DNA of 64,000 bases from a virus: the IMG/VR virus record IMGVR_UViG_3300029319_000019, positions 16,340 through 80,339 of that record; one strand, given 5' to 3'. Under the pieces are notes generated by a model. That model had not been told where the DNA came from. It ran no database searches and worked only from the letters and a program-made list of their open reading frames with translations. Each line of letters opens with the position of its first letter. The stretch's first letter is position 1. Below are positions 1 to 64,000 of this stretch, piece by piece. The translations under genes and the position numbers were made by a program.

Positions 1-1451
1 AGAGAGTTTTTTGCATTATCTAAGAAGCCTCCATTTCTAACATCAGCTATTGTTTGAGCCATGTGCTTTCTATTAGAATATTCTTTAGACATGGCCATGC
101 CACCGCCTCTCATTAAAGCTCCTACTAAAAATCCAACAAGCATAGACTCTTGACCTTCTCGTGACCCAAATGTTTCGGAGAAGCCTTTATTTAAGGCCTT
201 AATCATATCTCCATATCCTCCATTCTTATATCTATCAGAGTGATATGTAGATGAAAAAGTACTAGATGCAAACTGAAATCCTTCCTGGAATGCTTCCGTA
301 ATACCAGCTCTACCCATGTCTGTAGCTTTACGTAATGTGCCTTTCCAAAAGCCATCATTAGCAAATTTACTTACAGCTTTTTTAGATGCTGCATCAAATA
401 TAACATCCGTGTTTACTTTAGTAGCTGTGTTAAAGCCCATCATTTGTTTACCAAACATTATAAAGTTTGTTCCCGCAAGAACGGGTAGCTGTGATATAAA
501 GTTTGTATTACCTGCAGCATAAGACGTATCTTCTATATCTTTTAATACATCTGCTGGTATTTGTGATAAATTGTCAACACCATCAGTTCTTTCAATATAA
601 GCTTTTGTAAGATCGTCAAAGGTGCTTCTTTGAGTTTCCCTAGCTTCTACAGATGCTTCTGCCATAGACATCATTAACGCTCCATCTACAGAACTCAAGA
701 ATGTTTTATATGCACCCGCAGTGCCTTTCATTCCCTTAAGATTATTAGCTAATTTTGTTCCGTTTGTAACAGCTGTCACTGCCCTATTTAAAGATTTTAA
801 TTTGTTTGCACCTGCTAATGCTCTTATTCCTTTATCAGCTATTCCTACTGCTCCAAGTCCTCCTGTCAAATACATGGTAGCAATAGATCCAAGAGAATAA
901 CCTATACCGTTTGCAAAAGTATCAGCCCAAAAGTTAGCTGTGCCTAACCTTCTAAACCCACTCATGTTCTGCTCTTCTCTTGTGAGATAGTTAGGCATGT
1001 TCTCACGCATCCAATCGTTAGTCTTATCTACAGTTCTACCTATAAAGTTATCATAATATGCACCTCCGCTAAACACTTCGCCTAACCCAAACATTACACC
1101 CAAAGTGTTTTCAGCTACAGCTCCAAGTGTAGTAACACCTGCCTTAGCTAAACCATTACCCCACTGATCAGCTGTAGATTGATTTCTAGCACGAATCTCT
1201 TCCCAGTCTAATAATTGTCCTCTAGGCACATTGTACTTAGCAAACTTATCAAGATCTCTTGTACCTAGATAGTCTGTTCTAAACAACAGCCCTTGATCGT
1301 AACCAGGATTACCTAAATTTATCTGTGGTGTAGGGGCTTGCAACGCCTTACCAGTTATAGGATTTATTGGAGTTTCCACTCCTGTAGTAGTGCTAGTAGT
1401 TGGCTGACCGCCTACTGGTAGTCCTGTTATTGGATTAATAGTTTCTGACAT
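1..1451 (-). CDS. Large internal/ejected virion protein, partial
   Basis: The N-terminal part (about 483 residues, beginning MSETINPITGLPVGG) of a longer protein that runs off the left edge of the window. The start codon shares one base with the stop of the preceding gene (TAATG), which suggests coupled translation. The visible part has a Pro/Thr/Gly-rich head, then Ala/Gly-rich hydrophobic stretches (for example around GYSLGSIATMYLTGGLG and SMLVGFLVGALMRGG) that could insert in or cross a membrane. As the last of three large proteins at the end of the late operon, it is probably carried in the capsid and ejected with DNA, as internal proteins of short-tailed phages are. That role is inferred from position; no catalytic motif is seen. 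Confidence 0.75.
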   Translation of the reverse strand, partial: MSETINPITGLPVGGQPTTSTTTGVETPINPITGKALQAPTPQINLGNPGYDQGLLFRTDYLGTRDLDKFAKYNVPRGQLLDWEEIRARNQSTADQWGNGLAKAGVTTLGAVAENTLGVMFGLGEVFSGGAYYDNFIGRTVDKTNDWMRENMPNYLTREEQNMSGFRRLGTANFWADTFANGIGYSLGSIATMYLTGGLGAVGIADKGIRALAGANKLKSLNRAVTAVTNGTKLANNLKGMKGTAGAYKTFLSSVDGALMMSMAEASVEARETQRSTFDDLTKAYIERTDGVDNLSQIPADVLKDIEDTSYAAGNTNFISQLPVLAGTNFIMFGKQMMGFNTATKVNTDVIFDAASKKAVSKFANDGFWKGTLRKATDMGRAGITEAFQEGFQFASSTFSSTYHSDRYKNGGYGDMIKALNKGFSETFGSREGQESMLVGFLVGALMRGGGMAMSKEYSNRKHMAQTIADVRNGGFLDNAKNS

Positions 1452-3847
1452 TACAGTTTAGTTCTAATTTCGTATCCTAGCTTTGCAGCATCATTTACAA
1501 ATGTAACAAACTCTGGGCTATCTACTCTGTAAGTTACATCTCTACCTTTAGTTGGGTCAAACAATGTTACCTTATCTGATGCACCTGAGAATGAGAAAGT
1601 AGCTGAACCTGTTTCTTCACCATCTGGTCCGTATATTGCCATGTCTGCACTAGGAGCACCTGTATGTTTATGTAAGTTCATCTCCATCTGTAGTAGGTAT
1701 CCAGGAGAGTTAAAGTATTGATCCATTTGTTTGTTTCTAATATTACTATATGGTAATATTATTTCCTTACTTACATTTTTATTATTCTTATCCTTACCAA
1801 CTACTGTTAGTTGTAATGTAGGCTCACCAAATGCTGGAGTAGTATGGAATAATACATTTTTAACTTGAATCTCTTCACTACTCCATCCTAAATCTTTAAC
1901 CATTTCAGCTACAGTTCCAATCCCTCTTTGCTGTTTACCGTCCCAATAGATATTAAATGTTTTATCTAGTGGCGTAGACTTAAAGAATTCTTTTACATAC
2001 TTAGTGTTTTTTGTAACATCTTGAGGAGTCATGCCTGGCATGTTGTTAGATGCAAAGGTACCTTTAGTTAATGTAGAATTTTCCTCTAACCATCTATCTA
2101 TCTCTTTCTTGTCTGCCTTTCCTGCATCTGTTAAAGCATTTAAAGATCTTAAAACCGCAAAAGAATCAGACTTATCTCCAAACATATTTTGTACAGCTAA
2201 AGCTCTTTTATATCTATTATGATCAGGATGGCTAGGATCTTGTAATATTCTAGGATCAATCTTAGTAGAAGTTCTAAAAGGATTAACTGTTTCAAAGAAA
2301 GATTCTTCTCCATATATGTCACCTATATCATCTCTGATATTAATAAGATCTATTAGAGTTAGGCTAGGATCGTTAAGAACTTGTCTAGCTCTATCTAATA
2401 ATTCCTGACCTGTGTACTTTCCAAATTCTTGATTAAGTTTAGACTCATCAGTTATGCCAGTTGCTTCGTAAGCTCTCCTCAATCTCTCCTGTTGTATAAC
2501 GACTTGTTTTTTAATAGTCATTACTTTATATCTCATTTCTTGGAATACAGCATTATCTTTTAACTCTTCAGGTACGTTATTAGATATAATATCCTGCTCA
2601 GTAAGTTTTCTACCATCAGTTAAAAATGGAGCAGCTAAAGAGTTAACATCTTGTACAGTTTTAGTTACTGTATTAAGGTTTAAATCAATATTAGCTCCAA
2701 TCTCTGCAGACGTTCTACCACCTATATCATCAAGCTGATTAACTTCTGTAAGTTTAAGTACATTTGGAGTGCTATTTTCTAGTTCAAAATTATAATCAGC
2801 TGTCCATTTTGCTGAATATTCAACAGCGCTGTTCTGATCTACATTCTTAAACACAAACTTGTCATAAGATGTTTGTAGCTCTCTATTAATGTCTTGTTGT
2901 ATTACAGAGTTTTTAAGATAAGTTCTACGCTGTGCAGTAAGATCTTCTCCACTGCCTGTATCATTTAATAATCTTTCTTGTTCTTTTATTATATTATCAA
3001 GTCTTTGTGCTTCTTTATCGTTACCAGAATCAATTGCCTCTTGTCTTTGTTCTATTAGACCTTTAGAGTCTGGATTGTCTTCATCACCATATAATGTAGT
3101 AGATATTCTAGATCGTATCTCTTCATCACTCAAGTGGAATGTTCTTAGTTCTCCTTTTTGTTGAAATGCTGCTGCAACATCAGGGTCTTGCATTATGTTG
3201 TTAAATACACTAGCAACTCTTTCGGGACTAATCTCTTCAACATCAATACCATTAGTAACATAGAAGTTACCATCTTTACTGATTACTTTACCTTCGTTAC
3301 CATACTTTCTTACCGCAACATCTTTCATTTGCTCTGACATCATTGCTTGAATGTCAACATCGTCAACCACATTAAACCCAGAGAAGAAAGAACTTTGATC
3401 TATTGTACCATCTTCATTTTTTTGTAGTCCTGAGTATTCATGTCTAGATCTCTGCAAGGCAAGAGCTCTTGTTTCAGAGTCTATTCTCTTATCGTCATAT
3501 AGCTTATTAAGATTCTCTCTATATGCATTGTATGCTTCATAGTTCTTTTTAATAGGCTGATATTGCTGATCAAAGACTCTAGCACTTTTAGCTACATCCA
3601 TCATCATAGTTTCATAATCACCACGGCCCGCCCTGTCCATTAGTTGTTGTCTAGTACTTTGCTCTAACTGATTCTTAAGATCTTGGTCGCCTGCAAAATC
3701 TGCAGCTTGCATTTGATCTACAGCTCCTGCTAATGCATCATCAGCATTGAATGCTTGTTGAAACCTTTGTCTTTGTAGCGCATTTATCTGTACAGATCCT
3801 GGATCTCTATAAACACTTTGGTAGGGTTTTAAACTATATCTACTCAT
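1451..3847 (-). CDS. Internal virion protein, 798 aa, helical
   Basis: A large protein rich in Gln, Asp, Glu, Lys and Arg, with long stretches predicted to be helical or coiled coil in its first 480 residues (for example QAFNADDALAGAVDQMQAAD). The C-terminal quarter looks more beta-rich. No signal peptide, membrane segment or enzyme motif is seen. It is linked by one-base TAATG overlaps to the genes on both sides, so three large proteins are made as one unit. Position and composition fit a capsid-internal or ejection protein. The family is not recognised. Confidence 0.7.
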   Translation of the reverse strand: MSRYSLKPYQSVYRDPGSVQINALQRQRFQQAFNADDALAGAVDQMQAADFAGDQDLKNQLEQSTRQQLMDRAGRGDYETMMMDVAKSARVFDQQYQPIKKNYEAYNAYRENLNKLYDDKRIDSETRALALQRSRHEYSGLQKNEDGTIDQSSFFSGFNVVDDVDIQAMMSEQMKDVAVRKYGNEGKVISKDGNFYVTNGIDVEEISPERVASVFNNIMQDPDVAAAFQQKGELRTFHLSDEEIRSRISTTLYGDEDNPDSKGLIEQRQEAIDSGNDKEAQRLDNIIKEQERLLNDTGSGEDLTAQRRTYLKNSVIQQDINRELQTSYDKFVFKNVDQNSAVEYSAKWTADYNFELENSTPNVLKLTEVNQLDDIGGRTSAEIGANIDLNLNTVTKTVQDVNSLAAPFLTDGRKLTEQDIISNNVPEELKDNAVFQEMRYKVMTIKKQVVIQQERLRRAYEATGITDESKLNQEFGKYTGQELLDRARQVLNDPSLTLIDLINIRDDIGDIYGEESFFETVNPFRTSTKIDPRILQDPSHPDHNRYKRALAVQNMFGDKSDSFAVLRSLNALTDAGKADKKEIDRWLEENSTLTKGTFASNNMPGMTPQDVTKNTKYVKEFFKSTPLDKTFNIYWDGKQQRGIGTVAEMVKDLGWSSEEIQVKNVLFHTTPAFGEPTLQLTVVGKDKNNKNVSKEIILPYSNIRNKQMDQYFNSPGYLLQMEMNLHKHTGAPSADMAIYGPDGEETGSATFSFSGASDKVTLFDPTKGRDVTYRVDSPEFVTFVNDAAKLGYEIRTKL

Positions 3848-6800
3848 TATTTATCTTCTTTTTTATCGTCCTCTTTGGTAGCAGTTGGCTTCGCAAAACG
3901 CTTGTTAAATAGCTCAGCTATGTCAGCATTTGTATATGGTTGACCTGTTCTAGGATTAATTTGATTTCTTAAGAAGTTTCTTAATCTATCTCTTTCATAG
4001 ATTCCCATATCACCAGTAGCTCTTGCTAGTCTCTCACTCGCTTGATAAGACATTGCATCACCTGCTAATCCTGCAATACCTTGCGCAAATGTATCAACTG
4101 CACCTAATCTTCTATTAGACTGTGCAATACGTTCAGCTTCTCTTGCTGCAGTATTAATTTGATTTACACGTAAAGCATTTTGTATATTCTGCGTTCTTGC
4201 TTGCATTTGCATTTGAGCTTCTCTATTTGCAATCTGAGTATTTATTCTAGACTCTTGTGCAGCAATCTTCATATCACCTTCTTGTTTACGTCTGTATGCA
4301 GACATCTTAGCAATGATACCAGCTGGTCCAATACCACTAGTTTCAATAAATCTATTTATCGCTCTATTGTCTGCTGCATTAGCTGCACGCTCTGCATTGA
4401 AGTTAACTCTATCTAGTGCAGGAGCTTTTATTCTACCAGGCGCACCCATTTGTTCTACCGGCTTGTCTTTCTTAAAGAAGGAATATGCTGCTGGTAATAA
4501 CTGTGTTACCCCTGCAGCTATTGCTAAACCTGGTACATTTCTATTAAGTCTTTTAAGAGCTTTCTGTTCTTGCTCTGTTAATTCAACATTACTCTTTGCT
4601 TTATCTATTAAAGCTTGATCCTCTTCTGAAAGCTGCTCATTAATTTGATTTTGTAAATTTAATGCACTCTGCACACCTTGATTTGGATCTACGTTTATTT
4701 CTACTAAGTCATCAAAAGGATTAGGTACTACATTCTCTGAAAGTGTATATTTATTAGGATCTATACCAGGATAAAATAGCTCTTGTCCCTCTTCTTGTCC
4801 CTCTTTCTCTTTCTTTTCTTCTTTTTTAACTTTTTTCTCTTCTTCTTTACTAGCTGGAGGAACAGCACCGCTAGGCCCTAATAAATTTAGTTCCTCACTC
4901 ATTTTATCTATACCGCTTATTGGGTTATATAAATTTATTCCCTGACTAAAGTCATCTATACCATCCATATTAAGATCTGACATTATAACATTTCCTAGTG
5001 GGTCTACACCCCCTAACTGATAGTAACCACCCGCACCTAACTTAACAACGTTAGGATTTCTACCTGCTTTCTTTTCTTGTAGCTTAGCTAGTGCATCAAT
5101 ATCTTTTTGACGTCCACCATTCTTTAGTATATCTTTATGTCTTTGTGCAAATGACTTACCTCCCATCTTTAAATGTTGTGAGAAGAAGTAATCTCCTACA
5201 CCACCTTTCTTCATGGTTACTTTATCCATAGTCTCTCCACCCTCTACCTCTGTCATAGGATCTAGCATTATGCCTCCTTGCTCATGACTTCTACCTTTAA
5301 ACTCTACAGCATCACTACCTGGTATAGGTTTCATTTTACCTCCTGGTAGTTTTACACCACCTCTTTGATATACTTTATTAAAATACTTATCCATACTTGT
5401 AGGATCTCCTGCAGCTCCTGTGCCGTATAGTGCTGGCATGTCACTAGCATCTTGCATAGGGTTAACTAAAGATACTGTTTTTAAAAGTGGTGCTGCTGAG
5501 GCCGCTCCAACTCTTAAAAGTTTAGAACCCATAAGTAAACCTTTTTTTGCAGCTTTTTTAAGACCCATCTTTTCTACAACATTGCTAACACCTGATACTA
5601 TATTATCAACTGCGCTAGGTTTTATTTGTTTTATAATTCTTTGACTAGGAGGCATTGGTATGTTAGGTCTAGGCATATTTTGCAATACTCCAGGAGCCCC
5701 GCCTGTTTGATAATACCCACCATATCTAGCAACATCCTTACCAAAGTCAAATCCAGAATACTCTCTAGCTTTTAAACTTTCCATTTTCTGTCTTTGTAAT
5801 ACTTTTGCAATTTCCCCTCTTTTCTTTCTTTCGGCTTTTGCCATCTCTTTCCTAGCCTTACCTCTTTTTACAAGACCTCCAATTCCTGACACCCCTGCTC
5901 CTATAATACCACCAATCAACGCAGTAACAGGTGCAGCAGGTCCGCCAATCATACCTCCTATACCTGCCCCTGTTCCTAGACCTTGAAGTAATGAACCAGT
6001 TGTTTCTCCTACATTCATTGTTGTAGCATCATCATCGTCTGCTAATTTTTTAACACCCATACCTGCTAAGGATGCAACCAGAGCTGGATTTAACATTGAT
6101 GCTGCAGTAGATGTGCCACCTGTAATAGAACCTGTTAAAAACTCTCCTGCTTTTGCAGCTCCAGTTCCAGCAGTTGCAGATCCTAAATTAGCTATAGATT
6201 GTTTTGCTCCGGCAGCTACCTTAGACAAACCAGTGCTTAGTTTACTGCCCCCAGATACACCCATTACCTCAAATCCCGCTGGTACTTCTGCTCCAGGTAG
6301 TATAGACAGTTCTGCTCCTGTTGCAGGATTTACAGCAAATTGCACACCCTTTGGTGCTGATGCTAGCCCCATTGATTCTGAAACTCCTTTACCATATAAG
6401 TCTGCACCTGTTTTAATTAGTGAAGGATCAGCAGTACTAGCTACCCCAACTGGCATAAAGTTACCAGCCTCATCTTTTATTTTTTCTCCTGTTTTAGGAT
6501 CTACTTTAAACTTTTTACTTTTATCTGCTAAATCTAAAACTTGTTCACCTATACCTTGAACAGTTTGCATTCGTGCTTCTTGCTTAGCTATTTCTTGCTG
6601 AGCTTCATCTTGATATTTAGTAGATTCTTGTGCTGCTTTTAAATCTTCTTCTATAGCTTTTAGTTTAGCAGGATCTGCTTCCTGATATGTAATGGAAGAT
6701 GTTTCCGGTACACCTGGTAATGTATTAGCGCCATACATAGGGGCTTGTTGTAATCCACCTGCTTGGTAGTAACCCATACGTCTCATGAATTCTTTATTAC

Positions 6801-7011
6801 TACTTTTAGGGTAACCGCCTTCTTGCATAGTATCAGCTAGTTTACCAATCTTTTTAGATTGTGCTGCATGTAGCTTAGATGCCTTAGCTAACTGCTTAGA
6901 TACTTTACTAAGAGTTTTTGACTTTCCACCTTTTAACATTCTCTTAGGCTTCTTGCCAGCTTTCTTCATTGATATTGCTATTGCTGCTTGTTGCGCTCTT
7001 GATTTTGCCAT
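3847..7011 (-). CDS. Internal virion protein with YxxGG motifs, 1054 aa
   Basis: The N-terminus is very basic (Lys/Arg-rich for about 60 residues, then MQEGGYPK), so it may bind DNA. Short Tyr/Met-x-x-Gly-Gly words recur: GYYQAGG, GYYQTGG, VYQRGG, GYYQLGG. A Gly/Ala-rich hydrophobic segment near residues 330-380 resembles a membrane-inserting glycine zipper. The block DASDMPALYGTGAAGDP is identical to one in the internal protein at 37847-39025. A Glu/Lys-rich linker follows, and the C-terminal 200 residues are Arg/Gln/Ala-rich and helical. An ejected or DNA-associated virion protein is the best guess. The GG words might be processing or docking sites, which is inference. Confidence 0.75.
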   Translation of the reverse strand: MAKSRAQQAAIAISMKKAGKKPKRMLKGGKSKTLSKVSKQLAKASKLHAAQSKKIGKLADTMQEGGYPKSSNKEFMRRMGYYQAGGLQQAPMYGANTLPGVPETSSITYQEADPAKLKAIEEDLKAAQESTKYQDEAQQEIAKQEARMQTVQGIGEQVLDLADKSKKFKVDPKTGEKIKDEAGNFMPVGVASTADPSLIKTGADLYGKGVSESMGLASAPKGVQFAVNPATGAELSILPGAEVPAGFEVMGVSGGSKLSTGLSKVAAGAKQSIANLGSATAGTGAAKAGEFLTGSITGGTSTAASMLNPALVASLAGMGVKKLADDDDATTMNVGETTGSLLQGLGTGAGIGGMIGGPAAPVTALIGGIIGAGVSGIGGLVKRGKARKEMAKAERKKRGEIAKVLQRQKMESLKAREYSGFDFGKDVARYGGYYQTGGAPGVLQNMPRPNIPMPPSQRIIKQIKPSAVDNIVSGVSNVVEKMGLKKAAKKGLLMGSKLLRVGAASAAPLLKTVSLVNPMQDASDMPALYGTGAAGDPTSMDKYFNKVYQRGGVKLPGGKMKPIPGSDAVEFKGRSHEQGGIMLDPMTEVEGGETMDKVTMKKGGVGDYFFSQHLKMGGKSFAQRHKDILKNGGRQKDIDALAKLQEKKAGRNPNVVKLGAGGYYQLGGVDPLGNVIMSDLNMDGIDDFSQGINLYNPISGIDKMSEELNLLGPSGAVPPASKEEEKKVKKEEKKEKEGQEEGQELFYPGIDPNKYTLSENVVPNPFDDLVEINVDPNQGVQSALNLQNQINEQLSEEDQALIDKAKSNVELTEQEQKALKRLNRNVPGLAIAAGVTQLLPAAYSFFKKDKPVEQMGAPGRIKAPALDRVNFNAERAANAADNRAINRFIETSGIGPAGIIAKMSAYRRKQEGDMKIAAQESRINTQIANREAQMQMQARTQNIQNALRVNQINTAAREAERIAQSNRRLGAVDTFAQGIAGLAGDAMSYQASERLARATGDMGIYERDRLRNFLRNQINPRTGQPYTNADIAELFNKRFAKPTATKEDDKKEDK

Positions 7012-7013
7012 AA

Positions 7014-10000
7014 TTATCTATAGAATTTTTTTGCAGCCACGTTGGTGGAATACAAATTTATTAATTTTTTTGTAACATTGTCGTATTTTAAGCGAATTCC
7101 TATCCACTTATCTCTGAACTTTCTTTGTTTGTGCCATGATTTACCTGCATCTATAAAATTATTGTTTATAGTTTCAGTCATTCCATCAATATTAAACATT
7201 GGATTTGCATTTACTTGACCATCTGTAACTTCTACACCTGTTGTTATAGTACCTGCAACGTTAGCACCAGGTACACCAAAGTTACTGCCAGTGAAAGCTC
7301 CTGTGTAAATAGTATCATTACTAGTAGTTAATTTAGCTAAGTCTCTAAATTTATTTATCTTCCACTCATTACCTACCTGTCTAGTGTTTATCATATACTC
7401 TATGGGTTGTTCATCAGATATTTGATGTGTAGTGTATACGTAGAAACTATTGAAGCCATGGTCATTTGCAAGAACATTATGAGAATCTTCTACATCTACC
7501 ATATAATCAAAGCTGTAAAATATTTTATCAGAATCTTTACCTGAGTTATATATAAACTCAAACTCTGTTAAATAATTTTCAGTATAAAATCTACCTCTAT
7601 TAATTTCAGAACTATGAACCCAAACATTTCCATAACCTGGTGTAAATGATATAAGAGATTCACCGTGTCTACTGTATATATACGGTATGTAATCATGGAA
7701 TGAAACCCATACATTAAGTTCTACATCATACGAAATAGTCCAACCTGTTGATTCAAAATATTCAGTATCACTGTAATCAATAGGAGTTACTTCAAGCGTA
7801 GAGGCTCCAGTATCGCCTACCTCTCCTATACTAAACACTTCATTTACTATTTCAAATTGATTAGTGGTACTATTAAATTGTGCAATAGGGTACACAAGTT
7901 GTGATAACTGAGCAGCAAGTAAAAGTTCTAATAAATCCTCTGTTGGTTTTAAATCTCTCTTAGTTAAAAGTATCCTGTCATATCTTTCATCATACTCTGA
8001 GTGAAATCCTATACCAAGTATTGGATTATCAATGTCTGATGGCACACCATATTTTTCTAATGTAAAAGGTATGTTGTCTTGGAACCAGCTTTCCATACCC
8101 TGCTTGCCTATGTCATACAACTGATCTTTAAATAAAAATACTCTACGGTTTCTATAATCTAAAGTGAAGTATCCATGTTTAGTTACCATAGAAACCCATT
8201 GAGATTGTGTGCCCCCATATCCATATTTAGTTTGTATAATCTCATCTGGGTCTTGTGCAAATATGTCTCCACTACCTACAAAAGATTCTGTGCCATCTGA
8301 CATTTGCAGGGATTGTTTACCTTTAGTTCTAAATAAACTATCTTCTGTATGCAAGTATAGTAGATTGTTTAATGATAAAAGTTTCCATAAATCTCCTCTG
8401 TTACGCGGCAGGTCTTTAAATTGTAATGCTAAGAATACTCTATAGTTATCTATAAGACTTGTATTGTCTGCCTTTGCAGATCTTTGCACCCTTGTTTTAA
8501 ATATCTCTGGATCGGCCTCTCTAATAGGATAAGGCATTGGAGGTTTAATATCTGCTACTCCCAATGTATATGGATGAGAGTATAGCATAGCATCTTCTTT
8601 TGTTAAATCAACATCTGCTTTAAGATCTAACATTCTTTTAGCAGGGCTACCTGGGAAATAAGCACTTTCTTTATCTTTGTCATGTCTAAAGTTAATGTTA
8701 TCAGTTGACTCACATATTGTATAAATAAGAGTTTTATGATCCCATGGGGCACTAAGGTTATGCTCTGGTCTATGAGATATTCTATATCCATGTCTACATA
8801 AATATGTATCACCTCCCCACACTTCACCAGTCTCTCCAAAAACAGTAAATTCTGTAGCGTTCCCGTTTGCGTCTTCAACATAAGCACCAGGTTCTGTCCC
8901 ATCGTCGTTTAAAATAAAATTTTGTAAATCTTCTCCTAATACTTCATAACCTGTCCATATTAACTCTTGTGTATCAAAAGATAAATACATATCAGTTTTA
9001 AAAGCATGTAGATTATGAATTTGCAATTGAACTGGAGAAGGCGGATTTTCATAATAAAATTGTTGGTCAGGATTATTAGGATCTCCTAGTACAGGATCTT
9101 CAGGATTAATATGCCAAGGAGCGCCTGTACCTGCATCAGACCACCCTCCTTGATTAGGTTGCCTATTTGCTAAGTACCCTAACATTATACTAGATTCTCC
9201 CCCTAAATTATAGATACGTTGACCAAACCCTAAAGACCTTCCATCAAATATAGAATTACCTCGTAAATATGTTTTACATTTTTCTCTTATAGGGTAGTGT
9301 CTAAAGTTTGGTGCTATACTCTGTTGTTGATAATTAGTTCCTATATGAAAACTCTTGAAACTAGAATTTAATATACATTTAGGCCCGTCCCCTGCAGTAT
9401 AAGGAGTGTTACCTTGAAGATTTTCACCAAGGTTGTAATGAACATCTTCATAAGAGTGAAAAGGCCCTCCAAAAGATAACATGTCAACAGTATACTCGTG
9501 ACTTGTATGTGTTCCAGGCACTAAACTATTTTTTCTACTTAATAGATAAAAATCATGAAAAGTTGCAGAATTAATTGCCCCATTGTACAAAGCACCTGAT
9601 GCTAGTATAAAATCTTCTGAGGCATTAAGAGTTTGTACACCATCATCTATGGTCCCTAATGTATCTATAGCCGCGTCACCAGCACAGTCAGATAGATCTA
9701 TATCAAATTGCGAAATATTTTTTTTCAAAAGGTCTTGTCCAAGTATTCTTCTATTACTATGTTTTCTTTCAGCATAGTATATTCTAAACCCTTGCACTTT
9801 GTCTGCAATATCTACTGGTATTTTAATATCTTTAAACCTTACCCCTAAAGGTCTTACTTCATGTGCTATCTGTCCTGCTAGGTTAGTATCAGTAACCTGA
9901 GCTTGCCATATAAAAATTCCGTATGTAACTTGGCTTGGCCATGTGCCTAAATCACCTTGACCTGGTAAATTACCACTTCCAAAGAAATCAACACTATTGT

Positions 10001-12176
10001 CTTGATCTATTTCTACTTGACTATCATCACCATCTCCAATTCCTCCAGCCATGTTAACCCCTGTTACCGTTGACCAAGCACACCCTGATGTTGCAGTTAA
10101 CGCTACTCCAACCTTATTCCAAACAAACCACCCTTCTTGCCCCATTAAAGCCGATGAAGGTTCCTGATATATCCATGTTTCAGCATCGCCCCAGTTATCA
10201 GTTATAGTATCCATAGCATTACCAAATCCAGGAGCGCCGGCTGTACCATTATTCAAGAGGCTATCAACGGGTGTATTACTTGTAACACCAATTAGTCCCA
10301 AGTTATCATCTGTATTATTCCCTCCGTTTGTATTTTCTGCAGCACCCGTATCCTGAAAGTTAGGATCACCAACTGCAAAATAATAAGTTTGTGTAAATGA
10401 TCCATCTGTACCAGTAAACGTTGTAAGATTGTTAGTTATACTAGATTTATATGGGTTAGAGTTACTAGGCATATGATGATGTCTAACATTTGTACCTCTT
10501 AAATCTTCCGCAACCACTTCTGTTACCCCATCAAATACTTTGTAGTCATCTGTGTTGGGATAAAATTCATTTTGGTTTTGCCAAAAATTCATACCATTAG
10601 AATTAGGTAAACCAGAGTAATCATAAAAATGAAATAACTGTCCTTGTGTCTGAGTCATTTCAACCAGACCTGGATCAAAACTAAACTGACTAAGAAAGTC
10701 TGTTTCTTCGTGATTAATATCATCCCAGTCAAGGCTGTTTGATGGGGTAGTACCTATTCCAGTAACACCTGAACCGTCTGTATCACCTATTGCTGTTCTA
10801 CCTGGTATATGATATGCATAGGACATAGTACCATCATTAAGAACAAATGCTATATAAAATGCATATACTTCATCTCTCGTGTAGCCTTTACGCTGGGTTC
10901 TTGAAGCAAAAGGACTTGTACCTCCTACGTCAGATAATGATAAATTATTTACGTCTCTATATCCTTGAGTTTTAGTAATATTAGCAGGAGGAGTTGTATT
11001 TAAATACCCATACATCATATTGTCTTGAGTCAACTCGTACGCATCAAATGGGTTAAATGTATCTACAATACTTACTGATTTAATAAAGTTTGCATGTTTT
11101 TGATACCCAATATCTTTAGTCCCAGTTAAATTGCCCACATATAAAACACCATCTAATTGTGCTAAAGTTTTAGCTGTATCATATGCAACTGTATCTATTA
11201 TAACTTCTTCTACTGATTTTGACTCATACCCTTCTAAACCAGAGAATGTAATTTTTTTACTACCTCCTGTTGTTATATCAACATCGTTTAATTTAAAAGC
11301 AAATTCTGCAGGAGCTCCATCTTTATCTACAGATCTAAATACTACTACAGGTCTAAGAAACTCATAGTCTTTATTTAAATTTGTAACTCTCCAAGCAATA
11401 GATTTACCTGTTTGACTATCAGGTAAACAACCATCATACCTTTCTATAGGACGAACTCCTTCATCATCTTCAACAATAGGAACTCCTAATGAATATGATA
11501 CAAAATTAGTTTGTGTAAAGTCTTGATCTACATATGCTAAAAATAAATAGTATGTTCCAGATTTAAGTGCACCTCCATTAGATATTGTATTAAAACTTAT
11601 ACGTGGAACTGGCCCTGAATGTGGAAATAAATTCATCCTATCTATATAGTTTTTGTTATTAGAAGACCCAGGAGAAACCCCATATAGTTCATTAGATAAA
11701 GAAGTTTGCTGTCTAGTAACATTTAAACTTCTTGGAGGATTAAAGTTATCAGTAAAATATATTATTAAATTACCATTAGGATCAATTTTATATGTTCCTT
11801 CTATTGGATAATTTTTACTAAATTTTAAATCTACATCATTTTCTAAACCCGTAATTGAAGAAGTAGCAGTTTGTCCAGCCGTTGTACTAAAAATAGTAAT
11901 CATACTTGCATCTTCAGGACCTATAGTGCTATATAAATGTATTGAAGAATCGCCATCTTCATTAACTACAAATAGTATAACCTGATCTTCTGTAGTTTCT
12001 ATAGTTCCAATAACCGTCTGATCAATAGATAAAGATTTATAAAATCTAGTACCAGGCTCATTTGATATTGCACCAGCAGTTTCATTTATTAGAATGTTCT
12101 TAGCATATCTATACGATCCTTCTGGTTGGTCTACAGGAGCAGCATCTTTATTTAATCCTTTTATATATTTAGCCAT
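7014..12176 (-). CDS. P22 gp10-like tail stabilisation / muzzle protein, 1720 aa
   Basis: The largest gene in the window. It opens with GLNKDAAPVDQPEGSYRYA and a following NEPG motif, a beginning I associate with the phage stabilisation protein family (P22 gp10-like) found in short-tailed phages. In crAss-like phages a homologue forms the muzzle below the portal and rings. The rest is beta-rich with many Tyr, Asn, Gly and Thr, as expected for propeller or beta-sandwich repeats. No signal peptide or catalytic motif is seen. It is one base in overlap with the preceding 318-aa protein, a likely ring or adaptor, which supports a place in the tail. The family call is from memory of the N-terminal motif. 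Confidence 0.72.
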   Translation of the reverse strand: MAKYIKGLNKDAAPVDQPEGSYRYAKNILINETAGAISNEPGTRFYKSLSIDQTVIGTIETTEDQVILFVVNEDGDSSIHLYSTIGPEDASMITIFSTTAGQTATSSITGLENDVDLKFSKNYPIEGTYKIDPNGNLIIYFTDNFNPPRSLNVTRQQTSLSNELYGVSPGSSNNKNYIDRMNLFPHSGPVPRISFNTISNGGALKSGTYYLFLAYVDQDFTQTNFVSYSLGVPIVEDDEGVRPIERYDGCLPDSQTGKSIAWRVTNLNKDYEFLRPVVVFRSVDKDGAPAEFAFKLNDVDITTGGSKKITFSGLEGYESKSVEEVIIDTVAYDTAKTLAQLDGVLYVGNLTGTKDIGYQKHANFIKSVSIVDTFNPFDAYELTQDNMMYGYLNTTPPANITKTQGYRDVNNLSLSDVGGTSPFASRTQRKGYTRDEVYAFYIAFVLNDGTMSYAYHIPGRTAIGDTDGSGVTGIGTTPSNSLDWDDINHEETDFLSQFSFDPGLVEMTQTQGQLFHFYDYSGLPNSNGMNFWQNQNEFYPNTDDYKVFDGVTEVVAEDLRGTNVRHHHMPSNSNPYKSSITNNLTTFTGTDGSFTQTYYFAVGDPNFQDTGAAENTNGGNNTDDNLGLIGVTSNTPVDSLLNNGTAGAPGFGNAMDTITDNWGDAETWIYQEPSSALMGQEGWFVWNKVGVALTATSGCAWSTVTGVNMAGGIGDGDDSQVEIDQDNSVDFFGSGNLPGQGDLGTWPSQVTYGIFIWQAQVTDTNLAGQIAHEVRPLGVRFKDIKIPVDIADKVQGFRIYYAERKHSNRRILGQDLLKKNISQFDIDLSDCAGDAAIDTLGTIDDGVQTLNASEDFILASGALYNGAINSATFHDFYLLSRKNSLVPGTHTSHEYTVDMLSFGGPFHSYEDVHYNLGENLQGNTPYTAGDGPKCILNSSFKSFHIGTNYQQQSIAPNFRHYPIREKCKTYLRGNSIFDGRSLGFGQRIYNLGGESSIMLGYLANRQPNQGGWSDAGTGAPWHINPEDPVLGDPNNPDQQFYYENPPSPVQLQIHNLHAFKTDMYLSFDTQELIWTGYEVLGEDLQNFILNDDGTEPGAYVEDANGNATEFTVFGETGEVWGGDTYLCRHGYRISHRPEHNLSAPWDHKTLIYTICESTDNINFRHDKDKESAYFPGSPAKRMLDLKADVDLTKEDAMLYSHPYTLGVADIKPPMPYPIREADPEIFKTRVQRSAKADNTSLIDNYRVFLALQFKDLPRNRGDLWKLLSLNNLLYLHTEDSLFRTKGKQSLQMSDGTESFVGSGDIFAQDPDEIIQTKYGYGGTQSQWVSMVTKHGYFTLDYRNRRVFLFKDQLYDIGKQGMESWFQDNIPFTLEKYGVPSDIDNPILGIGFHSEYDERYDRILLTKRDLKPTEDLLELLLAAQLSQLVYPIAQFNSTTNQFEIVNEVFSIGEVGDTGASTLEVTPIDYSDTEYFESTGWTISYDVELNVWVSFHDYIPYIYSRHGESLISFTPGYGNVWVHSSEINRGRFYTENYLTEFEFIYNSGKDSDKIFYSFDYMVDVEDSHNVLANDHGFNSFYVYTTHQISDEQPIEYMINTRQVGNEWKINKFRDLAKLTTSNDTIYTGAFTGSNFGVPGANVAGTITTGVEVTDGQVNANPMFNIDGMTETINNNFIDAGKSWHKQRKFRDKWIGIRLKYDNVTKKLINLYSTNVAAKKFYR

Positions 12177-13132
12177 TAGTAATCTCTATTTAACTCTTCT
12201 CTATGATTTAAGTATTCAAAGAAACAAGCATGTGCATTGATGTCTGGTATAAGTCTAACCCACTGATTCATGTAAGATTCGTATCTTTCAATGTCAGGAT
12301 AGTTAGCAGCGTTTCTAGCTTGCGTACAATAGTACTTCCATTTTGAATCTGCAAAGTTATAGTCTATCCTATTATTAGGTTTATCATAACCACCCAATAA
12401 CATTTGTTTGTATATATACCAAAACATAGCTTCTTTATAACTTATATCGTCTGGTATCATTGGAAAGCATTCATCATCAATAGGAAAAGCTGTATAGCTT
12501 ATACATACTTTACCGCTAGCAAAAGATGTTTTTATGTAATCACAATCTATTATATAGCTTTCGTTATTTGTAGCATGTTCGTTAATACAATCATCGCAAT
12601 GCATAGAGCTATGGAAAGTGCTAGCTCCATAACGTAATGGTTCTAAGCCAGCACCTCCACCTTTAGCATTAAAATATATCCCCTCTAAAACGGTTATCCT
12701 ACTAATTAGCTCTCTAAGCTCTGCTACATTTGCTTTGTATTGTGTATCATATGTGTTTAAATCTGCATTAGTAATGTTAGCTCCATTGTTAGCTACATCA
12801 TTTTCTAAAGTCTCATTATATTGTGCTATGTCAGCTCTAAGTTTTCTAACTTGCTCTGTAAGAACATCAAGCTCATCACTTGAAGAAGTACCAACAGTTC
12901 CATTAACTGCTACTTGATTTATAAAATATAAGTCTCCAGGTAAACATGCTTTATGATCTTCTATTGTAAGCACGCATTGTTTTTGACACAGTTGTGAAGC
13001 TGCCCCAATGTGCTCTAAAGCTTCTCCTATCCATTCTACTGCATCATCTACCCAGTCTGCATGATTAGGTCTTAGATCACGCATAACCTTACGGATAATC
13101 ATTTTACTTGATATGTTCTTATATACTGCCAT
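12176..13132 (-). CDS. Head-tail ring / adaptor protein candidate, 318 aa
   Basis: The N-terminal half is helical (MIIRKVMRDLRPNHADWVDDAVEWIGEALE broken over several helices). A clear coiled coil of heptads occupies residues 85-150, followed by a mixed region with a Cys-x2-Cys pair near MHCDDCINEH. The protein starts one base before the 1720-aa tail protein ends its upstream boundary, so the two are coupled. Proteins of this size, helical at the N-terminus and next to the gp10-like gene, act as ring or adaptor subunits between portal and tail in short-tailed phages. The assignment is by context and not by a recognised domain. Confidence 0.6.
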   Translation of the reverse strand: MAVYKNISSKMIIRKVMRDLRPNHADWVDDAVEWIGEALEHIGAASQLCQKQCVLTIEDHKACLPGDLYFINQVAVNGTVGTSSSDELDVLTEQVRKLRADIAQYNETLENDVANNGANITNADLNTYDTQYKANVAELRELISRITVLEGIYFNAKGGGAGLEPLRYGASTFHSSMHCDDCINEHATNNESYIIDCDYIKTSFASGKVCISYTAFPIDDECFPMIPDDISYKEAMFWYIYKQMLLGGYDKPNNRIDYNFADSKWKYYCTQARNAANYPDIERYESYMNQWVRLIPDINAHACFFEYLNHREELNRDY

Positions 13133-13134
13133 AT

Positions 13135-13404
13135 TTATCTCCAGTTACTACAGCTACCACAATTCCATGCGCGTAGCGATTTATTAATTCTTGAGTTAGG
13201 ATCTCTTTGTCCTTTAGCTCCTGTACGTTTAGCCTTCATCCCACACATTCTACTGCAGAAACTAGAACGTCTTTTGTTACCTTTCTTTTTACTAGGAGCT
13301 TTTAAGTTACCCCCTGTTGCTCTATTATAAGATCGTCTACCTGCAGCGTTTAGTCCACCGCTAGGATTCTTGCCTGCTTTTCTTTGCCATGCTGGTGTTG
13401 CCAT
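13135..13404 (-). CDS. Small basic protein, DUF6321-like (NPSGGLNAAGRRSY motif)
   Basis: 89 residues, strongly basic. It contains PAWQRKAGKNPSGGLNAAGR and RATGGNLKAP, words I recognise from small proteins widespread in T4-like cyanophages and other marine viruses (DUF6321-like; the number is from memory). The C-terminal half carries a Cys set (CSRMCGMK ... NCGSCSNW) that could hold a zinc ion; the cyanophage versions I recall lack these Cys residues. It is the third member of a cluster of tiny basic proteins read as one unit. A role in binding DNA or RNA is plausible from charge alone and is not shown. Confidence 0.72.
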   Translation of the reverse strand: MATPAWQRKAGKNPSGGLNAAGRRSYNRATGGNLKAPSKKKGNKRRSSFCSRMCGMKAKRTGAKGQRDPNSRINKSLRAWNCGSCSNWR

Positions 13405-13406
13405 AT

Positions 13407-13697
13407 TTATATTCTTGCTGGTCCAGGTAGTATAAATCCACCACCCTTCGCACGTTTAACTTTCTTTTTTCTTTTGTACCTACTAACTCTTCCTTTAGTA
13501 TTCTTTTCTCTCTGAGCTCTAGCCTTCTCTGATGCAGATAGTTCAGACCACGTAGATGGTGTATCCTTAGATATACGTCTAGTAGGTCTAAATGTGTTCT
13601 CACCTCCACTGTAGTCTTTCTTACCACTAGGTGTTCTCCATTTTTCTTTAAACCAACGCTTTAGTCTAGCGCCTGCAGCAGTCTTTCTTACAGCCAT
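13407..13697 (-). CDS. Small basic protein, DUF5872-like (RWFKEKWRTPSGKKDY)
   Basis: 96 residues and very rich in Lys and Arg. It carries LKRWFKEKWRTPSGKKDYSG and RISKDTPSTWSELS, a pattern I associate with small proteins of marine phages and nucleocytoplasmic large DNA viruses (DUF5872-like, from memory). The tail runs KGRVSRYKRKKKVKRAKGGG. The start shares one base with the stop of the preceding 66-aa gene. The rest of the family has no firm function. The extreme charge and its place among head and tail genes suggest a nucleic-acid-bound virion or packaging component, which is inference. Confidence 0.72.
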   Translation of the reverse strand: MAVRKTAAGARLKRWFKEKWRTPSGKKDYSGGENTFRPTRRISKDTPSTWSELSASEKARAQREKNTKGRVSRYKRKKKVKRAKGGGFILPGPARI

Positions 13698-13897
13698 TAC
13701 TTCTTCTTTAATTTGCGACCACTGCCATATATGTCTGACATCAGACTGGTAGCTAGTCCACCTTTTTCTTTTTTACTTTTATTTCCCCAGTTAGCAGCTC
13801 CAACCTTACGACACTTAGCCATCGCACCACTTCTGTATGCAGATGTCTTAGGACCGTATCGAGCTACAACTTTATGATAACACGCGTCTTTTGGCAT
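13697..13897 (-). CDS. Small basic protein with KCRKVGAANWGNKSKK motif
   Basis: 66 residues, beginning with a Cys/His pair (CYHKV), then RYGPKTSAYRSGAMAKCRKV and GAANWGNKSKK. I recognise this signature from small proteins of marine phages and algal viruses, where it occurs alone or as a domain; the function is unknown. It ends with Lys-Lys-Lys and has one KGG word like those in the neighbouring Lys/Met-rich protein. It is followed without a gap by the two other small basic proteins. Confidence 0.72.
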   Translation of the reverse strand: MPKDACYHKVVARYGPKTSAYRSGAMAKCRKVGAANWGNKSKKEKGGLATSLMSDIYGSGRKLKKK

Positions 13898-13899
13898 CT

Positions 13900-14364
13900 C
13901 TAATTCTTTTTAAATTTTAAATAATCTAGTTCATCTAACTCCTTCAGTTTACCTTTGTTACCCTTCACTCCTCGTGTAGCATCAAATCTGTAAACTGTTT
14001 TGTTCTTTACTTTGCACTTACCTTTACGCCAGTAGTATTTAAGATACTCACTGTCTGTATAGTATATGTGCCATTTGACACCGTCTCCAGTGTCCTTGTT
14101 GTAAAGCTCACTACCATTTTCTAATAGCTCAGCTTTATACTTGTTTGATTCGCCCCAGTCTATACCAGGGTTTCTAGGATCTCTCTCCATTCTTACGACG
14201 GAAAGAGTTGATAGGTTATACCCCATGTTAAACTCTTTACCGTCTAGAATGTAATCTATAATCATCATGTTAAACTCACTGCATATATCCACAAAAGTTT
14301 GCTTTGATATATTGCTGTCAGTCTCTACATAATCATTGTATATATGAGAGATGGTGTGTTGCAC
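13900..14364 (-). CDS. Conserved phage virion-module protein, 154 aa
   Basis: A small mixed alpha/beta protein. The core reads MGYNLSTLSVVR, then GIDWGESNKYKAEL and a YYWRKGKCKVKNK segment. Similar short proteins with an IDWG- or INW-type motif lie in the structural module of crAss-like phages, to my recollection, without a known function. The start overlaps the stop of the Lys/Met/Gly-rich gene by one base. No membrane segment or enzyme motif is seen. A minor head-tail or capsid component is the most economical guess. Confidence 0.6.
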   Translation of the reverse strand: MQHTISHIYNDYVETDSNISKQTFVDICSEFNMMIIDYILDGKEFNMGYNLSTLSVVRMERDPRNPGIDWGESNKYKAELLENGSELYNKDTGDGVKWHIYYTDSEYLKYYWRKGKCKVKNKTVYRFDATRGVKGNKGKLKELDELDYLKFKKN

Positions 14365-14819
14365 TAGTCTCTATCTAAGTCAAATACACCTGGCTCGATG
14401 AATCCACCCATTTGGTACATCATCTTTTTACCGCCCATTCCCATCTTTTTCTTTCCACCCATCATTTTCTTCTCTCCACCTTTCTTCATCATCGTTTTAG
14501 CCATAGCTGGGCCTTTCTTGCTTATCTTTTTGATAGCTTTGACAATTTTTCTTTTCCTTTTCTTTTTCGCTCTTTCTTCCTGTCGCATCTCTTTTTTAAC
14601 GTTCTTCTTCTCATCTTCAGTCAATGGTCTCGCAGTCTTAGGACTACCACCCATCTGCATCTTACCTTTACCGTCAGCTGCAAAGAAAGGAACCTTCTTA
14701 CCATCTTTCATGACCATCTTCAGCTTACCGCCGTCCTTCATCATCTTCTTTTTACCACCGTACATCATCATCTTTTTCTTAGATCCTCCGTACATCATTT
14801 TTTTCTTATTCATTTTCAA
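14364..14819 (-). CDS. Lys/Met/Gly-rich low-complexity protein with GG repeats
   Basis: 151 residues of very biased composition, mostly Lys, Met and Gly. The words MYGG, KDGG, MGG, KKGG and MMGGKKK recur from end to end, ending YQMGGFIEPGVFDLDRD. A basic Arg/Lys helix lies in the middle (EERAKKKRKRKIVKAIKK). The GG words resemble those in the 1054-aa and 392-aa internal virion proteins, so they may share a partner or a processing enzyme. The bias raises the question of whether it is a real protein, but it keeps one frame, starts after an 18-base gap, and is coupled to the next gene by a one-base overlap, so it very likely is. DNA condensation is a possible role. Confidence 0.65.
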   Translation of the reverse strand: MKMNKKKMMYGGSKKKMMMYGGKKKMMKDGGKLKMVMKDGKKVPFFAADGKGKMQMGGSPKTARPLTEDEKKNVKKEMRQEERAKKKRKRKIVKAIKKISKKGPAMAKTMMKKGGEKKMMGGKKKMGMGGKKMMYQMGGFIEPGVFDLDRD

Positions 14820-14837
14820 AAATATTTATAATTATAA

Positions 14838-15527
14838 TTATCGTTTTGGTGCAGGTCTACCCTGACCTTGATCCTGTAATGTATCATTAGTAGTATCATT
14901 TACTGATGACGATAACATCATAAGCTCTCCACTCATAATACCTTGTGTTATTGTTTGTAACATATCCATTGGTATAGGAAAGTCTGAATCACTATCATAG
15001 CAATCAGATCCATCACAATCAAATAGAGCAACATCTTCTGGATCTTCAAATATTCCTCTCACATTTATAAATTTCAAACCATCTGCATTGTATACATACA
15101 AATAATCTTCAATCATATAAGCTTTCATTTTATTTTTAGTGTACTTATCAAAAGGTAACCATTGAACTGTATGTGATTCTACTATAGGTATATTAGCTTT
15201 ACCATCAATAGCTCCTACATAAGTAACTGCATCCTTAAAATTAAATCTAACTGTTTTTGGTATCTTCTTAACTGTTCTATATACAGCACACTCTGTTGGT
15301 AAATTGCAACATTTAGATGCATCTACCTTTATTAATTCTAAACATCCTAAATCTTGTTCTAGGTGTCTAGTAATCATACCGTTTCTAGCAAAGTCCCTAC
15401 GTATGAGCATAGCTCTGTAGTACTTTACATTAAATTTAATTTGACTAGTAGATATATGATCATTATTGCTAGATCTACCTCCTCTAACTAAATTTAAAAT
15501 ATTGTATGAAATTTCATTTAATGTCAT
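14838..15527 (-). CDS. Head-tail connector / ring protein candidate, 229 aa
   Basis: Opens with MTLNEISYNILNLVRGG and a helix ending KYYRAMLIRRDFARNG. A beta-rich middle follows, with a C-terminal helix after the acidic run DCDGSDCYDSDSDFPIPMD. This layout matches small connector proteins of crAss-like phages that I recall lying upstream of the gp10-like gene, with a conserved D-x-(F/Y)-P-I near the end. Cys residues at CCNLP and CDGSDC could bind metal. It lies between the metallophosphoesterase and the small basic cluster. The role is inferred. Confidence 0.55.
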   Translation of the reverse strand: MTLNEISYNILNLVRGGRSSNNDHISTSQIKFNVKYYRAMLIRRDFARNGMITRHLEQDLGCLELIKVDASKCCNLPTECAVYRTVKKIPKTVRFNFKDAVTYVGAIDGKANIPIVESHTVQWLPFDKYTKNKMKAYMIEDYLYVYNADGLKFINVRGIFEDPEDVALFDCDGSDCYDSDSDFPIPMDMLQTITQGIMSGELMMLSSSVNDTTNDTLQDQGQGRPAPKR

Positions 15528-15530
15528 TTG

Positions 15531-16661
15531 TTATATGTTAGTTTGTAAATATCCTTCATATCCACGCGCTTTACTCCATATATGTGCTTGTCCTGTTCTT
15601 TTGGCTTCGTATCCCATCATCTTATGCCAAGCATCGTTAGCACAGATAGATGGTATAAATCTTACTTTTATTCCTCTAAACTCATCAACTCTTTCTTTAT
15701 GTTTATGTCCACAGTGTACCTCTCTAAACGTAGCTTGTGCAAATAGCATAGGCTGTTCAGTTGCCATTATTAGTGGCATATCAGCTGTCTTTTCTTTATC
15801 TCCGTGTGTAAACATAATTAAGTTAACTCCGTATTTATAATATTTTCTAGAGTCAAAGTTGTTATCAACACTAACTCTTTCATCGTTTTTAAAGAATGCT
15901 CTTAGGTATTCACCTGCATAAAACATTCTTTCATAGTCGTGGTTACCTTGTACAACAACCACATCTACTGGTGCAGTATCGGCTAAGTAGTTTATTGCTC
16001 TTACCATTAAGTTACAATATCCTACAAATGTTTCTTGCCACTCTGCTGAATCCTGCTGAGGTGTACCTTTTGTGGTAGCACGGGAATATCCCTCAGAGTT
16101 CATACCATCATTACCTATTGGTAATAAGATTTTTTCTATATCTAAGCCTTCTGCTTTAGCTAGTAAATCTTTTACAGTATTCATATACTCTTCCTCAGCT
16201 TCGTCAAGTGTCTGTCCAGTGTATTTACCATAGTGTATATCTGGTAAAGAGATCTCATATACTACTGGGTCTTTGACAGCGTTGTAGTCCTTTTCAACCT
16301 TTGGGCTGTAAGACTCTAGAAGTGCAAGTATTTCTTCCTTTGCTTTCTTCATTAGATCGTCTTCTCCTTTTACTACAACAGAGAATCTATGATCCCCTTG
16401 CATGTTTTGCCAAAACTTAACAGACTTGACATCTGTTTCTTCTATTTCATTTTCTTTTAAGAACTTTTTGAACTCACTTATTTCTGACGCATTTACATTG
16501 TCTAGATCAAAGTTAGATCCTTTTGCTTCAAGCCTAGCTTCTTTCAAAGCATGTCTGCATGTTTCAACACTGCAGTTTAGTCTCTCAGACAATCGTTCGG
16601 CACCTTCATTCAGGTAACCAGGCTTCTCTTTTAGAAAAGCCTTAATTTCACTTTTAGTCAT
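15531..16661 (-). CDS. Calcineurin-like metallophosphoesterase with N-terminal helical domain
   Basis: The full metallophosphoesterase motif set is present: D141-x-H143 (SLPDIHYGK), GND at 183-185, GNHD at 239-242, THGD at 285-288 and GHKH at 318-321. These residues hold two metal ions in this family, which cleaves phosphomonoesters or phosphodiesters. Residues 1-45 look like a helix-turn-helix (LSERLNCSVETCRHALKEA), so the enzyme may act on DNA. A linker region to about residue 130 is alpha/beta. It sits in the late operon between the holin and a connector gene, an odd place for a metabolic enzyme; roles in DNA end processing or virion maturation are both possible. The substrate cannot be read from sequence. 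Confidence 0.88.
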   Translation of the reverse strand: MTKSEIKAFLKEKPGYLNEGAERLSERLNCSVETCRHALKEARLEAKGSNFDLDNVNASEISEFKKFLKENEIEETDVKSVKFWQNMQGDHRFSVVVKGEDDLMKKAKEEILALLESYSPKVEKDYNAVKDPVVYEISLPDIHYGKYTGQTLDEAEEEYMNTVKDLLAKAEGLDIEKILLPIGNDGMNSEGYSRATTKGTPQQDSAEWQETFVGYCNLMVRAINYLADTAPVDVVVVQGNHDYERMFYAGEYLRAFFKNDERVSVDNNFDSRKYYKYGVNLIMFTHGDKEKTADMPLIMATEQPMLFAQATFREVHCGHKHKERVDEFRGIKVRFIPSICANDAWHKMMGYEAKRTGQAHIWSKARGYEGYLQTNI

Positions 16662-16677
16662 TATATTGGTCTATTGG

Positions 16678-17097
16678 TTATTTTTTTTCTGTATCATTTT
16701 TTTTGGAACTACCACCAAAAAAGAAATCAACAATTGTGTTAACTTTTGCACTCATTGCCCCAAAGATAGTGGAAATAAAACTAATTTCAAACTCTCCTAA
16801 GTTAATGTCTCCCAGCACAAAGTGATTAAACATCACAAAACTAATGCCAAAGTATGCAACTGTGAACAAAGTTGCTAACACTTTTTGGATGATAGCATCG
16901 TCCTTATACATGTCTCTTGCAGACTTGCGATCTTCTACTTCTTTAGCAAAAGCTTCGCGCTCTGCTTCTAACATTATCTTTTGTAATTCTATTTTAGCCT
17001 GATCTCTTTCTTTATCAGTTGTAATTACTTTGTCCAATATTCCTTCGGCGTTGTCTAGAACTTTACCAAACAGTCCGCCCATTACTTTTTGTATCAT
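16678..17097 (-). CDS. Holin, GTA 3TM-type candidate
   Basis: 139 residues. An amphipathic N-terminus (GGLFGKVLDNAEGILDKVI) is followed by a charged coiled-coil helix (residues 30-65), one strong membrane segment around VLATLFTVAYFGISFVMF and a second weaker one around FISTIFGAMSA, ending in a charged tail. This order, with TTDKERDQAKIELQK, matches the holin family with three membrane segments known from gene transfer agents and many phages. It would make holes in the inner membrane at the end of infection. The DUF5675-like gene two genes away could supply the matching cell-wall activity. Confidence 0.75.
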   Translation of the reverse strand: MIQKVMGGLFGKVLDNAEGILDKVITTDKERDQAKIELQKIMLEAEREAFAKEVEDRKSARDMYKDDAIIQKVLATLFTVAYFGISFVMFNHFVLGDINLGEFEISFISTIFGAMSAKVNTIVDFFFGGSSKKNDTEKK

Positions 17098-17098
17098 A

Positions 17099-17554
17099 TT
17101 AATATCCTGTTGTTATTCCTTGCTGTGATGTACTTAGATTTCTTTCATGTAAATTTCTACCTCCTTCATAATCCAGTAAAACATCTACGTTTTGTGTTGC
17201 TTTAATTACAAAATTATACATGTTACCGTGTGTACATGGATGATCTGTAAATAATGATAATGTAGATCCTACAGGTATAGTAACACTTTTTATGTGATAG
17301 TATATTTTTTGATCAGCTTTAGTTGCATAATCATCAGCATCAATATTATAATTACTATCATCGTTACGCCCATGCAGTTTCACAGTCTTATCTATATTAT
17401 AAGTTTCTAAGTATACATCTACAACTGCGTCAGTAGAATCTACGTTAGCTATTTGACATTTATGTATGGTAACATTATTATCACCATAAATATCACTTCT
17501 CCTAATAAGAATCTGTTCAACAGTTGTCGTTATATTTCTATATATATATTTCAT
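17099..17554 (-). CDS. Unknown small beta-rich protein, 151 aa
   Basis: Begins MKYIYRNITTTVEQILIRR. The body is a series of predicted beta strands with Asp/Asn-rich turns, ending in ERNLSTSQQGITTGY. No signal peptide, membrane segment or catalytic motif is seen. It lies one base from the holin gene and six bases from a fibre-like gene. Similar small jelly-roll-like proteins decorate phage heads or fibres, so a virion part is likely. The family is not recognised. Confidence 0.55.
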   Translation of the reverse strand: MKYIYRNITTTVEQILIRRSDIYGDNNVTIHKCQIANVDSTDAVVDVYLETYNIDKTVKLHGRNDDSNYNIDADDYATKADQKIYYHIKSVTIPVGSTLSLFTDHPCTHGNMYNFVIKATQNVDVLLDYEGGRNLHERNLSTSQQGITTGY

Positions 17555-17560
17555 TCTATT

Positions 17561-18478
17561 TTAAGATGGTATTAAAGTTTTAATAACCACAGTCATTGAT
17601 ATTTGAATAGTATCACCTGTACTACCATCTCCTCTTATAGCTGGATAAATCATATCACCAGCGCTTAATGTAAAATCTCTACTTAAATCTTCTACCTTAG
17701 CAGCAACATTATTAAAAGTTCCGCCATCTTTGTCAGCTGCAGCGTAAGCTCTTAATGTTGCGTTTATAGAATTTGTAGTGCCCCAATCAGGAACACCCAC
17801 GAACAAACCAGCTGCAAACTGTCTATCACCGTTAGCATTTCTACCAGCTCCGTATATTCCTACTAACTTACCAGCGTAAGGTACCCTAACACCGGCATGT
17901 TGATATTGCTTTGCTACAGATATAGTAGTACTACCAACTGTTGTCGCGTTTTGATTAGAGTCGATAGTCCAAGTATGATTTGATATACCGTTACCACCAG
18001 GAAACTCCCAATCGCCATTAGCTTGAACCGTAGAGTTACCTAAGAAAGATATGTATTGATAATGGTATCTAGCATCAACGTGAGACTTTAAACCTGCCGG
18101 CGTTACTGCTCTAGCCGTATCAGTTCCTGTATCAGCTTCTCCAGTTGTTGCTAACTCAACAATCCCTTTATTAGACGTACTAGCGTCTTCTCCAGCTATA
18201 GTAATAGTTCCAACACCTCCAGAAGTATCTATACCTTCACCGCCAGCTATAGTAAAGTTGGCATCGCCCGACGTCACTTGCGTCGCGTTTAAATCATCTG
18301 CCAAAAGCTGAACGGATGTTATATCGCCAGCTGGAACATTGGCTTTTACTATTTTATTATTAGCATCAAGACCAAGCATACCACCACTAGAAATAGTACC
18401 CGCGCTTACATCTTCTAAGTAAACATCGCTTCTAAATCTAGCAATTAAATCTTGTATGTATTGACCTATAAACTTCAT
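17561..18478 (-). CDS. Tail fibre / receptor-binding protein candidate
   Basis: 305 residues. Residues 1-20 form a helix that could anchor to the virion. A beta-rich shaft follows with the word NKGIVELATTGEADTGTD and AVTPAGLKSHVDARY, the well-known phage tail-fibre repeat (KGIVxLAT...AVTP). The rest is a Gly/Asn/Thr-rich beta domain that may contact the receptor. One base overlaps the gene upstream. Most GC-rich third positions of the neighbourhood fall here, which may reflect exchange of the fibre tip. Confidence 0.72.
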   Translation of the reverse strand: MKFIGQYIQDLIARFRSDVYLEDVSAGTISSGGMLGLDANNKIVKANVPAGDITSVQLLADDLNATQVTSGDANFTIAGGEGIDTSGGVGTITIAGEDASTSNKGIVELATTGEADTGTDTARAVTPAGLKSHVDARYHYQYISFLGNSTVQANGDWEFPGGNGISNHTWTIDSNQNATTVGSTTISVAKQYQHAGVRVPYAGKLVGIYGAGRNANGDRQFAAGLFVGVPDWGTTNSINATLRAYAAADKDGGTFNNVAAKVEDLSRDFTLSAGDMIYPAIRGDGSTGDTIQISMTVVIKTLIPS

Positions 18479-18945
18479 TAATCAAAATCAATATATTCTA
18501 TTGTTACTTCTTCTCCATTAGCTATTGCCTTTGCAATAGACGGATAAATCCTTTTATAAGCGTTAACGCTTTTACCAACAAACCCGTCAGGTAGTAGTTG
18601 GTTATTTTCCTGTGCATCGCCAACGATAAGACACCCAGCAGTGTGCTCGTCAGTGTTTCCAGTATGAATAAGAATATACTCAAAGTTAGGAACATCAGTG
18701 ACATGCAACATACCACGGTGTATACCAGGATATTTTTTAGTATATCTTTCATGAAATCCACCTTCTTTTCTTAATTCTATTTTATATGTGCCTGCAGGTA
18801 CTCTAGTTTCACCTCTAACTTTTAAAGCTCTACGCTCGTCTTCAAGTGTGTAACAGAGAAATTTATTACCCATATCACCCTCTTCAAATAATAAACCTGA
18901 AGTTGAGTCTGCTTCTGAGCTAAATCTTAATACTTTTAGTTTCAT
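18478..18945 (-). CDS. DUF5675-like protein, possible cell-wall enzyme
   Basis: 155 residues. The segment ILIHTGNTDEHTAGCLIVG (H94, H101, C105) matches DUF5675 as I recall it, and resembles the H...SxGC active site of L,D-transpeptidases. GETRVPAGTYKIELR is a second family mark. The protein would be cytoplasmic unless a holin releases it. A holin gene lies about 1.4 kb further along the operon and no lysozyme, amidase or peptidase motif was seen in the window, so this is the best endolysin candidate. The enzymatic role is inferred. It overlaps the T9SS-type gene by four bases. Confidence 0.65.
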   Translation of the reverse strand: MKLKVLRFSSEADSTSGLLFEEGDMGNKFLCYTLEDERRALKVRGETRVPAGTYKIELRKEGGFHERYTKKYPGIHRGMLHVTDVPNFEYILIHTGNTDEHTAGCLIVGDAQENNQLLPDGFVGKSVNAYKRIYPSIAKAIANGEEVTIEYIDFD

Positions 18946-21344
18946 TGTACAATTATTATTGTTGTAAAGTTTACCTTATCTTTAGTAACCTTTAAATAGT
19001 TTATACCTTTTTCTAATTTTATTCTTCTTACATTTTTATAGAAAACATGATCCGTACCTAAGTTGTCTATTACTAATACATCTACCTCTTCTTTAAAGTT
19101 TATGTAATCTTTTGTTGGATTAGGATATGGTATAAGCGCTGATCTTTCATACATTGCAATGTCTGTCGGTCCTGACCAGCCATCTTCACAATATGCGTAT
19201 AATGCGTCACATGTGCCATCCCATGTATCATCACAGCAATAAGGATCTACCTGTATTACCCACTCAAAACAAGCGTTAGGAATATAATATACATCACCAG
19301 AGTTACACCCAGCACTATAATAACACGAACTGTCTGCCACGTTAGCAAGCGGATTGTAATTAATAGCGGTCGCATCAGTGCAGCCAGACAAAGGATAAAT
19401 ACAGCTACCATTATCAGTATTTGCATTATCATCGTAATTAAGTGCTGTGCTGTCGGTACATCCATAATAGTAAGGTATACAGTTTCCATTATCAGTATTA
19501 CAAGTATCGCAATAGTTCCACATAGTTGGATCAATACACCCAAATATTACAGGTATGCAAGATCCATCGTCAGTGTTAGCTAACGCATTATAATTAAAGG
19601 CTGCACCATCAGTACAGCCCCAGATAACGGGTATGCATGAACCATCATCTGTATTCGCTAATATGTCATAGTTAAAAGCTGTACTATCCGTACAACCTAG
19701 TACAACATCTATACATGTACCATCATCAGCATTTGCTAATGGGTTATAGTTTATTGCATCAACATCCATACATCCGTATACAAAAGGAGTACAAGATCCA
19801 TTGTCTGTATTAGCAAGAGGATCAAAATTAAACATTGTACTATCTGTACATCCATATATAAATGGTATGCAACTACCATTGTCTGTGTTTGCTAATGAGT
19901 TATAATTAAACATTGTATTATCTGTGCAACCAAAAATAATTGGAACACATGAGCCGTCATCTGTATTTGCTAACGGATTGTAGTTAAAGGCTGTGACGTC
20001 TAAACAACCTAAAACTACGGGCGTGCACGACCCATCATCCGTGTTTGCTAAGGAATCATAATTAAAAGCTGTTACATCTGTACAACCGTATATATAAGGA
20101 ATACAGCTACCATCGTCTACATTTGCATTAATATTGTAGTTTAACATTGTAGGATCAGTGCATCCTTCTACTACTTCTATACAAGAGCCTGCTATTTCTA
20201 CATTTGCAAGAGAGTCGTAATTTAACGCAGTACTGTCCATACACCCTATCACAACTAAAGTAGCACATGACCCATCATCATAATCATAAGAAGCGTCGTA
20301 TTCTAAATATATAGGATTAGTACATCCTGGATTATAGTAACAACTTCCATCGTCTGTATTTACTGTATCATTATAGTTTACAGCTAAGCTGTCTATACAT
20401 CCGTACGTTCTTTCTATACAAGTATTACCACAATATGGTTGTCCTATAATAGGAAAGAATGGTGGTATAGGATTAACAAAACCACCTTCTATGTCTATTG
20501 CATAATAATCTTCTGAGTATAAAGAATAGCCACATTGTACTGCAGTAAAGTCTGATTGTTGTGTTATTTCAAATATTGCTCTAACAGGATAACCTGCTGC
20601 TAAATTTATAAAGAACGTTGTATCAAAACCATCTACTAAAGTATAAGTTCCAATGTCTTGATAGTTGAATGGCGGTATTAAACTAGTTGCTTGTGCTAAC
20701 TTTAAACTAGATCCAGCCCAACCATTACCAGCTAAATCTGTTAATTCTAACTCATGCATACAGCTATCTATGTTTATATCTGTATTAGCTGAGTCTAAAT
20801 AATTATATGCTAATGAGTCTGTACAACCGTATATTCTTGGTGTAAAGCACATTCCCGTGTCTAATGTAGCTGCTATGTCAAACTCTACATAGCTACTATC
20901 CATACACCCAAATACTGGAGGGGGCGGAGGGCACCCTGACGTATATATTGTATCATACATAAAGCTACCAAAGTCAGCCATAGGCAGCTCCCAAATAGTG
21001 TCGCCACATTGTTCTATATATACAGAACCATCATTACCACCCCATAAACTACCTGCTATACCATCACCGTATGTATCATTGATAACAAAATAAAAACTAT
21101 CAATAGGTGCACAAGCTGCAGCATATTGTGGTTCATAATCTATAATGTTTGTGTATGGCCCACCTTGCATTAGTGTATCACCAAAGAAAGTCATTATATA
21201 CCAAGACGTTTCTTCTGGATATTGATCAGGATTTATAGTAACATTTAAACTCCACGTACCTGGAGGGCATTGTCCAAATGTTGTAGCTACAGTAAATACT
21301 GTAACCATAATTAGTGCATATAATGTTTTTGTAAAATTATTCAT
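18942..21344 (-). CDS. Secreted GCTD-repeat protein with T9SS C-terminal sorting domain
   Basis: 800 residues. Residues 1-24 form a signal peptide (hydrophobic core ALIMVTVFTVATTFG). Two beta domains follow (30-135, 195-300), the first with Pro-rich spacer PPPPPVFG. Sixteen tandem units of about 24 residues, of the form GCTDxxAxNYxxLANTDDGSC, fill most of residues 146-680, each with two Cys that could form a disulphide. The last 70 residues (PYPNPTKDYINF ... GINYLKVTKDKVNFTT) match the type A C-terminal domain that sends Bacteroidota proteins through the type IX secretion system. The most direct reading is a protein exported to the host surface or medium; incorporation in virions is the alternative. 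It lies between the lysis-like genes and a LamG-like gene. Confidence 0.85.
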   Translation of the reverse strand: MNNFTKTLYALIMVTVFTVATTFGQCPPGTWSLNVTINPDQYPEETSWYIMTFFGDTLMQGGPYTNIIDYEPQYAAACAPIDSFYFVINDTYGDGIAGSLWGGNDGSVYIEQCGDTIWELPMADFGSFMYDTIYTSGCPPPPPVFGCMDSSYVEFDIAATLDTGMCFTPRIYGCTDSLAYNYLDSANTDINIDSCMHELELTDLAGNGWAGSSLKLAQATSLIPPFNYQDIGTYTLVDGFDTTFFINLAAGYPVRAIFEITQQSDFTAVQCGYSLYSEDYYAIDIEGGFVNPIPPFFPIIGQPYCGNTCIERTYGCIDSLAVNYNDTVNTDDGSCYYNPGCTNPIYLEYDASYDYDDGSCATLVVIGCMDSTALNYDSLANVEIAGSCIEVVEGCTDPTMLNYNINANVDDGSCIPYIYGCTDVTAFNYDSLANTDDGSCTPVVLGCLDVTAFNYNPLANTDDGSCVPIIFGCTDNTMFNYNSLANTDNGSCIPFIYGCTDSTMFNFDPLANTDNGSCTPFVYGCMDVDAINYNPLANADDGTCIDVVLGCTDSTAFNYDILANTDDGSCIPVIWGCTDGAAFNYNALANTDDGSCIPVIFGCIDPTMWNYCDTCNTDNGNCIPYYYGCTDSTALNYDDNANTDNGSCIYPLSGCTDATAINYNPLANVADSSCYYSAGCNSGDVYYIPNACFEWVIQVDPYCCDDTWDGTCDALYAYCEDGWSGPTDIAMYERSALIPYPNPTKDYINFKEEVDVLVIDNLGTDHVFYKNVRRIKLEKGINYLKVTKDKVNFTTIIIVQ
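19323..20909 (-). repeat. Tandem coding repeat, about 16 units of 72-75 bp
   Basis: The DNA behind the GCTD units of the exported 800-aa protein. Units are degenerate at DNA level but keep Gly-Cys, Asp, Asn-Tyr and the Asp-Gly-Ser-Cys end. Spacing is mostly regular from the middle on; the first four units are looser. The repeats can recombine, so unit number may differ between related phages. Confidence 0.85.
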
Positions 21345-21351
21345 TATTATA

Positions 21352-22071
21352 TTATAAAGTTATTCCTACTCTGCTAGCTATATCTTCTCTAACTAGCGTA
21401 GCGTCTGAATCGCTAAGAACTTCGTTATATATAGCAACTTCGTATATTGTTCCATTAAAAGGGTTTGAACCTCCTGTGCCTTGAGAACCCAATACTTCAA
21501 GGTTAAAATCAGACCCAGTACTATTTGCTAAAGCAAAATTGTCAAGGTCAGCGTTTACTCCTATGGTTACAGTGTTATCACCTTCTTGTCTAAACATTAC
21601 TATAAACTTTTCTACTCCTCCATTTCCTTCAAAACTAAAGTCAGTAGAATGACTCACAATAAGGTCAAGTGAGTTATCAGCTCTTTTTGTCCTAAACTCA
21701 TTATCAGCAGTTTGATTTATTCTTATAAAGTCAGCAGCGTTAGAGCTAGATAAAAAAGTCATAGAAGTAGCACTGTCTGGCTCCATAGCAACAAACATAG
21801 TAAACGTAGATGTTGTTATTGTAGATGTTAAATCATAGTGGTCTCCATCATCATGATTAAAGTCAATACCACCATCTTCTACAGTTCCTTGCCTTGAAGA
21901 GGTTGATTGAGCTACGTGATTATCATTACCGCTAGAATCATCCCATTGAGCAGCAGTAACACCTTCTCCATTTTTAAGCCATAGTTGTAAACCGCTAATA
22001 TCAGATAAAGAAAACTCTGACAAAGGTCTATTACCACTAGATGATGTTGTATTTGATATTCCTAATCTCAT
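21352..22071 (-). CDS. LamG / concanavalin-like jelly-roll protein
   Basis: 239 residues. It begins MRLGISNTTSSSG and then LSDISGLQLWLKNGEGV, and ends NPFNGTIYEVAIYNEVLSD, which is the usual opening and closing of the concanavalin-like/LamG_3 fold (a bound carbohydrate or surface partner is typical). No signal peptide is present, unlike its two neighbours, so it is more likely a virion component than an exported protein. Its start overlaps the thioredoxin-like stop by one base. A sugar-binding tip or fibre accessory protein is the best guess. Confidence 0.75.
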   Translation of the reverse strand: MRLGISNTTSSSGNRPLSEFSLSDISGLQLWLKNGEGVTAAQWDDSSGNDNHVAQSTSSRQGTVEDGGIDFNHDDGDHYDLTSTITTSTFTMFVAMEPDSATSMTFLSSSNAADFIRINQTADNEFRTKRADNSLDLIVSHSTDFSFEGNGGVEKFIVMFRQEGDNTVTIGVNADLDNFALANSTGSDFNLEVLGSQGTGGSNPFNGTIYEVAIYNEVLSDSDATLVREDIASRVGITL

Positions 22072-22427
22072 TAAAATTTACTCATTATTAGTTCGTCTAT
22101 ATAGTTTTGCACCTCTTTTCTTGTTGCTTGCATAGCAAAACTAAGATCTGCTTGAAATCTTTTTACTTCTTCACCGTCATCAAATATTATAATAGTTGGT
22201 ACTACAGCTATTTGATATTTCTTTTGTAAATCATTATTGTCTATCATATATGATTCTTTATCACAATCTCCTAGTTTGTTAAACCACTCTACACTGTTTT
22301 GTTCATTCCAACTAGCATTAAATTGCATCGCGGTCACCTGAGCTGAGCACGTAACACAAACCAGCAATAATGGCAATACTAGCAAGTATGTCGCAAATGT
22401 TTTCCATATTAAATTTAGTTTTTTCAT
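22071..22427 (-). CDS. Exported thioredoxin-like protein lacking the CxxC motif
   Basis: 118 residues. A signal peptide or anchor occupies residues 1-30 (TFATYLLVLPLLLVCVTCSA), followed by a thioredoxin-like fold: QVTAMQFNASWNEQNSVEW, then VVPTIIIFDDGEEVKRF with the cis-Pro (VVPT) kept. Where thioredoxin has Cys-x-x-Cys after the Trp the sequence reads NEQN, so redox catalysis by that pair is not possible. A free Cys remains in GDCDKES. It may be a scaffold or chaperone for a surface protein in the periplasm. It directly abuts the membrane-coil gene upstream (no gap) and is read with the LamG-like gene. Confidence 0.75.
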   Translation of the reverse strand: MKKLNLIWKTFATYLLVLPLLLVCVTCSAQVTAMQFNASWNEQNSVEWFNKLGDCDKESYMIDNNDLQKKYQIAVVPTIIIFDDGEEVKRFQADLSFAMQATRKEVQNYIDELIMSKF

Positions 22428-22751
22428 TTATCTTAATTCATCAATCTTATCTTCCATTCTAATCATTCGCTCTTCTAATTTTTTAACATCATCACGTGTT
22501 TCTATGATTGTATTACGAATGTTTATATCCTTCATATCAAATTCCATTTTTGATACTTCAGGTTTTGGAAGCTCTTTTGCTTCTGATATGTCAGCTTGTA
22601 ATGTAAACCACATACCAACAAGAGTAAAAATAAGTGCTGCAATACCTGCTAATGTTTTTATACTTATTTTAAAGCTAGTGTCTTCGTTTAATTCCTTTGC
22701 CATTTTATTTTTTACATTTTGCAGAACAGTATCCGTAGCATACTTTTCCAA
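22428..22751 (-). CDS. Single-span membrane protein with C-terminal coiled coil
   Basis: 107 residues. The order is a short cytoplasmic part, one membrane segment around SIKTLAGIAALIFTLVGMWF (residues 30-50), and a long charged C-terminal coiled coil (IRNTIIETRDDVKKLEERM). That layout occurs in small holins, inner-membrane spanins and virion anchors; no lipobox is present and no outer partner lies next to it. It is followed by the thioredoxin-like gene without a spacer. A lysis accessory role is possible but not shown. Confidence 0.6.
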   Translation of the reverse strand: MEKYATDTVLQNVKNKMAKELNEDTSFKISIKTLAGIAALIFTLVGMWFTLQADISEAKELPKPEVSKMEFDMKDINIRNTIIETRDDVKKLEERMIRMEDKIDELR

Positions 22752-22793
22752 AAGTTAAAAATTTAATTATATTACATAGTGTCTTTTTCATAT

Positions 22794-23828
22794 CTAAAAT
22801 ATTATATAGTTTATACCTAATTTAAAATCGTACCACTCTTTGTTCCAGTACTTGTTATATTTACCTTCAATAAAGCATCCTAAATTTTTAGTAGCTTTTA
22901 ATCCAAATATTAAACCCCCTGAGTAATCATACCACTGTTCTCCATTATTGAAGTTGTGGTATGAGTATTGTCCGCCATCATCATAGTGATAAGGCATTAG
23001 GTTACCCCAGGAATGTAACCAAAAGTTTTTCTTGTAGTAGTAATAATCAAATCCTACTACTATTGAATATTGCCATTGATTAGCTAGTGCGTTTCTCTTT
23101 TTCTCTACATACTCTTCTAACACCTGTGGTATAACCACCTCATTCCAAACTTCTGCGCTAGTAGCAACAACATTTCCGTTAGGATCACTATACTCAGATT
23201 CATATACATCAACGCTATATCCTTGTTCAATAGCTAGCTGAGTGTAGTGTAAATTACCAGATTGCATTGTCCATTCTTCTAATGGATCATAACCGTATGG
23301 TTCAGCTAATCTAGTAACTCCTCCAAAATTAAACGATAACTTTTTGTTACCTCGTAATCTAAATCTTTGCGTTGCTTCATAGTATTCTATATCTGCAAAC
23401 CCATCTTTAATATACTCTACTTTTGTAAACCAAATAGGTCTTACATATCGTATAAAATGATGTTGATCTAAATACTCTATACCTTCTTGTCTTTTATATT
23501 CTATCTCAAATAGATACTCAAAGGGATTTCTTCCTACACTTGCTGCATCAGAAAAAGATGTTTCTGTACCATCTTTAAACGGTGATGTGCCTTCATATTG
23601 AAACCTTTGTATCTTACGTATGCCCATAGCTAATGAATAGTCATATGGGGTACGTATTGTATCATATACAAGACTACTACCATCTACAGAATATACTTCT
23701 CTATCTGATAGTGATGTGCCGCCATTTGCTGCTACATAGAATGTAGAAAACTTAAAAGCTTTTCTAAACTGTGCAGTTGCAGATAGTGACGCAAAAAGAA
23801 ATACTAATATAAGTACTCTCAATTTCAT
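22794..23828 (-). CDS. Phage-encoded outer membrane beta-barrel-like protein
   Basis: 344 residues. A signal peptide (LRVLILVFLFASLSATAQ, residues 1-20) is followed by alternating polar/apolar strands with many Tyr and Trp. The last residues read GLKATKNLGCFIEGKYNKYW, then LGINYIIF, ending in Phe as BAM-inserted barrels do. It is therefore predicted to sit in the host outer membrane. Phages are known to change the host surface to block superinfection, and an outer membrane protein here would fit. A virion component that merely resembles a barrel is the alternative. The 42-base gap before the next gene has no clear promoter. Confidence 0.72.
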   Translation of the reverse strand: MKLRVLILVFLFASLSATAQFRKAFKFSTFYVAANGGTSLSDREVYSVDGSSLVYDTIRTPYDYSLAMGIRKIQRFQYEGTSPFKDGTETSFSDAASVGRNPFEYLFEIEYKRQEGIEYLDQHHFIRYVRPIWFTKVEYIKDGFADIEYYEATQRFRLRGNKKLSFNFGGVTRLAEPYGYDPLEEWTMQSGNLHYTQLAIEQGYSVDVYESEYSDPNGNVVATSAEVWNEVVIPQVLEEYVEKKRNALANQWQYSIVVGFDYYYYKKNFWLHSWGNLMPYHYDDGGQYSYHNFNNGEQWYDYSGGLIFGLKATKNLGCFIEGKYNKYWNKEWYDFKLGINYIIF

Positions 23829-23831
23829 ATA

Positions 23832-24197
23832 CTATGCTTTACTAAACTGTGCGTATTCAAGTACACAAGCAGCAGTGTATGCCTCTGCTTGAACAGTTAG
23901 TCCACTGTACATAGGAACAAATGCAAACTCTCCTACATCTAGTCTTATAACTGCATTACCGCCAAGTTTAATTTGTAAAAAAGAAGCAGCATTGCTAGAT
24001 GAAATATTTTTTATGTATAAATAAGAAAAAGCACTATTACTAGCTAGCACGTCTTGTGCAGATCCAGTTGCTATTGATTTTCTTGATACATTTGTAGTAG
24101 GTTCTCCAACCACTAATACATCTGATACACTTAAATTTAAAACATCGCTTGTAGCAGTGCTACTATTTAACGTTAATTTTGTTGTTAATGTTGCCAT
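23832..24197 (-). CDS. Small virion protein candidate, 121 aa
   Basis: Rich in Ser, Thr, Ala and Val, with short beta strands (ATLTTKLTLNSSTATSDVL; SYLYIKNISSSNAASFLQI). The low Cys, lack of signal peptide and beta composition are typical of head decoration or fibre accessory proteins. Three bases separate it from the outer-membrane gene. I do not recognise the family. Confidence 0.5.
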   Translation of the reverse strand: MATLTTKLTLNSSTATSDVLNLSVSDVLVVGEPTTNVSRKSIATGSAQDVLASNSAFSYLYIKNISSSNAASFLQIKLGGNAVIRLDVGEFAFVPMYSGLTVQAEAYTAACVLEYAQFSKA

Positions 24198-24222
24198 TTT
24201 ATTTTATGATTAATAATTAATA

Positions 24223-24531
24223 TTATGATCCTGCATTTACGGGCGTTACACCTGTTCTTGCATATGCTAAAACCTTACCACTATCTAATTCAATAGAAGT
24301 AAAGTTTCCATATATAGTCATACCTTTTGGTATTGAAATTGTTGCTGCTGCGTCTGTAATATTTGTTGTACACTCTGAAGTATCTATGACAGAGTCTTCT
24401 AATGCAGCTATTGCAAAGTATGGCCCAGTATGCTCAACCGTGTCGTCAATCATATGCACAACACCTGGAGCCATAGTTTCACTTAAATTTTTTACTAAGC
24501 TTAATAATAAGCTTTCTGATACTGTTGACAT
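24223..24531 (-). CDS. Small virion protein candidate, 102 aa
   Basis: A helical start (VSESLLLSLVKNLSETMA) followed by a beta part with the words HTGPYFAIAALEDSVIDTS and IPKGMTIYGNFTSIEL. I have seen similar short proteins with a GPYxAI pattern in marine phages between capsid and fibre genes. It shares one base with the 133-aa gene. The role is inferred from place and size only. Confidence 0.55.
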   Translation of the reverse strand: MSTVSESLLLSLVKNLSETMAPGVVHMIDDTVEHTGPYFAIAALEDSVIDTSECTTNITDAAATISIPKGMTIYGNFTSIELDSGKVLAYARTGVTPVNAGS

Positions 24532-24932
24532 TATTCTATAATTTTATCTATGTTAATAATTTGTTCTCCAGTAATATCTGCTGGTAAGCAGTCTTCTGGT
24601 ATACCATGCAATTCAATTTCAGTTTCTTCTAATAGTAGTTTGTCTACCTCAGCTAACTGTTCTTTACGAGCATCAACAAGTTCTTTATTCTCTTCCTCTA
24701 ATTTAGCTATCGCTTCATCATCTTTCTGATTCATAAGAACCTGCATTTTTTGTGATAGTCCTAAAAACTCGTCTGTAGGCTTACTAGCCTCTTCAATATC
24801 TTTAAGTTCTTCTTGTATTACTCTAATGTTCTTAGATACTAATAATCCAAACTTAACTCCTTTCAATTGTTGTACTGCTGTTAGTCCGTTAAATAATTCA
24901 ACAAACTCACCATTTTTCATTTTTACTTTCAT
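24531..24932 (-). CDS. DUF1617-like coiled-coil protein, 133 aa
   Basis: MKVKMKNGEFVELFNGLTAV is followed by a long Glu/Lys coiled coil with KLEEENKELVDARKEQLAEV, then HGIPEDCLPADITGEQI. The pattern of a short basic beta start, a coil ending in E-x-ARKEQLxEVDKLL, and a LPxxxITGEQ end is what I recall for DUF1617, a family of small phage proteins near tail genes. Its function is unknown. Translation is coupled to the next gene by a one-base overlap. Confidence 0.55.
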   Translation of the reverse strand: MKVKMKNGEFVELFNGLTAVQQLKGVKFGLLVSKNIRVIQEELKDIEEASKPTDEFLGLSQKMQVLMNQKDDEAIAKLEEENKELVDARKEQLAEVDKLLLEETEIELHGIPEDCLPADITGEQIINIDKIIE

Positions 24933-24959
24933 TTTGTCTATATAATTAATTGGTTAATA

Positions 24960-26483
24960 TTAAGCGATTCTGTACATAGTTACTGCACTAGAACCAGTTC
25001 TTCTTATTCTGAATCTGCCAACACCTGCGTATCCTGCATCGTCAGCGTCATCTTGTGATTTTACTTTCATGTTACCTACAAGTGTTACACCGGTTCCTCC
25101 AGTAAGAGTAATATCAGATGTACCGTCTGTAGCTAAACTAATTAAACTAAAGTCAAAACTATCATTATCTGCTGTTAAAGACAGTCCTGATATTAAATTA
25201 GATGCTGTATCTGTAGCTTTACTTCTATCAGCTGTAGGTGTACATTTTATAATACCTGTCAAAATATTAGCTGCAGATAATGCTGTAGTGCCATCATCTG
25301 TAGTAGCTTCAGCTCCTTGGTATTGTATAAATGCTGCCGTACTAGACGCTCTTGCATAAATAGGTTTTGCTTTTACAAATAAATTACCTGTTTCTACTGA
25401 TACATCTTGACTAGTATCTATAGTTACTGCTGTAGTTATTGATCCTCCGCTTGTATATGTTCTTAGTAATACATTACCTGCATCTCCTGATGCTGCATCT
25501 CCTCCAGATAGTGCTACATCACCTCCATTACCAGATCCTGTAGCAGTACCTGCTGAAAGTCTTAAATCACCACCATCCATATTTCCACCACCTGCAGTAG
25601 CTGCGTTTATAGCTAAAGTTGCGCCAGCAGTTCCAGACGCTGATGTTGTAGTTTGAATAGTGTATATAGATTGATATGCAGCAGTATTACCTATTGTAAT
25701 CGCTGTAGCTGTACTACCTTGTATATTTAATTGACCTGTAGCTTCACCTGTAGTTAAAGTTGATCCAGAATCATTAAGTATTGTTTTACCATTAGTATGT
25801 ACATATATACCTCTATCAGATCCATCATCACTAATATAGTTAGTATTCAAGTCAATGTTATAACTACCTGTATCCAGGTTAGCTGCTAGACTTGATAAAC
25901 TAGCTGCAAGTGTAATTGTACCTGCACCATTAGTAACAGTCATATTAGCTCCAGCTGTAAGAGTTGCTACTGATGGATAACCGTTAGTTGCATTACCTAT
26001 AAGCAGTTGTCCATTTGTAGACATTGCGTCTGTAGCTGCTATTACATTATCTGCACTAGCGTATAATAACTGACCTTTAGATATTGTAGATAATCCTGTA
26101 CCTCCATTTGTAACTCCACATTCTCCTGTAACTGTACCTGAAAAATCCATTCCAGATAAAAACCCTGCTGTTGTATTGTTACACAAGCTAAGATCTATAC
26201 CTGCTTCTAATACTGTTAATACTATATTATTTGAACTAGTTGCTACTGTTAACAAACCTGTGTCTCCAGAAGCAATACCCTTAAATACTATCTGATTTTT
26301 ATTTGTTAGTGTTGCACTAGTATATATTGTTTCTGAACTTGTCCCTGCTGTAGAAACTGCTGGAAACAACGTTTGTAGTTGTAACTTTTTAGCAGCTTTT
26401 GTACTAGAGTTAGCTACTAATAAAAATTCATTAGCATCTACGTTAGTTTTTGAAAGGGTACTTAATGATGTTATTTCTGCCAT
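24960..26483 (-). CDS. Fibre-like structural protein, 507 aa
   Basis: Residues 120-150 read GVTNGGTGLSTISKGQLLYA, a common opening of phage fibre repeats. A long Thr/Ser/Gly/Ala-rich body follows, with a GNGGDVALSGGD repeat and a C-terminal part with VGRFRIRRTGSS. The first 60 residues (ITSLSTLSKTNVDANEFLLV) probably form an anchoring strand. Composition and length suggest a trimeric fibre, perhaps carrying one of the two receptor-binding activities. No chaperone domain is seen at the end. Confidence 0.65.
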   Translation of the reverse strand: MAEITSLSTLSKTNVDANEFLLVANSSTKAAKKLQLQTLFPAVSTAGTSSETIYTSATLTNKNQIVFKGIASGDTGLLTVATSSNNIVLTVLEAGIDLSLCNNTTAGFLSGMDFSGTVTGECGVTNGGTGLSTISKGQLLYASADNVIAATDAMSTNGQLLIGNATNGYPSVATLTAGANMTVTNGAGTITLAASLSSLAANLDTGSYNIDLNTNYISDDGSDRGIYVHTNGKTILNDSGSTLTTGEATGQLNIQGSTATAITIGNTAAYQSIYTIQTTTSASGTAGATLAINAATAGGGNMDGGDLRLSAGTATGSGNGGDVALSGGDAASGDAGNVLLRTYTSGGSITTAVTIDTSQDVSVETGNLFVKAKPIYARASSTAAFIQYQGAEATTDDGTTALSAANILTGIIKCTPTADRSKATDTASNLISGLSLTADNDSFDFSLISLATDGTSDITLTGGTGVTLVGNMKVKSQDDADDAGYAGVGRFRIRRTGSSAVTMYRIA

Positions 26484-26500
26484 TTTATTTTATTGTTATG

Positions 26501-29500
26501 TTAGTTTAAATCTTCAAAACTGCTTTCGCCTGTTTCTTCTGTCTCATCCGCTCCTAGCGATCCTCCTAATTCTGTAACATCAGAAACATCATCAAAAGTA
26601 GAATCATTCACTGTTACAATAGTGCCACCAATATTAAAGGTTCCTGTAACTTCAGTATTTGAGTCACCCGTTTCTCTATATGCTGGTATGCCGCAGTCCT
26701 TACAATACTCTTTAGCAAAGCTAAGAAAATTTGATAAATAATTTTCAGTCTCATTTTGTATTTGGAAAGTTATACATTTTCTCCAACCGCTTGCTGGGTC
26801 ATTAGAAAAAGGATCTATATGCAAACCTGTATTAGATATTGCTACATATATTACTCCAGCTAGTCCAAGTGGATTTGGAACAAATGCTCTTCTTACATAT
26901 GTACCTAATGCATATGAGCCTACATTAGCAGGGTTCCAAAATTGAGAACCAGAGTTATTCCACTTATCAACACAATTTACTTGCGCTCCTGCTAAACTAG
27001 GTGTTGCTGGATCTGTGCAATTGTATATACAAGGTAATCCTTGTCTAGACATTAAGTCTTGTATAATAACCATCTTCCATGTTTCCATGTTAGAGCAGTT
27101 GTTTCCTAGTCCTGTTATATGTTTAGTGTAAAATCTATGTCCAGATCTCGCAATACACTCAGCATTATAATCTAATAAATTAGCAATACCTCTTGGAGTA
27201 CATGCTGGAATAGTTGTATCTACATCATCACAATCTTCCAAACATCCATTATATTCATATTCACAAGGACATGTAGCATCTGTATAATTTGCAGCTGGAT
27301 TATAGTTAACAGCATTTTCATCCATACACCCACATATTGAATTATCAGGACAACATGTAAGACTAAATGTTCCATCAAGACATGGGCACCCTCCTGGAGG
27401 TGGTGGATCATTAAACTCACAACACCCGTCATCTACATTTGCTAGAGGCACAGATGCACCAGCGCAGTTTACAAGATAGTTAAGTGCACTAGGATCTAAA
27501 CACCCATGAATAATATTAGTACCATTTCCATTATCGCAATCTTCTATCGCTAGTGTTACCATACCTACAAGGTGGGCGCAGGAACTGGTCAGTGCAACGT
27601 CGCCGTCAGCATCAGTGTCATATGGAAGTTCTGCATTGCCGTTAGCATTGATAAAAGCATCATCGAAGAATGCTACCGCAAACTGATATGCTCCACCAGG
27701 AAGATCAGTAATATTTATTGTTTCATTAGCTGTAAGAGTATCAACTTCAAAAGAAGACAGAGAATCTACGTCCAATATAGGATCACCACTAGTCACTGGA
27801 CCTGTAAACCAACTTCCATAAGTAATATCAACAGTCGTATGCTGTAAAACCCAAACATACCCAACACCAGCTGTGTTAGTTATATTCGCTAATAAATTTG
27901 TTGCATCTGGCAAGTTAACAGTCACAGAACCTGTAGAATTGTCATCACACAATCCTGTAGTTTCATTATAAGTTGATGTAGAATCTACTACATTACTAAA
28001 TTGTACACCTCCAGATGCATTTGCTGTTGCTTCATATTCTTCTAGTTCACAACAGTCAGTATCCAACCCTCCATTATTTTGCAAATAACCTTCGCACGCT
28101 GCTTGTGTAGGAAAGCCAAGACCAGCTGTACCTATTTCACTTACACATGTACCACATCTGTCTGGTACCCAAGTTACATTATTTCCATATAGACATGAGC
28201 CATCGTCAATAGTTGCCAGTGGATTAAAATTAGTCGCTGTTGGATCAGTGCAACCTAAAACATCTTCGGTAGGGTCTGTATCATAAACACAACTTCCATC
28301 ATCTATTACTGCATTTGGATCAAAATTAATTGCTGCTGGATCTGTACATCCAGATGTAGAAATAACAGGACAACAAGCTTCTATTGTAGATATTTGTGCT
28401 GGAGTAAATGGTACGAATACATCAACAGTTTCTTCCCAAACATTATTTGTTCCATAGTTATATGAAAAATTCACGCCTGTAGGAGCACCATGATTTTGTA
28501 TTAAAGAGCAAAGTTGAGTACTTGAACTTGTAAGATTTGCAGAATTCACAACTTTGTGAACGGCCTGGAAGGTAAATGTAGTTATGACGGTACCATCACC
28601 CATAACTAGATTAGTGTTTATGTGAAGTAAATCTAGAACGTGACCATTTCCATTACCACCTATTTGTATAGGATCACCATTTGTATTTAAAGTAGTAAAT
28701 TGAAGTGCATTACCGCTAAAGAAAGTATTTCCAATACCTATTACTTCATTTGGATTAAATGACGGATAGCACAGATAATTATTAACTAAATACTGTGCAT
28801 ATACCCAAGTATTAGATCCAGAAGCAAAATTCAGAAACTGGCCAGCAGTAGGACCATTGCTAATAATAAAACCACCAGCATTTAAAACATCAATTATGTC
28901 AGGATTTGATATACCTAAAGGTACAGTGCTAATTCTAGGAAAGTCTCCAAGTGTAGGATGAGTTTCACAAGTTACCTCTACCTCAAAATTTAAATCATTA
29001 CAACCATCAAAGTCAGGATCTATTGGTAAACATGAACCATCATCAAAAGTAGCAACTGGGTTAAAATTTGGAGAGCTTGGATTTGTACATCCTCCCTGTC
29101 CCACTGAATACTCTCCAAAAATAGTATAACACTGTTCTACTTCATCATCACCATCGTGAGTTCCATCATTATCATAAACAGCCGCTATAAAATATCTTCC
29201 ATCTTCTAAACCTGTAAATGTATGCGCACCCCCAGTTCCTGAAACTGTTGTAATTAATGTTGAATCTTGAGTTAGATAAGTAAGGCCGTCTGCTCCACCT
29301 TGTATAAATAGCTGCGCAAGTTGCACAGTTACCTGAGTAATGTTAATCTTATATAACTTATAATCAATTGGAGCAGCCTGATTACTAGTAGTAAATTCTG
29401 AAGCAGGGTTAAAAATTAAAGGAGTTGGTCCAGGAAGAACAGTATAAGGCGATGCAAAATTAACTCCTGCAAACGAAATAGTACCATCAGAAAGACTTGC

Positions 29501-30895
29501 TCCCGCAGGAGTTGATGTTGCAGGGGTCGTGCTTGTTCCTATACCTTCTTCAAATACAGGTCCTAGTACTTGTAAAAATCTACCACTACCTGCTTCTAAC
29601 TGACCTGTAGTAGCATTACAAAATACACAGGCAGCATCTTCATTTGTAGTAACAGTATTATCGTAGTTAATTGCAGATGCAGTGTCTTTACATCCAAAAG
29701 AGCTATTTACAACATCTATATCCTCTAAGATATTAAATGTCATAATATCACTACAGGCCGTTCCAGTGTTAGAATCTGTTACTGTAATTTCATATGATCC
29801 TGGGAATAAACCACTAATAGTAAAAGGAGAGGAACTTATTCCTGAAGTTGTTGCTGTGCTGTAAGTTAATGTTGGGTTATCTAAAGATAAAGCTTCTACA
29901 GTCGCAGTAAAGTTTGCTGTACCACCTGTAACAGTAACAGTGATTGTACCATCAGCTGTATCTGTAGTTGCTGCAGTTGAATTTGATAAAGTTATTTCAA
30001 AATCATCACATCCAGTAGTATACTCACAACATCCTCCATCTACATTAACATAATCATTAAGCCTTTGTGAAGTAAGAGCAATGCCATCACAATCGTTAGC
30101 ATGCGTACCACCAGGTAAATCTGTACAAGGTAATGATTGACCAACACATCCTGTTAAGTAGTAGTTTGAGGCTGTAGGATCTAAACATACACTGTTTATA
30201 ATAAGATCCCTAGCCTGCATTTGATTAAATACAAAACCACCCACAACTGTTGGTTGATCTTTTCCTGTAACATTTGGAGTTGTAGTAAATAATAAACTAC
30301 TATTATTATCAAATCCTCCTCTAGGCTTACCTAAATTTTCAGAAGTAGACCCGCTGTTTGTATATTTTATGCTATTTAAAAACTGATTTTGTAAATCAGT
30401 AGATGCTACATATGCTGCATTGCCAGAACTTAAATAATAAAAATCTTTTTTACTACTTGTATCTAAATGTGGATTTGTAGATTCTGGAAATATTACTAAC
30501 TGTTTAAATACTGCTTTATCATAATATAAAGCATCTGTAATATTATATCCAGTTTTTGAGCCTTCTTCTATAGAAAATGTAAAAGACCTTTGTAAACTTG
30601 CATATGGAACTGGTAAAGCTTGTGCTTCTGTTAGTTCATTTAAAACAACTTGACTTGTATCCCCGTTTCTAAATACAATGTCAAATGTACCTGAACCGTT
30701 GTAAGTTAGTACTATTTCATTTGTTCCGTCTCTTAGAGATTGTCTAGTATCAGAAGTGATTACACTTAAACCCTTAAGAGTAGGTGTTATAGATACAATA
30801 GGATTCTCTGCATGAGAATTGAAAATAGCGTAGTTTACGCCAGCAGCATCTTTTAGATACTTATATGAATAAAATGTCTGTAATACCTTTGACAT
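26501..30895 (-). CDS. Giant Cys-rich fibre/adhesin with SprB-like and GCTD repeats
   Basis: 1464 residues. Residues 1-180 form a mixed anchor domain (SKVLQTFYSYKYLKDAAGVN). Residues 298-389 look like a SprB-type repeat: DGTITVTVTGGTANFTATVE, later TISGLFPGSYEITVTDSN, which in Flavobacteriia builds gliding adhesins. About seven GCTD/GCMD-type units (for example GCTDPAAINFDPNAVIDDGS, GCMDENAVNYNPAANYTDA) are spread from residue 400 on. Many CxxC pairs and a CC pair suggest disulphides. A QLSxxE-type SP is absent, so it is more likely a virion fibre than a secreted protein. It would be the main adsorption device. The same repeat type recurs in the T9SS-sorted protein. Confidence 0.75.
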   Translation of the reverse strand: MSKVLQTFYSYKYLKDAAGVNYAIFNSHAENPIVSITPTLKGLSVITSDTRQSLRDGTNEIVLTYNGSGTFDIVFRNGDTSQVVLNELTEAQALPVPYASLQRSFTFSIEEGSKTGYNITDALYYDKAVFKQLVIFPESTNPHLDTSSKKDFYYLSSGNAAYVASTDLQNQFLNSIKYTNSGSTSENLGKPRGGFDNNSSLLFTTTPNVTGKDQPTVVGGFVFNQMQARDLIINSVCLDPTASNYYLTGCVGQSLPCTDLPGGTHANDCDGIALTSQRLNDYVNVDGGCCEYTTGCDDFEITLSNSTAATTDTADGTITVTVTGGTANFTATVEALSLDNPTLTYSTATTSGISSSPFTISGLFPGSYEITVTDSNTGTACSDIMTFNILEDIDVVNSSFGCKDTASAINYDNTVTTNEDAACVFCNATTGQLEAGSGRFLQVLGPVFEEGIGTSTTPATSTPAGASLSDGTISFAGVNFASPYTVLPGPTPLIFNPASEFTTSNQAAPIDYKLYKINITQVTVQLAQLFIQGGADGLTYLTQDSTLITTVSGTGGAHTFTGLEDGRYFIAAVYDNDGTHDGDDEVEQCYTIFGEYSVGQGGCTNPSSPNFNPVATFDDGSCLPIDPDFDGCNDLNFEVEVTCETHPTLGDFPRISTVPLGISNPDIIDVLNAGGFIISNGPTAGQFLNFASGSNTWVYAQYLVNNYLCYPSFNPNEVIGIGNTFFSGNALQFTTLNTNGDPIQIGGNGNGHVLDLLHINTNLVMGDGTVITTFTFQAVHKVVNSANLTSSSTQLCSLIQNHGAPTGVNFSYNYGTNNVWEETVDVFVPFTPAQISTIEACCPVISTSGCTDPAAINFDPNAVIDDGSCVYDTDPTEDVLGCTDPTATNFNPLATIDDGSCLYGNNVTWVPDRCGTCVSEIGTAGLGFPTQAACEGYLQNNGGLDTDCCELEEYEATANASGGVQFSNVVDSTSTYNETTGLCDDNSTGSVTVNLPDATNLLANITNTAGVGYVWVLQHTTVDITYGSWFTGPVTSGDPILDVDSLSSFEVDTLTANETINITDLPGGAYQFAVAFFDDAFINANGNAELPYDTDADGDVALTSSCAHLVGMVTLAIEDCDNGNGTNIIHGCLDPSALNYLVNCAGASVPLANVDDGCCEFNDPPPPGGCPCLDGTFSLTCCPDNSICGCMDENAVNYNPAANYTDATCPCEYEYNGCLEDCDDVDTTIPACTPRGIANLLDYNAECIARSGHRFYTKHITGLGNNCSNMETWKMVIIQDLMSRQGLPCIYNCTDPATPSLAGAQVNCVDKWNNSGSQFWNPANVGSYALGTYVRRAFVPNPLGLAGVIYVAISNTGLHIDPFSNDPASGWRKCITFQIQNETENYLSNFLSFAKEYCKDCGIPAYRETGDSNTEVTGTFNIGGTIVTVNDSTFDDVSDVTELGGSLGADETEETGESSFEDLN

Positions 30896-30897
30896 AA

Positions 30898-31434
30898 TTA
30901 ACAGTTACACCCACAATGTCCTGCGCACATGTCTTGGGCTGTTAGATACTTTCTTTTTGCATTGTCGATAACAGCTTGAATTTGATCTATAGTACCTTCT
31001 TCAGATGAGGTAGCTAATTCATTTTCTGCTGTTTTTAGTAATAAAAATATTTTTTGTGCTTCAACAAAATGTGGTGAACATTTGTTACAATCGCAATCAC
31101 AGTCTAATAATTCGTTAATTTTATGGGCTATACAACACAAAACATCACACGCAAAAAGTATTCCTTTACGTGCAAAAACTTGTCCATCTACAATATGGTC
31201 AATAATAAACACACCATTACCACCGCCTACTTGACTTGCTAAAACAATTCTTGTATTATCTGGTCCTCCTGGAAATGTATAATTATAAGTTCCGTTAGGC
31301 CCTGTTACTAATATTTCATGTGTGGCTTGTGGATCAGGACTTGTAACTCTAATTATAACTTTATTACAATCCGCTGTTTGAGTTGTATTTATTGCCATAT
31401 TGTTGTTAGGTTTTATTATGGTGCCTAAGGCCAT
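30898..31434 (-). CDS. Cys-rich small protein, 178 aa
   Basis: The N-terminal 110 residues are beta-rich (MAINTTQTADCNKVIIRVT; GPNGTYNYTFPGGPDN). The C-terminal half is helical with dense Cys: ACDVLCCIAHKINELL, CDCDCNKCS, then MCAGHCGCNC at the end, 15 Cys in all or nearly so. The clusters could bind zinc or an iron-sulphur centre, or form disulphides after export. It is followed two bases later by the giant fibre gene and may be a metal-dependent accessory of it. No family is recognised. Confidence 0.6.
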   Translation of the reverse strand: MALGTIIKPNNNMAINTTQTADCNKVIIRVTSPDPQATHEILVTGPNGTYNYTFPGGPDNTRIVLASQVGGGNGVFIIDHIVDGQVFARKGILFACDVLCCIAHKINELLDCDCDCNKCSPHFVEAQKIFLLLKTAENELATSSEEGTIDQIQAVIDNAKRKYLTAQDMCAGHCGCNC

Positions 31435-31449
31435 TGTTTAAATTTTTGT

Positions 31450-31490
31450 AAAAAAAGACCTACAGGGGAAACTAGTCCCCTGTGAGTCTT
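31450..31490 (-). terminator. Rho-independent terminator (minus strand)
   Basis: On the minus strand ACAGGGG and CCCCTGT pair around an eight-base loop, with a further AAGAC/GTCTT outer pairing, and are followed by a run of seven T. It follows the 167-aa structural gene, so the transcript carrying the capsid genes can end here and the giant-fibre transcript must start anew or read through. Confidence 0.8.
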
Positions 31491-31503
31491 ATATGTTAAG
31501 AGA

Positions 31504-32007
31504 TTATGCTATATCTCCAGTTTGTACGTACTCTACGAACAAAGTAATTTTACCAGCATCAATGTTGTGGTCATTGTTAAGAGTTAACAATAATTCAACA
31601 TCTGCGGCAGTATACAATAAAGTAGCGTCTCTTGCTATACCCATGTTAAGCTGTGTTAGAGCGTTTCCATCTAAAGCATAGTTGTCTACTAAAGTCATAC
31701 CAATACCTGCTGAATACTGAACTGTGTTACATGCAACTGCTGCAATGAAAGCTCCTGTAGCTCCAGTATAACCTAAAGCTAGAGTTGTTGAGTTATCATC
31801 ATCATCAGTTAATGCTGTTTCACAGTATGTATAAGCACGAAGAATTAAAGATCCTTCAGGAATGATAATACTTTTACCTGCTACATAACCGTTATCGCTG
31901 TTAGTACTTGTGCTTGGAGCATAAGATTTGTTAGTTGCTAAAGTACCGCTAACCCCTATATCCCAAACTGCTTTAACCATTGTAGGTGCATAAATGTTAT
32001 TTGCCAT
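31504..32007 (-). CDS. Structural protein, 167 aa, decoration-like
   Basis: Small Ala/Thr/Leu-rich beta protein (MANNIYAPTMVKAVWDIGVS; LALGYTGATGAFIAAVACNT). A strong terminator lies 13 bases after the stop, marking the end of an operon part with the capsid genes, as expected for an abundant head protein. Similar head-stabilising or decoration proteins follow the capsid gene in many podoviruses. The family is unknown. Confidence 0.55.
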   Translation of the reverse strand: MANNIYAPTMVKAVWDIGVSGTLATNKSYAPSTSTNSDNGYVAGKSIIIPEGSLILRAYTYCETALTDDDDNSTTLALGYTGATGAFIAAVACNTVQYSAGIGMTLVDNYALDGNALTQLNMGIARDATLLYTAADVELLLTLNNDHNIDAGKITLFVEYVQTGDIA

Positions 32008-32033
32008 TTTTTTAAAGTTTTAAAAGATTAATA

Positions 32034-32975
32034 TTATAAGTTAACGTTTGCAAATCCAGCTGAGAATAAGTAAGGATTAAGTTGTCCTTCTAAAGCTGAA
32101 GTTAAAGCTGCTGTTCCATTATCAAACGCAATGTAAATTTCAATTAAGTTATCTACACCGTGAATTTGAGAAGCTGAAGATCCGTCTTTAGTAGCTACAA
32201 TGTGGTAAACATCATAAGAGTCACCAGTTACAGTACTTTGAGTTGGAGTGTTAGGAAGTTCAACACGGTTATAAAAACCATACTGAGAACCTCTTAATTC
32301 TTCTTCCATCTCTTTAATGTAAAATCCATCACCTGCACCTCTATCTCCAGCAGTTTGATAAGTTACAGTATCTGCTGTTGTGTTAGCTGCAGGAACTGTT
32401 TCAAATACTATGTCCATGTGTACCAATTCATTTTGAACTGATCCGTCAGCTTTAACTTCACCTTTTTTGAAACCAGTAAAATCAATACTAGTACCATTGT
32501 TAGTAATACTACTTACCCAGTGAGGTAAATCAGCGTTAATAGCTGTTGTAAAAGCTGTACACTGCTCAGTTGGAGTGTTTGTACCAGCTGGATCAACGTC
32601 AATCTCATAACTCTTAAACTCAAATGGTGCCTCACCATTAGTTAAGTTAATTACTTTAATTGTGTGCTGTCCTACAGCTGCAGCGTTACCAGCTAAAGCG
32701 ATTCTACAAACCTCTGCAGTTTGAGCTGCGTGAGACTTACCGCCCCATGCTATAACATCTCTTCCGTAGATCCAAGGAGATACGATGTTTACATCAATCC
32801 CAGAGGGACCTCCTTGTACAATTCTAATTTGATCAGAATCTGCTATAGTATCATTCGGTAACAATGAAGTTGGTCCGTCAGAAGATAATTTTTGAACATC
32901 TATTGCTCCGTCTGCCAATAATCCATTAGTGTAAGATACTGCAACAGCATTTCCAATATACAAATGTCTTGCCAT
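32034..32975 (-). CDS. Structural protein, 313 aa
   Basis: A beta-rich Ala/Thr/Gly protein. It starts ARHLYIGNAVAVSYTNGLLA, contains IVSPWIYGRDVIAWGGKSH and ends LNPYLFSAGFANVNL. It is encoded next to the decoration-like gene and follows the ring protein. A head surface or tube protein is plausible. The stem GCGGCA/TGCCGC in the 39-base upstream gap (32991-33005) may affect expression. No catalytic residues are seen. Confidence 0.55.
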   Translation of the reverse strand: MARHLYIGNAVAVSYTNGLLADGAIDVQKLSSDGPTSLLPNDTIADSDQIRIVQGGPSGIDVNIVSPWIYGRDVIAWGGKSHAAQTAEVCRIALAGNAAAVGQHTIKVINLTNGEAPFEFKSYEIDVDPAGTNTPTEQCTAFTTAINADLPHWVSSITNNGTSIDFTGFKKGEVKADGSVQNELVHMDIVFETVPAANTTADTVTYQTAGDRGAGDGFYIKEMEEELRGSQYGFYNRVELPNTPTQSTVTGDSYDVYHIVATKDGSSASQIHGVDNLIEIYIAFDNGTAALTSALEGQLNPYLFSAGFANVNL

Positions 32976-32990
32976 TTTTCTAAAATTTAT

Positions 32991-33005
32991 GCGGCATTAT
33001 GCCGC
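32991..33005 (-). other. GC-rich hairpin between structural genes
   Basis: GCGGCA-TTA-TGCCGC forms a perfect six-pair stem in an otherwise A/T-rich spacer. No T run follows on the minus strand (next bases ATAAATTTTAG are close), so it is either a weak terminator or an mRNA processing/stability element before the 313-aa gene. Confidence 0.5.
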
Positions 33006-33014
33006 TATTAATAA

Positions 33015-34178
33015 TTATTCATTCTTTGTCACTTCTCCAAGCGCTGTTCTATATCGCGGATCAGAGATAGCTTCTAAAATACTACTCACTGTCATAGCAA
33101 CAATCTCTTGATGAGTGTGCTCTGGCAGTTCGCAATCAATCCCCAAAGATAAGGATATTTCTTTCGGCTTTCTTATGTACGTTATTTTTAAGGTATCTAT
33201 TATAAATATATCACTAGTGTATACATCTATAGACCTTCCTCTAATTGTTGTCAATGGAGAGGTATGTTTTGTTGTATTAAACGGGTCACTTAAAAGCGCA
33301 AATATGTCGTCTTGTTGAGAGAATCTGTTTCCCTCTTGTATTCTCGCTGAGTACTCTATTGGCTCTCTTCTTTCAGCATATGTTATATCCACAACCTGTG
33401 CTGCCTGTGCTGTAGGTGCTGTAGCTGTTGCTATAGGAGTTCCTACTATGTGACTAACACTTCCTGCGGATAAATCAAAGTTAAACCAGTCATGTTGATC
33501 TGTATCTACTACAACAATAAACTGGCCTGGAAAATTTAATGTTTCATACTCTTCCCAGTATATTTCAAACCCAGGTCCTGGGTGGTCTAATATATCCTGT
33601 ATAACTGCTTGCACATTTGCAGGATAACTTTCTGGTGTCCATCCTGTAGCTACAAAATCTGATGATGGATTCCATACTACAGCAGATGTAGGATCAACTC
33701 CTGTAGTATCAGCAACCATATCTATAGCAGTAATAAATGCTGTAGAGTCATTAGCTGCATTATTCAATACAAAATTATTTAAGTCTAGTGTAAAGAATGA
33801 TACTGCTGGGGGATTAACTAATTCAAAACTTATAGGTTTACAATTATTAATCCATATTTTAGACATTTGATTTACTAGATACATATAATCTACAGGTAGT
33901 TGAAATGTATCTACAAATATTTTTGGTTTTAACTGCTCCTTAAATGTTACAGGAGCTTCATACTCACGCACAAGTGTACGTAAATCATCTATTCTTTTTT
34001 GTGATTCTTCAAAACCTTTTCTGTACATGTTATTTCTACCGTACTTGGTGTTGATGAATCTAAACATGTTTTTGTTTAATTCAATATCTATCTCTTCAGA
34101 TAATAAACTGTCAGCTTGGAGTGAATTAATCTTATCCACTCCTTGCTGTACAGCTATATGCATTTCAGTTACATTCAT
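33015..34178 (-). CDS. Ring / head-tail adaptor protein candidate, 387 aa
   Basis: A helical N-terminal domain (MNVTEMHIAVQQGVDKINSL; RFINTKYGRNNMYRKGFEES) is followed by beta strands and a C-terminal helix set ending DCELPEHTHQEIVAMTVSSI with LEAISDPRYRTALGEV. The CELPEHxHQEIV ending is one I associate with ring proteins of crAss-like and related short-tailed phages, which sit below the portal. One base overlaps the 269-aa gene upstream, so both may be part of the same stack. The assignment is a motif memory plus position. Confidence 0.6.
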   Translation of the reverse strand: MNVTEMHIAVQQGVDKINSLQADSLLSEEIDIELNKNMFRFINTKYGRNNMYRKGFEESQKRIDDLRTLVREYEAPVTFKEQLKPKIFVDTFQLPVDYMYLVNQMSKIWINNCKPISFELVNPPAVSFFTLDLNNFVLNNAANDSTAFITAIDMVADTTGVDPTSAVVWNPSSDFVATGWTPESYPANVQAVIQDILDHPGPGFEIYWEEYETLNFPGQFIVVVDTDQHDWFNFDLSAGSVSHIVGTPIATATAPTAQAAQVVDITYAERREPIEYSARIQEGNRFSQQDDIFALLSDPFNTTKHTSPLTTIRGRSIDVYTSDIFIIDTLKITYIRKPKEISLSLGIDCELPEHTHQEIVAMTVSSILEAISDPRYRTALGEVTKNE

Positions 34179-34987
34179 TAAGATGCTAATGTTTTAAGTT
34201 TTGCTCTTAAAGTAGTTAATTTTCCTGAGTTCTTTTTGTCATTCAGGTGTATAACAGTGTCATCTAATGTTTCTCCTAATACCTCATCAATAAAGATAAC
34301 TTGGTTACCTATCTTTCTTAGTACTCCTGCAGATACCATTGTCTCGATTTCTGCTTTTAGTTCTAAGTGTTTATCTTGAGATACTTTGATAAACTTCTTA
34401 GGTTCTTTCTCCTTAATGTCATAGAGTAAGTTTTCTACTTGTTCTCTAGTCAATGTTTTAGGATCAATGTTTCCTAATAATCTAAACACTCTTCTCATTT
34501 GATTTTCATCATTAGATACTTTGATAAATGCTTTGTCAGCATCTTTCTTAATCTGAATATCATTATTACGTTGAAGATCCTTCTTAGCTAAATCTTGAAT
34601 ATAGAAACGTTTTTGTGAACTTGCGTTCATTTCTTTTTCTGATAAAGCTACATGTGGATGTCTCAATGCAAAATTATATTTGATAAAATCAGTAATATCA
34701 ATAGGTTCACCGTCTTCAGTTTTACCTACTTCTAGTTCTACACCTTCAAAGCCTACTGGGATTGTAAATTCAGCCCAGAATGTTTTGGTGTGTTTAGGCC
34801 ACTCCATATGTGAAGGGTCTACATCTAACATACCAGCTAAATATTTCTTTTCATCTTCTGGATCAAAAGCTTTTAGTGGTTGTCTGTTTACATATACGCT
34901 ACTTAGTTTTCTAATAGCGCTAGCGTTAATTTCCTTGGGTAAGTGATTATTAATCTGCTTAGCCCTTAAATAAACTTTCTTGCTCAT
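34178..34987 (-). CDS. Unknown protein next to the capsid gene, 269 aa
   Basis: Basic and helical, starting SKKVYLRAKQINNHLPKEIN. It has a beta segment TFWAEFTIPVGFEGVELEV, then long charged helices (KKFIKVSQDKHLELKAEIET). Residues 195-230 repeat the word (F)IKVSxD twice, a possible small internal duplication. It begins after the 144-base gap that follows the capsid gene and is translationally coupled to the ring protein. I do not recognise the family; a head completion protein is a fair guess. Confidence 0.55.
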   Translation of the reverse strand: MSKKVYLRAKQINNHLPKEINASAIRKLSSVYVNRQPLKAFDPEDEKKYLAGMLDVDPSHMEWPKHTKTFWAEFTIPVGFEGVELEVGKTEDGEPIDITDFIKYNFALRHPHVALSEKEMNASSQKRFYIQDLAKKDLQRNNDIQIKKDADKAFIKVSNDENQMRRVFRLLGNIDPKTLTREQVENLLYDIKEKEPKKFIKVSQDKHLELKAEIETMVSAGVLRKIGNQVIFIDEVLGETLDDTVIHLNDKKNSGKLTTLRAKLKTLAS

Positions 34988-35057
34988 AATATAGTACTTT
35001 TAAAGTTTTAATAGTGGATGTAAAGTATAACTCCCCAATATCTTAAAGTAAGGAAGC

Positions 35058-35074
35058 GGGGGCACTAAGCCCCC
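35058..35074 (-). terminator. Hairpin after the capsid gene
   Basis: On the minus strand GGGGGC-TTAGT-GCCCCC, a six-pair GC stem, stands about 58 bases past the capsid stop in a 144-base gap. It is followed by CTTCCTTACTTTAAG, so only a loose T-rich run. It could stop part of the transcripts or protect the 3' end of capsid mRNA. Confidence 0.6.
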
Positions 35075-35131
35075 ACGACCTCAACCAAAAACCAATATAT
35101 AGACTTGCGAATGCACGCTTCTTTAGTCTCT

Positions 35132-36580
35132 TTATGAAGCAGTACACGTAATGTCTAAAGACGTATCAAATCTACGTAAGCAGATACCTGCAGTCTTTAA
35201 CATGTGTACGCTCGCACCGTCAACATCTGACGCTCTAGTATCAGTAGCCGCGAATCCTCGTGGAACTACAGAACCAGCAACGCACCAACGCATCATCTCA
35301 CGACCTTTCTTAGAGATCATTGTAAGGTTAGCTTGTCCGTCATAGTTAGACTGGTCAACAAATACCATACGGTAAGACTCTAATGAGTAACCAGTAACTG
35401 GGTGCTTTTCACGAGCTTGTGCAACAGGACCATGATCAAATAATGGAATCTTAACCACATTGATCACATGACCATCTACGTGCTCGTAAGTAGTGAAGTA
35501 ACCAGTTAATCCTAAGTTACGTCCGCTACCTGTGATGAATCTGTTCTCACCACCTACTTTGAAAGTATTAGATGCGAAGTGATTTTTAAGAGCTTCATCA
35601 AACTCTCTTGCTCCACCAGTACCAGTAAATAATGTTACTTGCTTCTGGTTTGCATCCGTCATTTGGTAGAATAAATCACCAATGATGTTCTTCAACTTAG
35701 TTTCAGTCATAGTTGAATAAGTATCAGTGTTTACGATTTGCTCGAATAAACCTGGGCCTACAATTACAGGCTGTCCATTCTCATCCTTCATAAACGTGTT
35801 ACCGTTTGAATCATAAGTTTTTTGTCCATACCAGTAGTACATCTCACACTCTTCTTTAAAGTCAAGCATGTGGTTGTACTCTTCATAGTCCATCCAAAGG
35901 TTAGTAGTACCACCACCTTTAGTTGGTAAAGTAAAGTTCGCTACGTAATCTTTAGCATGTCCTGACATGTGGTAAGATTTACGAACTGTAGTAATTTTGT
36001 TACGAACTTTTCCTGGAGCTTGCCAGTTAGAAGCGTTACCTCTTGAGAAGTCAACTCCTACTGGTGCATACAATTGAGCCCAAAGATCACCTGCAGTAAA
36101 ACCTGAAGTTAATACTGTAGCTGCTGCTGGGTTTACTAATTGTAATGTATACTCCCATCCTGAACCTGCCGCATAAGGTGTAGGTTCTTTCATGATACGA
36201 GCTAGTTCACCTTTGTTGTTTACTAACACGTATGGAAATACGAATCGTTTGTCAGGGAAAACCAATGTAAAAGTTGATCCTCCTTGTCCTAAGTTTGCTC
36301 CTGCATTAGTCACAGCCACTGGACGCGTTCTCAATTTGTGAGTAGCCACACGATATTCGTACTCTAAACGGTCAATTGATTGAACGTTTCCAGCTCCTTC
36401 AGTTAAGAAAGATAGTGGAAAACGCTTATCATCTTTGCCCGCTAGGTGCGTAATAATCGGAGATAGTTCAGTTGGCTTAGACAGTAATGCATTAGCTAGA
36501 CTGTTCATGTCTGTCATTTGCGAATCATTATAAAACGTCTTGTGTACGCTAATGTTCGTTCCGGTCATTTGTCCTGCCAT
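35132..36580 (-). CDS. Major capsid protein
   Basis: 482 residues, with HK97-fold traits by context: it lies directly after the acidic scaffold-like gene. Residues 60-120 contain SIDRLEYEYRVATHKLRTRP; further marks are WMDYEEYNHMLDFKEECEMY, YYWYGQKTYDSNGN and a TGTGGAREFDEALKNHFAS stretch. The long N-terminal arm-like part (MTGTNISVHKTFYNDSQMTD) and the tail with KGREMMRWCVAGS agree with capsid proteins of the crAss-like/Bacteroidota podovirus group that I recall. Terminator-like and gap features on both sides point to separate, high expression. Confidence 0.8.
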   Translation of the reverse strand: MAGQMTGTNISVHKTFYNDSQMTDMNSLANALLSKPTELSPIITHLAGKDDKRFPLSFLTEGAGNVQSIDRLEYEYRVATHKLRTRPVAVTNAGANLGQGGSTFTLVFPDKRFVFPYVLVNNKGELARIMKEPTPYAAGSGWEYTLQLVNPAAATVLTSGFTAGDLWAQLYAPVGVDFSRGNASNWQAPGKVRNKITTVRKSYHMSGHAKDYVANFTLPTKGGGTTNLWMDYEEYNHMLDFKEECEMYYWYGQKTYDSNGNTFMKDENGQPVIVGPGLFEQIVNTDTYSTMTETKLKNIIGDLFYQMTDANQKQVTLFTGTGGAREFDEALKNHFASNTFKVGGENRFITGSGRNLGLTGYFTTYEHVDGHVINVVKIPLFDHGPVAQAREKHPVTGYSLESYRMVFVDQSNYDGQANLTMISKKGREMMRWCVAGSVVPRGFAATDTRASDVDGASVHMLKTAGICLRRFDTSLDITCTAS

Positions 36581-36626
36581 TATTATCTAATTTATAAAGT
36601 TAAGTTTTGCATTTTAAAATTGCCAT

Positions 36627-37754
36627 TTATATGTTAAGATCTAAATCATCCAAGTCTACTTGTTTACTCTTACGTCTTTGACGTCCTCGTGCACTTTTAA
36701 CTCTTTCTTCATTTCTGGATATTCTATCTCTTAATGATTTAGCATTTGATGTTCTAGCTTTTGTTTCTACCAATTTTGATAAATCAAAACCTTTGAACAT
36801 TAAATAATCAATCGCGAGTTTAGTCTCCATCTCTGCTTCAGAATGATCTAAGTCTCGTTGTGTGCGACCATCGTTAGTCACAGGGTTTGAGATATAATCA
36901 AAAAACTTTGACTTCTCTCTCTTTGGAATAGAGATACCTGCAAAATCATCAGTACTATCGATGGCTTCATACACACCATTCCAAAATTCTTCTTGCTGTT
37001 CTTCTTGTTGAGCTCTTTGTTGTTTTTGCTGTTCAACCAATTGACTTCTTGATTGTTCTTGCATCTTACCTAAAGCTACTCTAGCAGATTCAGCTTTCTG
37101 GTATAATTTACCAGTATCTTCATAATCAGTCAGTAGCTCATTTATAAAATTCTGATCGTGTCCTTTTGTTGCAAAGTAATCAGATAAAATAGCTTTTTGA
37201 CTTCTTATGTCATCTTCTTCAAAACTAACTTGGTTATAATCTAGTTGCGGATCATATGCCTGCATAAAATCTCTAGATTCCCCTCCGTTAAGAACGTATT
37301 CTAGATGTTTTTGTACTAGTGGAAAGTTCTCAAACAAATTATTTAGTTGATCTTCCGCTATCTGTTGTCCAACATCTTGTGTCATTGCTAAAAGACCTTC
37401 TTCAGTATCATCATACTCTTCTTCAGTCTCAAAGCCTAGTTTATCTAGTATTGAAGAAACTACTGTAGAAGTAACAGCTTCTCTGTCATCTTCTTCTTCA
37501 TCGTCATCTTCATACTCTTCGTCTTCTTCGTAGTCCTCATCCTCTTCATATTCTTCCTCTTCTTCTTCTTCAACTTCTTCTACGTCTTCAGACTCTTCTA
37601 ATTCTTCTGCATCCGCATCTAACTCTTCAGCTTCTGCGCTTGGGGTTTCAACTGCTAAATCTTCAGCAACTTCACCTCCTGGATTTCCTCCATCTAAAAC
37701 ATCGTCAAATGAAATATCATCCAAACCGATGCCTTCTTCTTCTGGTTCTATCAT
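36627..37754 (-). CDS. Head scaffold protein candidate, very acidic
   Basis: 375 residues. Residues 30-105 are almost only Glu, Asp, Tyr, Val (for example DVEEVEEEEEEEYEEDEDYE), then a helical Gln/Glu/Lys body (SRSQLVEQQKQQRAQQEEQQ) and a very basic C-terminal end (RGRQRRKSKQVDLDDLDLNI). An acidic, coiled, capsid-adjacent protein with a basic tail is the usual shape of phage scaffolds, whose basic end grips the capsid shell. No protease gene was recognised nearby, so the scaffold may leave intact. The 46-base gap to the capsid gene is A/T-rich. Confidence 0.75.
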   Translation of the reverse strand: MIEPEEEGIGLDDISFDDVLDGGNPGGEVAEDLAVETPSAEAEELDADAEELEESEDVEEVEEEEEEEYEEDEDYEEDEEYEDDDEEEDDREAVTSTVVSSILDKLGFETEEEYDDTEEGLLAMTQDVGQQIAEDQLNNLFENFPLVQKHLEYVLNGGESRDFMQAYDPQLDYNQVSFEEDDIRSQKAILSDYFATKGHDQNFINELLTDYEDTGKLYQKAESARVALGKMQEQSRSQLVEQQKQQRAQQEEQQEEFWNGVYEAIDSTDDFAGISIPKREKSKFFDYISNPVTNDGRTQRDLDHSEAEMETKLAIDYLMFKGFDLSKLVETKARTSNAKSLRDRISRNEERVKSARGRQRRKSKQVDLDDLDLNI

Positions 37755-37788
37755 AATCTATATATTAATTTTTTACAAAAATAGTTAA

Positions 37789-37816
37789 ATATGTGTGTAT
37801 TGGTACACTCACATAT
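37789..37816. terminator. Palindrome between scaffold and internal-protein genes
   Basis: ATATGTG and CACATAT (seven pairs, with partial inner pairing GT..AC) enclose a short loop, and T-rich runs follow on both strands (TTTTTGG rightward, TTTAACTATTTTTG leftward). In the 92-base gap it could act as a terminator ahead of the scaffold gene on the minus strand. Confidence 0.5.
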
Positions 37817-37846
37817 GTTTTTGGATATGTCTTTATTATATATCAC

Positions 37847-39025
37847 TTATGCTCTTTTTCTAGACCTTCTAATAGCCTCTTTACCTTTAGTAAATATACT
37901 TGCCACCTGTCTTTTACCCATTACTTTGGCTCTTTGTTCGCCTACCGTAAGGATTTGGATCTTCCTAGCAAACGGTTTATTAACTCTTTTAACCTTAGCC
38001 ACAGTAGCGCGAGCGTCAGCAGGTGTGGCAAAACGTATACCAACAGTATCCTTTGGATTTTCATCCGTATATAATCTTCTACCACTTCCTTTTGGTTTTT
38101 TACCTGTTCCTGTTACTGGATCTTTACCATGCTTAGATCTATAGCCACCTTTTTTATATATTTTACTAGAGTATTTATCTATACTAATAGGATCACCCGC
38201 TGCACCAGTACCATATAAAGCTGGCATATCGCTAGCATCTCTAGATATGTCTACTGGTAATATTGTAGTAAAACCTGATTTTGCAGTTTTTGCTAAAGGT
38301 TTTACAACTTTGTAAATATCTTTACCAAATTTCTTACCTTCCCTTATCAACTCATCTACTTTTGCTTTTTCTTTTCTATAAAATATCTTTAAAGCTTTTT
38401 TAGCAACCTTATCACCTTTGGCTGCATCTTTAACTGCTTTAACCATTCCTTTATAATATTTTGGCTTTTCAACTACCCTTTTTAGATAATCAACTAAGTT
38501 TTGTCCAGCAGTTCCTTCAAAAGGTCTAGTCTTCTTCATACTAGTATATAATGGTTCTCCAGCCCCTGCTGCAGAACTTATAACTTCAAGCTTGTCTTTA
38601 AAACCTCCTTTTTGATAGGCTGGTGTCTCTATAACTGTACCACTCTTTGGTCCTGTAGGTAAATCTTTGATGCCTGGTGGTACATTCTGATACGATTGTA
38701 CTAAATGTCCTTGGTCATCCACCTTTGTAATATTGATAGGCACTCTCATACCTTCAGTATTGAATGATGTATTAGCTGGTACATCTGGAAAAACCATGCT
38801 AGCACCTATGTTACCCATGGCTTGCTGTTCACGTAAACCTACTTGTTGTTCTTGTGGAGTTTGTGCAACTAGCATATTCTCTTGCTTAGCCTGTGCCTCT
38901 GCTTGTAACATTGCTGGTACATTAGCGCCCTGGTTAGCCATTTGATACAAGTCTAATATGCTACCTTCAAATCCAGTAGACCTAGCCATGTCTAATATTT
39001 CTCTACGCATTTGGTTATTCAGCAT
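37847..39025 (-). CDS. Internal virion protein with DASDMPALYGTGAAGDP block
   Basis: 392 residues. A Gln/Ala-rich start (LDLYQMANQGANVPAMLQAE) and a basic helical middle (KYYKGMVKAVKDAAKGDKVA) lead to a 17-residue block, DASDMPALYGTGAAGDP, shared letter for letter with the 1054-aa protein at 3847-7011 and followed in both by DKYxxKxYxxGG. The tail is Lys/Arg-rich. It sits between portal and scaffold, overlapping the portal stop by 11 bases, so an internal or portal-associated structural role is likely. GG words (YQKGG, KKGG) also occur here. The family is not recognised. Confidence 0.7.
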   Translation of the reverse strand: MLNNQMRREILDMARSTGFEGSILDLYQMANQGANVPAMLQAEAQAKQENMLVAQTPQEQQVGLREQQAMGNIGASMVFPDVPANTSFNTEGMRVPINITKVDDQGHLVQSYQNVPPGIKDLPTGPKSGTVIETPAYQKGGFKDKLEVISSAAGAGEPLYTSMKKTRPFEGTAGQNLVDYLKRVVEKPKYYKGMVKAVKDAAKGDKVAKKALKIFYRKEKAKVDELIREGKKFGKDIYKVVKPLAKTAKSGFTTILPVDISRDASDMPALYGTGAAGDPISIDKYSSKIYKKGGYRSKHGKDPVTGTGKKPKGSGRRLYTDENPKDTVGIRFATPADARATVAKVKRVNKPFARKIQILTVGEQRAKVMGKRQVASIFTKGKEAIRRSRKRA

Positions 39026-41270
39026 TGCCCTCTCTTGCTATCTGATTTTTCTCGTTGTCATTGTTTGTTTTAGCATCAAGTTCTTTCTCTCTAATATCTA
39101 GCTCACGCTGTTTGTTTTCAAAGTCTTGCATTAACTTCTGCATATTGAAGCTATCTAACTCTGGATTCTTTCTAGCTTCTGCGTTGATTAATGCTACCTC
39201 AATATCTAGCTGTCTATCTTTTTCTTTATCAATAGAAGCTCTTTCCATTTCTTGTTGTTGCATTTGCATCTGCTGTTGAGCTTGTGCTTGTTGTGCTTGT
39301 TGTTGTGCTTGCTCTAATTCTGCTGCAGCTTTCTCTGCTGCTTTTAACTTGCCTTTTATTTGACTGAAGTTTTCAGACTCAAACATCTCAGCAACCATAG
39401 AAGCTTTAGTACCATTCTGAATCATAGCCTGTGCGAGACCCTTAATCTGATCTAATCTCTGTTGATCCTTGCCAGCGTCAGATACAAAGATACCATAGTT
39501 AGCCTCCATATGTTGCAAAGTGTCAATGTCTAAAAAGTCTGCAGTACCATCAGGCATTACAAACATACCTTGTTTACCAGTAAGCCATGCTTCTTTTGAA
39601 TAGTCAAGCAGTGCTTGTAAATCTCTTTGTTCTAATCTAGCAAATTTTCTAAATAAATCTTCTGTAATATGTGAAGATTGTAATATAGCTTGCTGTGAAC
39701 TAGCTTTACCTTCATACGCACCAATCGTACCTTGTCTTTGTCTAGACACACCAGATATTTTCTCCCACTCTTGTAGTATAGATTCTAACAGTGTTATGTA
39801 TTGTGATATAGTCTTGATTGACATATCAAGAACTGATTGATGTTGTGGGTTAAGTTGTATACCTTCTTTGTTATAATCTACCCATGCAATACCCGTACCT
39901 TCTACATAGTACATAAATTTATCCATGTCCCATTTCTTAGGAATCATGTTAATATCAAACTGTGCAATAATATCTTTACTTCTAGCTATTGCCAGTTCCA
40001 TTCTATACTTGTAGATATTGTAGTTTAACTGATAAGGTATACCAAGTGATACTAGTGAAATATTGTCTGCATTTATATCAGAGTACTTTCTACCATTGAT
40101 AGGCAGTTTGCAAGTAGATGCATTGTCAATAGATAACCTTTGATTAGCTACAGGATTAATGTTAATGTAAAATCTACCATCAATACGTGTACCTTCCCAT
40201 ACTTCATTTACCCATAGATAAGTTACCTTAGCTCCTGCTTCTTTTAGCTCTTTAGGCATTCTAAACTTTTCATCAACCTCCATCTCTTCCATAGCTCCAG
40301 TATCTGGGTCCATGTATTCTAAGAAACCTACTCTTTTTCTTGACTTCCAATATACAGTAACTACTTCTATTAATCTGTTTCTGTATGTGTTTGGATCAGA
40401 ACCTGCTCTTGCTCTTCTGTATAATAGGTATGATTCTGGATCTGATTGTCTAGGCTCTTCTAGTTCTAGTACTTGTTCATCTGTTAATGACTCATAGAAT
40501 GAATCTATAACTGATGATGCATGTACATACTTTCTAACTAATGCCCAGTCTCCATCTTCTACAAACTCTATGTCTGGATCTTTATCATAATCAATATCAA
40601 TAGGATTTAATACTTCATAGAATGGCTCTTTGTTTCTCACGCCTCTATGTGTATATACTTCACCTGATACTAAAAAGTGAAACCAAGCTTTTTGTATTTT
40701 ATCATACACCTCTGACTGTTGCATTATGTATGTCATAGCATGTTGTCCTTTGATAGCTCTGTTATCTACATAACTATTCTCAAACTGATCTGCTATTTCT
40801 TTAGGCATTGGAATATCTTCTGGAGTTTCAATATTCTGCATTACCTCTGGATTAGTTTCAGCTAATACTTTTAAGAATCTTTGTTGTAAGTTTTGATATA
40901 TAGCTTGTTGCTTTGCTTTTTCTTTCTGACTTACAGCGTCTCCATTTTGTACTGTAACGGTGTAATTAAGAGGTCTTTTAGACTTCTCACCTAATAAAAG
41001 ATCAATAATAGGTTTGATAATAGGATAGTTACGCATTTTAGAGGGGAAATTTGTACGGGACTTGCCGTAAGGTTGTGTAACGTAACGATAGTCATCCTCA
41101 TAAATTACACCGTTGTAGTAATCATACAATCTCTTTAGGTCATCTTTTCTTTCGTTGACCCCATATAAAGATAACTCTATGTAGGCTTCTACACAGCTCT
41201 CTCTCCATTTTTTATTCTTCTTTGATAAAGGCAGCTTTTGCTGCGGTATTTTGTCTCCCCCTAGATACAT
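39015..41270 (-). CDS. Portal protein
   Basis: 751 residues, long and mostly helical. It opens KLPLSKKNKKWRESCVEAYI, with DYRYVTQPYGKSRTNFPSKM, a conserved position seen in portals of Bacteroidota podoviruses. The middle (SQQAILQSSHITEDLFRKFA) follows the region that lines the channel in portal proteins. The last 120 residues are a Gln/Ala/Glu coiled coil (AKQQQAQQAQAQQQ-like) that likely reaches into the capsid as a barrel. It forms the twelvefold ring that TerL docks on and lies between TerL and the scaffold, as expected. It overlaps the 392-aa internal protein by 11 bases. A -7-like box TAATTTTG lies eight bases before the start. Confidence 0.82.
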   Translation of the reverse strand: MYLGGDKIPQQKLPLSKKNKKWRESCVEAYIELSLYGVNERKDDLKRLYDYYNGVIYEDDYRYVTQPYGKSRTNFPSKMRNYPIIKPIIDLLLGEKSKRPLNYTVTVQNGDAVSQKEKAKQQAIYQNLQQRFLKVLAETNPEVMQNIETPEDIPMPKEIADQFENSYVDNRAIKGQHAMTYIMQQSEVYDKIQKAWFHFLVSGEVYTHRGVRNKEPFYEVLNPIDIDYDKDPDIEFVEDGDWALVRKYVHASSVIDSFYESLTDEQVLELEEPRQSDPESYLLYRRARAGSDPNTYRNRLIEVVTVYWKSRKRVGFLEYMDPDTGAMEEMEVDEKFRMPKELKEAGAKVTYLWVNEVWEGTRIDGRFYININPVANQRLSIDNASTCKLPINGRKYSDINADNISLVSLGIPYQLNYNIYKYRMELAIARSKDIIAQFDINMIPKKWDMDKFMYYVEGTGIAWVDYNKEGIQLNPQHQSVLDMSIKTISQYITLLESILQEWEKISGVSRQRQGTIGAYEGKASSQQAILQSSHITEDLFRKFARLEQRDLQALLDYSKEAWLTGKQGMFVMPDGTADFLDIDTLQHMEANYGIFVSDAGKDQQRLDQIKGLAQAMIQNGTKASMVAEMFESENFSQIKGKLKAAEKAAAELEQAQQQAQQAQAQQQMQMQQQEMERASIDKEKDRQLDIEVALINAEARKNPELDSFNMQKLMQDFENKQRELDIREKELDAKTNNDNEKNQIAREGNAE

Positions 41271-41277
41271 ATGTATG

Positions 41278-41285
41278 CAAAATTA
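41278..41285 (-). promoter_or_regulatory. -7-like box just upstream of portal gene
   Basis: On the minus strand TAATTTTG, followed by CA and seven bases later by the portal ATG. It fits the Bacteroidota -7 consensus TAnnTTTG. No TTG stands 19-21 bases upstream, so this is weak as a full promoter. It resembles the spacing seen before the primase gene. Confidence 0.35.
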
Positions 41286-41348
41286 ATTAAATTTATATTT
41301 TGTTATACTACCTGTGTGCCTTTTGTACTCCCTATTATAAATATAACA

Positions 41349-43340
41349 CTAGTAGTAATTTTTATCAAACCAATCATTAGATGAGTTATCTTCTAATATT
41401 TCTTTTACCTCTGCGTTATACAACTCTCTGGTATGATACATTCCCACCATTAGTGCCATAACACGGTCAAAGTTACCTCTGTGATTAAACTTTATTAACT
41501 CTTGTAAAAGAGCCAAGTCATATATCTTGTGTAAGTTCAAAGTTATTTTATCTCCATCGTCTGATCTTACAGCATTTAGCCAGTCTCGTATGTACAACTC
41601 TCCTTGTCTTTTTCTAGCCTCTGTTGTATGCATACCATAGTTACGTTTTACATTTCTAGATCTTAGATCTTTTTTGTCTAGCATTTCAAACTCTTCTTGT
41701 AATCTATGTAACTTTCTATGCTGTCTTGCGTATTGTATAACAGCACCACGATCATTCTCAAACCCTATCTTTGCATTATAATAATCAGCTAGCATAAATA
41801 AATTTTTATTATATTCGTCTTGCGTATGTGGTCTACCTACATAGCTAGCAACAATTAAATCATCAGGCTTTGATATATTATTTATTCTCTTTATCACATA
41901 CGCAGCACCTAGAGAACTGGAATCTGCTGATTGGTTTTGTCCATACGGGTCATGACAAACTAGATATAGATTGTGTGGGACTTGTCCCTCTTGATTCCGA
42001 TATGGACCTTCATACAGAACAATGGCTCCTGTTAAATTATCTTCCTTACGATGAGGAAACCTTAGAATAGGTCTTGCATCTCCATCTGGTTCAAACTTTA
42101 TCTTATTATCTTTACCATAGTACAATCTACCAGCTGTACCTATTGCATGCAGCTTGTTTGCTTTTACTTTGTTATACTGTTCTTGTAGTGATGAAATGTC
42201 AAATAGATTTGATGACACTTGTAGTGTAGCTTCACTAGGACATAATGGATGTTCTGCTATATATTGATCGTAGGCTTTTGGATCATTAGTGCCTTTCTTT
42301 TTATTCCTATTAGTCTGTTCAAACTCTTTAGCTTCTTCTACATTAGAGTTACCATCATCATCAATAAATCCTTCTAAGTTCTCAAAGATTGGTACAAAGT
42401 ATCCACACTCTGTGCCCATAGCACCATCATCCCACTCGTTTGCAAAAGATAGACAGTCATATGATTCTGGGTTGTAGAATAATTCTTCCATACCCGCAAA
42501 GTCTACACCCTGTGTACCGCCTGTACCAAAAGCAATCATAGTACCTAGCGTCTTACTACCTTGACGCATTGTTGGCATAGCTACTTCCCAAGCTTTTAGT
42601 AGTCCTGGAAATGATCCTGCCTCTTCAAAAAATATAAGTTCACCTGCCTTACCCCTTACTTTATCTGGATCATCTTTTAGTGACACACCTATAATCTGTG
42701 ACTTCATACCCATCTCTACAAGTGCACCATTTACATTCTTCTTGTATCCAGATTGCTTGTGCATTTCTCTATCTCGCAATCTTGGCTGTGTCCATGCTGT
42801 ATTATCATCTACAAATGACATAATATCCCAAGCTTTAGATAATAAACCATCCCCAATCAAGTATTCTTTCTGCCCTGCAAATACATAGTTCTTACTATTA
42901 CGCACATGAAAGTAGTTACGTACCAACATAGCAGCAGCTTTGTAAGAAAATCCTTTACGACGTGCTTTTAACACTGTCATGTGCTTGTTTTCTTTCCTAC
43001 ATCTATCTACTGCAGTAAAGTATTTCCAATCTCCGTCGTAAAATGCTGGGAATGTACGCTCTCTTCGAGCTATAACTGTACCATCTGGTAGTTCTTCATC
43101 AACAGATCTGTCAATGGGACAATAGTTAAGATAAAAATAGTGGTTGCCTGTGATTGTTACACCGTTATAGGTGTACCCATATAAGCATCTTTTGCGTTCT
43201 TCGTCCCAGTATTCAAAGTATGGCTTTGTACCAGGCAGTGCATTAGTATAATATCCGTTCTTAAGATACTTATTAGCTGCTGGAGCTAATCCTTGCGTTT
43301 GTTTAAAAACTTGTTTTTTATATTCTGTAACTCCTGACAT
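41349..43340 (-). CDS. Terminase large subunit (TerL)
   Basis: 663 residues. The conserved opening GVTITGNHYFYLNYCPIDR is typical of TerL from crAss-like and marine Bacteroidota phages. A Walker A variant KARRKGFSYK occupies 125-134 and Walker B ELIFFEEA 234-241, forming the ATPase. The nuclease half carries an acidic set (CHDPYGQNQSADSSSLG near 460, IGFENDRGAVIQYA, FDRVMALMVGMYH). It powers DNA entry through the portal and cuts the concatemer. The first 55 bases overlap the 92-aa gene upstream, so the two are co-translated. Confidence 0.93.
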   Translation of the reverse strand: MSGVTEYKKQVFKQTQGLAPAANKYLKNGYYTNALPGTKPYFEYWDEERKRCLYGYTYNGVTITGNHYFYLNYCPIDRSVDEELPDGTVIARRERTFPAFYDGDWKYFTAVDRCRKENKHMTVLKARRKGFSYKAAAMLVRNYFHVRNSKNYVFAGQKEYLIGDGLLSKAWDIMSFVDDNTAWTQPRLRDREMHKQSGYKKNVNGALVEMGMKSQIIGVSLKDDPDKVRGKAGELIFFEEAGSFPGLLKAWEVAMPTMRQGSKTLGTMIAFGTGGTQGVDFAGMEELFYNPESYDCLSFANEWDDGAMGTECGYFVPIFENLEGFIDDDGNSNVEEAKEFEQTNRNKKKGTNDPKAYDQYIAEHPLCPSEATLQVSSNLFDISSLQEQYNKVKANKLHAIGTAGRLYYGKDNKIKFEPDGDARPILRFPHRKEDNLTGAIVLYEGPYRNQEGQVPHNLYLVCHDPYGQNQSADSSSLGAAYVIKRINNISKPDDLIVASYVGRPHTQDEYNKNLFMLADYYNAKIGFENDRGAVIQYARQHRKLHRLQEEFEMLDKKDLRSRNVKRNYGMHTTEARKRQGELYIRDWLNAVRSDDGDKITLNLHKIYDLALLQELIKFNHRGNFDRVMALMVGMYHTRELYNAEVKEILEDNSSNDWFDKNYY

Positions 43341-43564
43341 TTTTCATATTCTTCTGTGCTTATAAAATGATGTATTAACAAATCTAAAGTAGCTTCATCT
43401 CTTCCATCACTTTCTATAGGATCAAAAGGTAAATAAAAATCTTCTATCCTACCTGTCTTCTCAGCTTTCTCGTATATATCATCAAGAGTTATTCTTTTAG
43501 TTACAAAGTCATACGCATTCTCCATGGCATTATTATAATCTTGTAAGTCTTCTAAAAAATCCAT
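43286..43564 (-). CDS. Small acidic protein overlapping TerL, 92 aa
   Basis: Helical and acidic (MDFLEDLQDYNNAMENAYDF; EATLDLLIHHFISTEEYEK). Its last 55 bases run inside the TerL start in another frame, and the spacer to the upstream gene is only nine bases. The tight overlap suggests a helper of packaging, but no family is recognised. It may be a TerL partner. Confidence 0.55.
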   Translation of the reverse strand: MDFLEDLQDYNNAMENAYDFVTKRITLDDIYEKAEKTGRIEDFYLPFDPIESDGRDEATLDLLIHHFISTEEYEKCQELQNIKNKFLNKRKD

Positions 43565-43573
43565 GTCTCAAAT

Positions 43574-44080
43574 CTACGAACTATATTTGTTAACTACAAC
43601 ACCGCCACGTGTATTTGTATTTACTTGTTCTTGTTTAGCTACTTGCTCTTCTAGTTTTGATAATCCACTAACTACATCTCCCATCTTAGATAAATTAGCA
43701 ACCAAGTCTTTTGCATGAAAGATCGGTCTACCATTATCATCCATCATTGTTAGATCTACAGTCTCAAAATACTTTTGTAGTTTTATTACTGACAGTCTTG
43801 CTGCCTTCAATAGTTTTACTGCAGATGTTTCTTTTAATTTTTTGTATGTATCACAAGCTGCTTTTACTTTAGAACTAGGTGCCCACTTTGATTTACCATA
43901 TACACCTAACACTACCTCATCATGTCTACTCTCTTCATCATATACCGCATATGGAGATTTATGATCACACATAAAGTACACATATGCAAGTTCTTTAGAA
44001 TCTAAAGGCTTAAATTCTATAATACTTAGTGCATATGGAGAAGGCACTGCTACGTTATCAACTATCTCTAGTAACTCCAT
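43574..44080 (-). CDS. Possible small terminase or packaging partner, 168 aa
   Basis: 168 residues. A beta-rich first part (PYALSIIEFKPLDSKELAYV; FMCDHKSPYAVYDEES) is followed by a helical part (KLLKAARLSVIKLQKYFETV; LVANLSKMGDVVSGLSKLEE). Proteins starting with a similar segment stand upstream of TerL in Bacteroidota phages I recall. The position two genes before TerL and helical C-terminal end make a small terminase subunit (TerS) the best guess. A helix-turn-helix is not obvious, so it remains uncertain. The start overlaps the HU-like gene by 23 bases. Confidence 0.55.
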   Translation of the reverse strand: MELLEIVDNVAVPSPYALSIIEFKPLDSKELAYVYFMCDHKSPYAVYDEESRHDEVVLGVYGKSKWAPSSKVKAACDTYKKLKETSAVKLLKAARLSVIKLQKYFETVDLTMMDDNGRPIFHAKDLVANLSKMGDVVSGLSKLEEQVAKQEQVNTNTRGGVVVNKYSS

Positions 44081-44273
44081 TTATATTATCTCTTCTTTCT
44101 TTTTTAGAATAAAATCTACCAAAGTATGGCAGTCTTACAGAGTGAAAATTACCTTCAGACATAATTTTTGCTACATACTTAAACTGGCTGTTTATAATTT
44201 TCTCTACCTTTTCAAGAGGTAAATTATACTTTGTCGCTAGTATCTGTATTACTTCCTTTTTTGACTTTGCCAT
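44058..44273 (-). CDS. HU/IHF-like DNA-binding protein (short)
   Basis: 71 residues. VEKIINSQFKYVAKIMSEGN and the core VRLPYFGRFYSKK match the helix pair and saddle strand of HU/IHF proteins, where GFGxF is the hallmark. It is shorter than usual (about 90), so the arm that wraps DNA is cut down. crAss-like phages carry comparable short IHF-like genes in the head-tail region, as I recall. DNA bending at the packaging site is plausible. It overlaps the Zn-ribbon gene by 50 bases. Confidence 0.6.
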   Translation of the reverse strand: MAKSKKEVIQILATKYNLPLEKVEKIINSQFKYVAKIMSEGNFHSVRLPYFGRFYSKKERRDNINGVTRDS

Positions 44274-44523
44274 TGGTTTGTGATTTCCATTTGTTTATAG
44301 GACATGTAGTTGATCTCCATTTTGCTTTGTGTTGTATTAAACATCCGCATTTACCACACCTCATTCTATCTCTTATTAAATGCTCACAGCTATTACAATC
44401 AGATAATCTCTCTGCATAGTCTTCTTCAGATACATTAGGGGCACCTTCAGATATATACTTAGCAAGATCTTTACTAAAACTCTTAGTCATTTGCCATAAA
44501 CTTGGCATTTTATCCTTACTCAT
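44224..44523 (-). CDS. Zinc-ribbon protein, 99 aa
   Basis: CNSCEHLIRDRMRCGKCGC holds two Cys-x2-Cys pairs, with a further Cys after TTC, so it likely binds one zinc ion. The first part (KSFSKDLAKYISEGAPNVSE) reads like a small phage/bacterial family I recall that has the segment CNSCEHL(I)R. It lies in a group of overlapping small genes just upstream of packaging genes. Possible roles are late gene regulation or a structural zinc finger. It overlaps both neighbours. Confidence 0.65.
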   Translation of the reverse strand: MSKDKMPSLWQMTKSFSKDLAKYISEGAPNVSEEDYAERLSDCNSCEHLIRDRMRCGKCGCLIQHKAKWRSTTCPINKWKSQTNGKVKKGSNTDTSDKV

Positions 44524-44848
44524 TCCAGTTAATGTTTACTTCTACTTTCTTAGTATCTAAATTTAATAATCTACTTAAAATATAGTTTTTACCATCTTTT
44601 CTAATAGCTCTTTTGTCTTTCATCTTCTTTACATAATTATTTAATGTATTGAAGTCTGCTAGTCCTAAAACTTTTGCTGCAGCTTTTTTAACTTTTGCAG
44701 AACATATACTAGGATCTTCTAAGGCAACAGCTGCATCTACTAAGGCTGCTAAAACTTTTACCTCTGTAGAAGTAAGATTAAACACCCCGTTCCAGAACTG
44801 TAAATATTTTAGTGTAGAATTTACTTTAATCGTTATCTTTTGCTCCAT
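44516..44848 (-). CDS. Winged-helix/transcription regulator candidate, 110 aa
   Basis: The stretch LTSTEVKVLAALVDAAVALE, then AAKVLGLADFNTLNNYVKKM and DKRAIRKDGKNYILSRLLNL, reads as helix-turn-helix plus wing: helices, short turn, recognition helix, and a final beta hairpin. Such proteins bind DNA. Located at the head of the late operon, it might control switching from early to late transcription. It is fused in expression with its neighbours through 8- and 23-base overlaps. The call is from pattern only. Confidence 0.55.
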   Translation of the reverse strand: MEQKITIKVNSTLKYLQFWNGVFNLTSTEVKVLAALVDAAVALEDPSICSAKVKKAAAKVLGLADFNTLNNYVKKMKDKRAIRKDGKNYILSRLLNLDTKKVEVNINWNE

Positions 44849-45008
44849 CTTGTTCTTCTTTTTCTTTTAAATACGCAGTAAGTATAGCTTCGTACTGTTG
44901 TAATTGTATTTTTTGGTTTTCTAATAATTGATACACTTCATACGCTACTCTTATAGGTTTACCATCAATATATATTCTTCTTTTATTCTGTTTCTTCAGT
45001 GCTTTCAT
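44826..45008 (-). CDS. Small basic protein, 60 aa
   Basis: Starts MKALKKQNKRRIYIDGKPIR, then a charged coil (YQLLENQKIQLQQYEAILTA). Its ends overlap both neighbours by 23-26 bases, typical of packed small phage genes. No family or function is recognised. The basic N-terminus could contact nucleic acid. Confidence 0.45.
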   Translation of the reverse strand: MKALKKQNKRRIYIDGKPIRVAYEVYQLLENQKIQLQQYEAILTAYLKEKEEQDGAKDND

Positions 45009-45174
45009 CTTCTACTGTTACTATTAATATATATTCCATGTCCCCTATCAAGACTTGTATATCCCATGTACAATTTATATTTTTTTCTGACCACATGTCT
45101 AACTTTTCTTCAAATTCTCTATACAATAAAAAGAGTTCTTCCCAACTATGAGTCTGAAACTTTGTTCTGATCAT
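44983..45174 (-). CDS. Small protein, 63 aa
   Basis: MIRTKFQTHSWEELFLLYRE, followed by a beta part (WDIQVLIGDMEYILIVTVED) and an acidic end. It overlaps the genes on both sides by 26-29 bases. Acidic small protein of unknown role; possibly an anti-host factor because of its place next to the late promoter, which is a guess. Confidence 0.45.
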   Translation of the reverse strand: MIRTKFQTHSWEELFLLYREFEEKLDMWSEKNINCTWDIQVLIGDMEYILIVTVEDESTEETE

Positions 45175-45412
45175 CCTTAAATTGTATTGTTGCTCTATCG
45201 TTTTCTACTACTATGGTAGCAGTCTTAGATTGCCTGTTAAATTCATCTATATACTTAGATATATCTTCTCTTGTACACAAAAATGACAAGAACACAGACA
45301 GCTCTTTTGCTGCTCTGGATGTATTATGCTTTAGATCGTTAGTTTTTTGAGTGTGTTCTATCAATTCTAAGTAATCATCCAGGTTTATTGTAACTGTTCC
45401 TGGCAACTTCAT
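45146..45412 (-). CDS. Small protein, 88 aa
   Basis: Residues 1-25 have GTVTINLDDYLELIEHTQKT, then a helical part (ELSVFLSFLCTREDISKYID), a short beta end and charged tail. It starts one base before the GroES-like stop (ATGA/TAATG type overlap), so the co-chaperonin and this protein are coupled. No family is recognised. Confidence 0.5.
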   Translation of the reverse strand: MKLPGTVTINLDDYLELIEHTQKTNDLKHNTSRAAKELSVFLSFLCTREDISKYIDEFNRQSKTATIVVENDRATIQFKDDQNKVSDS

Positions 45413-45687
45413 TAGAACTTACCTAATACTTGAAACTCATTAACAAACAAATACTGAACTTCGTCAATATGAATAAGCATTGCCTCTGTGTTTGGATCTA
45501 CCATGATCTTATCACCCGGCTCACACTGCGTAACTTGCGGTCCTACCGCCAATACTTCTACAATATTTGTCTGTAATTGTCTTGCAGTCTCGTCATCAAG
45601 AATGATACCTGCATCTGTCTTCTTTTTGTCCGGTCTTGGTACTACTATCCATGCACCAAACGGTTGAAATGTAAATTCCTTTGCCAT
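45412..45687 (-). CDS. groES: GroES-like co-chaperonin
   Basis: 91 residues, the usual GroES length. PFGAWIVVPRPDKKKTDAGI includes the mobile loop (KKKTDAGIIL; host type GGIVL), then IVEVLAVGPQVTQCEPGDKI (host type VxAVGxG...VKxGDxV) and an end with YLFVNEFQVLGKF. It would cap the host GroEL, as T4 gp31 does for capsid folding, and is the first gene read from the late-side promoter at 45713-45745. The early position in the late unit agrees with a need before capsid proteins accumulate. The Cys in TQCEPGDK is unusual but harmless for function. Confidence 0.9.
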   Translation of the reverse strand: MAKEFTFQPFGAWIVVPRPDKKKTDAGIILDDETARQLQTNIVEVLAVGPQVTQCEPGDKIMVDPNTEAMLIHIDEVQYLFVNEFQVLGKF

Positions 45688-45712
45688 TGCTATCTATAAT
45701 TAGTTATAAATG

Positions 45713-45745
45713 CAAAGGTATAATAAAATATTTTACAAATACAAG
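45713..45745 (-). promoter_or_regulatory. Bacteroidota-type promoter for groES and the late arm
   Basis: On the minus strand CTTG, a 21-base spacer, then TACCTTTG followed by CA. This fits the -33 TTG / -7 TAnnTTTG consensus of Bacteroidetes promoters (sigma-ABfr-like). The expected start is about 20 bases before the groES ATG. It is the only clear promoter seen leftward and may be host-sigma dependent. Confidence 0.7.
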
Positions 45746-46015
45746 TGTTTTTTGAAGAACTTCACTATTGGGTACACCACACCCCTAGGAGATTTGCTAT
45801 TTCAGTTGGAATTTTACCTCTGGCAGTGCTGTCTTTTGGACTACCTAAGGACACTAAAACTGATGTTAATTCATCACACCTACCTCTGTGTAATGTGCCC
45901 TAACCGTTGGCTATATCCGCCTTTTCAGAGACTATTGGAGAAAACTCTAATCCTTATTTAGGATCTACAATCCAACGTCTGACCCCATAACTACCTTTCG
46001 GCCCTCTGGGGTGAT

Positions 46016-46028
46016 ACGTATATTACGT
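46016..46028. promoter_or_regulatory. Palindrome ACGTATATTACGT, operator candidate
   Basis: Perfect five-base arms ACGTA/TACGT around TAT in the divergent region. Its symmetry fits a dimeric repressor site. It lies about 220 bases before the first early gene and 330 before groES. Confidence 0.35.
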
Positions 46029-46091
46029 GTCTCTGCGGACAAAAATACTAAAAAAAATTTAACCACCAAAATTTTTGAGCGTGTGTACCTA

Positions 46092-46113
46092 CTATTGCAA
46101 AGACCCTACCTAT
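46092..46113 (+). repeat. Spaced repeat module, copy 1
   Basis: CTATTGCAAAGAC, five bases, then CTA(T). It shares exact spacing with the copies at 46165 and 46565. It lacks the upstream GTT and the distal AGTGTG, so it may be a degenerate or first copy. Confidence 0.55.
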
Positions 46114-46164
46114 GTTTCGGAGTTAGAGATACCCCGTGCATAAATATATATAAATTATATGTAT

Positions 46165-46204
46165 GTTCTATTGCATAGACATTCGCTAGCTCTCGCGTAG
46201 TGTG
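46165..46204 (+). repeat. Spaced repeat module, copy 2
   Basis: GTTCTATTGCATAGAC, five bases, CTAG, nine bases, AGTGTG. It is 40 bases before the first early gene's ATG, and its AGTGTG forms the left arm of the 46199-46219 hairpin. An early phage promoter or factor site is the likely reading. Confidence 0.6.
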
Positions 46205-46219
46205 TCGCGGTGATACACT
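46199..46219 (+). other. Hairpin in the leader of the first early gene
   Basis: AGTGTGT pairs with ATACACT (one G-T pair) around CGCGGTG, 25 bases before the start codon. It may shield a leader or bind a regulator. Confidence 0.45.
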
Positions 46220-46244
46220 CGTATAATCTAACAACAATTGTGAT

Positions 46245-46493
46245 ATGAATAAGCTAAGCACTTATCTTAAAGAAAACGGCTATATGCAAGCCAAAGTAGT
46301 AAATGGCCCTAATGGTGACTTCGTTGTTGCAGCTAAAGAGGATAACTCTATTGCAACATTCCCAGTAGGCAAGAACTCTCAAGGAGAAACAGACATCTTC
46401 GCATTCAACTATGTAGTAGGTACGCGTGACGGTATTAGTCAAGTAATTGCTACTGTTAATCAGTATAGTGAAACAGAGTTCCAAGTATTGTAA
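46245..46493 (+). CDS. Unknown early protein, 82 aa
   Basis: The first rightward gene. The protein is a beta-rich fold with MNKLSTYLKENGYMQAKVVN and ATFPVGKNSQGETDIFAFNY. It is followed directly by a strong terminator and preceded by two copies of the repeat module, so it is probably made alone, early and in quantity. No membrane segment or catalytic motif is present. A host-takeover protein is a reasonable guess; the family is not recognised. Confidence 0.65.
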   Translation: MNKLSTYLKENGYMQAKVVNGPNGDFVVAAKEDNSIATFPVGKNSQGETDIFAFNYVVGTRDGISQVIATVNQYSETEFQVL

Positions 46494-46499
46494 TTAGTT

Positions 46500-46528
46500 A
46501 GAGGCTTCGGCCTCTTTCTTTTCTTTTT
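46500..46528 (+). terminator. Rho-independent terminator
   Basis: AGAGGC-TTCG-GCCTCT, a perfect stem with a TTCG tetraloop, followed by TTCTTTTCTTTTTT. It closes the single-gene transcript ending at 46493. Confidence 0.92.
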
Positions 46529-46564
46529 TCTGTTGTTTACTACAATACGAATAAGATACTTATT

Positions 46565-46603
46565 GTTCTATTGCAAAGACTTTAACTAGATTACGAGAGT
46601 GTG
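46565..46603 (+). repeat. Spaced repeat module, copy 3
   Basis: GTTCTATTGCAAAGAC, five bases, CTAG, eight bases, AGTGTG. It begins exactly 400 bases after copy 2 and stands 77 bases before the next early gene, straight after the terminator, as a promoter would. Confidence 0.6.
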
Positions 46604-46680
46604 CGTTGTAGCGTTCATTCACCACATTTTACCACATTTTACCAATCAATAGGTTTATTCCTATTACATTATATATCATT

Positions 46681-46869
46681 ATGACTAACGATGAATTATT
46701 TGAAATTGTAGCAGTGCTTACTGCTAAAAATATGGCTCTTGAAGAAAAGATAGAGAAAATGAAAGAATCTCATGAATTCCGATTAAGAGCTCTACAACAA
46801 CAGATTGATCTCTACAAACGTTTATATGAAAATAAATATGAATCAGAAGTAGAAGAGGAAGATCATTAA
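46681..46869 (+). CDS. Small coiled-coil protein, 62 aa
   Basis: Almost entirely one charged helix: LFEIVAVLTAKNMALEEKIE and then KMKESHEFRLRALQQQIDLY. The heptad pattern suggests a dimer. It is second in the early arm, after copy 3 of the repeat module and the doubled word accacatttt at 46619-46641. Function unknown; it could bind and inhibit a host protein. Confidence 0.6.
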   Translation: MTNDELFEIVAVLTAKNMALEEKIEKMKESHEFRLRALQQQIDLYKRLYENKYESEVEEEDH

Positions 46870-46879
46870 AGATATTTAA

Positions 46880-47130
46880 GATTACAGGAGCTTTACATAA
46901 TAGAGTGGTCGATCTCTATATGACAGGCAGGTTTGATCACCTGCTCTGTTGCTCCGTACGATATAAAGAGAGTTAGCTAGTGCACATAGCTACCATCCTG
47001 ATACTATTATAAGGCAGTGAAATACAGAAATAAGACTAGGATCTGTACTCTCTTTTAACCTACATGCAGCAACGTGGTTGACTAGGATCAATGACCAGAC
47101 AGGCCTGTAGCCTAGCTTCCACCAAGCTGT
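46880..47130 (+). ncRNA. Strongly folded non-coding RNA candidate
   Basis: A gene-free stretch of about 300 bases between small early genes. Perfect stems seen: ATAGAG/CTCTAT (46900-46919), GCAGGT/ACCTGC extended by ACAG/CTGT (46923-46949), TAGCT/AGCTA (46974-46992) held inside the long-range pairing AAAGAGAGT (46965-46973) with ACTCTCTTT (47047-47055), palindrome ACAGGCCTGT (47099-47108) and AGCTT/AAGCT (47114-47128). GACTAGGATC is repeated at 47034 and 47080. It is not a tRNA shape. The number of stems in an A/T-rich genome argues for selected structure: a phage small RNA or an mRNA leader. Confidence 0.6.
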
Positions 47131-47173
47131 ATCAATTATTAACTTACATTTATTAACCAATACTTACATTATT

Positions 47174-47419
47174 ATGAAATCTTACTTTCATTTAAAACGA
47201 TTGACAGCCATTTACCAAATATTGTCGTTTATTTCTTTTGTTCCTTTACTTATATCTATGGTCTTTATCATAGATGGTAAAGCTTTTACATTAGAAACTA
47301 CATTAACTTTAATCATATCTATCATAGCAATGATTGGATTTACTATGCGTCACGATATGTATCAGAAGAAGTTAAGGAACTTTGATTACAAACATTATCT
47401 TGATAAACTAGATAAGTAA
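47174..47419 (+). CDS. Two-span membrane protein, 81 aa
   Basis: Two hydrophobic segments, around AIYQILSFISFVPLLISMVF (residues 13-33) and LETTLTLIISIIAMIGFTMR (37-56), with a basic C-terminal end (RHDMYQKKLRNFDYKHYLDK). The likely site is the inner membrane with both ends inside. It starts a little set of membrane-directed genes. Membrane changes to exclude other phages are possible. It starts after the structured RNA region with a leader of TTATTAACCAATACTTACATT type, common in this arm. Confidence 0.65.
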   Translation: MKSYFHLKRLTAIYQILSFISFVPLLISMVFIIDGKAFTLETTLTLIISIIAMIGFTMRHDMYQKKLRNFDYKHYLDKLDK

Positions 47420-47421
47420 AG

Positions 47422-47586
47422 ATGAGGTTAGTTATATTATGCATTTGTGTTATGGCTCTAGGTAGCTGTAGCACAACGCATAGTCTTGAGCGTATTAAGC
47501 GAGACTATGAATTAGATAAGTTATGGATTGAGTATACTTACAAAGCAGACAGTTTAATCATTCAATATAAAGAGTCATGCAAATAG
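47422..47586 (+). CDS. Small lipoprotein, 54 aa
   Basis: MRLVILCICVMALGSCSTTH shows a short signal peptide ending in the lipobox LGSC (Cys16), so the mature part, about 39 residues with a charged helix (LERIKRDYELDKLWIEYTY), would be lipid-anchored. Starts two bases after the previous stop and its end overlaps the next membrane peptide by ten bases. Size and layout resemble outer-membrane (o-) spanins, but it lies in the early arm, so an exclusion or envelope role is equally likely. Confidence 0.6.
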   Translation: MRLVILCICVMALGSCSTTHSLERIKRDYELDKLWIEYTYKADSLIIQYKESCK

Positions 47587-47687
47587 TATACAAATTTATA
47601 AAGTTCTTAATGTATTGTGTATGTGCGTGTGTGATTGCTAGTGCAGCAGTCATATTCGCATTGTATACTTTACATACATTTAATTAA
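47577..47687 (+). CDS. Membrane peptide overlapping the lipoprotein gene, 36 aa
   Basis: MQIVYKFIKFLMYCVCACVI, then ASAAVIFALYTLHTFN: basic start and one membrane segment. It begins inside the end of the lipoprotein gene in another frame, as spanin pairs sometimes do. The stop TAA lies inside the left arm of the big hairpin at 47686-47748. Too short to recognise a family. Confidence 0.5.
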   Translation: MQIVYKFIKFLMYCVCACVIASAAVIFALYTLHTFN

Positions 47688-47748
47688 ATCTCGTCGGGTT
47701 TTCCCTAACCAACTGATTATGCTTTACGCTAAAGGTTGGACGAGATTT
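47686..47748 (+). terminator. Long hairpin, terminator or RNA element
   Basis: AAATCTCGTC and GACGAGATTT pair perfectly over ten bases around a 43-base loop that holds AACC/GGTT inner pairing. The loop is long for a terminator, so a structured RNA or processing site is as likely. A short A/T-rich tail follows. Confidence 0.5.
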
Positions 47749-47780
47749 AACATTATTAACATTACTTACATTTAAACGAC

Positions 47781-48242
47781 ATGAAAAACACATTAGAATT
47801 TAGAGATGATCAGCTTGATATACTAAATCATCACAAGACATTACCTCTTGGTGGCGTATGGCCTAAAGAAAGGGGCGAGAAAATACCAAAAATTAATAAT
47901 AACACATTAAAGTTTAAAGATCTTTTATGGCTTAAAGACTATAACTATCATAATACAGTTGCAAGTTTCAAATACAGAGCAATTATAGATTTTGATAACG
48001 GATGGTATGTATCTATTATAAATGGAGACCATACTTTTGCAGACTATGATGAGTATGAGATGGCAATATTTGATTCAGATGGACAGATGATAAATCCTTT
48101 TGGATCTTTAACTTACCTTAGCGATACAGATGAATGGATGGGAGAAGTTCTAGAACGACTTGACCCAGAAGGTGTAGAAGAGTATCTTTTGAAAGCTTCT
48201 AAAGCAGATTTTGAAGATACTGGTGAGATTATTATCGCCTAA
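47781..48242 (+). CDS. Unknown early protein, 153 aa
   Basis: Mixed alpha/beta, acidic. Marks are FRDDQLDILNHHKTLPLGGV, FKYRAIIDFDNGWYVSIING, ADYDEYEMAIFDSDGQMINP and TDEWMGEVLERLDPE. The aromatic and acidic beta stretch may form a small beta barrel or sandwich. A terminator follows. I do not recognise a family; a role in host or DNA modification cannot be read. Confidence 0.6.
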   Translation: MKNTLEFRDDQLDILNHHKTLPLGGVWPKERGEKIPKINNNTLKFKDLLWLKDYNYHNTVASFKYRAIIDFDNGWYVSIINGDHTFADYDEYEMAIFDSDGQMINPFGSLTYLSDTDEWMGEVLERLDPEGVEEYLLKASKADFEDTGEIIIA

Positions 48243-48251
48243 TAAACAGAG

Positions 48252-48280
48252 TAGCCGTGCTGTAAAGACGGCTAATTTTT
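48252..48280 (+). terminator. Rho-independent terminator
   Basis: TAGCCGT-GCTGTAAAG-ACGGCTA with A and five T after. It ends the transcript of the 153-aa gene. Confidence 0.88.
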
Positions 48281-48321
48281 GTGCTAACCACATTTACTAA
48301 TCATTTAATACATTTATTATC

Positions 48322-48561
48322 ATGCACTACGTAGTTACCTACACCGCAAACAGTTGTGATGAACACGATTGTGACCCAATCTATCACACGCACAAATTTA
48401 CTAGAACTTTTAAGGATGAGATAGATGCCTTACATTTTCTAGGTGAATGCACAAGTATTCACAAAGATCTTCACGCAATAGAAGGTTCAGTTGAAACTGA
48501 AGAAACAGAGACACTGAAATCATTTGTTGACCACGAAGGAACAATTATCTATTATTATTAA
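48322..48561 (+). CDS. Small protein with Cys/His start, 79 aa
   Basis: MHYVVTYTANSCDEHDCDPI and YHTHKFTRTFKDEIDALHFL show Cys-x4-Cys and a His pair, a possible metal site. A beta-alpha-beta pattern continues to DHEGTIIYYY. The leader is atttaatacatttattatcATG, like others in this arm. The gene is read with the 196-aa gene 20 bases on. Function unknown. Confidence 0.55.
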   Translation: MHYVVTYTANSCDEHDCDPIYHTHKFTRTFKDEIDALHFLGECTSIHKDLHAIEGSVETEETETLKSFVDHEGTIIYYY

Positions 48562-48581
48562 TCATTATTAACATTTTAATC

Positions 48582-49172
48582 ATGGCAAATTTATTGCACA
48601 GTGGTGACCTTAACACTCTAAAACTAGGTCAAACATTACTTACTAGATTCAGAAAGATTGAAGGTGGCTTTGTCCAAATGGAATTGGCAGAAGTCAAAGA
48701 AGGATCTCGCGGCTTGTCAGCTGCGTTTGTATTTAACCAATCTGATAACAGATTTAGTAGAAACTCTGCACGTAGAGCGTGGCAACCAGCTACACCTGCG
48801 GATGTTCAGAGTGCACTTGGTATCTCAGTTGGAGATGCTGAGGGTTGGGAAATGGATGACATGGGTAATGAAATACTTACTGTGAATATTCTTAATCCAG
48901 TTGCTTCTTTTGAAGGACAGGAGTTTCCATTACGAGTTCAAATTGTAGAAACTACTGAGCCAACTGAATGGCAAAGAGCTAACGTTAATACTACTGCTAA
49001 GCGTAAGGGTAGAGACGGAGAGTTTATTCTACATAACGGTGAATATATTTTCACTCGTTCCTCTATTGTATTCAACGAGCCAGTAGATGTGTATTTGGAA
49101 GCTGATTCAGCACCGGTGCAGAAAGTTACTATTGAGAAAGTTGATGTTGCAACAGGAGAGATAGTAAACTAG
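48582..49172 (+). CDS. Unknown early protein, 196 aa
   Basis: Opens MANLLHSGDLNTLKLGQTLL, then RFRKIEGGFVQMELAEVKEG, FNQSDNRFSRNSARRAWQPA and NGEYIFTRSSIVFNEPVDVY. Mainly beta with a basic RNSARRAW stretch, which could be an OB-like nucleic-acid-binding fold; this is a guess. The C-terminal part EKVDVATGEIVN is acidic. It ends ten bases before a terminator (49183-49216). Confidence 0.6.
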   Translation: MANLLHSGDLNTLKLGQTLLTRFRKIEGGFVQMELAEVKEGSRGLSAAFVFNQSDNRFSRNSARRAWQPATPADVQSALGISVGDAEGWEMDDMGNEILTVNILNPVASFEGQEFPLRVQIVETTEPTEWQRANVNTTAKRKGRDGEFILHNGEYIFTRSSIVFNEPVDVYLEADSAPVQKVTIEKVDVATGEIVN

Positions 49173-49182
49173 TATAAATAAA

Positions 49183-49216
49183 ATGGGTATATCACTTGTG
49201 TGGTATACTCATTTTT
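49183..49216 (+). terminator. Terminator overlapping a promoter
   Basis: ATGGGTATA and TATACTCAT pair (one G-T) with TTTTT after. The loop contains the CTTG that serves as the -33 of the next promoter. Confidence 0.78.
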
Positions 49217-49226
49217 ACTATATTTG
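49195..49226 (+). promoter_or_regulatory. Bacteroidota-type promoter for the AT-hook gene
   Basis: CTTG, 20 bases, TATATTTG followed by C. A perfect fit to the -33/-7 consensus. The expected RNA start near 49231 shows that the next gene starts at 49275 rather than at the earlier ATG 49200. Confidence 0.75.
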
Positions 49227-49274
49227 CTTAAATTTATAAAGAATATTTATACATTATTATCTAAATCATTGAAA

Positions 49275-49460
49275 ATGAATACATTAATTAAAAACGCAGG
49301 TAAGGTAGTAGCTACTGTATCTGCATCACACAATGTAACTGTTACTGAAAAACAGATTACTATTGACTTATTTTCCACGACTAAAACCAAAACCAAAAGA
49401 CGTGGTCGTCCAACAGGTTCTAAGAACCGTGCGACTAAAAAAACAACTGCTACTAAATAG
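49275..49460 (+). CDS. AT-hook DNA-binding protein, 61 aa
   Basis: MNTLIKNAGKVVATVSASHN, then KQITIDLFSTTKTKTKRRGR and PTGSKNRATKKTT. The core KRRGRPTGSKNR is a canonical AT-hook (RGRP in the minor groove of A/T tracts). The first 35 residues may form a beta dimer part. The start at 49275 is chosen because the promoter at 49195-49226 lies between it and an earlier ATG. A protein of this kind could organise the A/T-rich phage DNA, or compete with host nucleoid proteins, before replication begins. Confidence 0.7.
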   Translation: MNTLIKNAGKVVATVSASHNVTVTEKQITIDLFSTTKTKTKRRGRPTGSKNRATKKTTATK

Positions 49461-49494
49461 GTAGCAATTGTCACAATTGTTTGATTTGATAATG

Positions 49495-49516
49495 AAGGGG
49501 CCTTGTGCCCCTTTGT
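49495..49516 (+). terminator. Rho-independent terminator
   Basis: AAGGGGC-CTTGT-GCCCCTT, seven GC-rich pairs, followed by TG and a weak T tract. Closes the AT-hook transcript. Confidence 0.75.
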
Positions 49517-49535
49517 TGTCTCTAATACTTTAACT

Positions 49536-49736
49536 ATGGAAAGAACTAATTTAACTAAGGATGAACTTGTGCTTGTTATAAACAGCGTGCAACGTCAGAT
49601 CATAGTGCTAGATAAAACTGAGAAGCAAGACGCTGAACTTATGCCTAAGTATAGACTTCTTCTTAAAACTTTACTAGAAATGGAAGACGAGCTATCAAAA
49701 CCAACCAAGAAAGAACCTTTAAACTATTATAAATAA
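49536..49736 (+). CDS. Small coiled-coil protein before polymerase, 66 aa
   Basis: MERTNLTKDELVLVINSVQR followed by heptads QIIVLDKTEKQDAELMPKYR. The ATG at 49536 is used because the upstream ATG lies within the terminator stem. It is read one base into the next gene (stop TAATG-like overlap). Function unknown; replication accessory is possible by position. Confidence 0.6.
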   Translation: MERTNLTKDELVLVINSVQRQIIVLDKTEKQDAELMPKYRLLLKTLLEMEDELSKPTKKEPLNYYK

Positions 49737-49954
49737 TGGGAAAGATGAAAGAACTATATATGGATTTACAGCAAGGATATAACGAAGAGTTAAAACTTGC
49801 ATACATCAAGGCAATACAGGAGAACACCGACACAGTGTTTGTTCATGGGAGACAAGTCTCAAAAGCGTATGCCGAGTATCTACTACAATTTGAAGATACA
49901 TTCTTAAAACAATTAAAAGATGATAAAATTTGTAACGACAACGACGAGTCTTAG
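49736..49954 (+). CDS. Small helical protein, 72 aa
   Basis: MGKMKELYMDLQQGYNEELK and AYAEYLLQFEDTFLKQLKDD give a helical acidic-basic protein. It is coupled to both neighbours: one base to the gene before and 35 bases of overlap with polymerase. Residue end NDNDES is acidic. No family is recognised. Confidence 0.6.
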   Translation: MGKMKELYMDLQQGYNEELKLAYIKAIQENTDTVFVHGRQVSKAYAEYLLQFEDTFLKQLKDDKICNDNDES

Positions 49955-51809
49955 TGATTCGTATGAAAAAGCATGCATAAATGAGGTTGTAGCATATTGT
50001 TCAGAGCAGAAAGTTCTTGGCGTTGATACAGAAACTGAAGGCTTTGACTTTACCTGTAAGAAAATGATTATGTTTCAGATAGGTGATCAGCACAATCAGT
50101 ATGTAATTGATACTAGGTTTGTGAACATAGAACCTCTTCGTGCTATACTTGAAAGCAAAGATATTATTAAGATATTTCACAATGCTAAGTTTGACTACAA
50201 GTTTATTAAAAAGTGGGCAGATATAGAATGTGAGAATGTATACGATACGTTTTTGGTTGAACGCATACTATCTTGTGGTCGTCACATAGGCTATGGACTG
50301 AAAGACTTGTGTAAGCGATACTTAAATGTAGAGCTAAACAAAGAAGTTAGAAACCAATTTATAGGCTTATCAGGTCAGGCCTATCGTGATGACCAGATAG
50401 TTTATGGTGCTAAAGATGTAGAATATCTATGTAAAATACGTGAGTTACAATTACCTAAAATAGATGAATTTAAACTTAACAAAGTTGTTGAGTTAGAAAA
50501 CCGTGCAGTGTTGGCTTTCTCTGATATTGAATACAATGGTATTGATATTGATAGAGATGCCTGGGAGGTCATTGCACGTGCAAGCGAACAAGAAGCCTTG
50601 GTTATGAGAGATAAATTGGATACACTAATAGTTAATAATTCAAAGTTATGTGAATTTGTACCATCTCATATTCAAGGTGACTTGTTTACTCCACAAGAAG
50701 AACTACGTAAAGTTGGGATTAAATGGACTAGCCCTACACAAGTTCTTAAAGTATTTCAAAAACTAGTCCCTGACTTAGAAGACGTTAACGGTAAGAAGAT
50801 GTATAAATACAGACGCAAGCATGAGATCATTGATTTGTATGTTAAGTACAAAGAAAAGATGAAGCTAGCTACTTCTTACGGTAAGGACTTCTTTAAATTT
50901 GTTTCAAGCGATGGTAAGATACATACACAATTCAATCAAATACTTGACACTGGACGCGTCGCATCCAAGAAGCCAAACATGCAACAGATACCTGCGGATA
51001 ATAAGTTCCGTAATTGTTTTCTTGCTCCTAGAGATTGGTGCTTTGTTTCTAGTGATTACTCTTCTCAAGAATTAAATGTAATAGCATTTGGTTCTAAAGA
51101 CCCTGTATGGATAGATGCTCTTGAACAAGGACAGGACTTGCACAGTGTATGTGCAGATCTTGTATACGGACAAGAGTGGGCTGATGCAGCTGAAGATGAT
51201 TGTAGTTATATGAAGAATAAAAGTAAATGTAAGTGTCCCAGACATGGTAGGCTACGCACGAATGTTAAGACAATTAACTTTGGGCTAGCCTATGGTATGG
51301 GGCCTCACAAACTTGCAGATACTCTTGATATAAATACAAAGGCAGCTGAAGTTTTGATTAATAAATACTTTGACGCCTTTCCAGCTATTGGTGGCTTTCT
51401 AGAAAAGCTAGGTAGTTTTGGTAAGAAGTATGGGTATATCAAAACCTTTCCACCGTTTAACAGAAGACGCTGGTTTCCGTCATGGTATCCCCGCATATAC
51501 AAGGACAAGAGTCAAGCCTTTGAGCTTGGCAGTATAGAACGTGCTAGTAAGAATACACCTATACAAGGTGCATCAGCTGACATGACTAAGCTTGCTCTTA
51601 TATATATTCGTCAAAGTATTAAAAAGAATAAGTATCCTGTAAAGATTGTGATGACAGTTCATGATCAGATTGATACTATATGTAGAGAAGACTTTGCGGA
51701 ACAGTGGGTAGATATAATGACTACACACATGGAGGAAGCAGCATTAAAAGTAGTAACTAACGGTTTGCTTAAAGCAGACACAAATATTAGTAAATCCTGG
51801 GAAAAGTAA
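49920..51809 (+). CDS. polA: Family A DNA polymerase with 3'-5' exonuclease
   Basis: 629 residues. The proofreading domain has D36-x-E38 (VLGVDTETEG), FHNAKFD (86-92) and YGAKD (162-166). The polymerase domain shows TGRVASKKPNMQQIP (344-358), motif A SSDYSSQEL (D379), motif B RTNVKTINFGLAYG (446-459) and motif C TVHDQID (H581, D582). The position equivalent to E. coli F762 is Phe. There is no 5'-3' exonuclease domain, but a separate one lies at 63062. A Cys/His insert (CKCPRHGR, 437-444) stands just before motif B and may hold zinc. It copies the phage genome with the helicases and primase encoded after it. Confidence 0.96.
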   Translation: MIKFVTTTTSLSDSYEKACINEVVAYCSEQKVLGVDTETEGFDFTCKKMIMFQIGDQHNQYVIDTRFVNIEPLRAILESKDIIKIFHNAKFDYKFIKKWADIECENVYDTFLVERILSCGRHIGYGLKDLCKRYLNVELNKEVRNQFIGLSGQAYRDDQIVYGAKDVEYLCKIRELQLPKIDEFKLNKVVELENRAVLAFSDIEYNGIDIDRDAWEVIARASEQEALVMRDKLDTLIVNNSKLCEFVPSHIQGDLFTPQEELRKVGIKWTSPTQVLKVFQKLVPDLEDVNGKKMYKYRRKHEIIDLYVKYKEKMKLATSYGKDFFKFVSSDGKIHTQFNQILDTGRVASKKPNMQQIPADNKFRNCFLAPRDWCFVSSDYSSQELNVIAFGSKDPVWIDALEQGQDLHSVCADLVYGQEWADAAEDDCSYMKNKSKCKCPRHGRLRTNVKTINFGLAYGMGPHKLADTLDINTKAAEVLINKYFDAFPAIGGFLEKLGSFGKKYGYIKTFPPFNRRRWFPSWYPRIYKDKSQAFELGSIERASKNTPIQGASADMTKLALIYIRQSIKKNKYPVKIVMTVHDQIDTICREDFAEQWVDIMTTHMEEAALKVVTNGLLKADTNISKSWEK

Positions 51810-51819
51810 ATTTATCCTT

Positions 51820-51884
51820 ATCTCTCTCTGTAGTTTTTAATTAATTATTAACCAGTGGTTTGGTCATGGTCTACAGAGAGGGAT
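51820..51884 (+). promoter_or_regulatory. Long inverted repeat before the DnaA-like gene
   Basis: ATCTCTCTCTGTAG (51820-51833) and CTACAGAGAGGGAT (51871-51884) match over 14 bases with one G-T, around 37 bases containing AACC-AGT-GGTT. The right arm covers the first ATG of the next gene. It may hide the start in mRNA, be a terminator for polymerase mRNA, or be the site of the DnaA-like protein itself. Confidence 0.6.
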
Positions 51885-52344
51885 GGGATTAACTAAAATA
51901 ATAGATATGGCAAAAATAAAATTATACAAACTAGACTCAAATGTTGCTCGTATACTTGCAACTGTATCTAGACTAACTGAGGTACCAATTAGTAAGATTA
52001 GAGGTAAAACTAGAAATGGTGAAGTAGTTGCAGCTAGACGTATATGTATGGTGCTTATCAATGATAAGTTAGAATACAGCACTACAGTAAATGGTGCTAT
52101 ATTTCACAGAGATCATTCTACAGTAATACATGCATTCAAGGTACATGCTGATCTTATGGATGTAGACAAAGCATATGAAGAGTTTTTTAATATATGCGCT
52201 ACAGCTGTAGGTATCAAAGGTATGGGTGATTGTAATGATAAGGATGACATGATTGCAAAGTTTGCTGCACGTGTGGAGCATCTTGAATTTGAGAACGAAG
52301 ATTTAAAACAACAAATTATTAACATAAAAGAATTATTAACATGA
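51883..52344 (+). CDS. DnaA domain IV-like DNA-binding protein
   Basis: 153 residues. GKTRNGEVVAARRICMVL and FHRDHSTVIHAFKVHADL match the DnaA C-terminal domain (SRKREVVxARxIAMYL; the DHSTV signature), the part that reads DnaA boxes. The AAA+ domain is missing, so it can bind but not open origins alone. The end is a coiled coil (FAARVEHLEFENEDLKQQII), giving dimers. The start may be 51907 (MAKIKLYKL), which would leave the inverted repeat in the leader. Phage origin recognition or titration of host DnaA boxes are both possible. It lies between polymerase and helicases. Confidence 0.8.
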   Translation: MGLTKIIDMAKIKLYKLDSNVARILATVSRLTEVPISKIRGKTRNGEVVAARRICMVLINDKLEYSTTVNGAIFHRDHSTVIHAFKVHADLMDVDKAYEEFFNICATAVGIKGMGDCNDKDDMIAKFAARVEHLEFENEDLKQQIINIKELLT

Positions 52345-52616
52345 GTTTATATGAATTAGAACTTGACGGTGGATACATCGTTCAGGTAGAGTACGAATAC
52401 TCTGAACCAGATGACACCACGGGGTATAAAGGTGGAGTTAGGGTTGACCATGTATGGGCACACCTACGAGATAAAAATGAAAAGTATACAACTGTGGATC
52501 TTTTACATTTCTTAACCAAAACAGGAATCACAGATACAGAAACACTTGCAGAAAGTATTGAAGAAGAAATATCAGATTATGAGCCAGATCCAGATGCCTA
52601 TCGTGACGATGTCTAA
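52341..52616 (+). CDS. Small acidic protein, 91 aa
   Basis: MSLYELELDGGYIVQVEYEY, HLRDKNEKYTTVDLLHFLTK and an acidic tail (ISDYEPDPDAYRDDV). It overlaps the DnaA-like gene by four bases (ATGA) and the helicase ATG by eight. Residues 30-90 look like beta hairpin then helices. No family is recognised; an acidic DNA mimic is a possibility from the charge alone. Confidence 0.6.
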   Translation: MSLYELELDGGYIVQVEYEYSEPDDTTGYKGGVRVDHVWAHLRDKNEKYTTVDLLHFLTKTGITDTETLAESIEEEISDYEPDPDAYRDDV

Positions 52617-53781
52617 ATTAATAAAAGTAAAAGATGAAGAGCAAAAGAAAGCACTTAATAACTGGGCTAAACATAAGTTTAGTGGGAGCATTATTGCTGG
52701 CACCGGTTTTGGTAAGTCTAGATGTGGAGTTATCGCTATTGGTAAAACTTTGGATAGTACTGAGTCTGGCAAGGGTCTTGTGTTAGTTCCAACTAATCAA
52801 CTACAAGAACAGTTTAAAGAAGAGTTTATTAAGTGGGGGTATGAGCATGTGCTAGATCGTGTAGATATACTTTGCTATGCATCTGCTTATAAACTTGAAG
52901 ATAATCATTACAGCGTCGTAGTCTGTGATGAAATACACCTTGGTCTATCTCCTGAGTATCGTAAGTTCTTTGAGAACAATACTTGGGATAGACTATTGTG
53001 TATGACTGCTACACTGCCAGAAGATTTTGAATACAAAGAGTTATTATTTAAGATGGCTCCAACTGTATATAAAATATCTTTGGATAAATGTGTAGAGTTA
53101 GGACTTGTTTCTCCTTATGAGATTGTATGTATACCTATTGAATTAACTGAAGTTGAACAAGAGCAATACAAAAAAGCAAACAATACATTTGTATATGCTA
53201 AGTATTGTCTTGGTCAGTTTGGTGCGTTTGATAGAGCTAAGCATATTATGGGGGCAGGCAAGAATACAGCTAGTAATGAAGACAAGGCAGCGGCTGCGCA
53301 GTTCTACAGATCTATTAGACAGCGTAAGGCTGTAGTAGATCATGCAGATAATAAGATTGCACAGCTACAGAAGATTGTTATTAAGAACATAGGTGAAAAG
53401 ATACTTGTGTTTGGTGGTAGTAATGAGTTTACAAACAAACTTGCTGATGCTACGGAAACATTTTCTAGCGTATACCATAGTGGCAAAACAAAAAAGCAAA
53501 GAGAAAAAGCATTAGCAGATTTTAGATCAGGTGATAAGCCTGTGCTATGTTCTACTAAAGCTTTGAATCAAGGCTTTGATGTAGCTGATGCAACTATGGC
53601 TGTGATATGTGGACTAACTAGTAAAGCTTTAACTATGATACAACGTGTGGGTAGAATCATACGTTATCAAGAAGGCAAGATAGGTAAGATACATATACTA
53701 TATGTCAAAGATAGCCAAGAAGAAAAGTGGCTAAAAAGTAGTGTTAAAAATCTAGATAATGTGACCTGGTTAACTTGTTAA
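52609..53781 (+). CDS. SF2 DNA helicase
   Basis: 390 residues from the ATG at 52609; an upstream in-frame ATG (52546) would overlap the previous gene by 71 bases. Motif I AGTGFGKS (30-37), II CDEIH (106-110), III MTATLPED (132-139), V STKALNQGFD (315-324) and VI QRVGRIIR (345-352) are in order, so both RecA folds are complete. The group is similar to phage UvsW-like and restriction-type helicases. It could remodel forks or recombination intermediates. A promoter follows directly. Confidence 0.92.
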   Translation: MSKLIKVKDEEQKKALNNWAKHKFSGSIIAGTGFGKSRCGVIAIGKTLDSTESGKGLVLVPTNQLQEQFKEEFIKWGYEHVLDRVDILCYASAYKLEDNHYSVVVCDEIHLGLSPEYRKFFENNTWDRLLCMTATLPEDFEYKELLFKMAPTVYKISLDKCVELGLVSPYEIVCIPIELTEVEQEQYKKANNTFVYAKYCLGQFGAFDRAKHIMGAGKNTASNEDKAAAAQFYRSIRQRKAVVDHADNKIAQLQKIVIKNIGEKILVFGGSNEFTNKLADATETFSSVYHSGKTKKQREKALADFRSGDKPVLCSTKALNQGFDVADATMAVICGLTSKALTMIQRVGRIIRYQEGKIGKIHILYVKDSQEEKWLKSSVKNLDNVTWLTC

Positions 53782-53805
53782 TCAGGCACATTTTTCGTAA
53801 ATTTA
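53775..53805 (+). promoter_or_regulatory. Bacteroidota-type promoter before loader gene
   Basis: TTG, 20 bases, TAAATTTA followed by C; the last base of the -7 box differs from TAnnTTTG. The RNA would start within a few bases of the ATG at 53813, making a near-leaderless message. It overlaps the end of the helicase gene. Confidence 0.5.
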
Positions 53806-53812
53806 CAAGCCT

Positions 53813-54358
53813 ATGCAAATAGAAATTGATATAAATTTATTACTTGAAAATAAGATTAGTGCAGATGATTATCTTGCACTATATGCTATATACAGAAAAG
53901 GGTTTAAGACATTAAATGCTTTGCAGCTGAACGTTAACTGGGAAGATCTACAAGCCAAAGGGTTTGTAAAGTTAGGGGATAGTGCAGAGCAGCATGTAAT
54001 ACGCCAAGAGTTTATAGATTTATTTTCTAGTGATTTTGATCAGATGTTTACAGAACTAATTAATACATACCCAATGAAGGTATCAACTAACAGAGGGTTT
54101 AGAATATTACATGCAGCTGATCCTAACTGTAAATCAAATGACAAAGCTAGAGCTAAGTATAGTAGAATCGTTGGAACTAAAAAGTTTGTACATGATAAAA
54201 TTATTAAGTTATTAAAAGTACAACTTAAAGTAGAACGAGATAGGCTAGAGTATATGCAAGGCTTAGAAGTTTGGTTGAATAATCATACTTGGGAAAAGTA
54301 TATAAATATAGACGAGAATGCAGAACAATCAGAAAACCGTATCACAAGACGGCTCTGA
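53813..54358 (+). CDS. Possible helicase loader / replication accessory protein
   Basis: 181 residues. MQIEIDINLLLENKISADDY and LALYAIYRKGFKTLNALQLN resemble the start of phage replication proteins of the DnaD/helicase-loader kind; the rest is helical and basic (KFVHDKIIKLLKVQLKVERD). It runs 41 bases into the DnaB-like gene, so the two are made together, which is common for loader and helicase. No ATP motif is present, so it would be a non-ATPase loader. The family is not confirmed. Confidence 0.6.
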   Translation: MQIEIDINLLLENKISADDYLALYAIYRKGFKTLNALQLNVNWEDLQAKGFVKLGDSAEQHVIRQEFIDLFSSDFDQMFTELINTYPMKVSTNRGFRILHAADPNCKSNDKARAKYSRIVGTKKFVHDKIIKLLKVQLKVERDRLEYMQGLEVWLNNHTWEKYINIDENAEQSENRITRRL

Positions 54359-55268
54359 TGTATTCCAAACTAGAGGGTTTCAAAAAATAGATAGGGCTGT
54401 TAATCAGTCCATAGCAGTTGTAAAGCAAGCCAAGCTTGGTAAGCGCAATGTACTAGCTACGTCTTGGAAAAGACTAAACAAGAATCTTTTAGGTGGATTA
54501 CAGAAGGGCAAGATGTATGTGATAGCTGGCCGCCCCGGTGTGGGTAAGTCAGCATTTAGTAATCAACTTATCTTTGATGTATTAGATACAAACAGTGATA
54601 AGAAACTAATAGTATTATACTGGACCTTTGAGATGCCGGGTTACCAACAGGTAATGCGTAGTGCATCAAAAGATGTAAAGAAAGAGATGTCAGATCTGTT
54701 GTCAGTAGAGTCACCGCTGTCAGATATAGACTTCAAAACTTATGCAGCTAAGGTACAAAAGTATGGTAACTATCCTATATATTTCAATAACATACCTCGT
54801 AGTATGGAGTATATCATGAACACAAACGAGGAACTATTTACTCAGCATCCTAGTCATACAGTAATTAATCTGTTCGACCATTCACGTTTGATACGTGGTA
54901 ATGAAGATACAGAATTACGTAGATTAAATACAATATCCAAGGGTTGTATGTGGATGCAATCAAAACTTGGAGTTATTAATATATTATTATCACAGCTTAA
55001 TCGTAACATAGAACAAGAACATCGTGCTAAGAATCAGTATCAACCACTACTAACAGACTTGTTTGGTGGTGACAGTATTGGTCAGGATGCACATGTAGTT
55101 ATGATTCTTAATCGTCCCTATGATTTGTATGGTATTACAGAATCATACTGCGGCGAAGATCCGCAGGGCCTGCTTGCATGCCATATGGAAAAGAATCGTG
55201 ACGGCTTGCTTGGTATGATTGGCTATGAAGCAGATATGAGTACGTTTAATATTAAAGAAAGAAACTAA
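54318..55268 (+). CDS. DnaB-like replicative helicase
   Basis: 316 residues, RecA-like helicase core only. Walker A GRPGVGKS (71-78), the FEMPGYQQ motif (104-111, like SLEM), VINLFDHSRLIRG (Walker B region), LLSQLNRNIE (near 229) and a final AHVVMILNRPYD. The N-terminal domain of host DnaB is missing, so primase and loader contact must differ, as in other phages with a short form. It unwinds the fork for the family A polymerase. It overlaps the loader before and the RecA-like gene after by one base. Confidence 0.93.
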   Translation: MQNNQKTVSQDGSDVFQTRGFQKIDRAVNQSIAVVKQAKLGKRNVLATSWKRLNKNLLGGLQKGKMYVIAGRPGVGKSAFSNQLIFDVLDTNSDKKLIVLYWTFEMPGYQQVMRSASKDVKKEMSDLLSVESPLSDIDFKTYAAKVQKYGNYPIYFNNIPRSMEYIMNTNEELFTQHPSHTVINLFDHSRLIRGNEDTELRRLNTISKGCMWMQSKLGVINILLSQLNRNIEQEHRAKNQYQPLLTDLFGGDSIGQDAHVVMILNRPYDLYGITESYCGEDPQGLLACHMEKNRDGLLGMIGYEADMSTFNIKERN

Positions 55269-55966
55269 TGGAGCTACCAAAAACCGTGGTAAAGGCGAGC
55301 CGTAAGTCGCCTAAGAACATGATAATCTATGGTCCACCTAAGATAGGTAAGACTACAGTATTATCGCAGTTGAAAGACTGTTTGATTATTGATCTCGAAG
55401 AAGGTTCAGATATGGTTGACGCCTTGAAAGTAAAGGTTACAAACTTGAAAGAACTTGCTGAGGTTGGTAAAGCTATTATGAAAGATGGAAAACCATATAA
55501 GTATGTAGCTATTGACACTATCTCTAAACTAGAGGAATGGTGTGAAGCTGAAGCTAAAACTATATATATGCAAACTCCTATGGGTAAAAACTTTGAACAG
55601 AAGAACCCTGGTGCATCAGTACTATCATTGCCAAACGGCGCTGGCTATTTATATTTACGTATAGCCTACAAGAAATGGATAGACAGACTGAACAAGCTAG
55701 CGGATCATGTGATATTAGTTGGTCACCTGAAGGACAAGATGCTTGAGAAGAAAGGCAAAGAGGTTGCTGTAAAGGACCTTGATTTGACTGGTAAGATCAA
55801 GCAGATTACATGCGCTAACGCAGATGCTGTTGGTTATATCTACAGAGAAGATGATAAAACTATGATTTCGTTTAATTCTATGGATGATGTAACTGCAGGT
55901 TCACGTTGCAATCACTTAAAAGGTAAGACCATACCTTTAAATTGGTCAGATATATTTATAGATTAA
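55268..55966 (+). CDS. Sak4-like RecA-fold ATPase (recombinase/annealing partner)
   Basis: 232 residues. Walker A MIIYGPPKIGKT (18-29), Walker B-like YKYVAIDTISKLEEW, then HVILVGHLKDK. This is the layout of Sak4/AAA_24 proteins, short RecA-like ATPases that work with SSB in phage single-strand annealing. It sits before a small HTH-like gene and the SSB-like gene, which agrees. DNA joining between replicating genomes, or repair, would be the task. Confidence 0.85.
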   Translation: MELPKTVVKASRKSPKNMIIYGPPKIGKTTVLSQLKDCLIIDLEEGSDMVDALKVKVTNLKELAEVGKAIMKDGKPYKYVAIDTISKLEEWCEAEAKTIYMQTPMGKNFEQKNPGASVLSLPNGAGYLYLRIAYKKWIDRLNKLADHVILVGHLKDKMLEKKGKEVAVKDLDLTGKIKQITCANADAVGYIYREDDKTMISFNSMDDVTAGSRCNHLKGKTIPLNWSDIFID

Positions 55967-55989
55967 TTAACCGCGTAAAATTTTAAATC

Positions 55990-56361
55990 ATGATTGAAGC
56001 ACGCACAAACAATCCTGGCGAGGCCACGCAGAAAAATGAAACACCAAGCACTATTACAGTATCTATGATCTTGGAAGATCTTGACAACGGCATTGACCGT
56101 ACAGGTATCCAAGAGAAGTATGGTCTAGAAAAGTGGGAAGTAACACAGATGTTCCAGCACCCAACATTGAAGGGTAAGAAAGCTAGAAAGATCCGTAAGT
56201 TATCTTTCAACTTTGTAGACGATACAGCTGTAGATCCTAACCAGACTAGCATTCCTGTAGAAGATGTACATACAGAAGCGTCTATGGTTGTGGAAGCTAC
56301 ACCTGAGTTACAAGAAGAAGATCCTTTTATAGGTGCATATGGTGAAGAAGATGAATTTTAA
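55990..56361 (+). CDS. HTH-like protein with acidic SSB-type tail, 123 aa
   Basis: TVSMILEDLDNGIDRTGIQE and KYGLEKWEVTQMFQHPTLKG form a helix-turn-helix-like region, followed by KARKIRKLSFNFVDD. The last 15 residues (EEDPFIGAYGEEDEF) are acidic and end in Phe, like tails of SSB that dock partner proteins. It lies between Sak4 and SSB genes. It may bind DNA and recruit the same partners. I recall similar proteins in marine phages but not a function. Confidence 0.62.
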   Translation: MIEARTNNPGEATQKNETPSTITVSMILEDLDNGIDRTGIQEKYGLEKWEVTQMFQHPTLKGKKARKIRKLSFNFVDDTAVDPNQTSIPVEDVHTEASMVVEATPELQEEDPFIGAYGEEDEF

Positions 56362-56379
56362 TTATTAAACTAGTTTATT

Positions 56380-57129
56380 ATGGCAATTAAAAGCAATGAC
56401 AGCAATGTCGAAGTATCAGGTGGTGGAGTAAAATTATACTCTGGACTTGGTAATTTTAAAGTTATCGCAGTGAATCCTACTATGGCTGAGCTGCATGACT
56501 TGGGTATTATGGTAAAACAAGACCCAAACTATTTCGTTGACTTAAATGGAACGGAATATTTCAAACTAACTTTCTGGATTAAGAATGCAGATCTTACTAC
56601 AAGGTTTGATATTCTTATGAATGGATCAGAGCGCGTATCGCAGACAGGTAAGAACCAGTGGATCAACTCTATTGGTCAGTCTACTTGGTCTGATGGTGAG
56701 CCTGAGTATGATTGGTTCAAGAAAGAAGGTTTACGTAAGGCGCTAACTGGCGAAGAAACACTTATTAACTTTGTTAAGCAGTGGGCTAATGTTGCTAATG
56801 GCGACGAAGCTTACTTTGACAGTATAGCTAAGATTGTTAAAGGTGATGTAACTGAAGTAAAAGCTTTGGTTAAGTTACTTGAGAACAATGAAGTTAGATT
56901 ATTAATCGGTGTTAAAGATGGTAAGTATCAAACTGTGTACACAAAAGTATTTGGCCGTGTGAAGCCACAGCGTGATGACCTCTTTATTAAGAACTTAAAT
57001 GATGACTACGGTACATTCAATGCTGAGTTTGATACCACACTTGCGTGGGGTACATTCACTCCTGAGTTAGCTGTAGTGACTCCAGATGGTGATTCTGACA
57101 ATGTCTCAGAAGACGAAGACTGGGTCTAA
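56380..57129 (+). CDS. Single-stranded DNA-binding protein (phage type)
   Basis: 249 residues. The N-terminal 110 residues are beta-rich (KLYSGLGNFKVIAVNPTMAE; YFKLTFWIKNADLTTRFDIL) as an OB-fold would be, followed by a helical insert and a second beta part (VYTKVFGRVKPQRDDLFIKN). It ends in an acidic tail (GDSDNVSEDEDWV), the usual partner-binding tip. crAss-like phages have a similar protein placed among replication genes, from memory. It would coat unwound DNA. A strong terminator follows. Confidence 0.75.
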   Translation: MAIKSNDSNVEVSGGGVKLYSGLGNFKVIAVNPTMAELHDLGIMVKQDPNYFVDLNGTEYFKLTFWIKNADLTTRFDILMNGSERVSQTGKNQWINSIGQSTWSDGEPEYDWFKKEGLRKALTGEETLINFVKQWANVANGDEAYFDSIAKIVKGDVTEVKALVKLLENNEVRLLIGVKDGKYQTVYTKVFGRVKPQRDDLFIKNLNDDYGTFNAEFDTTLAWGTFTPELAVVTPDGDSDNVSEDEDWV

Positions 57130-57155
57130 CATTATAGTAGTATGGCCATAAGAAG

Positions 57156-57182
57156 TGGGGAGCTAACAACTCCCCATTTTTT
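57156..57182 (+). terminator. Rho-independent terminator
   Basis: TGGGGAG-CTAACAA-CTCCCCA with TTTTTT. Ends the transcript that began at or before the DnaB/Sak4/SSB group. Confidence 0.92.
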
Positions 57183-57185
57183 ATG

Positions 57186-57193
57186 TACATTTG
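57186..57193 (+). promoter_or_regulatory. -7-like box close to primase start
   Basis: TACATTTG followed by CAAGCTT and ATG at 57201. The box matches TAnnTTTG, but no TTG sits 20 bases before (terminator there). It shows that the upstream in-frame ATG at 57183 is unlikely to be used if RNA starts near 57198. The 18-base string resembles the one before 53813. Confidence 0.45.
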
Positions 57194-57200
57194 CAAGCTT

Positions 57201-58193
57201 ATGATTAAAAGTAGAAGCAGTGAAGATGTCTTGACAGTTGAAAGGATATTGTCAAAGATTAGTGAGGTGGATATATTTGCATACTACTGTAGTTCTTTTA
57301 AACAACTTGGTAAATCTTTCTGTAGTGAGCTTAGGCAAGATAACAAACCAGGTGTCAGTATTATTCTTTGGAAAGGTAAACTGTTGTATAAAGACTTTGC
57401 GCATCCTGATCATACATTTGATTGTTTTGGATATGTAATGGCTGCATACAACTGTAGTTTTTACTCTGCACTTAGAATTATTGACAATGATTTTGGTTTG
57501 AATCTTTCATCGCGCAAAGAAGAGATGCAGTTTACTCGTGGCTATCTTGGTTATCAGTCTAATATTAAAGTAGAAGATAAAAAGGTAACTATAATTAAGA
57601 AGAAGACTAGGTCGTGGAAAAGAAAAGATGCAGCTTTTTGGTCCCAATATTTGATTAGTAAGAAAACTTTGATTAAGTTTGCTGTTACACCTATTTCTCA
57701 CTACTGGATTAATGACAGTAGATTTACATGCAAGCTAAGCTATGCATATAAGATTGGAAATAAGTATAAGATCTACTCTCCTCGTGAAGAGGTAAAGTGG
57801 ATGAGTAACACCAACGCTAAACAAATTCAAGGATATGCTCAGTTACCTAAAGAAGGTGATCTTTGTATTATTACTTCGTCCCTTAAAGACGTTATGTGTC
57901 TTTTTGAAATGGGAATCCCTGCAATCGCCCTGCAGTCCGAGATGCAAATGCCGACAAGTAAAATAATAGAAGAGCTGAGACAGAGATTTAAAAAGGTTGC
58001 GGTGTTCTATGATAATGATTTTACTAATCCTAACAATCCTGGTCAGACAATGGCTAAAAAGATTTGTAAGAAATATTATCCAATGAGTAATATATATTTA
58101 CCAGAGGATTATGAAGTAAAAGATTTATCAGACTACATTGCTAAATTTAAAAGCACCGAAGGATTAAAAACATTGATAGACATACAATTGTGA
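57201..58193 (+). CDS. DnaG-type primase with Toprim domain
   Basis: 330 residues. The first part has LYKDFAHPDHTFDCFGYVMA and ALRIIDNDFGL, a pattern of phage primases. The Toprim domain has CIITSSLKDVMCLFEMGIPA (the usual catalytic Glu is replaced by Ser here) and VAVFYDNDFTNPN with the DxD metal pair, then LPEDYEVKDLSDYI. A zinc finger is not obvious. It makes RNA primers for the polymerase. The start at 57201 follows the box at 57186. The stop shares four bases with the next gene (GTGA). Confidence 0.88.
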   Translation: MIKSRSSEDVLTVERILSKISEVDIFAYYCSSFKQLGKSFCSELRQDNKPGVSIILWKGKLLYKDFAHPDHTFDCFGYVMAAYNCSFYSALRIIDNDFGLNLSSRKEEMQFTRGYLGYQSNIKVEDKKVTIIKKKTRSWKRKDAAFWSQYLISKKTLIKFAVTPISHYWINDSRFTCKLSYAYKIGNKYKIYSPREEVKWMSNTNAKQIQGYAQLPKEGDLCIITSSLKDVMCLFEMGIPAIALQSEMQMPTSKIIEELRQRFKKVAVFYDNDFTNPNNPGQTMAKKICKKYYPMSNIYLPEDYEVKDLSDYIAKFKSTEGLKTLIDIQL

Positions 58194-58633
58194 AACGACG
58201 TACACGAAAGCCAAAGAATAAAAAAGTAAGAAACGCTACTACTAAAGTATATAAAGGAATTAAGTTCAGGTCTAAGCTTGAACTTTTTACGTATAAGAAG
58301 TTAGAGGATGCAGACATAAAATCTCTGTATGAAAAGAAAAAGTATGTGTTACAAGAAGGGTTTCATTACACGGAAGAGTGCCACGAACCACACAAAACAA
58401 AAGGCTATGTCAACAATACCTACAAAGTTAGAGATATTACATATACTCCTGACTTTGTAGATCCTAATGGTAAATGGATTATAGAAGTAAAAGGTTTTGC
58501 CAATGATGTCTTTCCTTTAAAATGGAAGATGTTTAAGAAACACCTTATGCAGCTAGAGAATCCTCCAGTATTATATCTACCTAAGAACCAAGGCCAGGTT
58601 CTTAAAACAATAGAATTAATTAAACAACTTTAA
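58190..58633 (+). CDS. PD-(D/E)XK endonuclease (DUF1064-like)
   Basis: 147 residues, GTG start overlapping the primase stop (GTGA). KGIKFRSKLELFTYKKLEDA and ITYTPDFVDPNGKWIIEVKG: the Asp of TPDF and the Glu-x-Lys of IEVKG make the PD-(D/E)XK site. This family is common in phages and probably cuts branched or damaged DNA, as the T7 endonuclease I does. The basic first 15 residues (KRRTRKPKNKKVRNATT) can bind DNA. It might resolve junctions before packaging or help degrade host DNA. Confidence 0.85.
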   Translation: MKRRTRKPKNKKVRNATTKVYKGIKFRSKLELFTYKKLEDADIKSLYEKKKYVLQEGFHYTEECHEPHKTKGYVNNTYKVRDITYTPDFVDPNGKWIIEVKGFANDVFPLKWKMFKKHLMQLENPPVLYLPKNQGQVLKTIELIKQL

Positions 58634-58636
58634 CTT

Positions 58637-58948
58637 ATGGAATACACACATGATTTGCTCCTCCGTTTGGATGGGCTTGGGATTGATATGTCTAATGGTC
58701 CCGTAGATACAAAGAAACAGATTGATAAACTATATGCAGATACAAAGTATAATACGTTTGGATATTTGGAAGACATAGAAAAGTTTGATAGAATATTTGA
58801 GCCTGTTTATGGCTTAGAGTTCTTCATACTAGTTAGAGAAGTACGCAAACAGTTTCACAAAGAATTAAAGTATTCTACTCTTGCTAGCGAATTAAAAGAA
58901 ATACACGAACAAAGTAAAATAAATAATTATGAGTATAAAAACGATTGA
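58637..58948 (+). CDS. Unknown small protein, 103 aa
   Basis: Helical and acidic-basic: MEYTHDLLLRLDGLGIDMSN, EKFDRIFEPVYGLEFFILVR, ASELKEIHEQSKINNYEYKN. Starts four bases after the nuclease stop and overlaps the rIIA-like gene by 20 bases. It may be a partner of either gene. No family is recognised. Confidence 0.6.
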   Translation: MEYTHDLLLRLDGLGIDMSNGPVDTKKQIDKLYADTKYNTFGYLEDIEKFDRIFEPVYGLEFFILVREVRKQFHKELKYSTLASELKEIHEQSKINNYEYKND

Positions 58949-61664
58949 TAAACAGATCAAAGGATCTGAAGGCCTTGCTAAGAAGATTAACAAAGGCGCA
59001 GAGAAAATGGTCTTTGACATCTTGCAGTCTACACAGTACTCTACACCTATCCCGTCTACTATACGTGAGTTGGCTACCAACGGTGCTGACGCTCAGCGTG
59101 AGAAGGAGATAGCTATAGAGATACTAACTGGTCAGGCAAAAGCTGAAGACTATTATATTGAACGCCATGGCGAACAATACAATGACAGTAACTTTGATAT
59201 AAGTTACTATGACTTGGATCACCTAGACACAGAGAACAATGACGTACTAATTACATACAAAGAGAATGAAGGAACAGGATACTGCGATGTAGTTAGTATT
59301 AAAGATTATGGTGTTGGTATTGGTGAGCGTCGTTTGGAAGGTGTGCTTGAGCTTGGTTATTCAACTAAGCGTAACACAGCTGAGAACTTCGGTGCGTTTG
59401 GTCTTGGTGCCAAGGTTGCATTGTCAACTGGTGTAGATTTCTATACTATAGAAACTGTACACAACGGTAAGAGATTCAAGATGAACTGTTACAATTATAA
59501 AACAGACTTTATTATACCTGCATTTAATCCAGGACTTGGTAAACCTAACCCGCATATTGTACTTAGCGATGGAACGAAAGTATATTATGAGGATGCTAAA
59601 GCAAAGAATCAGACTATAGTATCGTTTGGTGTAAAGAAGCACAACAGGCGTGACTATCGTGATGCAGTTGAAGAGCAGTTGATGTATATGCCTAGTATTA
59701 GATTTAAGCGTATTGCAGAGGATGGTTATGAAAGAGATGAAGACATTCACCCAAAGATTATGCATAACTCTGATAACTTGATTATCTCTAATACATATTT
59801 GTTTAGTAAACCGCACATTGTATTGACTAAAGATGTAGGCGCACCAACCGGCGTTAACTACGGCTTTGTTGATTTTCGTGAGTTGGAGATGCAGCAGATG
59901 TGGGGACCTATTGCTTTTAAATGTCCTGCAAGACAAGTGATTAATGACCCAGAAACTGGCGAAGAGATTGTATTGCAAGAGGGCGTAGATGTTACGCCGT
60001 CACGTGAGAAAGTGATATGGAATGAGAACACTAAAGCATACATCAAGTCTGTAATTGAAGCAGCTGCTGATGAGGCTAGTGAGATTGTGCAAGAAGAGCT
60101 TAAGCAAACAGACTTTGTGTCTTGGTTGCTAGCTTGTAAACAAGTCTTAACTAATGCTGACAGTGGTAGTGTCCTTGGTAGATTATCTAATATCATTGAT
60201 CAAGAGCAGCTTAAGCCTAAGTTTGGACCAGACCCTAGACTCAAGAATGAATCTGTAAAAGCTTTGTTCAGAGGTATGAAGGTTGAGGTTATAACTAAGA
60301 GTAGAGACTACAGCAGTGGTGATGATATTATCGAAAGAAATGCTATTGAGAACTACAGCCAATTGAGAGAGAATAACATCTTTATCATGGGTGAAGAGAA
60401 TCATAGCAAGTACAAAGATATGTATCTTATACACGAGTGTGATGGTCCTATTATTTGCATCAAGCCTATAGAGGACTGGGAACCTAGTAGTGTTGTTAGT
60501 GCAGAGTCCATCAAAGCAAACAAGAAAGCACTTGCTAAACGTTTTAGAGTTCTTCAGCTGATCACTGAATCTACTCACAGTCGTAACTACGATGACATAG
60601 AGGTAGATGAAGAGTGGCTAGAAGAATACAAAGATGAGATTGCTAAGGCTAAGGAGATTGCACAGTTCGAGAACATTACGCCAGCTGAACGTCGTAAGAT
60701 AGAGGAGCGTATGGTTGCATACACTTTTAGATACAACGATAAGCATTGGCATGCATCAGGTAGTGACAAGCATTACATCAGAGATAAGATTGAGCCAAAG
60801 GTAAAAGATCTTATGAAGACTCAGCGCACTACCTATTATGGTACTGCAGCTGATGACGATAAACTGATGGTTGCTTGTGGTATGATACATCCTTTTGCTC
60901 CTAGAATGGATAAAGTGTATAAAGATATGCTGAGATGGCAAACTGGAGATGATGATAGAGTGTTTTTCTTTGATACACCAGCTGTTAGATTTAGTAATAG
61001 TTCTGCGGTAATACCAAAAACTGAAACTAAGGATGATGGTACGGTATATCACAATACTAACTTTGATTGGGATACACCGCAGATTATCAGAGTCTCACAG
61101 AGCAATGTTAAACACATTAGCATGAACCCTAATGTTAAACACATTGATGAATTCTTTTTACAACTAACACCTAATGGAGGATATACTATGGATGAACATG
61201 CAATAAAATGGTACACTGCAGATAAGATGAAGAGTATCACAGATAAGACATATTTATACTGTCTTAAGGACATTAATCCAGACTTGTTTGAAAAGTATAA
61301 GGCTGTATACAATGCGGCTGATGTAGATGTAAGAACAAGTCAGTGGATGAAAGACACTCAGGTATTTGCTATGGTCGAGAAGATTGTGAAAATGCATAAC
61401 TTCTGCAAAGATAACGATGACGCCGCTGCTATACAGCAGAAGAGTCGTGAGTTATTTGTGATAGATGTACCAGAAGCTGTTGGTCAAGACCAAGAGTTGA
61501 TGGATAAGTTTGATGAGCTTGAAGAGTGGTCTAAAAGTGTGCATACACTATTGAACTCTATTGAGTATATAGGATATAGTCCTAATACTGACCAAGATTT
61601 AGATCAAGATCTTATCAAAGAAATCAAGGTTTACCTAGACGCTAAAGGTAGACTAGATTGGTAA
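58929..61664 (+). CDS. rIIA: rIIA-like protein with GHKL ATPase fold
   Basis: 911 residues. Bergerat ATP site: IRELATNGADAQ (E47, N51, D54), SIKDYGVGIGER (DYGVG 126-130) and FGAFGLGAKVALS (155-162), the N, G1 and G2 boxes of GHKL ATPases. T4 rIIA, which works with rIIB in membrane effects and in overcoming exclusion by lambda rex, belongs to this family. The long C-terminal part is alpha/beta without a recognised domain. The rIIB-like gene follows after a structured non-coding gap. It might have a role in phage-phage exclusion or DNA handling. Confidence 0.88.
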   Translation: MSIKTIDKQIKGSEGLAKKINKGAEKMVFDILQSTQYSTPIPSTIRELATNGADAQREKEIAIEILTGQAKAEDYYIERHGEQYNDSNFDISYYDLDHLDTENNDVLITYKENEGTGYCDVVSIKDYGVGIGERRLEGVLELGYSTKRNTAENFGAFGLGAKVALSTGVDFYTIETVHNGKRFKMNCYNYKTDFIIPAFNPGLGKPNPHIVLSDGTKVYYEDAKAKNQTIVSFGVKKHNRRDYRDAVEEQLMYMPSIRFKRIAEDGYERDEDIHPKIMHNSDNLIISNTYLFSKPHIVLTKDVGAPTGVNYGFVDFRELEMQQMWGPIAFKCPARQVINDPETGEEIVLQEGVDVTPSREKVIWNENTKAYIKSVIEAAADEASEIVQEELKQTDFVSWLLACKQVLTNADSGSVLGRLSNIIDQEQLKPKFGPDPRLKNESVKALFRGMKVEVITKSRDYSSGDDIIERNAIENYSQLRENNIFIMGEENHSKYKDMYLIHECDGPIICIKPIEDWEPSSVVSAESIKANKKALAKRFRVLQLITESTHSRNYDDIEVDEEWLEEYKDEIAKAKEIAQFENITPAERRKIEERMVAYTFRYNDKHWHASGSDKHYIRDKIEPKVKDLMKTQRTTYYGTAADDDKLMVACGMIHPFAPRMDKVYKDMLRWQTGDDDRVFFFDTPAVRFSNSSAVIPKTETKDDGTVYHNTNFDWDTPQIIRVSQSNVKHISMNPNVKHIDEFFLQLTPNGGYTMDEHAIKWYTADKMKSITDKTYLYCLKDINPDLFEKYKAVYNAADVDVRTSQWMKDTQVFAMVEKIVKMHNFCKDNDDAAAIQQKSRELFVIDVPEAVGQDQELMDKFDELEEWSKSVHTLLNSIEYIGYSPNTDQDLDQDLIKEIKVYLDAKGRLDW

Positions 61665-61762
61665 AATAATTATGGGTGTGCAAGAGCGTAGGTCCTGACG
61701 AGGCAATAAGTACTTAATTGAGAATCAGACGGTTGCGTCGCTCATTCTCAGCCCTAATTATT
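61665..61762 (+). ncRNA. Structured RNA region between rIIA and rIIB genes
   Basis: AATAATTA(T)GGG (61665-61676) pairs with CCCTAATTATT (61752-61762), closing a junction that holds TGAGAAT/ATTCTCA (61719-61750) with inner GACG-GTTG-CGTC and CCT-GACG-AGG (61693-61702). The pairing is perfect apart from a bulge and an inner loop. The right arm touches the -33 box of the next promoter. It could be a processed 3' end, a terminator or a small RNA. The word CTGACGA resembles a hammerhead core but the GAAA part is absent. Confidence 0.55.
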
Positions 61763-61792
61763 TGTATAAACAAAATTTTTATATTAACTTTG
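61761..61792 (+). promoter_or_regulatory. Bacteroidota-type promoter for rIIB gene
   Basis: TTTG, 20 bases, TAACTTTG then TAAC. It fits the -33/-7 consensus with the same 20-base spacing as at 49195. RNA would start about 14 bases before the ATG at 61811. Confidence 0.78.
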
Positions 61793-61810
61793 TAACTAAA
61801 TTAATTAATC

Positions 61811-62989
61811 ATGATTACAATTAACGTTATTGAGAACCAAATATCTGGTTCGTACGGCGACACGCCGTTTAGTGTCAACTACTCCGAGGACACTTATAAA
61901 AAGATGATGGAGTTATCTGACAGACAGCAGTCTGTTACAACTATGGACGAGTATAATAAACTCATGGAAGAGTTTGCTAAGCTTACTGTCCAAGACTACA
62001 AAACAACTGTAGAAACTGAGTGTCCGTGGATTCATATCAACGAAGGCACCGGTGAGTTTTTCTTGAAGCATGAGGGTGTGGTATCTAGTATACCTATGCC
62101 ACAAGCTTTGGTTGACCGTATCTTTGAATCACTTGACAAGGGTGTAGACTTTATGCCGCTTGTAAAGATGTGGGTTAGATTCTTACGTAACCCTATTCTT
62201 CGCGAGAAGATGAACAAGTGTGACTGTGAGAAAGGTGAGAAGTTTACTGAGAAGTTCTTTAACTTTGTTAACTTACAGTATGTACATCCTAAACTCAAAG
62301 CAGAGTTGATGGATGAGCATGGCTTGAGTGAAGAAGTTGCTGAACGTAGAGCTACTATGTATCAAATGAAGATTACTCAAGAAGGTTTACTTAATGGCTA
62401 CAAAGTATCTAGTGAGATTATGCATGCGTATGATACAGAGACTGGTGAAATGATAGATCGTTACAAGCGTACATTTAATCCTGATACAGGTGAGATTGAA
62501 GAAGGTGGATTACCTGAGTTTGTAGAAGATAGATTGTTTGAGCCAGCTGTTATGGGTAGTAGTGGTGATGCATTTTACTGCGAAGGCCCTAACGGATATG
62601 CTAAGCCAGGACACTTTATCAAAGTTGGTTGTACACACAGATTACCAGACTGGTCTTATGTGAATACAAACGACAATGCATCTTGTGTTAAAGGTTTACA
62701 CTTCGGTGGTCTTAAGTACATTGCATACTACAGCGGTGAGATTCACAATATCTTTGTTGATCCTATGCATATTGGTGCAGTACCTGACGATGAGACTGGT
62801 GCAATCAGATGCCTACAGTATTTTGTACACTCTTCACTTGCAGGTGTAAATGGTAGTATCTACCACAGCTCTACCTATGCAGCTAAGACTGACGCTGAGT
62901 GGGAAGAGATGCGCAAAGAAGCGGTCGCTGACTACAGCGAAATAAAAGAAGAAGTAGATAAAGATATTGCAGAGATGAACTCTTTGTAA
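61811..62989 (+). CDS. rIIB: rIIB-like protein
   Basis: 392 residues. MITINVIENQISGSYGDTPF followed by EEFAKLTVQDYKTTVETECP, INEGTGEFFLKHEGVVSSIP, FMPLVKMWVRFLRNPILREK and CEKGEKFTEKFFNFVNLQYV. Those blocks resemble rIIB-type proteins that I recall in T4-like and marine phages. The later part repeats GFVNGxx-type beta features with HSSLAGVNGSIYHSSTYAAK. It has its own promoter and a terminator after it, so it can be made apart from rIIA. In T4 rIIB acts with rIIA on the membrane. Confidence 0.78.
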   Translation: MITINVIENQISGSYGDTPFSVNYSEDTYKKMMELSDRQQSVTTMDEYNKLMEEFAKLTVQDYKTTVETECPWIHINEGTGEFFLKHEGVVSSIPMPQALVDRIFESLDKGVDFMPLVKMWVRFLRNPILREKMNKCDCEKGEKFTEKFFNFVNLQYVHPKLKAELMDEHGLSEEVAERRATMYQMKITQEGLLNGYKVSSEIMHAYDTETGEMIDRYKRTFNPDTGEIEEGGLPEFVEDRLFEPAVMGSSGDAFYCEGPNGYAKPGHFIKVGCTHRLPDWSYVNTNDNASCVKGLHFGGLKYIAYYSGEIHNIFVDPMHIGAVPDDETGAIRCLQYFVHSSLAGVNGSIYHSSTYAAKTDAEWEEMRKEAVADYSEIKEEVDKDIAEMNSL

Positions 62990-63007
62990 TGTTTGTGTAT
63001 TCATGAT

Positions 63008-63038
63008 GCTAATGGGGGACTTCGGTCCCCTTATTAGC
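63008..63038 (+). terminator. Terminator hairpin
   Basis: GCTAAT and ATTAGC form the outer pairs, GGGGAC-TTCG-GTCCCC the inner stem. Few T follow, so termination may be partial, but the TTCG loop and stem strength make it stable. Confidence 0.8.
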
Positions 63039-63061
63039 TTAACCTTAAATTTATTACCAAG

Positions 63062-63805
63062 ATGAGTAAAATAGTACTTATAGATGCAGATAGCCTACTG
63101 TATTTTGAGATGGGTAAAGATACCCTAGAAGAGGCAATAGACGGAATAAACCAAAGGATACAACAAATAATTATTGAAACAGAAGCTGAAAGCTATATAG
63201 GTTATTTAACATTAGGTAAATGTTTTAGATACGCCGCTGCTAAAACTAAACCTTACAAGTATAATAGAAAGGGCGGCACAAAGCCTCCAATCTTTTATGC
63301 ATTGCGCGCATACGTACAACAAGCACATGGATTTATATCTGTAGATGGATATGAAGCAGATGATATGGTAGGCATAGGTCGTGACTATTTTGTATCTACA
63401 GGACATGAAGTTACTATTTCTAGTCCTGATAAAGATGTATTACAACAACTTGCAGGTAAACATTACAACTACCAAAAGGCTGAGTTTGTAGAAACATCTT
63501 GTGAAGAGGCAGAAAAGTTTTTATGGAAACAAGTTTTGATGGGTGATTCTACTGATGGCATACCGGGCATACCAGGTCTTGGACCTAAAACTGCAGATGC
63601 TATTATTGATAACATGCCTGAATCTAAACTTGAATATCATGAAGTAGTTCTTAGTCAGTACATGTCTAAGTTTAAAACAGCTGAAGCCATTGAAAGGTTT
63701 GCAGAAACATTTAAGCTTGTGAATATTATTAAGAGTATGAATGATGCGCCAATAGATATTAACATTGAAGTGTTTAACCTACAAAATCTTGACACATGGG
63801 AATAA
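63062..63805 (+). CDS. 5'-3' exonuclease / flap endonuclease (FEN-like)
   Basis: 247 residues. IVLIDADSLLYFEM (D8, D10), DGYEADDMVGIGRD, ISSPDKDVLQQL and GDSTDGIPGIPGLGPKTAD (H3TH helix) are the metal-binding and DNA-binding marks of the FEN/T7 gp6 family. It would remove RNA primers and degrade host DNA, a job absent from the phage polymerase, which lacks this domain. It overlaps the next gene by ten bases. Confidence 0.93.
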   Translation: MSKIVLIDADSLLYFEMGKDTLEEAIDGINQRIQQIIIETEAESYIGYLTLGKCFRYAAAKTKPYKYNRKGGTKPPIFYALRAYVQQAHGFISVDGYEADDMVGIGRDYFVSTGHEVTISSPDKDVLQQLAGKHYNYQKAEFVETSCEEAEKFLWKQVLMGDSTDGIPGIPGLGPKTADAIIDNMPESKLEYHEVVLSQYMSKFKTAEAIERFAETFKLVNIIKSMNDAPIDINIEVFNLQNLDTWE

Positions 63806-64000
63806 AGTCTAAAGAATGTTTTTATGTTGTGAAAGATCCTAGATCTTTTACAGTGGTGGGAAATAAAAGTTTTATTATCCCAACTAATATAGCAGATACT
63901 ATAGTGGAATTAAAATGTAATGATGTTCCTATAACTTTGTTTGATACTTTTTTTGTAGATAAGAAACCATATAAGGTTAATGATATTTCTTTAGAGGTGG
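63796..64000 (+). CDS. Unknown protein, partial at right edge
   Basis: Starts at ATG 63796, overlapping the exonuclease end by ten bases. The visible 68 residues (MGIKSKECFYVVKDPRSFTV; NKSFIIPTNIADTIVELKCN) are beta-rich. It runs past the window. No family can be named from so short a part. Confidence 0.55.
   Translation, partial: MGIKSKECFYVVKDPRSFTVVGNKSFIIPTNIADTIVELKCNDVPITLFDTFFVDKKPYKVNDISLEV

What the first reader, a model, noticed from the sequence alone, without database searches (positions are those of the whole stretch)
46880..47130. Highly folded non-coding RNA in the early arm
At least six perfect stems, one of them long-range (AAAGAGAGT with ACTCTCTTT, 74 bases apart), plus a palindrome and a 10-base direct repeat, lie in a stretch of about 300 bases with no gene. 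This density of pairing in an A/T-rich genome is far from chance. It is not a tRNA or a known riboswitch shape to my eye, so it may be a new phage RNA, perhaps an anti-host or regulator RNA.
Basis: seen in the sequence. Interest (0 to 1): 0.68.

Follow-up and report, generated by a model that had tools for sequence, protein, structure and literature searches.

The report
Shuffled structured-RNA genes in crAss-like phages
A 300-base gap in this sea-phage genome holds up to three small folded RNAs side by side; the middle one is a genuine, previously undescribed RNA family that distantly related phages share almost letter for letter, so it looks like a portable RNA gene, although what it does has not been tested.

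Summary
The gap 46870-47173 is real, non-coding and structured, but it is not one RNA. It holds three back-to-back units. In 17 distinct copies, 8 of its 25 pairs change on both sides while pairing is kept (97% of cells pair; slid controls 28-54%). G-U pairs put the RNA on the + strand. B matches nothing in Rfam. It is normally single-copy, and in relatives it sits before many different genes. In phages whose terminase or helicase is only ~25% identical, B is 92-98% identical, and this similarity ends at or within a few bases of its closing helix: a transferable RNA gene. A (46882-46962) is a shortened copy of a 106-nt RNA, complete in relatives. C (47064-47132) has no known relative. The same gaps in relatives carry other RNAs: J (6 covarying pairs, also in freshwater phages), a covarying leader hairpin E, and four distinct hammerhead-ribozyme sequences (0 in 10.3 Mb of control sequence). 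Best guess: exchangeable RNA genes, co-transcribed with tiny early genes, released and acting as free RNAs. That activity is inferred, not shown.

The parts
46498..46530 (+). intrinsic-terminator-like hairpin (GAGGC-TTCG-GCCTC + T-rich tail) that closes the preceding 82-aa gene and separates it from the array
   Evidence: sequence; hairpin in fold of the gap
46623..46675 (+). conserved leader/promoter region with hairpin AATAGGTTTATTCCTATT, marks the upstream end of the variable locus in relatives
   Evidence: conserved in most relatives; a weak Bacteroidetes-type -33/-7 (TTTT-N19-TAGGTTTA, 2 mismatches) overlaps it
46882..46962 (+). unit A: structured RNA element (closing helix UAC.GGAGC / GCUCC.GUA); a deletion derivative of a 106-nt RNA that is complete in L031, L111 and L112
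   Evidence: fold z -3.6; most differences among 5 copies fall in loops or linkers; the overlapping open frame has a stop in L031 and L111. No compensatory changes seen, so support is moderate
46965..47056 (+). unit B: conserved structured RNA of 92 nt, four helices (P1 46965-46973/47047-47055; P2 hairpin with loop GUGCACA; variable arm P3; P4 ACAGA/UCUGU with conserved internal loop), ends in CUCUCUUUU
   Evidence: covariation, model searches, homology confined to the unit in distant phages, no long open frame (sequence)
47064..47132 (+). unit C: orphan element closed by AUGCAGC/GCUGUAU; no relative found
   Evidence: fold z -2.5; 0 exact hits of a 20-mer in IMG/VR; structure not supported by comparison
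47686..47748 (+). element D: conserved in most relatives at or just after the preceding stop codon; folds well (AAATCTCGTC/GACGAGATTT, z -3.8) but its 3' half also reads LYAKGWTRY in one frame, so RNA versus remnant ORF is unresolved
48245..48275 (+). element E: leader hairpin with conserved loop GCUG(U)AAAG and at least three different, self-complementary stems in relatives; immediately upstream of the leader of the 79-aa gene in most relatives

Best explanation
The region is part of an array of small structured-RNA genes set between tiny early genes of a marine crAss-like phage. Shown: B is a real RNA family on the + strand with a four-helix fold. It is a discrete unit ending at its own closing helix. 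It is normally single-copy, is placed before many different genes, and is nearly identical in very distant phages, so it is most simply read as exchanged horizontally as a unit. Other RNAs (J, A, E, hammerhead ribozymes) occupy the same gaps in relatives. Inferred: the array is transcribed with the early genes; each unit folds on its own; the closing helix plus U-run (CUCUCUUUU) and neighbouring cleavage (hammerheads in some relatives) set or free the RNA ends; and the released RNA works in trans for the phage, for example against host defence or host regulation, rather than controlling one particular neighbouring gene.
For: Covariation of B: 17 distinct copies, 96.9% of cells paired, 8 pairs and 17 cells changed on both sides, 0 of 500 shuffles as high, slid controls 0-4 pairs. 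The G-U cells in P2 fit the + strand only. One copy in 18 of the 20 records searched, none in the other two; two copies in L013 only. Downstream genes differ: 81-aa gene (window), g57 (L022), g153 (L007), g79 (L012), a 139-aa gene (L024), a 107-aa gene (L048), a 50-aa gene (L035). Window B versus L048 is 97.8% identical and versus L035 92.4%. With 300-nt flanks the alignment covers only 46965-47057 for L048 and 46961-47056 for L035, while proteins are ~25% identical. Hammerheads: four distinct sequences, all in these gaps, 0 in 10.3 Mb Markov and 2.1 Mb reversed controls. J: 10 copies, 98% paired, 6 pairs changed on both sides, also in phages with no detectable protein similarity in the stretch held. 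Unit U present in L112 and absent from its close relative L111 at the same site.
Against: No expression data. B's closing helix P1 and helix P4 hardly vary, so covariation supports P2 and P3 only, and the alignment was fitted to the structure. Several other 'units' seen in relatives proved to be ORF remnants (read from the sequences), so the array is part RNA, part gene debris. No hammerhead is found in the window's own record. A trans role is argued from distribution only. The window's A is a truncated copy and C is an orphan.
Confidence: 0.5

Rival explanations
1. General cis-acting mRNA elements: each unit is a folded intercistronic spacer that insulates, stabilises or sets the ends of neighbouring early mRNAs, for instance as an RNase site or leaky terminator with the closing helix and U-run. 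Any sturdy fold would do, which is why units are interchangeable.
For: Units lie between co-directional genes and often end about 20-45 nt before an ATG, in an A/T-rich leader; several end in helix + U-run (B CUCUCUUUU; J in freshwater phages CUUGUUAUAUUUUUUUU); hammerheads L031 HH2 and L112 lie right before a gene leader.
Against: If any fold would do, near-invariant loops and helices would not be kept: B's P1, P4, GUGCA loop and AUA..GG internal loop, and J's core, are almost fixed. Units often stack two or three deep.
Confidence: 0.3
2. B, J or A are new self-cleaving ribozymes: compact 60-110 nt multi-helix RNAs next to hammerheads in phage intergenic gaps, as pistol, hatchet and twister-sister were found.
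For: Association with hammerheads in the same arrays; size, multi-helix form and conserved unpaired bases. Pistol and related ribozymes were found by searching near known ribozymes and phage genes (PMC4604425).
Against: No match to any ribozyme family. B's P1 and P4 are invariant in sequence, unlike typical ribozyme stems. No cleavage site can be pointed to.
Confidence: 0.12
3. Small mobile DNA elements (MITE-like) whose terminal inverted repeats happen to be the closing helix; the fold is a by-product and the elements are parasitic.
For: Perfect 9-bp terminal inverted repeat; discrete ends; horizontal spread; L112 unit U flanked by TATA on both sides where L111 has CATA.
Against: Normally single copy per genome; no consistent target-site duplication around B in about 19 contexts; selection on internal helices P2 and P3; different units have different ends.
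Confidence: 0.08

Closest known systems
Hammerhead ribozymes in phage intergenic regions (PMC3088659; Rfam RF00163/RF00008)
   Same: Relatives of the window carry type-I hammerheads with the full catalytic core in the same gaps, as in phages PaP3 and Bcep176 or the triple hammerheads around ardA in Agrobacterium.
   Different: B, A and C are not hammerheads; none is in the window's own record; the relatives' copies score below Rfam's threshold (best 27 bits against a cut-off of 48.5).
HDV-like theta ribozymes next to phage tRNAs (PMC10879173)
   Same: Ribozymes next to small structured RNAs in phages thought to infect Bacteroidota, proposed to trim the neighbouring RNA.
   Different: No tRNAs in these arrays; hammerhead rather than HDV fold; the neighbours are unknown RNAs.
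RAGATH-type RNA motifs and pistol/hatchet/twister-sister ribozymes (PMC4604425)
   Same: Unknown compact RNAs near known ribozymes in phage intergenic gaps.
   Different: No sequence or covariance match in Rfam 15; self-cleavage untested; B has sequence-invariant outer helices.
Phage T4 stable RNAs C and D in the tRNA cluster (from own knowledge)
   Same: Small stable phage RNAs of unknown function processed from a tandem array of RNA genes.
   Different: T4's lie among tRNAs; here no tRNAs, the units are exchanged between distant phages, and no transcript has been shown.
RNA anti-CRISPRs, Racrs (PMC10651486)
   Same: Small phage RNAs that could act against host defence.
   Different: Racrs copy a CRISPR repeat; a conserved 18-base stretch of B gave only isolated single hits in 84,980 genomes, none an RNA match.

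Membership tests
tRNA / tmRNA | cloverleaf recognised by ARAGORN or Rfam RF00005 | tested here: not met
Any Rfam 15 family | score at or above a family's gathering threshold | tested here: not met
   0 hits in the whole window; only chance-level hits in the region. In relatives nothing overlaps the units except a below-threshold hammerhead match in L031
Hammerhead ribozyme (units A, B, C of the window) | CUGANGA ... GAAA ... UH core with three helices | tested here: not met
   pattern search and RF00163 search found none in the window's record
Hammerhead ribozyme (elements in relatives L031, L111, L112, L230) | CUGAUGA-stem II-GAAA-stem III-UC with closing stem I | tested here: met
   4 distinct sequences with an intact core and differing stems; 0 in controls. 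Cleavage not tested; Rfam scores below threshold
Gene-specific cis-regulator (riboswitch or leader) | consistent linkage to one type of downstream gene | tested here: not met
   B precedes at least seven different genes; E, in contrast, mostly stays with the 79-aa gene
MITE-like mobile DNA element | terminal inverted repeats | tested here: met
   9-bp perfect inverted repeat
MITE-like mobile DNA element | several copies per genome and target-site duplication | tested here: not met
   single copy in each of the 18 records with a match; no consistent duplication at B's flanks
RNA anti-CRISPR (Racr) | copy of a host CRISPR repeat | tested here: inconclusive
   one conserved 18-base stretch of B found no repeat array among 84,980 genomes; whole unit and other units not compared with CRISPR repeats
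Type III toxin-antitoxin RNA | tandem repeats of the RNA next to a toxin gene | tested here: not met
   B is single copy without tandem repeats
Self-cleaving ribozyme (new class) | site-specific cleavage in vitro | not testable with these tools
   needs an in vitro transcription assay

The most novel reading that the evidence does not exclude
CrAss-like and unrelated aquatic phages share a pool of portable, 60-110-nt structured RNA genes (B, J, A and others), kept in early-gene arrays, trimmed by hammerhead ribozymes in some lineages, and acting as free RNA effectors against the host: an RNA counterpart of the small anti-defence protein genes that phages swap.
Probability: 0.3. Interest if true: 0.85.

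Novelty: new variant of a known kind. Interest (0 to 1): 0.62.

Why it matters
The searches made turned up no described non-coding RNAs of this kind in crAss-like phages. RNA families that are nearly identical in phages whose core proteins are ~25% identical, and that stop at the closing helix, imply strong selection on the RNA itself and a way of moving RNA genes as units. The presence of hammerheads in the same arrays gives a testable processing mechanism. B and J are defined well enough for covariance models, so metatranscriptomes can be searched at once.

Tried and rejected
Taking all conserved intergenic blocks of the relatives as RNAs: rejected, because T+F, I, H, K (and perhaps M) read as continuous protein frames and are probably gene remnants; D is ambiguous. 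A as protein-coding: rejected, because its frame has a stop in L031 and L111 and the varying positions sit mostly in loops. First covariance model R1: structure shifted by one base, giving nonsense counts for P1; rebuilt as R2. C: no relatives. B in INPHARED phages, in bacterial genomes and in plasmids: only short chance matches. J in INPHARED and in 300 genomes of one bacterial family chosen through an Aquimarina locus: none. Palindromic loop GUGCAC as a dimerisation signal: noticed, not pursued. No published description of such arrays in crAss-like phages turned up in the searches made.

Full report
WHAT IS THERE. The window lies in an 80.3-kb IMG/VR virus record. Its terminase is ~40% identical to gut crAss phages and matches 156 records, many named Bacteroides, Flavobacterium, Cellulophaga or crAssphage, so it is a crAss-like phage; no DNA similarity to INPHARED phages was found. 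The gap between the 62-aa gene (stop at 46869) and the 81-aa gene (ATG at 47174) has no credible gene, no tRNA and no Rfam match. Folding energy is only mildly unusual: z = -2.0 on +, -2.7 on -, and unit B alone z = -1.0. Energy alone would not have justified the claim.

THREE UNITS, NOT ONE RNA. Relatives were found through neighbouring proteins and DNA patterns. In them the pieces of this gap occur separately. B without A and C sits before other genes in many contigs (L003, L007, L010, L012, L016, L022, L024). A without B lies before the 81-aa gene in L005, and in full form after the 62-aa-type gene in L111 and L112. C was found nowhere else.

B IS A CONSERVED RNA. With a corrected model (R2), 22 copies (17 distinct) were aligned. 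96.9% of cells pair; 8 pairs and 17 cells change on both sides; 0 of 500 shuffles reach this, and slid structures give 0-4 pairs. The signal is in P2 (for example UAGCUA..UAGCUA, UGGUUA..UAACCA and, in the second copy of L013, UGGUUC..GAACUA) and P3 (CUG/CAG, CCG/CGG). G-U cells in P2 (7 and 3) fit the + strand. P1 and P4 hardly vary, so they are supported by conservation and by the fold, not by covariation. The P3 arm and the P4 tip vary in length; the P2 loop (mostly GUGCA), the ACC and A-rich linkers and the AUA..GG internal loop are kept. The window's B has stops in all three frames (sequence).

B IS A DISCRETE, EXCHANGED UNIT. It is found once in each of 18 of 20 records searched, twice only in L013. 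It is also in contigs L048 (119 kb), L035, L055 and L058, whose proteins in the stretches held match the window at only ~25-31% (terminase 24.8%, helicase 25%), yet the RNA is 97.8% (L048) and 92.4% (L035) identical to the window's. With 300 bases of flank on each side the alignment covers just 46965-47057 (L048) and 46961-47056 (L035). That is not inheritance of a larger block of DNA; it is transfer of the unit, or extreme conservation of it alone. The genes behind it differ, so it is not a gene-specific leader.

THE COMPANY IT KEEPS. The same gaps in relatives carry: J, an 80-nt RNA with 10 distinct copies, 98% of cells paired and 6 pairs changed on both sides, found at three different sites in this phage group and in freshwater phages where its closing helix runs into a U8 tract; E, a leader hairpin with a fixed GCUG(U)AAAG loop and at least three different stems; full-length A, 106 nt with several arms, of which the window keeps a shortened form; U, present in L112 but absent from its close relative L111 at the same place; and hammerhead ribozymes. 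Four distinct hammerhead sequences with intact CUGAUGA/GAAA/UC cores occur: two in L031-type contigs (bracketing A), one in L111/L112 and a close variant in L230. The same criteria give 0 hits in 10.3 Mb of Markov sequence and 2.1 Mb of reversed sequence. Rfam scores the best one below threshold (27 against 48.5 bits), so activity must be tested. The window's own record has none.

A CORRECTION MADE ON THE WAY. Several blocks first taken for RNAs look like protein remnants: T+F reads QSNWQRRIPKQEDKLLFIASLIRRKGIPDDYVRRRVWACYKELLT, and I, H and K are open frames too (read from the sequences). The locus is a recombination-prone mix of RNA genes, tiny genes and gene debris. D is ambiguous: it folds well (z -3.8) but part of it reads LYAKGWTRY.

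HOW IT PROBABLY WORKS (inferred). A terminator-like hairpin at 46498-46530 and a conserved leader at 46623-46675 suggest that a new early transcript starts before the array. Units fold independently, closed by their own end helices. Some are followed by U-runs and some lie next to hammerheads, so RNA ends can be made by termination or self-cleavage. Because B is single copy, indifferent to the downstream gene, constrained inside, and shared by distant phages, a trans role for the phage is more likely than control of one neighbour. A general mRNA-end or insulator role is the main rival.

KNOWN OR NEW. No Rfam family, tRNA or known ribozyme matches B or J. Phage hammerheads in intergenic gaps (PMC3088659), theta ribozymes next to phage tRNAs (PMC10879173) and RNA anti-CRISPRs (PMC10651486) are the nearest published kinds. 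B is not a member of any of the first two on the tests made; the Racr test was partial. I rate it a new RNA family within a new variant of a known kind: phage small-RNA arrays.

Noticed in passing
window 61665-61770: Another folded element in the 146-nt gap between a 911-aa ATPase-like gene (rIIA-like by eye) and the next gene; its 95-nt core is 88% identical in one relative (G008) and absent from 20 other records, many of them incomplete.
   Followed up: partly
L031 586-960 (also L032, L044, L049, L050, L052, L056, L110): Two type-I hammerhead ribozymes on the same strand about 325 nt apart bracket full-length A and an ORF remnant; tandem hammerheads could excise a defined RNA.
   Followed up: partly
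L225-L236 (freshwater and other contigs): RNA J, ~80 nt with a nearly invariant core, is a separate new RNA family with its own closing helix and U-rich tail, mostly in phages with little or no detectable protein similarity to the window in the stretches held.
   Followed up: yes
L016 3893-4240: The 72-aa gene is followed in the +1 frame by a conserved 40-odd-codon frame without its own ATG; either a frameshift-extended protein or a decayed gene. In L031 the A RNA lies inside this frame.
   Followed up: no
window 47635-47775: Element D overlaps a frame without a clear ATG reading KSRRVFPNQL..LYAKGWTR, conserved in both sequence types; may be a translated HTH-like peptide, an RNA, or both.
   Followed up: partly
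window 46070 (- strand): Perfect Bacteroidetes-type promoter (TTTG-N19-TATTTTTG) pointing into the oppositely oriented gene arm.
   Followed up: no
window 18942-21344 (- strand): 800-aa protein of repeated calcium-binding-like motifs (GCxDxxAxNYNPLANxDDGSC) ending in what looks like a type IX secretion sorting domain; unusual for a phage protein.
   Followed up: no
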